Source: Heterostelium album PN500
Taxonomy: Eukaryota; Evosea; Eumycetozoa; Acytosteliales; Acytosteliaceae
Assembly: GCF_000004825.1 (NCBI RefSeq)
Contig: NW_008805082.1
Span: 1 to 28,166 of the forward strand
Direction of reading: 5' to 3'
Length of the DNA stretch: 28,166 bases
Below the pieces are notes generated by a model that saw only the letters and a list, made by a program, of their open reading frames with translations, ran no database searches and had not been told where the DNA came from. The position numbers and the translations under genes were made by a program. This document shows, piece after piece, positions 1 through 28,166 of this stretch (positions within the stretch are counted from its first letter, which is position 1; each line of letters opens with the position of its first letter).

Positions 1-216
1 TGATGATAATAATAATAATAATAATATTTCAACTCAATATTGTAGTGGTGATGATAAGATGATTCATGAAGATAAAGAAACATTAGGTACCGATCAATGT
101 ATGGAGGATGATGTCTCTAACGATACTTCAAATGAATCTATTATTTCAGCTAATGACCCACCAACACCAACCACTACTACCACTACCACTACTACCACTT
201 CCACTTCCACTACTAC

Positions 217-270
<54 letters not shown>

Positions 271-3200
271 CTATTACAAATTCTTTAATATTCGTAATAG
301 ATCAATGTCATTCACTCTATTTCCTAGTGTAGATTTGTAAGTATACTTTTTAATTATTCAAAGATCTAATATTCACTGACATCAATTTTTTTTTTTTTTT
401 TTTTTTAAAAATAGATTTAATCCATTCAGTTTGATGTATTCTGCCAAAGACATTAGAAGAATCATCAAAGCCGAGGATGGTATGACTGATATCCAAGTTA
501 TAAGATCTATTTTAAAAGTAGATTTCCTCAGGAGAATATTTGAAGCCAATCCGATCGATGTACATATCAGAACAAACGGTTATTCAGGTGGTGTTGTGTT
601 TAAAAGCAAATCAAAAAAAGTTCAAAAACAATACGAATTGAGTAAGTTGATAGATATTTATAATCTAGATTTGTATTTATTTTTTACTAATCATTTTTTT
701 ATTTTATTTTTTTTTTAAAGTTGGTTTAAAAGACATAAAAGATAAAGATGTACTTACTGAAGAACAATTTGAACAACTTGGTGTAGTAGTTTGTGATCCA
801 GCACCAAACCACAATGTTTGGTTAAATAACAAACATCCGTTTGCAAACGGTGCTGGTGATTATTCTTTCCGAAAGAATGTCATTGACGTGAAGTCTTCAA
901 CGCATCACTTTCAATCCGAGTCTGGTCTGAACAAACACAAAAAGAATAAGCTACTTGGTCACGATTTAATGAAATGGCAGTCTGACATACCTTCAGTCAA
1001 TGGTAATATCTTTTTTTCACAAGATTATCAAATTTTGTTTATCTTACTAACTATAAATACTATTTATTTTGATTTTTTTATCATAGGGTCCAGTACAAAC
1101 GATATTACAGATCTTGCAATATATGAAAAACGTTTGGAATTTATATTCAAATCGGTTTTTTTACCACCAGAACAAAGAAGTTCAGATATCAAACCATATG
1201 GTATTCTAAGGGCAGTCGGAGAAGAGAAAAAGAAAGAGCAACGAGTCTGCCTCTCAAACAACACCACCATTCCATATCACTCAAACCAGCATAAATCCGT
1301 CTTCCATCAGTATCGACAATGTCATGGTGATGCGTGGCAAAAGGTTGATTTGGATCGATCGCGATCAAAGAAGCACAGTGAATCATTAAATTCGAAAAAA
1401 TTGTTCAACTTTGCATTACAATCGATTCCTATCAAGCAGTTAACTCATGATCCAATGCAGATCGATTCCACCGATCCCAATGATCCAAAGCAGATCGACT
1501 CCACCGATTCCAATACTCCAAAGTGCGTGCCAAAGTTGGTATTCAAGGGTAACAATGTACCCATCCAATCCGACAGGGAATCATCTCAAGAGAAAAGTGG
1601 TGCCAATAAGATGAAGCTACGACGCGTTGGATCTCCCATCAAAGTGAGAAAAGTATATATTCACTTACTTCGAGAACACCTCGGCAAGCTTGACGATGGC
1701 TCACTGGAGCGATTCATGGATCGATTCAAATTTGTGCTAGATATAACCTATTTGCAAGATGATTTTACGAATCTACAGAAAGAAGCATTGCTAAAGTTCC
1801 TCAAGGATCACAAACTCGAGTTCCTCGAACCAATCGACGAGTCCAATGTACGATTAAATGATATACAGACTGCAATTCACTACTATGGAGTCGAGCTCAT
1901 CCAACAAGCAATGGATATATGGAAATTCTTTAAGTTTACCGAACCATTGCCAGGTAATCAAGGTGTGGAAAAAGAAGTACATTTCAAAGATGGCATAAAT
2001 AGAGTCGAACAAATTACAACAACTTTCAGGAACCAAGCGTTTCAAAAGTTTTGGTTCAGACGTATTCATTTCGAACGGTGCAAATGGCTAAAGGATCATG
2101 GAATTAAGATCATGCCAGATAGTGTCGGAGGTCACTGGATTAGACCAAATCAATCAAAAGTTGACGCCAATGAAGACAGTATTTACCAACTATTACCAGT
2201 CTTTAACGGCTTGACAATTTTGGTCATGGTATCTAACGGTACAGATGAAGGAAAAAAGGTAGAAAGAACATTAATCGGTCGAATTAAATTGAATGGTGGA
2301 AAGTACACTAGGGATGTAAATGGCACATTCAACTTTATGGTTACTGACAAGGAAGATTGGGACAGCACACCAAACAAAAAGGCGAGAGAGATCTGTAAGG
2401 TGAAGAATATTCCAGTAGTTTCCAATGCCACTTATATTACAGAGTGCCTGAGACAACATGTGTATCTACCTCTACTATCGTATGATCTGTCGTCAGCTGC
2501 CAACACTACCAGTAGTGCTGCGAAGGTTTCACCAAGCAAGAAGAGTGGTTCCAAGACAGCTATCAACACTACCAGTAGTGCTGCGAAGGTGACACCAAGC
2601 AAGAAGAGTGGTTCCAAGACAGCTACCAACACTACCAGCGGTTCAACTGTTGCACCAAGCAAGAAGAGTGGTTCCAAGACAGCTACCAACACTACCAGTA
2701 GTGATGCGAAGGTGACACCAACCAACAAGCGTATCGACTCACCCGCTCCCTCCATACCGGATCTTCAAACAAAAAAGAAGTCCAAGAAGACCGACAATAC
2801 CGACAAGAAGTCTATCGATAGCGATGAAGACAAAGACAATAATCCGAAATCCCGAAAGAAATCAAGTAAGTAATTAACTTTTTGTTATTTTTCAAATTAA
2901 AACAGTTCATTAATACCAATATAAACACTTTCATTCTTTATAGAGAATAAGAAAAGAGGTAGATGGAAGTGTTTATGTTGTGGAAAAACCAACAATTTCA
3001 AACGATTTACTGATGTACATTACAAAGTTCTCCACTGCAATCACTGTTTATTGGTACACATCCCTTTTAAAGATCGAAAAGCTGCCAAAGAATCAGTTGA
3101 TAAAACTAGAGTCGGTAAGTATCATAGTTGAAAAATAAAAAATAACAACTGTTTTTTGATTAATCTTTTTTTTTTTCACACATTTAGTTATTGGTGCTGG

Positions 3201-3918
3201 TTGTGGTAATTTAAATCATATTCAACGAATGAAAGGTGTGAAATATAGTCCTGCCACGGAAAGAATCACCGAATCTCTCCAAAGATACAGTTTCAGTGTT
3301 TCGAAAACAAACATGAAAATATCAATTTCCAACGAGTTCAATACATCACAAGTAGGTTTTAACTGTTTAATATCAATTGTTTTTTTATATTTTTACTAAT
3401 AAAATAATTATTTTTTTTTAAATTTTTAGGTGTTTGGTCCAAACATCGATAAACTAGAAAATGACTTTGTTTCAGCAATCAACAAACCAGTTTCAAACGA
3501 GTGGACGCAGGCAAAGAAAGATGAAGAGCTCCATTCGTTATATAACCTATCCAAGGTCAAACCCCCAGGAGAGAGTAAATCATATAAACCAAAAGATACC
3601 AAGAGGGTATATAACAAGTCATTCTCTGTTCGGTTGTACACTGGAAAGGATGACCAAGGCCAGCCTAAAGATATTTTTATCAATAGAGATATTCTTGCAT
3701 GTACAAACATGATGGCAATTGCTAAGGCCTATTTTTGTGGAAAGCAACGTCCACAACTTTTAGCACCTTTCACCAGTCAACCTATTATTAATACCCCGGG
3801 CAAGGAATGTCCACGACAAAATTTGATTTCTGCGTTTACGCAGTAAGTATTGAAATTTTTTTTTTTAAAAAACAAAAAGCACAATTTACTAATTTTTTTC
3901 TGTTTTTCAAGAGAATAA
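1..3918 (+). CDS. Fanzor-like (TnpB/RuvC-related) protein with embedded BRCT domain, 5' partial
   Basis: The frame is already open at base 2. Exons: 2-336, 415-641, 721-1002, 1087-2865, 2944-3114, 3188-3351, 3430-3842, 3912-3918; 1125 residues visible. The outer parts resemble Fanzor RNA-guided nucleases: an N-terminal SFTLFPSVDLFNPFS region, RTNGYSGG, a RuvC-I-like VVVCDPAPN (D213), NEFNTSQ (E981; Fanzors carry a Glu before a TS motif) and a RuvC-III-like FINRDILACTN (D1073) followed by GKQRP. Between these halves, in exon 4, lies a BRCT-like domain (about 652-745, with VSNGT, GGKYT and a VSNATYITECL helix), then S/T-P-x-K repeats, Lys-rich stretches and a CLCC...HCNHC zinc ribbon (about 883-910). 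The zinc Cys pairs expected after the TS motif are missing. Intron 3 is 84 nt and stop-free, so its retention would keep the frame. If the last 69-nt intron is retained, the protein ends at 3846 with one residue fewer. The BRCT and zinc ribbon are fairly clear; Fanzor kinship is inferred from motif order. It may be an element protein or a domesticated one. Confidence 0.55.
203..268 (+). repeat. (AAT)n microsatellite encoding poly-Asn, preceded by poly-Thr
   Basis: A long AAT run in the first visible exon gives an Asn tract, following a run of ACT/ACC Thr codons. Such homopolymers are common in dictyostelid proteins and are probably disordered linkers. The opening bases of the window encode a second, shorter Asn run. 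Confidence 0.9.
2502..2729 (+). repeat. 63-nt in-frame tandem repeat, S/T-P-x-K-K type
   Basis: Copies start at 2502, 2565, 2628 (60 nt, one codon shorter) and 2688 (partial). Each encodes NTTSSAAKV-[S/T]-PSKKSGSKTA or a close variant. The S/T-P-x-K core is both a CDK-type phosphorylation consensus and the SPKK minor-groove DNA-binding motif known from histone tails. The repeat lies between the BRCT domain and the zinc ribbon. Confidence 0.85.
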
Positions 3919-4294
3919 ATCAAATTGCACCACCGAATTCTCAATAAAAAAGTGATTGTACTGCAATAACACAACTTAATTAAAAAGTTGAGTGTGATTA
4001 AAAATTGATTGAACACATCTAAAAATGATTTATAACAATAGTTGATTGAACATCAATCATATATTGAAATTAAAGATGATAAATAAATCTTTTTTTTTGC
4101 AGAGTTGTCAGGATTATATTTGCTTTTCCTAAAAGAATAAATAATTTGCAAAAAAAACTATTCCACATTTTGACTCATTGAGGGGAGTCAAAAAAAAAAA
4201 AAAGTTTGACTAAAATTAAAATTAATGTTGTATTTTTTTTCATATCTAAATAAAGGTTATGTTAGACGTTGTACAGTTGAATAGTATATAAGCT
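3919..4294. other. Intergenic: gene-1 3' region and golgin promoter
   Basis: No gene is seen. The stretch is A+T-rich with poly-A and poly-T tracts. It holds a short inverted repeat CAACTT-N6-AAGTTG near 3970-3990, a partly repeated TTGATTGAACA motif near 4005-4055, and an 8-bp stem-loop at 4168-4193. The golgin start codon follows closely. Confidence 0.7.
4168..4193. other. Stem-loop, 8-bp perfect inverted repeat
   Basis: TTTTGACT (4168-4175) is complementary to AGTCAAAA (4186-4193), with a 10-nt loop CATTGAGGGG, and a poly-A run continues on the 3' side. A run of four G is unusual in this A+T-rich spacer. A role in mRNA 3'-end formation or as an element terminus is possible; neither is shown. 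Confidence 0.5.
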
Positions 4295-6729
4295 ATGAGT
4301 AATAGTCAGAATAATAATAATAATAATAATAATAACAATGGAAGTAATCATCAAGGTGGTGGTTGGTTCAGCTCATTCAGTGAACAAATCAATCAGATCA
4401 AAGATGTAATCACCAATGACAGTCAAGATCAATACTATGACGATGATAATATCAATGGTGATGATGATATTGAAGATCAAATATTAATGTTACGTGCCGA
4501 GGTATATATTATTATTATTATTATAGTTGTTTAGTATTTAATAATAAGAGAGAGTATTGATTACTAATTAAGTTGTTGACAGGTTAATAAATATAAATTG
4601 GAGAATGAAGAGTTGGAAAAGAGATCGTTGGAGTCTGAACAGAGAATGGCATCGGTTACCAAAGAGTTTAGTAGATTGATGTCAGAGAAAGAGACAGAGT
4701 TGACCGATCTTAGAAATATAAATACAAATTTGAAACAAACATTGATGTCACCAACAACAACAACAGCAACAGCAACTACAACTACAACAGATTCACCACA
4801 ACAACATACAATTCATAACGATTTAAATGGACACTCATCATTAGGATTGACTTTGGAGAATGAAAATCAAATGGTATTTGACGATGACAATACAAATAAT
4901 AATGAAAACGATACATTACAATCATTACAAATTAAATTAAAGGTAACCAGTCATTACATATAAAAAACTGTTTATCTAATTGCTTGTACTAATACATATA
5001 TCTATCCTTTTAGAAACAATCTGAAAACTATCAATCTCAAATATCAACATTACAACAACTTCATCAAGATAAAATATATAAATTGAATCATCAGATCGAA
5101 ACTTTACAACAAGAGATTGAACATATAAATGAAATGAGTAAGTTTGAACAACAACAACAATATATAGATTGATTTAACTAATTAAATATTAATGTTATTA
5201 TCAAAATGGTTACGAGTAGATCAAACAAATAATGAACAAAATGATACACTTAAAAAGGAGAATGATCAACTAAAAGAAGATATAGCAAAAGTTAATGTAA
5301 TTTTGACAGAGAAAGAAGAAAAGGAAAAGGAAAGTGAAAAACAAGATATAAATAGTAATGATAATATTGATAATTCACAATTAAAGAAGGAGATTGAACA
5401 ATTGAATGAAGAGTTAACAAAATTAAGAGCAGAGAAAGTAGTTGGTGTAGATAATAATAATAATAATAGTTCTGATAAACAACAAGAATTGGATAGTTTG
5501 AAGGAACAGCTGAACAAGTCAACGAAAGAACTGAGTAGACTAAGACAACATCTACTGGAGATGGAAGACAACCATACCACCACCGACTTGGAGAACGAAG
5601 AGAAGATCGCTCAGCTGGAGGAGCAACTCAAGACACTGCAGGATGTCAGTAGCAGCAATCGAACTGCCAGTGACACCAACGACCGACTCACAAGAGAACT
5701 CCATGAGAAAGACGATGAGCTGAAACGAACGACAGTGGCGCTAAACAACTTGCAGTCGGTACTCGAGCAGTTCCAAGCCGACCAGGAGTCGACCATACAG
5801 ACGGAGCTGGTTTCCGTACACCAAAAGATAAAAGACTCACAGGCAGAGATTGCAAGACTCCAGAAAGAGAAACAAGAGTACGATCAATTGAAAGTCAGCT
5901 TCCAAGAGGCAAACGACACCATCAAGCAGATGCAGCAGACTCTCAACACCAAGGAGAAGGAATATCGTACATTGAAAGAGGATATCGAACCTCTTAAGAT
6001 GGCATTCGACAAAAATATAAATAGATTATCAGATATGTGTTTACAAGAACAGGAATCAGTTGATAAGTAAGTAGAATATGAATATTCTAAATATGTCGTT
6101 GAATTTAATATTTATACTCTCTATCTTTTACAACAATTTCTATAGGAGAATTGTTAGTAAACTATTTTTAACATACTTTAATGTAAAAGGCACAAAGAAA
6201 TTGGATGTACTGGAGTTGATTGCGAAAATCCTTAGTTTTAATGATGATGAAAAAGTTACTGTAAGTAGATAATAGCTATGATTTATTTAGAGTATAGACA
6301 TATGATTGATATTAATTCATTAATAAAATATAATATTAGATTGGATTGACAAAGAGACAGTGGTCATTGATTCCATTCTTTGGAAATGGAACGACTCCAA
6401 CTGCTGAACAGAATGGTGAGAAGTCACTGACAGACATGTGGATCGAATTCTTATTGAAAGAAGCAGAAACAAATAATAATAATATGAATATGAATGGAGG
6501 TAGTGATATTTTAATGTCTCAACCAACAACACCAAGTACAACACCTTTCTCAACACCAACCAAACAACAACAACATCTGATGGCACCTCCACCTTCACCT
6601 TCAACACCCTACAAACAACAACAACAACAACAACCAATCAACAATAATTATTTCAGTGTAACTCCAAACCCCAATGGCAAATTGAAATCAACAGTCATAT
6701 ATGATGGTGATATCAAAAACAATCTATAA
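4295..6729 (+). CDS. Golgin of the GMAP-210/Rud3 type, GRAB-domain coiled-coil tether
   Basis: Exons 4295-4501, 4583-4942, 5014-5137, 5220-6066, 6146-6260 and 6340-6729 give 680 residues. After a short Asn run, the N-terminus has an amphipathic GGGWFSSFSEQINQIKDVI stretch, placed like the curvature-sensing ALPS helix of GMAP-210 (WLGGLGSGLG region, TRIP11). A long heptad-rich, Glu/Lys/Gln coiled coil fills the middle (about 70-560). A GRAB-like domain follows from RIVSKLFLTYF through KLDVLELIAKILSFNDDEKVTIGL. GRAB binds Arf1-GTP at the cis-Golgi in yeast Rud3 and human GMAP-210. The tail is low complexity (Pro, Ser, Gln). The inferred role is vesicle tethering at the Golgi rim. It is far shorter than human GMAP-210 (about 2000 residues) and nearer yeast Rud3. 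The start is the first ATG of the first exon. Exon 4 changes from A+T-rich to C/G-ending codons near 5490. Confident for the family, less so for the ALPS helix. Confidence 0.8.
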
Positions 6730-6839
6730 TCATACATTAATATTATCCTTTAAAATTGAAATAAATTTAAATGATTAACTATCTTATATATTTATCTTTA
6801 ATTTATAAATTTTAATATTTTTCAAAGTTAGTTAGTGGT

Positions 6840-6942
6840 ACCAGCTTGAAATAAATAAAATTGCTGGTAGAAAAAGATATATATATTTGTTTTTTTCCAA
6901 ATGCTGGACAAAAAATATTTTTAAAACCAAATACCAGCATTT
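6840..6942. repeat. Paired inverted repeats sharing a CCAGC/GCTGG core
   Basis: ACCAGC (6840-6845) faces GCTGGT (6863-6868). AAATGCTGG (6899-6907) faces CCAGCATTT (6934-6942), a perfect 9-bp pair. Four oriented copies of one core in about 100 bases just past the golgin gene could be two hairpins, paired protein-binding sites or remnants of a small inverted-repeat element. Confidence 0.5.
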
Positions 6943-8993
6943 TTTAAATTAAAGATCAAAAAAACTTAAATAACTACTATTTTGTATTAAATTATCTTTC
7001 ATTGCATCAACAACAATATCAAAAGCTGGGGATTTTTAATTTTTAATGAATTATGATCTAGGAAATCATCAATATTAGAATTGGAGAGTGGGTGGTCTGT
7101 TAAATATTATAACCAAACAAAACCATGGTTTTCACAATTTGATAATTGTATTAAAGTAAATTTCAATTTAAATTGAATCATGTTGATGAACTGATATTAG
7201 TGTTCTCTAAAAAGAACGAAAAAAAAAAAAAAAAGTATAGTCCAAATAATACAAATAAAAACCATGAGATCTAAAAGAAGGAAATCATATCTATGCAATG
7301 GTACTACAACATCAAACAATCATGAGTTATTTTTCCAAAAAGAAAGTTATCTGTTTAGTCTGGTCAGAGAATTAAACAGCCAACTGATAAAAAAGGAATA
7401 AATTTGTGGGTGGTGGTCGTTTAGTTGTTTGAAAATCTCAACAACGCTCATTAGAAATCAAAACCAACACTAAACAGCCCCCACATTTACAAAACGCTAA
7501 AAACAACCAAAGTAAACGTACCCAGGGAATTTTCAAAAATATCGTAATCATAAAAATCCTGGCGGTTAAAACAAATCCATTTTTTGAATTACTTTTTATT
7601 TTGATGATATTTTTTTTGAAATTTTTTTTATTTTTTCATTTTTTCAATTTTTTTTGTAAGCAACAACAACACAACACCAATTTTGATCCCAGACTAAACA
7701 ACACATGTCAAAAACATAGATACCAACAAACCAGGCTAAACAACCAACAAAACAAACACACACACATTTATTATTTATTTATTTAATTACTATTTACACA
7801 AAAAAAAAAAAAAAAAATATTATATAAGTAAATACTTGTTTTGCTACAAAGTTTTTTTCTTTTCTTTTATTATAGTAAACTCCTTTCACTCAAACCCAAC
7901 CAATAATAAATTCGAATTTTATATAGTAGTAATCATTTAGTCATTTATAATTACCTTTTTTTTTCAATATACATAATAATATTTTTCCAACAACGATTCC
8001 AAATTCCCACTTCCACTTCCATCACACAATTAATTTTCTTCCAAATATATTATATAACAAAATAATAATAAATCATATGATATTTGCTTAATATTCACAA
8101 ATCAACAACACCAACTCTCGCAATCCTCAAATCAATCTGCCAACAACCCATTTTATATCCTGTCTCTGGTAGGTGCACCCCTTTGTAATATAAATTCAAA
8201 AAAAAAAAGTAAAAATTTTGTAACCAATTTTTTTTTTATTTTTTGTTTTTTTTTTTGTCAATTTTTTTTTGTCACACCTCGATTTTTTTTCGCCGATACA
8301 AGCTTTCAACAAAAAAAAAAAAAACTAATTCCATTCATTTTTTACCAGGTCATCATAAACACACTTCACACAATACACACATACACACCACTATTAGTGA
8401 AAAAAAATTAAATAAAAAATAAACATACTAATTGTTACTACCTCTATTATAAACAGTTAACCTTACCACTATAATTCCAATTCAATTCAATCCATTCCAA
8501 AAAAAAAAAAAAAAAAAACTAATATATATAATAGTTTATTTAAAAAAATTTAAAATTTAAATTTATATAATTTTTATTTTATTGTTTACTTATACCACTT
8601 CACCACACACCACCCATCCTTCATACTACAGCCTATCTTCAACAAAATAAACAAACCAACAAATGCTGTTACTCCTTCTGGCTTGACTTCCTACAATAAT
8701 AATAATAACAACAACGTCGCACTCTATTTATTTTACATTTGCATATCCATTTTGTTTTTTATTTTTTTAAGAAACAAAACTGACAAACAACCAGTTTTTT
8801 TCAATTAATTACTTTTCTTTGCAAAATCACTCTATTTATTAAATTAAAAATTTTATTAAAAAAACTAATTTCCCAAATTATCAAATAAACAACCAAATTT
8901 GTTGATTTTAGTTTTATCAGTCATACTAGTTTATTCTCTGGTTGTCATTTTCTTTTTTCAGACACTGCTGATTTTACTTTTGGTTAAGTTCTA

Positions 8994-9002
8994 GGCGGGA
9001 AA
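8994..9002 (+). promoter_or_regulatory. GGCGGGAAA, E2F-like motif
   Basis: GGCGGGAAA lies 27 bases before the zinc-finger start codon, in a long A+T-rich region where G+C-rich words are scarce. It matches the core of the E2F/DP consensus. Function is inferred only. If the acceptor at 8961 is used, the motif would be within the transcribed leader. Confidence 0.35.
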
Positions 9003-9028
9003 CTAAACATCACGCACAATCTGTATAT

Positions 9029-12000
9029 ATGACAACTACACTTCAAGAAGAGATTCAACAACAACAACAACACCATTATCAGTTACGACATCATCACCAC
9101 CACCATCACCACCAGCACAATCACAACACAATCTCTATGGATAGTACTCCAACTACTCCAAATAAAATAAATAGCACATCTTCATCAACATCTAATTCAT
9201 CTAACCAACATCTGATACGTGGTAACAATAATAATAATACAAATACTACAACATCATCATCGGATAATTCAAGTTCACCAGTTTTAGCATCACAAGACGA
9301 TACACTCATCACCAAAGAAACCATCGAGTGGGCTAATATAATGGCATCGACACCAACACTTCCACAACTACCAACATCACCTCTACTCTCGTTGTCGACT
9401 ATCGCAGCGGTTGCATCGGCAGTCGGACTCAACCTCGACTCGTTGTTGTTGACTCTGTCCAATTCGAATCTGCGCAATCAATTGCCATCGATCACTGCTT
9501 CCATCGACAACGACGCCAACTCCACCGCTGGCAACATTCTCCCACAAATCTCAAACTCTATCAACTCACTCGTTATGGCACAATCACAATCGTTATCGGC
9601 CAACAGCGGCAGCAACGCCAACAATAAACTCTCAGATTCATTTAATAATTCAAATTATTTCTTTAACTTTGATGATTACCAACAACAGAACAACAACAAC
9701 GGCAACACCTTAACAACACCAACAACACCACCAAACATGACAATCAGTAACAGCCAGTTGTTATCGTCACTAGGTTTAAATTTGACTGCTATCAACAGTC
9801 TCGCCAGTAGTAATAATAATAATAATAGCTCTGCAGTGACCAACGCCAACAACACTACCACAACTACCGATCCAAATACCGCTATTTATTTGAACAATAG
9901 TCAACAACAACAACAACAACAGTTGCAACAACAACAACAATTGTTCAATAACAATTTGTCTATACTTGGTTCATCGATTGGCCAGGCATTCGATATCTAC
10001 AACAATATCATCCAGTGCAAATGGAATCGTTGCGAGCTCAAGTTTGAGTCGCTCACCGATTTTTGGATTCACTTTAGAACCGAGCACTTCAAACATAAGC
10101 CATCGGTTTCCACCACCAACACTGCACTTCGTCTTAGCAATGGATCCATTAACTTTAACTCTTCGGTGGCATGCGAATGGGATAACTGCTCTCAGGTCAT
10201 CAAGGATTTCCATACACTCATGGGTCACATTAAATTTACACATCTCATCAACCCATATGATCCAGGTAAATATATATATATCAACAAACAAAACATGAAT
10301 GCCATTCATATTCTAATTTTTTTTTTAATACTATTACTTTTTTAGTTTCTGCACCAAAGATATTGACAAAGAAGAAAAAGTTGTTAAATCAGTTGATTGA
10401 AACATGGAAGGAAAAGAATGATTCCAACTCCAATATTCAACATCAACAACAACAACAGCTACCACAACGTAGAGTCAGTGGAGGTGGTAATGCAGAGTAT
10501 GGTTCCATCTTGTCTCAGTTGGCACAGAACTCTGTAAATATGGAGCAAGTCAATGCATTAAAAGAGAGTTTCTCCCATCTTCATCCATATGACCCAAATA
10601 CTGAATACTCAACGACCGAAACCACATCTCTACAACCAGCACAACTTCAACAACAAAGTATTGATTTTGATTTCAACCAACTAAAACAACAACAACAAAA
10701 GTTGAATAATAATTCAATTTCATTTATTCATCCATCACTTAGAAAGTTGGAAAATGACAGTGATGATATTCTTCAACAACAACAACAACAACATATTCAA
10801 TACAATCAACTACCACCAGTATTGGATACCTCACCAAGTCTTGACATAAAGATGGAAGATGGCGTAAACTTTGTAAATAATAGTAATAACAATCATAACG
10901 GTCAACAAACTACAAAGACCAACAAGAGAAAGAAGAACAAGGAAGTAGAGAGTGATTCTGGCGAGGATGACAGCGATGACATCGATGCAACCACTGGAAA
11001 ACGTACAGCCTCTAACGGCACTACCGCTGCCAATGGACAACCAAAGAAGCCAAGAAAGAGACGCACATCCACACCGACTGGACCGTTCGAGTGCAAGTGG
11101 GCCGATTGCAAAGACTGTTTGTTTGACAGTCTCAAGGAGTTGGGTGAGCACATTGCCGACCACGTCAAGAACCAAAAGGGTAAGAAGAGTGAGTCGCTCT
11201 GTGAGTGGGTTGGATGCAGTCGCGCTGACAAACCATTGAAATCCGCCTATAATCTCATTCACCACATCCGTTACAAACACACCGGTGAGAAGCCATACTC
11301 TTGTGACATTGGCGATTGCGACAGTAAGTTTGTGCAACTCTCAGATCTCAACGAGCACAAGCGCAACATTCACAAGGTCGATGACGGTTACGTCAAGAAG
11401 AAGAGAAATTCAAAGAAGAATGAAACCGAGGCTGCATTGATCTCCAACGCCACAGGTGGTACCAAGAAATCAAAGTCAACTGCCAATCTCATTGCAACTG
11501 GAAATGGTTTGAGTAGCAACTGCAATTCAGCATACCACCAAAATAGCATTAGCAACAATATCAATAATGCTTTCATCAATGGTATTTCCATTATGGTTGA
11601 CAAAGAACAAGCTAATTTGCTTGGACTGAACAGTGGTAGTCCAAACCAAATTCAACCAAATAACACCAACGAACATAAACAATATTTATATCAACAACAA
11701 CAACAGCAACAGCAACAGCAACACCATCAACAACAACAACATCAACAACAACAACACAAGAATAATAATACTGTATATAACTATAACTTTAATAATCCAA
11801 AATCACCAGAGTCAAGTCATGTTGTTTCCATAAGGGAGCTTCATAATCACTCTCACCACCATCATCACAATCACCAACATCACCATTCACATCATTTCAA
11901 TGATTTCGAAGCCATCGAAGAGATCAACGATAAAAACAATAGTGATCCCAGTGAAATGAATCACGACGGTATGAATGTAGCCTCACCATCTACTTACTTG

Positions 12001-12903
12001 CCGGCCTCGAATACATCGCCCTTGTTCAGTGATGTCTCTGTCCAAGGCGCAATGACGCCGGTAACCGAACAAAAGTTGTTCTCACCATTAATGACATTCC
12101 CTGCCGACAACTACGACAACTATCCAGATTCACCAATCTCATTGCGTACCTCTTCCTCCAAGATCAATATCCGTGGTATCAATCGTGATGGCTCCAGTCG
12201 TAACGGTAGCATCAGTCTTAACTCCTCCGGCGATATCCCATCGACCGAGTCATTCTTTGCACCAAACTCACCGAACCCTCTAAAGATCTCTGGTTCCGGA
12301 TTGAACAGCAGCACCAACAACACTTCAATGTCGCCAGCTCACAAGCGTGTCAGTAATCCAATCAGCGGATCCGGACTCTTTGGTAAGTCATCGGACTCTA
12401 AGCTACCTTCGATTTTCCTCTCGCTCGAAACAATCAACTCGATTCCAGCCAACATTATGAACCATTCATTGAGTCTCTCGAATGAGTCACTCAACTTTGA
12501 CAGTCTGCCAAGTTTACCATCCAACTCGTCGTCGCGTTTGAAACCACTTTCCTTCACCAACAATCTCAATGCTTCAAACAGTTCAACAAACAACGGATCG
12601 AATACCACAACATCAAGCAGCAGCACTTCGAAATCCAATAACACTTTAATTCCATCACTTTCACCAAGATACCACATGCCACCGCAATCACCTTTACAAC
12701 AAACATCGCCCAATACACAACAGGCAACCGCTTCACCATCTCTGACATTGTCAGAAAAGATATCAGTCGTTCCAATGACACCACCCACCGAAGTTTCTTT
12801 ATCAATTTCAAATACCGACATTCGTAGAAGCACCACCTTGATTGCAGATGAAGATGGATCTATCCGTACACTTGACATTGATGAAGACGATATCGATGAT
12901 TAA
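9029..12903 (+). CDS. C2H2 zinc-finger transcription factor, GLI/ZIC/PacC-like CWCH2 fingers
   Basis: Two exons (9029-10265, 10346-12903) encode 1264 residues. Five C2H2-type fingers are visible: CKWNRC (about 330) and CEWDNC (about 383) in exon 1, CKWADC (about 662), CEWVGC (about 698) and CDIGDCDSKF (about 732) in exon 2. Four have Trp between the two Cys. That is the CWCH2 signature shared by GLI, ZIC, GLIS, PacC and Zap1 fingers, where the Trp residues pack two fingers together. The last two fingers are joined by a TGEKPYSC linker. Basic stretches NKRKKNK and KKPRKRRTS look like nuclear localisation signals. The rest is low complexity: poly-Gln, a His-rich HNHSHHHHHNHQHHH block, Asn/Ser runs and many SP/TP sites. 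The inferred role is a sequence-specific nuclear DNA-binding regulator. The start is the first ATG, followed by Gln- and His-rich tracts. Its orthologue is not identified. Confident for finger type; targets unknown. Confidence 0.85.
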
Positions 12904-13603
12904 AAATAAAATTTTATTGATAAAAAAATAATAAAACTTGTAATATCAGAGAAAGAATAATGTTGTAGTGTTTATCAATATTACATTATCTTTTTTTTCT
13001 TAATGAAAAGATGTTCATTTCGAAAATTTTTTATTTTTAAAGTTGTGCCTAGATATACGATTATACAATTTTTAATCTTCTTTTTAAAATCTATTACCAT
13101 CACATCTTCATAAAAAAAAAAAAAAAAAAAAAATTGAAGTCAATGATTAAATTAAAAATATATAAATAAATAACTTTAGGTATTTAATTTATCATTAAAC
13201 ATAATTAAATATAAAAAAGTATATTTTGTAATTAATAACTAAAATTACCTAAACATGACAAAAATTTATATACCCTCATCCACATATCTTTTTATTTTAA
13301 TAATTAATAAAACCACTTGACAATGATGAAGACGATATCTAAGATAAAAAAAAAAAAAACTTGTATTATCAGATATTAAAAAAATTGTATTGTAGTGTTT
13401 GTTTTTATAAAAAATAAATGATTAAAAAAATTAACTGAGTCAAAAAAAAAAAAAATAGATAAAGATAAAATAAAATAGATGGGTTTATTTACAAGGTTGT
13501 AAAAAAAATATCATTTTTCTGATTTCCAACAAAACTAGAGTTAGTATCTATAAAATCAATTAAAATTTATTTGTTTTTTAATTTTGTTTTTTTTAAAAAG
13601 GAA
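12904..13603. other. Intergenic with a duplicated 3' end of the zinc-finger gene
   Basis: No intact gene is seen. The stretch holds the 3' flank of the zinc-finger gene, poly-A runs, a diverged second copy of that gene's last codons and flank (13316-13405), and TAGAGTTAGTATCT (13536-13549), which recurs at 14387-14400 upstream of the second BED copy. Confidence 0.7.
13316..13405 (+). pseudogene. Duplicated tail of the zinc-finger gene (last codons plus 3' flank)
   Basis: CTTGACAATGATGAAGACG and the next six bases match the last coding bases at 12871-12895 with one difference. Downstream, ACTTGTATTATCAGA and TTGTAGTGTTTG match the genuine 3' flank at 12937-12980, separated by a shortened poly-A stretch. 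Only the terminal codons and the 3' flank are present, so this is a partial duplicate with no coding value. Its downstream half suggests that a polyadenylation region was copied as well. Confidence 0.75.
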
Positions 13604-14097
13604 ATGGTAAAGCCCAGTAGAACAATTCGCCCCCTATAGAGCGTATATGGGACAACTACAGTGTCCACTATAGAGTAGTTAATAGAGAATCAGTACAAGT
13701 GGCTTGTTGTGAAATGTGTCAATACATGGTGGTTGTCCGTTATGGTAAAAGAGAAACAACTAAATTGTTGAACCACATGATGAACAAACATGGGTCCTTT
13801 AGAGGCTGTACACAACCAGAACAAGAGGAGGAGGAAGAAGAAGAAGTACAATATTTTTCACCGAATATCAAGAAGATTAAACCAGGTAAAAAGGCCAAGA
13901 AGACCAAGTCACAGTCAAAGACCAATTCATCTTCAAAAATCAAGAATATCAAGTCGTGTTCAAAGACCAAGCCAAACAAGTCAACTTCCCCTACCTTCAA
14001 CTTTTACTTCAACTTAGCCATGCATGGATCAGGTAATTATAATCTCAAGATTGACGGTGTTGATATCAAGCAAATTGTTAAAGAAAACAAGTAATTT
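13604..14097 (+). pseudogene. BED-type zinc-finger ORF, copy 1 (frameshifted near its start)
   Basis: From 13621 to 14097 one frame stays open and encodes WDNYSVHYRVVN..., then CCEMC...LLNHMMNKHG, the C-x2-C...H-x4-H pattern of a BED finger, an acidic run and a Lys/Ser-rich tail ending KENK. BED fingers are DNA-binding domains found in hAT-type transposases and in host proteins derived from them. The ATG matching the sister copy (13604) is out of frame by one base: 98 bases to the GCT before the first Cys, against 99 in copy 2. Read from that ATG, translation stops after about 11 codons. The next in-frame ATG (13714) lies inside the finger and would lose its first Cys residues. No intron restores the frame that I can find, so this is a pseudogene or has an unrecognised start. 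The body shows no other damage. Confidence 0.6.
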
Positions 14098-14478
14098 ATC
14101 TTTAATAAACTTTATATTTTTCTTCATGTTCTACTTTAGTGATACATTCCAACTTTGTATAGCATCATTCCCAATAATTTAAATTTTTTCTTTAATCTCA
14201 TCTTTTAGATTTGATATCAAAAACCTAATCTGTATCAGTCGTCTTCTACAAGATAGATCATTATAATAAAAGAAAACACAAATAGCTGAAAAATAAAAAA
14301 AATACTTATTTGTTTCAAATTTGAAAAAATTAAATAATTTTGTGTCTAATAAAGACAATTTTATCATTTTTCGAAATTCAAAAAATTAGAGTTAGTATCT
14401 CAATAAATAAAATTAAATATTAGAAAATAAACAAATTCTTAATAAAATTCAAATTTTGGGTTTTTAAAAAGAAATAAA
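14098..14478. other. Spacer between the two BED copies
   Basis: No gene is seen. The end of this A+T-rich spacer (from about 14360) parallels the region before copy 1: TCATTTTTC, then TAGAGTTAGTATCT (14387-14400), then a T/A-rich stretch to the ATG. The duplication therefore included upstream flank. Confidence 0.6.
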
Positions 14479-14915
14479 ATGGTTTAGATAAGTAGAACAA
14501 TTCGCCCACAATTAGAGCCTATATCGGAGAATTTCGATTTCCGATATAGAAAAGTCAATAGCGAATTGGTCCAAGGTGCTTGCTGTAAGATATGTTTGTG
14601 CACACTCAAGATCTGTATAGGAGAAGATGAAACAACTAAATTGTTGAACCACATGATGAACGAACATGGGCTCTTTAAAGGCTGCACTCAACCAAAGAAA
14701 GAGCAAGAGGAGGAGGAGAAGGAGGTGAAACAGGAGACGGAAAAAAAACTTGTTATCAAAGACCAAAAAGACCAAGGTTACACAGTCAAATCGAAAGTCA
14801 AAGTCAAAGATTTCAAAGTCCACTTCCTACAAATTTTATAACTACATCATACTCTCCATAACACAACCAGGTGGTTATAATATAAAATGTACAAGCCATT
14901 AAAGAAAACAAATAG
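14479..14915 (+). pseudogene. BED-type zinc-finger ORF, copy 2 (nonsense plus frameshift)
   Basis: This is a diverged tandem copy of the 13604-14097 ORF. The ATG at 14479 is in frame with the finger, but its third codon is TAG. The frame then runs through TIRPQLEPISENFDF, CCKIC and LLNHMMNEHG (a complete BED finger), then an acidic run and a Lys-rich tail, to a premature stop at 14841. In a neighbouring frame, SKSTSYKFYNY and a final IKENK (stop at about 14915) align with copy 1, showing at least one indel in the tail. It is probably a decaying duplicate. Without a start after 14487 the finger would not be made. Confidence 0.65.
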
Positions 14916-14933
14916 TTTCTCTTCAATAAAATT

Positions 14934-14947
14934 CACTTGACATTGAT
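14934..14947 (+). repeat. 14-bp exact echo of the zinc-finger gene's 3' end
   Basis: CACTTGACATTGAT is identical to 12869-12882. The AATAAAA context just before it resembles the base run before the partial copy at 13316. It is probably a third remnant of the same duplicated tail, now beyond BED copy 2. Confidence 0.5.
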
Positions 14948-15011
14948 TATTATTATTTTTTTTATTAAAAATAATAAGAGCATTATTTAACTTATTCAAT
15001 ATCTATCTATC

Positions 15012-16867
15012 TTATATATTTGTTGTAAATGAAGAAGTAGTTGACAAAAACATATTCTCTTTGGAATGTGATGTATAGACTTGCATTGTGGGCTGAAGAG
15101 AAAGTGTGTCTTTAAGATATAGATATCTACCATAGTCCAATATTCTCTTTGCTTTGTAACCGAGATCCTCTTTTCTAAGTATTTCAAAAACACTATCATA
15201 GTTTACCAAATCATTGATCACTTTGTTGTTGATACCATCTTGTTCCTCTTTCAATTTCTTGTTATCATCCTCATCTTCCGAGTCACTCTCTTTGCTATCA
15301 TTCTCTAGTTTCATTCTCTTGTTATTAACATTTTCATCCTTATCTTTGTCTTGGCTTGATTGTTGGTGTTGTTGTTGTTTCTCATTGATAGTTGCCCAAC
15401 TGGTAATAGAACACATCAATTGGAATTCATCAGCTGTCAGCTTACATCTATCAGATATAAATGATGGATCTTGGTTTATAAAAATAATAGTTTGATTAAT
15501 GTTGGCATTGAAAAGAACGACTCACAATAAAAAACTTACTTATATATGTATCTAATGTACATAAATGATGACAACATGTAGCAATACCAATACCATTGAA
15601 GTTTGGTTGTAGTTTGGTGTTATTGTGTAGAGCATTCGATAGACATTTGAGAGTGAGATCGGTTGCACATCCACACAGATGCTTACTAATGATTACAAAC
15701 TTTGATTGTTCGAGTTGCTCTACTTTAGCGAGGTCGAGGTGTCTGATGTCAATGAGGAATCTATCAAAGTACTTGCAGCCTGCTTCGTTCTTTATCTGTC
15801 TGTCTGATCTCTTCAGTGATTTGAATTTCATACGATCGATCATGATATGCCCCGATTTGTTTTCGAGTGCTTGGAAGACATGATATCCAAGCTTACCTGT
15901 ACCAGCACCAAACTCTAAATAGATATTATCTTTTCCCAGCAATTGTTCATTCTCCAACAATGTTATAATAGATGATTCTTGTTGTATATGTTTTAACTTT
16001 CTTTCAGAGTTTACACTTTATAGTTGTTTGAAATGATTAATACTATTAGCTAATGGCCAGAATCAAATTGCTGTTGTTGTTACTTACTTAGATGCAACAA
16101 TCTTGTCAAATGAAGAATGTTGATATTCAGCTATCTTTATACCAAATGGGAATAGCTCGGTAAATAAACTATCTAGTTTGTTTGCAATTGCATGAAGATG
16201 AGCAGTTGATACATGTGAAAGTGGTTTGACATTGAATGAAGGTGGCATTCCATTGATGTTCTCATTGTAGTATACCTGTTTCTTTGAACTTGAAATATGT
16301 GCATTCGATTGTGTATCCTTCGAATTAGGACAACCCTTTAGATGTTTCTTTAGTTTATGTTCATAAACAATGCTTGATTGAATAAAATATTAATTTTTTT
16401 AGTTAAAAAAAAATTATATATATGAAATTTGTTACTTACTGAGCTGGATTCAAAGGACATCTTACACGTTTCTTTAATGGATCTGACTCGTCTTCACATT
16501 CCTCTAAAGGTCGATGATGTGTACAAAACATAGAGTTTTTTGTCTTTGGAATCGGACAAAAGTATGCACGATGTTTTGATTTTACGACCATCCAGAACTG
16601 GCATCCATTATGTTGTGCCAAGTCTTCATCTGTTGGTTTCTCCTTCAATGGAATACTATGATCAATCTTTACTCTCTCTTTTCTTTTCTTTTCTCTTTTT
16701 TCTTTCTTTTTATCTTTTAAATCATTTGTATTTTTATTATTATTATCATTGTCATTTTCATTATTGTTTATCTCGTATATGTCTGAACTTTTAGTAAGAG
16801 AAATATCTTCAGACATATTTATCTCGTATATGTCTGAACTTTTAGTAAGAGAAATATCTTCAGACAT
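15012..16867 (-). CDS. trmt13: tRNA 2'-O-methyltransferase TRM13 homologue
   Basis: Four exons on the minus strand (16867-16440, 16372-16088, 16015-15540, 15469-15012) encode 548 residues. TRM13 makes the 2'-O-methyl group at position 4 of the acceptor stem of certain tRNAs, using S-adenosylmethionine. Domains in order: a repeated leader, an Asn/Lys-rich linker, the TRM13 CCCH finger (CQFW...YFCPIP...MFCTHH, about 89-118), a U11-48K-type CHHC finger (CPLNPAH...HLKGC, about 133-156), and the methyltransferase domain with the AdoMet-binding motif YLEFGAGTGKLG and the family motifs KHLCGCATDLTL and GIGIATCCHH. The C-terminal KRILDYGRYLYL and SHSKENMFL also fit the family. An acidic, Gln-rich insert lies in the last exon. 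Either of two ATGs (16867 or 16816) can start translation, because the first 17 codons are tandemly duplicated. It is divergent from the palmitoyltransferase gene. Confidence 0.9.
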
Positions 16868-16880
16868 ATTTATCTCGTAT
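16767..16880. repeat. 51-bp tandem repeat across the TRM13 start codon
   Basis: Two identical 51-bp units (16767-16817 and 16818-16868) and a 12-bp partial third (16869-16880). Each full unit holds an ATG and encodes 17 residues, MSEDISLTKSSDIYEIN, so the repeat keeps the frame and duplicates the initiation site. Perfect identity suggests a recent event. Confidence 0.95.
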
Positions 16881-17531
16881 TAATGAAACTAACGATACAG
16901 ATTTAATTTTTTTTTTTTTTTAAAGTTCGAAATAATTAAAAATAAAAAAATAAAAAAATAAAAAAATAACTTCACTTCATTACAGTAATGTGATCTTATA
17001 AAACATTTCTCAAGTTTCTTGACAACCAGTAATAAATAATAATAATGGTAATAATAATAATAGGTTTATACATCAATCTGATCAGTGAACTTTAATATAC
17101 CAACAAAAAATTGTGACCCGATCGCGATGGTTATTTAATCTCATCTTCAATCTCTGTTGCGATTGCAAAAAGACTTTGATTGGTTTCTCAACACAACTTT
17201 CATTAAAAACACAGATAAATCTAAAAATTAGATTTAGATTTTTTGCATGAATGGTTTTTTTTTATGATTTTTGATGTTTTTTGAAAATCGATTTTTCATT
17301 ACGATTATTTTTTTTTTTCAAACAATTTTTTTGATTCTTGGTTTCAACTGATCTACCCCATTTACTAATTCTTCTTTTTCGCTGAGAACATCCTTAATAT
17401 CACACACATTTAAAAATATTATTCATACATACATTCATCTACTATAGACTATAAAATAAGATTTTTCTTTACATGTAATCAAATAATCAATAGAATATTA
17501 TATTTTTATTTATTTAATAGAAATTAGAAAA
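16881..17531. promoter_or_regulatory. Shared upstream region of the divergent TRM13 and DHHC genes
   Basis: No gene is seen. Near the middle is a more G+C-rich island (about 17112-17180) with an 8-bp palindrome ATCGCGAT (17121-17128). A perfect 9-bp inverted repeat, TAAATCTAA-AAA-TTAGATTTA, lies at 17216-17236. Short (AAT)n and poly-T tracts flank these. A bidirectional promoter is inferred from gene orientation only. Confidence 0.5.
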
Positions 17532-18855
17532 ATGATAAAATTTAAAGTATCAACAACTATTACTTTATTGTTAATAGTTGTACCTTGTTTTTTATATTAT
17601 TTTAAAGTGTAAAGTATAGAAAAATATAGAGAATAAAGAATAACTCTTCACCGATTAATTAACATTTGGTAAATTGATTAGATTTCCATATTTCATTGAG
17701 CATAATAAAACATTTGGTATTGGTATGGGTGCTGTATTTAGTTATTTCACAGTGATGACAGTAGCTACATTCCTTTTGGCGGCAATGATGAACCCAGGTG
17801 CCATTCAAAAAGCATCGAATACAGAAATTCAATTGGAAAATGGCGAAATCTCAACCTCTTTTGATTCCGAAAGCAAACAGACAGACAGACCAGAAGAACA
17901 ACCAAGAAACGAAAAAGATAAAGATTCAAATTCGACAGACTCTGATTCAGATTCAAATAGTGATTCAGACTCTGATTCCGATATCGACGATAATAGCAAC
18001 AATAACGATTCCATTTCATTAAAACACTTCCCAAACAACATCGATTCAAAGTATGGTAAACAAATATCATACCAATTCACAACAAATTTTTGTAGTAAGT
18101 TTGGAAACCATCAGCTATCAAGTGATATTACAATACTAATGAATTATATAATTCTCTAGAAACTTGTAAAATTTCAAAACCTCCGAGAGCATCTCATTGT
18201 AAAATATGTGGCCATTGTGTATTTAAATTTGATCATCATTGTAAATATATAAATAGAATTAAAAGATATATTAAATGTTTAAAGTTTTATATTAATTGTT
18301 CAAAAAACAACAGGTCCTTGGCTAGGAAATTGTGTTGGTCTAAGAAATTATAAATATTTTATTTACTTTTTATTAAACTTGTCAATTTTAATTCTTTTGG
18401 TATTTTCAACTTCGATATATCATTTGGTATTGGATAGTAAAGCAGTTGGTGGCAGCAGCAGCGGCAGTGACAATAGTAGTCATGATGACAATAGTAATTC
18501 ACAGGATATGTCCAATGGCGAGGGTGATTATTGGAAAGTCATCGAGCGACAACCTATTTCATTGGCTTTAGTCATTATTAGTTTCCTGGTATCATTTCCT
18601 GTGATTGGTCTATTTGGATTTCATGTACATCTCTTACTAATGAATGAGACCACTCGCGAGCACAACAAGGAAATCTTCAAGTTGAAATCAACAAGTACAA
18701 AAGTTGATAGTGAAAATAATAGTCAAAATGGTACTGACAAAGGGGCTGACAACAACAAGAGCAACAGCGAAGGCTCAGAATACTATAATCCATTCTCACG
18801 TGGTAGTTTGCTCAATATTTCCCAGGTGTTGTGTTCCCCTTACCACCCACACTAA
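17532..18855 (+). CDS. DHHC-type protein S-palmitoyltransferase
   Basis: Exons 17532-17608, 17682-18094, 18160-18240 and 18314-18855 encode 370 residues. The enzyme transfers palmitate from palmitoyl-CoA to Cys of membrane proteins through an acyl-enzyme Cys. Topology is typical: two N-terminal membrane helices (about 7-26 and 40-62), a cytosolic Cys-rich domain, then two more helices (about 212-235 and 275-300). The Cys-rich domain reads [20 protein letters not shown] followed by [17 protein letters not shown], with DHHC at 188-191 and Cys191 catalytic. The post-helix motifs NETTRE (TTxE) and [10 protein letters not shown] are present. The usual DPG motif is NPG here. A long acidic Ser/Asp run lies between helix 2 and the Cys-rich domain. 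The Cys191 codon is split by intron 3. The start is the only ATG giving helix 1. The last residues could differ if a further intron follows. Confidence 0.9.
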
Positions 18856-19204
18856 ACAAAAACAAAAAAAAACGAATAAAATCCTGGATTTTATCATTAT
18901 TTTATTTATACCTCTAAAAACAATCTATGGTTTTCCCCAAATACACTAACCAACCCTCACCATCAACATTCTAAAAAAAAAATTTGTGTTTAAACTTTTA
19001 CGTACTCAGAAGATAAACCTGGTTACATCTACAAGTTATTATATTTAGAAATATTGATTACCAAATGTTTTTATTATCATTCGAAAAAAAAATATTAATA
19101 TAATAAAAATTAAATCAAAAAGGTAAACCATTGAATCTAATACCAAAAAAAAATAGGGAAAAAGAAAAAAATTAATATTTTTATCCGTTGGTTTTTTTTT
19201 TAAA
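18856..19204. other. A+T-rich intergenic stretch after the DHHC gene
   Basis: I see no gene. There are poly-A tracts and a short island near 19005-19050 after TTTTACGTACTCAG that reads like a small exon but has no convincing partner. Confidence 0.5.
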
Positions 19205-20015
19205 AATTTAAAAATCAAAAATAGTAAACCGGAATATTATTGGTTGGAGATATCTGTCTTCTTTAAGTTTTGAAAAAACACCACATCTTCACACGGTTTA
19301 CAATTCGTCTCCCGACAATAAAACATATCATTTCTAAAAGCTCCACTATTCGTACAATCATTATTATTTTTAGACTCTTGTTTAATTTACACCCCCAATA
19401 ATATTCATTTTAGATAAATTTCTCCGCAACCACCTGAACATTTCCAAAAAAATTGGAATATCATCAAAATATTGTTGCATATGCAAACATCATAGTCATC
19501 ATCTAATCCATTTAAGGGTCCATAGAGTATAATATAAGAGGAATTCCATTACGAGAATAGGAAACAATTCACAATGTCATTTGTTCAAACATAAAATCTA
19601 TTACCGACCATATTGACAAGTACTAAAATTTTATTTCAGAATTTTCCGACAAGAAAGTTGGGGTATCAATCGCGATAGCGTCTATAAAGAATGAATCTAA
19701 ATTTTTAATAAATTTAAAAAATTTGAAATTTCTTTTGGTTTGTCTGCCCCACAAAAATTGAAAAAATTGGTTTTGACCAATCAAATTCTTTGGATCCAAT
19801 GTGAAGGAGGGTTCAAAATTCCAGAATAATCAAAAAAAAAAAACTGAGTATTCGTGTTGAACATAATTTTGTTTTTTTTAAAAGATGTTTTGTCTTTTGA
19901 CAACCTCCCCCTCCTAAACTCATAATCCATAATCTGCCTTACAAGTTTCTTACTACAGAATTTGAATAACACCATTAATTCATCTGAAAAAAACAAACAA
20001 AACAAACCACCTGAA
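19205..20015 (-). pseudogene. Suspected decayed coding sequence, family not recognised
   Basis: On the minus strand, blocks of protein-like sequence are broken by stops. From about 20010, ELMVLFKFCSKKLVRQIMDYE follows a TTTTTTCAG acceptor-like site. Then one frame runs from about 19820: EPSFTLDPKNLIGQNQF, FIDAIAIDTPTFLSENSE, stop, YLSIWSVIDFMFEQMTL, stop, YSRNGIPLILYSMDP, stop. Nearby frames give LDDDYDVCICNN, FWKCSGGCGE and a Cys-rich block from about 19380, DCTNSGAFRNDMFYCRETNC, ending at about 19240. The region has a higher G+C content than the spacers around it. In-frame stops and frame changes argue for a decayed gene. A gene with several very short introns is the alternative. No family is recognised, and confidence is low. 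Confidence 0.35.
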
Positions 20016-20029
20016 AAAAACAAAAACAA

Positions 20030-21376
20030 TAGAAATTCATCAGGAGTGTCAATATATACTTCACCTACTACTTATACATAATATTGTTTTATATATATTA
20101 ATTAATTGTAATTATTTTTATTTTTTTTTAGTTATTTTTTTTACTTGAAAAAAACTTGTTGTAAATTAATTTATATCAAAGAGACAAGTGTCCTTAATAG
20201 AAATAGCATTGTGTTGACTCAGTTTAAGTCCCTGACCACATTTCCAACCACCCTAAAAACATAATAAGTTTTTCTCTATATAGATGGTTAAAAACAAAAA
20301 ATATCAAACTTTTGTTTTTTGATAAAAACAAAAACCAAAATCATTTCAAGTATTTATTGTATTAATTATCCACCCCACAATTAGATGAATTGAAATTCAT
20401 CTGATATTTACCAAATTATAACCAACTTTTTTTTTTTTTTTTTTTTAACAACACAAAAAGTAAATATATAATACAAATTAAATTATAAGAAATAATTCTT
20501 TTTTTTTTTTTTAAATCTTTTTAAAATTTTATTTATTTTATTATTATAATATATATATCAGTATCTGTAAACAAAAATCATTATCTATTTTAAAGTTTTT
20601 AATTGAATTTCAATCAATTTAACCCTTGGTCCCTGGGACTCAAAACCACCACCACAATTTCATTTTTCCACTCACCGACAAACACACACACAAAACACAC
20701 ACACAACACACAACATCTCTTCACTGTTACTACAGAATAAACAAACAATAATTATTAATTTTAAATTTTGATTCTATTTAAAATACACGGTTTATTGGTT
20801 TCTTTTAAAACATTTAGTTTGTTTAAAAACAAATTAACAACACAAAACTAAAAACATCACCACTAGATCAACACTTGAATCAACTACTCCACACCCCAAT
20901 TTCCTTCATTGTTATCACGACATTCCCACAACATAGACAGTTAGATGCAAACATAGTTTCAATTCTTCAGTTGAAGATCATCTAAAACAGTACGCCTAAT
21001 TAACAATCTATCAAACTATCTTCACTATCACGATTGTAAACACTATTTAACTATCCCACTATTATTACATCCAATATATATTTGTATATTTATTAAACAA
21101 TATTTACACATCTAATAATATATTCGAAAAACTAATTTTTAAAAAACACTTCTTTTAGACACACAGTTTTGAAACTACAAAAAGAAACAAAAGAAAAAAA
21201 GATATTTTAAAATATGTTTGTTATAGATTAATAATATTTATGATTATAAAGAGTAGTTAATATAATATTCAGTTAAATAGAACAAAAATTATTATTTCAT
21301 ATAAATTAAAATTGTAAAAAACAAAAATCAAACTTAATATTTCATTTCTTAGGAATAAAAAAATAATAATTAATTA

Positions 21377-21412
<36 letters not shown>

Positions 21413-22005
21413 TAATAATAACTTGTAATAATAATAAATTGGTTTAATAAATTTATATATACCAAAAAGGTAATTAGTTTTAATCAAATAAAAATAAAAA
21501 ATAAAAAAGAACTAGAATTTTTGAAACTAATATTAATTTTATTAGAGTACCAATCAAATTTAGTGTGGAAATTAATTAAGATAACCCTTTTTTTGGCTTA
21601 GTTTGTTTTAGGTTTGAAACTTCCTCATTGATAAAGTTCATCAATCTCCTCAAAAAATATTACTACATATACTCAACTTTCAACCTACAAAAATATATTC
21701 TTTTTATAAACTGTCCTTAATCTTGTCATATATTATGAACTTTTTTAAAAAACAAAGTTTCTTAAATTATCTATCAATTTATATTTATTTATATGTTTAT
21801 TATAATAATTATCATTAATATTTGTATTTTTGTATAATTAAAAAAAAAAAAATTAAAATTAGAATTAAAAATTTATATATTATTATTTATATATATATAT
21901 ATTTATTTATTACTTTTTATATATTAAATTAATTAATATACCAATAATTAAAAAAAAAAAAAAAAAAAAAACTTTTTATAAAACTGGTTTTTTTTTTTTT
22001 AGATC
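20030..22005. promoter_or_regulatory. Long upstream region of the hybrid histidine kinase
   Basis: There is no ORF of note. Contents: poly-T tracts (20427-20446, 20500-20512); a G+C-rich inverted repeat GTCCCTGGGAC (20629-20639); C/A-rich ACACACAC clusters (20680-20715), a feature often seen upstream of developmentally regulated dictyostelid genes; and an (AAT)n tract (21380-21410). A strong acceptor-like poly-T-AG ends at 22002, three bases before the start codon, so an upstream non-coding exon is possible. A GTAATT donor at 21470 is one candidate partner. Confidence 0.5.
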
Positions 22006-23463
22006 ATGTTTTATTTAAAGATATTAAATCAACTGACAACACCAGTTTGGATTTTCGATATCGATAATAAGTCATTGGTTTGGGGAAATACAAAGTCAGC
22101 AGAACTCTGGAATGCCGAATCAGTGGCGGCACTCATTACTCGTGACTTTAAGAGTGATATGTCGCTAGCGACAGAGTTGCGACTTGGTACATACAAAGCC
22201 GATTTTGAAGAAGGCAAGCGAAGGACCGAACAGTGGACGTTCTATCCGGGAGGTCTGCATCCCATGCCAGTGGTCATCACCTGCTCTGGAATCAAGGTCA
22301 CCCGTCTGGAAGCGGAGCAATATTTCACAGAGTTGGCACTATCCCAATGGCCAATTGAAATAAACGAGAGAATGTTGATGCTTGTCGAAGCGCAATACAT
22401 CAAGGAGGCAGAAGTCGATTCCAATAAAGAGCTGCTTCGTTCAGTTGAAGCGATCAGACATACTCCTGTTATGATCTCACTCTTTGAGTTGGAGGGACAG
22501 CTTCTCATTCACAATCCATCTGCTATCGAGGCATTTGGAAATTGTTGTACATTATCCAGTATTTTTTCTGATCCCAACGATGCGGAATCCATTCTGAAAC
22601 ATCTCAATAACAATAATATATATCAAGGAGAGTTTAAAATGAAAACTAAACTCGGTGATTTCTGGCACCACGTAGACGCGAGAACCACTCGTGATCCGGT
22701 CACGGCAAAGCGAGTGGTGGTCATCAACCAGAACAACATTCACGACATCAAGCTATATAATCTCACCGTCAAGGAGAATGAAAGACGTCTTCAAGAGGCA
22801 CAGGAAATTGGTAACATGGGTAGCTGGGAATTGGATCTCAGGAACAATGTCACCAAGGCGTCAAAGCAGTTCTATCGAATCATGGGACTCGGCCAGTGTT
22901 CAGAGTGGGACTATCAACATACATTCACCGAGATGATGAGCAAAGGATTTCTCGACGATTGGATGTCAGTGCTGAAGAAGGCAGTCGAGTCGAAACAATC
23001 GTTTTTCGAATACTCTCACTACGTGAAGAACATTTCGAAACACGTTCATGTCCGATGCGAAGTGGAGTTCGATCCGACCACTGGATCTCCAATCCGAGTT
23101 TTTGGTACCACCCAAGACATCTCAGAGATTCAAGCGGCCAAGGAGAAGCTCGAACAAGAAAGAAAGTTTGTCAATGCACTGATAGGTTGCTTGAAGGCTG
23201 GCATTGTTGCATGTAATTCGGAAGGTGTCATCACTCACTTTAACAAGTCTGCACAACGCTTACACGGAGTGGAGCTAAAGGAAGGTGTTGACAAAGATCA
23301 TCTCTTAGATTCCATTCATCCATGCTATCGAGTTCCATCAAGCAAAGAAATGCTACCAAAAGAAGATATTCCAATTCTTAGAGTTTTATCTGGAGAATCT
23401 ATTCAAGATAGAGAATTAATATTAGTTCCTCAAAATAATAATAATAATAACACCAACAACAAC

Positions 23464-23497
<34 letters not shown>

Positions 23498-25251
23498 TCA
23501 GTGAAGATAGTAGTGAAAATAGTAGTGTTTCGAGTGACTCTGATAAAAACTCGAAATTTAAAAACAAAAATAATAATCAACAGAATTCCACAGAATATAC
23601 AGTATTAGTTAGTGGTCAAGAAATAGTATCGAGTGACGGTACTATTATAGGTGCAGTGGTTGTATTACATGATATATCAGATATCAAAGCAAACGAAGAA
23701 GAACTACGTACTGCAATCAAAGGATCACAAGAAGCTAATCAAATTAAAAATGAATTTCTTGCTAATATAAGTCATGAACTTCTCAGTCCGATGAACTCTA
23801 TCGTTGGCATGAGTGGATTAGCTCTCGATGTTGCACCACCTAACATTAAAGAAATGTTAACCGATGTAGTCGAATCATCAAAAATCCTATTACATTTATT
23901 ATATCAAATTTTAGGTATGTAGTACTACTCGATTACTGATCGCTACTAATCTACTTTTACTAATCGATATGTGTGTGTGTATGTGTGTTATTTAGATTTT
24001 ACTTCGCTAGAAGGTCATACAATTCTAAGAAGATATCCATTTAAACTTAGAGAGACCATCAAATCGGTGCTAAAGATTTTCTATCCTAGAATCTTAGAGC
24101 AGCACATCATACTGAAATGTCAAATCGATCCTTCCATTCCAAATCAGCTATTTGGTGATCAAAATCGATTGAAGCAAATCCTAGCGAATATTTTAGATAA
24201 TGCAATCAAGTTTTCCAATCAAAAAAATGCAAGTAAGCAGATTCTCATCAAAGTCATTCAGGTTGTAGATGACACCAACAACAACAACGATTCATTGCTA
24301 TCACTGCGATTCTCGATTCAAGACAACGGTATTGGTGTTCCAGTGGAAAAGAGCAAGTTCATATTCGATGGTTTCTATCAGGTGGACGGCTCTTACTCTC
24401 GCACACGTGGTGGCGTTGGCATCGGACTGAGTATCTGTCACAAACTAGTAAAGTTCTTCAACGGTAGCATTTGGTTCGACAGTCAACACGACAAAGGCTC
24501 AACCTTTTATTTTACAATCAAGATCAATCGATGCGATCAACACTCACCTCTATCGACACCGCCACTCAGCTCGCAACCACACTTTTTTACACCACCGATC
24601 TCGCCTCGATCGGTATCACCCAACCACAACTGTTTCTTCAGTTCGAAAAACGACATATACATTTCACCGCAGCTCTGCAAGGATTTCAATCTGTCGACAA
24701 GCAACGATTCAAACGACAGTCAGTCTAGTTCGAATCTATCGACGCCAAGTCCAATATATCCGAGTTTTGGTTCTTCAAATTGGTCTCCTTCTCTCACAGA
24801 ACTGCGGCTATCCGACAGCAGTAGTGATAGTGGTTCATCGACATACGAACACAAAGAAGATAGAAGTCCGCGAAAAGTATTGGTTGCCGAAGACAATACG
24901 ATGAACCAGCGTCTCATTCAAAAGCTGCTATCGAAGCGTGGCTTCAAGGTCTCGATTGCCAACGATGGAAAGGAAGCACTCGATCTCTATGAAAGTGAAA
25001 TCGAGAAACAGAATCCATTCGATTGTATATTGATGGACATCCAGATGCCGGTACTCAATGGTTTGGAAACCACCTCTGCAATTAGAGAACGCGAGAAGCA
25101 AGAAGGTGGTCACACTCCAATAATAGCAGTAACAGCGCATGCAATGAAAGGAGATAAGGAAAAGTTTATAGAGGCCGGTGTTGATGACTATGTAACAAAG
25201 CCTATCAATCCAAATACCTTGTATCAAGTGATCAATTCACAATTAAAATAA
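22006..25251 (+). CDS. Multi-PAS hybrid sensor histidine kinase with receiver domain
   Basis: Exons 22006-23914 and 23996-25251 encode 1054 residues. Domains in order: three to four PAS-like folds (about 5-110, 150-250, 265-375 with GNMGSWELD, and 395-565 with GIVACNSEGVITHFN), a dimerisation/phosphoacceptor region with ISHELLSPMNSI (His590), an ATPase domain with ILDNAIKF (Asn705), DNGIGV and GGVGIGLSI, and a receiver domain (about 926-1053) with AEDN, LMDIQMP (Asp984), VTAHA and TKPI. The phosphate would pass from His590 to Asp984 and on to an Hpt protein such as RdeA, as in D. discoideum phosphorelays. No membrane segment or signal peptide is seen, so a soluble sensor is inferred. The H-box is unusual: HELLSP where HELRTP is normal. 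A poly-Asn/Ser insert interrupts the last PAS. A Ser/Pro-rich linker precedes the receiver. Which Dhk kinase is orthologous is not clear. Confidence 0.9.
23434..23595 (+). repeat. (AAT/AAC)n poly-Asn insert inside the last PAS domain
   Basis: Asn-rich codons, then Ser/Asp/Lys/Asn-rich sequence, separate the halves of a PAS fold: RELILVPQ before and TEYTVLVSGQEI after. It is A+T-rich compared with the flanking exon and is probably a disordered loop. Confidence 0.85.
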
Positions 25252-25509
25252 AGACTTTAATGTTAATATTTATATATTAGATTAACATAGAGGTATAAAA
25301 AAAAACAATCAAATTAATATTAATTTTTAGACTTTCACTTATACACAAACACATCTATTATTTTTGTTTGACAGTAGTTGCAATTTTTCGATTTATTATT
25401 ATTACTTTCTTTTCTTTTGTTTTTTTTTTTTTTAAATAATATTATTGTTTTATATCTCTATCCAAGATCATGTGATACCTTTTTCTTTTTTTTTTTATTC
25501 TGAAGTCAT
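25252..25509. terminator. Convergent 3' region between the kinase and P450 reductase genes
   Basis: Two genes end toward each other across about 258 bases. T-rich runs (25419-25432, 25481-25497) and A+T-rich sequence could form 3' ends for both transcripts. No distinct structure was identified. Confidence 0.45.
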
Positions 25510-27792
25510 TTAGAACCAAACATCTTGTAAATATCTACCGGATTTCTGCATATCTTCAATGAGTTGTTGAGCTGCGTTGTCGTCTTTTGATCCGTATTCT
25601 TTGATGATTTGAATGAGTGTTTGATTTACGCTCTTTGCCATGCTTCGAGCGTCACCACATACATAGAAGTAACCACCATTGGAAATGAGTGACCAGATCT
25701 TTTCTTTGTCCGATGCCATCTTGTGTTGAACGTAGGTCTTCTCGGCGGTCTCTCTCGAGAATGCAACAGTGAGAGTCTTCAACGATGAAGATTGTTGATA
25801 GACTACCATTTCCTCCTTGTAGAGATAGTCAATGTTACTACCACGACAACCGAAATAGAGAATATTGTCGAATTGTTCGGAGATCTGTTTGGTTGAGAGA
25901 CGGTGTTGAATCTCTTGGAGGAAACCACGGAATGGTGCAAAACCAGTACCTGGACCGACCATGATCATTGGTGGTGCTGGCTTGTCGCTGGCAACCGCCG
26001 AAGTGTAGTGTGATGGTAATCTAAAGTGAGACTCTCTTACAAACATTGGCACCTTATCACCGACCTTGAGGTTGGCAAGCCAAGTCGAGCAAACACCATT
26101 GTGGAAACGTCCAGTTGGTGTGTTAAAGTTGACGACCACCGATGTGATGGTGACACGACCTGGTGTGGCGTTCAAACTGGAGGAGATCGAGTAGTAACGA
26201 GCGGGAAGACGTGGCATGAACTCGAGGAAGTGTGAGATGGGTGGATTGATACCTGGGAAGTTCTGAAGCAACTCACCGATCGTACGGAAATCGTGCTTGA
26301 TAAACTCATTGTATTCGTCGGCGGCTTCCTCCGATGCCAAACGAATCAAACGCTTCTTCTCTTCCTCGACTTGGGTGTACTCGGCGAGAGTACGAAGAAT
26401 TGACTTACGTGGTGGATTGGTGATATCGAGTACCTCGGACAATGCCTTACGCACTGTCATTGGACCGACGGAAGCTTCAATCACTGAACCGGCCTTGTCG
26501 TGTGGAACCATGGCGAACTTGGTGTCTCCGTCAACGCCCAAACGTAGAAGCAACTGCTCGACCAAGGCGCTCTCATTAACTGGATAAATACCAAGATGAT
26601 CACCAACCAAATAACTCAAATTCTCTCCAATATCAAACTCTATATGCTTGCAAGATCTATCTGATTCACTTGAATGTAATTCTTTATTCTCAACAACAGT
26701 AGCAAGATATGGATTTTTAATATCATAAATACTATGTATCGTAGAGTATCAACAACAACAAATGAAATGAGTCAATTATAAAACAATAATAATCGTAGTA
26801 ATCTATCTAAAGATAATACATACACTGAGCCATTATTTGAAAGTTTAGGTTTAATCTTTGGTGGATTAACTCTAATGTAAGAATTGTTTACATCGTAATT
26901 CTCTTCTGTAAGTGTAATCATTCTGAATCTTGGTGTACTATATATTATATATTTGATTGATATAGGATGGTAAGCAATCGATCGATTGATTTTTGATTAC
27001 TTAAGTAATATAGTAATACATACAATTTATCATCTTCAGATGACTTTAGTTCGTAACCGAGGTATTCGCAAACAGTTACCCACATGTTCTTCTTCCAGTG
27101 TAGGAAATCTTCTTCGAGGGTGGCATCATCATCACCTTCACCTCTTTCAAAGACTCGCTTACCACCGAGTTCCTCGAGACGTCTGTCGAATACACGTGCG
27201 ACTGCATTGTAGTGTTCGTATGTTTTGTTTCCGAGACCAAAAACGGTGAATGGTACCGCTGGATTGGCGAGCAAAGTCGATGGACGATCCTCGCTCGTTA
27301 GCCACAAGTAGAACTCCTTGGCATTGTCAGTGGGGTCACCCTCACCGTGGGTCGCCACCAAAAACATTGCAAAGTACTCACTGGACAAATCATTTGGATC
27401 GTAAGTCTCCAGATCGACAACCTCACATGGAATTCCAATCTTTTTTGCCTCCTTCTCAATGACACGTGAGAAATCCTCTGCTGTTCTAGTTTGTGTTCCA
27501 AAGAATATCTTTAAAACTTTCTAAAAATAGGTAAAGATGTAACCGAGATATATATGTAAAAGTAAAGTAAGTACTTGATTGAATCGACCGATTTCAATAT
27601 ATAGTTATTATATACCTCTGAAGATGATTTTTGAACTTTTGGTGGCTTTGGGGCAGCTGGTGTCTTTATCTTTCTGTTGATAGGAGGAGGAGGTGGAGGT
27701 CTATTCATATATAAATAGGTTCCAACAATGAGAACTACAACTATAATTGTTGGTGCATATTCTATTAAAAGTGATTCAATTAGATCCAACAT
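25510..27792 (-). CDS. NADPH-cytochrome P450 reductase
   Basis: Four exons on the minus strand (27792-27616, 27520-27024, 26937-26824, 26731-25510) encode 669 residues. The enzyme moves electrons from NADPH through FAD and FMN to microsomal P450s and other haem proteins. A single N-terminal membrane anchor (about 13-29) is followed by a Pro-rich stalk (PPPPPP). The FMN domain begins IFFGTQTRTAEDF and holds ATHGEGDPTDNAKEF and VFGLGNKTYEHYNAVA. The FAD/connecting region has RSCKHIEFD, GDHLGIYPVN and RYYSISSS. The NADPH domain has MVGPGTGFAPFRGF, YFGCRG and YVCGDAR. The C-terminus is DVWF, with the conserved Trp second to last that shields FAD in the family. The length fits the family. The ATG at 27792 is the only start that includes the anchor. 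D. discoideum has two such enzymes (redA, redB); the anchor would need comparison to choose, so no symbol is given. Confidence 0.93.
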
Positions 27793-28166
27793 TGTTATTA
27801 TCGTTGTTTTTTTTTTTTGATTAAACTCTTTTCAATCTTTCCAACTTGAATATTACTGTTACTAATGTTGTTGATACTACTTTAATTTCTAACTACTAAA
27901 ATATTATATCTCTCTATCTATCTATCTATCTATCAATCTAAACAAAAATATGTTATTATAAATTCGATTAATTTGAAGAAAGTTATTTAACAAACAAACA
28001 AAACAGAAAAAAATATAAAAAAAAAAATAGTCGATTTATAAGTTGATTTTTTTGTTTTTATCAATCAAACAAACACCTGCTATTTTAATTGTTTTTTATT
28101 TTTGGTTTTTTTTTATTTTTATTTGTTAGTTGGATTTTTGTGTTTGAAAGTTAGAATAAAAGAAAG
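27793..28166. promoter_or_regulatory. Upstream region of the P450 reductase gene
   Basis: No gene is seen. The stretch is A+T-rich with poly-T and poly-A runs and a (CTAT)n tetranucleotide repeat at about 27908-27933. It presumably holds the minus-strand promoter and leader of the reductase. Confidence 0.5.

Follow-up and report, generated by a model that had tools for sequence, protein, structure and literature searches.

A probable Fanzor1-type nuclease gene with a BRCT-like insertion at the right end of a Sola2-Fanzor-like element

Sola2-Fanzor elements and the element in the window

Seven Fanzor1 families have been described from Polysphondylium pallidum (Bao and Jurka 2013, PMC3627910). 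In the passages of that paper devoted to them, the elements PPa-1, PPa-4 and PPa-5 are chimeric: they show 98% identity over their 5' 7 kb, which encode Sola2 transposases, their 3' parts are entirely different, and they have imperfect 21-bp ends and 4-bp duplications (ATAT, AAAT, ATTT). Most Fanzor1 proteins are given as 600-700 aa long (PMC11423790), with up to ~800 aa stated in PMC10711439; the latter source also names a TDG motif for Fanzor1. An extra domain is described in PpFz1, where an FRI domain of ~100 aa is inserted in RuvC and binds cyclophilin (PMC11423790).

The window analysed here is an entire contig of 28,166 bases (C21), and the genome searched comprises 39 contigs with 32.9 Mb. 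The gene at the start of the window and its copies on contigs C14 and C25 are termed family A, and copies on C17 and C8 of the same genome are termed family B. The family A gene forms the right end of an element of ~14.5 kb, of which the two further copies are ~98% identical and lie in other flanks. The DNA of the three copies is ~98% identical up to positions 3921-3925 of the window and divergent beyond, while leftward the C14 and C25 copies remain alike; the element spans 14,465 bases in C14. Matches to the right end number at least 26 in the genome, and those to the left end at least 41. The AAAT of the window copy is a candidate right copy of a target-site duplication; the left flank of this copy lies outside the window. 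The 4-base flanks agree as AAAT in two of four elements (C14 and C25) and differ in C17 (CTTT/AAAT) and in C8 (ATTT/AAAT, assuming that those C8 ends pair). Inspection of the two ends of the C14 element showed no clear terminal inverted repeat.

The left half of the element carries a gene on the opposite strand that is transposase-like, with DDE-like motifs discerned by eye. Eight places in the genome match the whole of this gene or the greater part of it, and at one of them a stop interrupts the match. Pfam models gave no transposase match for this gene, and the name Sola2 is taken from PMC3627910 alone. The C17 element combines a left half as in the family A elements with a right half of family B. 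When the left halves of C14 and C17 are compared, identity is 96.1% and 96.8% in two blocks of 3.3 kb, 92-94% where the blocks are smaller and ~80% at the inner edge, and the A and B elements become alike again over the last ~60-80 bases. A Fanzor gene of a further family, C, adjoins the transposase at the corresponding place and orientation. Judged by these sequences, the element represents a transposon family that has moved recently and whose members have exchanged Fanzor modules. The scan of the window gave no Rfam matches and no tRNA genes, and the search for guide-RNA structure at the right end gave nothing beyond shuffled sequences (z -1.13, 0.26 and -0.27).

Gene model, RuvC motifs and relatives in the same genome

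The coordinates of the gene and of the element end are summarized in Table 1. Splicing of the seven exons across six GT-AG introns yields a single open frame of 1124 aa, truncated at its 5' side by the contig start. As the contig begins inside the gene, the protein is longer than seen in the window; the frame of exon 1 extends upstream in both the C14 and C25 copies, and in C25 the open frame runs ~336 aa further to reach ~1,400 aa, with further exons probably upstream of it. In the window and in C25 the frame stays open through all seven exons, and the C14 copy has a frameshift in exon 3. Family B possesses six introns at places and in phases that match those of A in both the C17 and C8 copies; the B splice sites were picked with A as a guide, so that this support for the introns is not fully independent. 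In families C and D, an intron is situated just past the TS[KR] of RuvC-II, as in A. The six intron counterparts in B and the seven open exons in C25 make the gene model more than a chance arrangement.

Table 1. Features of the family A gene and of the right end of its element, in window positions.
Feature	Position	Strand	Remarks
Exon 1	2-336	+	5' part missing; Asn/Thr-rich tract; GT donor at 337
Exon 2	415-641	+	RTNG (T165-G167) where the TDG motif of Fanzor1 would stand; RSNGD aligned in families B and D
Exon 3	721-1002	+	RuvC-I; predicted catalytic Asp213 at 795-797; DPA, not DPG
Exon 4	1087-2865	+	Bears the insertions: a segment weakly common with family B (~22% identity), followed by the BRCT-like domain, the repeats and the Lys-rich linker
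BRCT-like domain	2199-2483	+	aa ~653-747; Pfam and own-genome profile
Repeats and Lys-rich linker	2496-2865	+	[SAT]PSKKSGSKT units; length varies, C25 being 123 nt shorter
Exon 5	2944-3114	+	C4 ribbon CLCC-x18-CNHC at 2970-3047, ahead of RuvC-II
Exon 6	3188-3351	+	RuvC-II; predicted catalytic Glu981 at 3334-3336, NEFNTSQ
Exon 7 with stop	3430-3848	+	RuvC-III; predicted catalytic Asp1073 at 3688-3690, NRDILACTN; coding part 3430-3845, stop codon 3846-3848
Element right terminus	3867-3921	+	Ends CAAGAGAATAAATC; common to families A and B
AAAT, candidate right copy of a 4-base target-site duplication	3922-3925	+	The C14 and C25 elements have AAAT left and right

A preliminary description of this DNA had reported Asp213 (VVVCDPAPN), Glu981 (NEFNTSQ) and Asp1073 (FINRDILACTN, followed by GKQRP) in this order, with a gap of about 770 residues between RuvC-I and RuvC-II that holds a BRCT-like domain, Lys-rich repeats and then a zinc ribbon. 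The three residues are exact in the spliced frame, the distance between Asp213 and Glu981 measures 768 residues, and all three inserted features were located within it, the ribbon being of the C4 type. Glu981 and Asp1073 are separated by 92 residues. By sequence comparison, the RuvC D-E-D triad is thus present in family A in Fanzor order: D213 aligns with families B and D, and E981 and D1073 align with families B, C and D and with SpuFz1. The rearranged glutamate motif E-x-x-TS is present as NEFNTSQ, and its E, T and S are invariant in families A to D. Several other Fanzor1 hallmarks are altered. RuvC-I reads DPA in A rather than the Fanzor1 DPG, which is found in B and D, while C has DCG. Where the TDG motif of the wedge domain would align, A has TNG, and B and D have SNG. 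The Fanzor1 spacing D-X(125,275)-[TS][TS] is exceeded, with 768 residues from Asp to Glu in A and 873 in B; the corresponding distance is at most 187 residues in C and 215 in D with introns counted in, which by sequence is the ordinary Fanzor range. No Cys occurs in the 90 residues between Glu981 and NRD, where the canonical Fanzor zinc finger would lie, and the C4 ribbon of A (C884, C887, C906, C909) is situated upstream of RuvC-II, a placement kept in B as CIKC/CSHC.

The relatives in the same genome probably place the gene among the Fanzors. Family B shares 39% identity with A over exons 5-7 and has the motifs DPG, DEYNTS and NRD, and similar motifs occur at the usual distances in families C and D. 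PF07282 gives weak matches, below its cut-off, at five places in the genome. Those on C2, C4 and C14 each have a transposase copy at a distance of ~8.5 kb, the two being oriented to each other as they are in A, and constitute family C, the C2 and C4 loci being 97.2% and 99.6% identical to that on C14 over 1.8 kb; C3:1673423 is a family C fragment, and C3:2565116 represents family D. E, TS, RD, A, N and RP do not vary in the alignment of the four families. Searched against 177,635 PDB sequences, the four-family profile produced only three matches at E<=10, the best of which is SpuFz1, the Fanzor1 of Spizellomyces punctatus (8gkh, E 0.016); the other two are sequences of LaTranC (E 0.032), a TnpB-related nuclease. 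With a profile made from B only, exons 5-7 of A reach 76 bits, where the best of 2000 shuffles has 9.4; with a profile of B, C and D they reach 41.3 bits (best shuffle 10.7). When only C and D make up the profile, A receives 13.9 bits, versus 10.8 for the best of 2000 shuffles.

Other searches weigh against this relationship, as does the score with C and D. The A and B profile found no Fanzor in the PDB at E<=10, its single match being an unrelated reductase, and when the PDB was searched with A, B or D as single sequences, none was found either. Pfam gave no Fanzor or OrfB match on A, and on B only PF07282 at E 2.8. In viral contigs, 44 stretches fit a pattern with the four-family profile and none was confirmed. 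The assignment of a Fanzor-like RuvC nuclease made in the preliminary description is supported: the match of the four-family profile to SpuFz1 and the family alignment speak for it, while Pfam and the profile of A and B find no Fanzor. Family A is likely a Fanzor member at a distance, an identity that rests on its relatives B, C and D in the same genome, and the spacing, the place of the zinc finger and the change of DPG to DPA lead us to file it as a Fanzor variant.

The BRCT-like domain and the lysine-rich linker

BRCT domains have roles in DNA repair. The segment of exon 4 in question, taken in isolation, matches Pfam BRCT_2 with E 3.5e-4 (21.3 bits against a cut-off of 27.3) over profile positions 2-85 of 86, and Pfam BRCT with E 7.9e-4 (20.1 bits against a cut-off of 21.3) over positions 4-70 of 78. 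Within the long protein, the same two models give E 0.01 and 0.013, respectively. Against a profile built from 14 BRCT domains found in this genome, the segment scores 27.7 bits, compared with 5.7 for the best of 2000 shuffles. These 14 were drawn from 24 matches, of which 16 had loci and two with internal stops were excluded; some of those retained were cut back to a stop adjoining the domain. The Pfam matches, which lie below the gathering scores, together with the own-genome profile lend moderate support to an internal BRCT domain in A, as the preliminary description had proposed. In the linker that follows, the unit [SAT]PSKKSGSKT occurs three times (aa 763, 784 and 804), besides a fourth, diverged copy.

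We also considered that the segment could be another alpha/beta domain, which appears quite unlikely. The scores below the Pfam cut-offs favour that reading, as do a single-sequence fold model that is unusable (pLDDT 39.6) and a single-sequence search against PDB sequences that returned no BRCT, only TrmE at E 0.48. Two Pfam models nevertheless concur over most of their length, the own-genome profile lies far above its shuffles, and hhalign assigns a probability of 92%, all of which argue for BRCT.

A protein search of the genome located the BRCT segment in the three A copies only. In family B, the BRCT score is -4.2 bits and 393 of 3000 shuffles align equally well; a low-complexity linker is present instead, and a remnant BRCT in B is not supported. 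The recent capture of a host BRCT gene was set aside, the nearest of the 14 domains (C28 with E 0.001 and C2 with E 0.002, in a search of 14 sequences) being too distant to point to a source.

Interpretation and comparison with known systems

The best joint explanation is that a Fanzor1-type nuclease gene, of which the window holds the larger, C-terminal part, occupies the right end of a Sola2-Fanzor element in a dictyostelid, very likely P. pallidum, and that its product works by the mechanism proposed here; as a whole we judge this rather probable. At the sequence level it draws on the D-E-D triad, on large insertions between RuvC-I and RuvC-II that are partly common with B, on a BRCT-like domain detected in A only, on the C4 ribbon ahead of RuvC-II and on element copies with common ends. 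Against it count the absence of Fanzor matches for A in Pfam and for A with B in the PDB, the DPA at RuvC-I, the BRCT scores below the Pfam cut-offs, the lack of a guide-RNA structure signal at the right end and the unequal 4-base flanks of C17 and C8. By analogy with known Fanzors, the nuclease would be guided by RNA made from or near the right end of the element, and may cut matching DNA next to a short target motif, for which the AT-rich 4-base target AAAT is a candidate. More speculatively, the BRCT domain and the Lys-rich linker might dock the nuclease on host chromatin or on phosphorylated repair proteins. Breaks at empty sites would then be repaired from the element-bearing chromosome, so that the element could be kept or copied.

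A Fanzor with a built-in BRCT, a type of domain that recognizes phosphorylation at DNA damage, would allow a direct test of one way in which Fanzors could help their transposons. The A and B families, with one backbone and with or without BRCT, offer a natural comparison. It is conceivable, if doubtful, that A encodes an RNA-guided nuclease whose own BRCT recruits repair by binding phosphorylated break-repair proteins, so that the enzyme cuts the empty site and also directs repair towards copying the transposon into it, and that A and B, with their relocated ribbon and open frames of ~1,400 aa or more, constitute a separate branch of giant Fanzors.

The element-borne nuclease has to be weighed against three other readings. 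The gene may be a decaying passenger that no longer cuts, with the BRCT and linkers as insertions tolerated by the element, and this we hold to be unlikely, though to be taken seriously. The DPA in place of DPG, the zinc finger missing from its canonical place, the linker length that differs among copies and the frameshifts (in C14, in the last exon of the C17 copy of B and in the large exon of C8a, also of B) all fit decay. Codon changes point the same way: there are 8 synonymous and 16 non-synonymous changes between the window and C25, and 9 and 10 between the window and C14, which gives no clear sign of purifying selection among the A copies since their split. Yet the triad is intact, A and B have kept the motifs at 39% identity, two copies have all seven exons open, and exons 2, 5 and 6 have no substitutions across the three A copies. 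It is very unlikely that two genes have been read as one, with the gene of a BRCT-Lys protein between Fanzor exons. Exon 4 is large and little like typical Fanzors, and the gene model derives from the DNA sequence; however, the six introns have counterparts in place and phase in B, where no BRCT was detected, and the frame of exon 4 is open in all three A copies. A domesticated host gene, in which a Fanzor fused to BRCT is kept for cellular repair, would suit the role of BRCT domains in repair and the unusual architecture, and domestication had been raised in the preliminary description. Against that idea stand a multi-copy element with shared ends, recent, near-identical copies in different flanks and decaying copies, one of family A being broken, and we regard it as extremely unlikely.

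The preferred reading, an element-borne Fanzor1-type nuclease, can be placed beside the systems described so far. Apart from the terminal inverted repeat, the element of A fits the description of the Sola2-Fanzor1 chimeras PPa-1, PPa-4 and PPa-5 in detail, and the species is for this reason very probably P. pallidum. As in those chimeras, the elements combine a near-identical, transposase-bearing 5' part of ~7 kb with differing 3' Fanzor genes, and C14 and C25 have the AT-rich AAAT as flanks; the shared 5' part was compared at the DNA level for A and B, and by place and orientation beside the transposase for C. A BRCT, a displaced zinc ribbon and the protein size go unmentioned in the passages of PMC3627910 on those elements.

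SpuFz1 resembles A in the DEY-TS at RuvC-II and in the NRD, N and RP at RuvC-III; it is much shorter. SpuFz1 is not known to have a BRCT domain, and its zinc finger lies at the canonical place. Family B has the element backbone, the right end, the six intron places and the upstream C4 ribbon in common with A; it differs in its low-complexity linker and in having no detectable BRCT. Like A, PpFz1 has an extra domain inserted in its RuvC domain, and that of PpFz1 contacts a host protein; in contrast to the FRI, A combines a BRCT-like domain with a long Lys-rich linker and further insertions. As far as PMC11423790 describes the FRI, a BRCT would widen the range of insertions in the RuvC lobe of Fanzors beyond this cyclophilin-binding domain.

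In the literature searched, PMC3627910 was the only paper on Fanzor in pallidum or Dictyostelium, and nothing paired either Fanzor or TnpB with BRCT; the papers there that join BRCT domains with transposases and transposable elements are, by their titles, not on Fanzors. The type of element is already known, and what is new here, as far as that literature goes, is the BRCT-like insertion in a Fanzor; the ribbon upstream of RuvC-II and the open frame of ~1,400 aa are also unusual.

Exchange of Fanzor modules between elements

Sequence comparison of two Sola2-Fanzor-type transposons, on contigs C14 and C17 of the same genome, reveals near-identity across the left halves, which carry the transposase-like gene, and Fanzors of different families in the right halves: family A, with its BRCT-like domain, in C14 and its sister, family B, in C17. 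The final ~60-80 bases are similar again. The pair is an apparent Fanzor module swap. The two 4-base flanks of the C17 element do not match, and recombination between elements could leave such mismatched flanks.

Within the C25 element, an insert of ~602 bases (C25:972454-973055) is 96.8% identical to a stretch adjoining the Fanzor of C8, and is perhaps a small nested element.

Features located by coordinates
Feature	Location	Strand	Basis
Element pair, putative module swap	C14:385926-400390 and C17:520567-536022		Sequence comparison
Two long frames, PAS-like, histidine-kinase and receiver motifs	Window 22003-25251		By eye
Two frames, flavodoxin and FAD/NADPH parts	Window 25510-27520	Minus	By eye

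Reading frames in the elements and the window

The upstream frames of the C14 and C25 copies (CNSKHHEALG...CSTC) and of the C17 copy (CKNDNHKNVG...CASC) contain a Cys/His segment, which by eye looks common to both families and is perhaps an additional zinc-binding part, N-terminal to the piece in the window. One transposase copy, at C14:1788-2495, lies within an open frame of 838 aa, versus 244 aa in most other near-full copies; its introns may be absent, or present but open.

Elsewhere in the window, the tabulated frames were judged by eye to be a hybrid histidine kinase and to resemble cytochrome P450 reductase, respectively.

Right ends and ghost-like loci

The element's right end is matched in at least 26 places in the genome (window 3867-3921 and 25 others). 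For 18 of the 26 matches listed, no Fanzor match was found nearby in two protein searches, each giving a lower bound. Right ends without an adjacent Fanzor match resemble the ghost loci reported for Spu-1 (PMC10432273).
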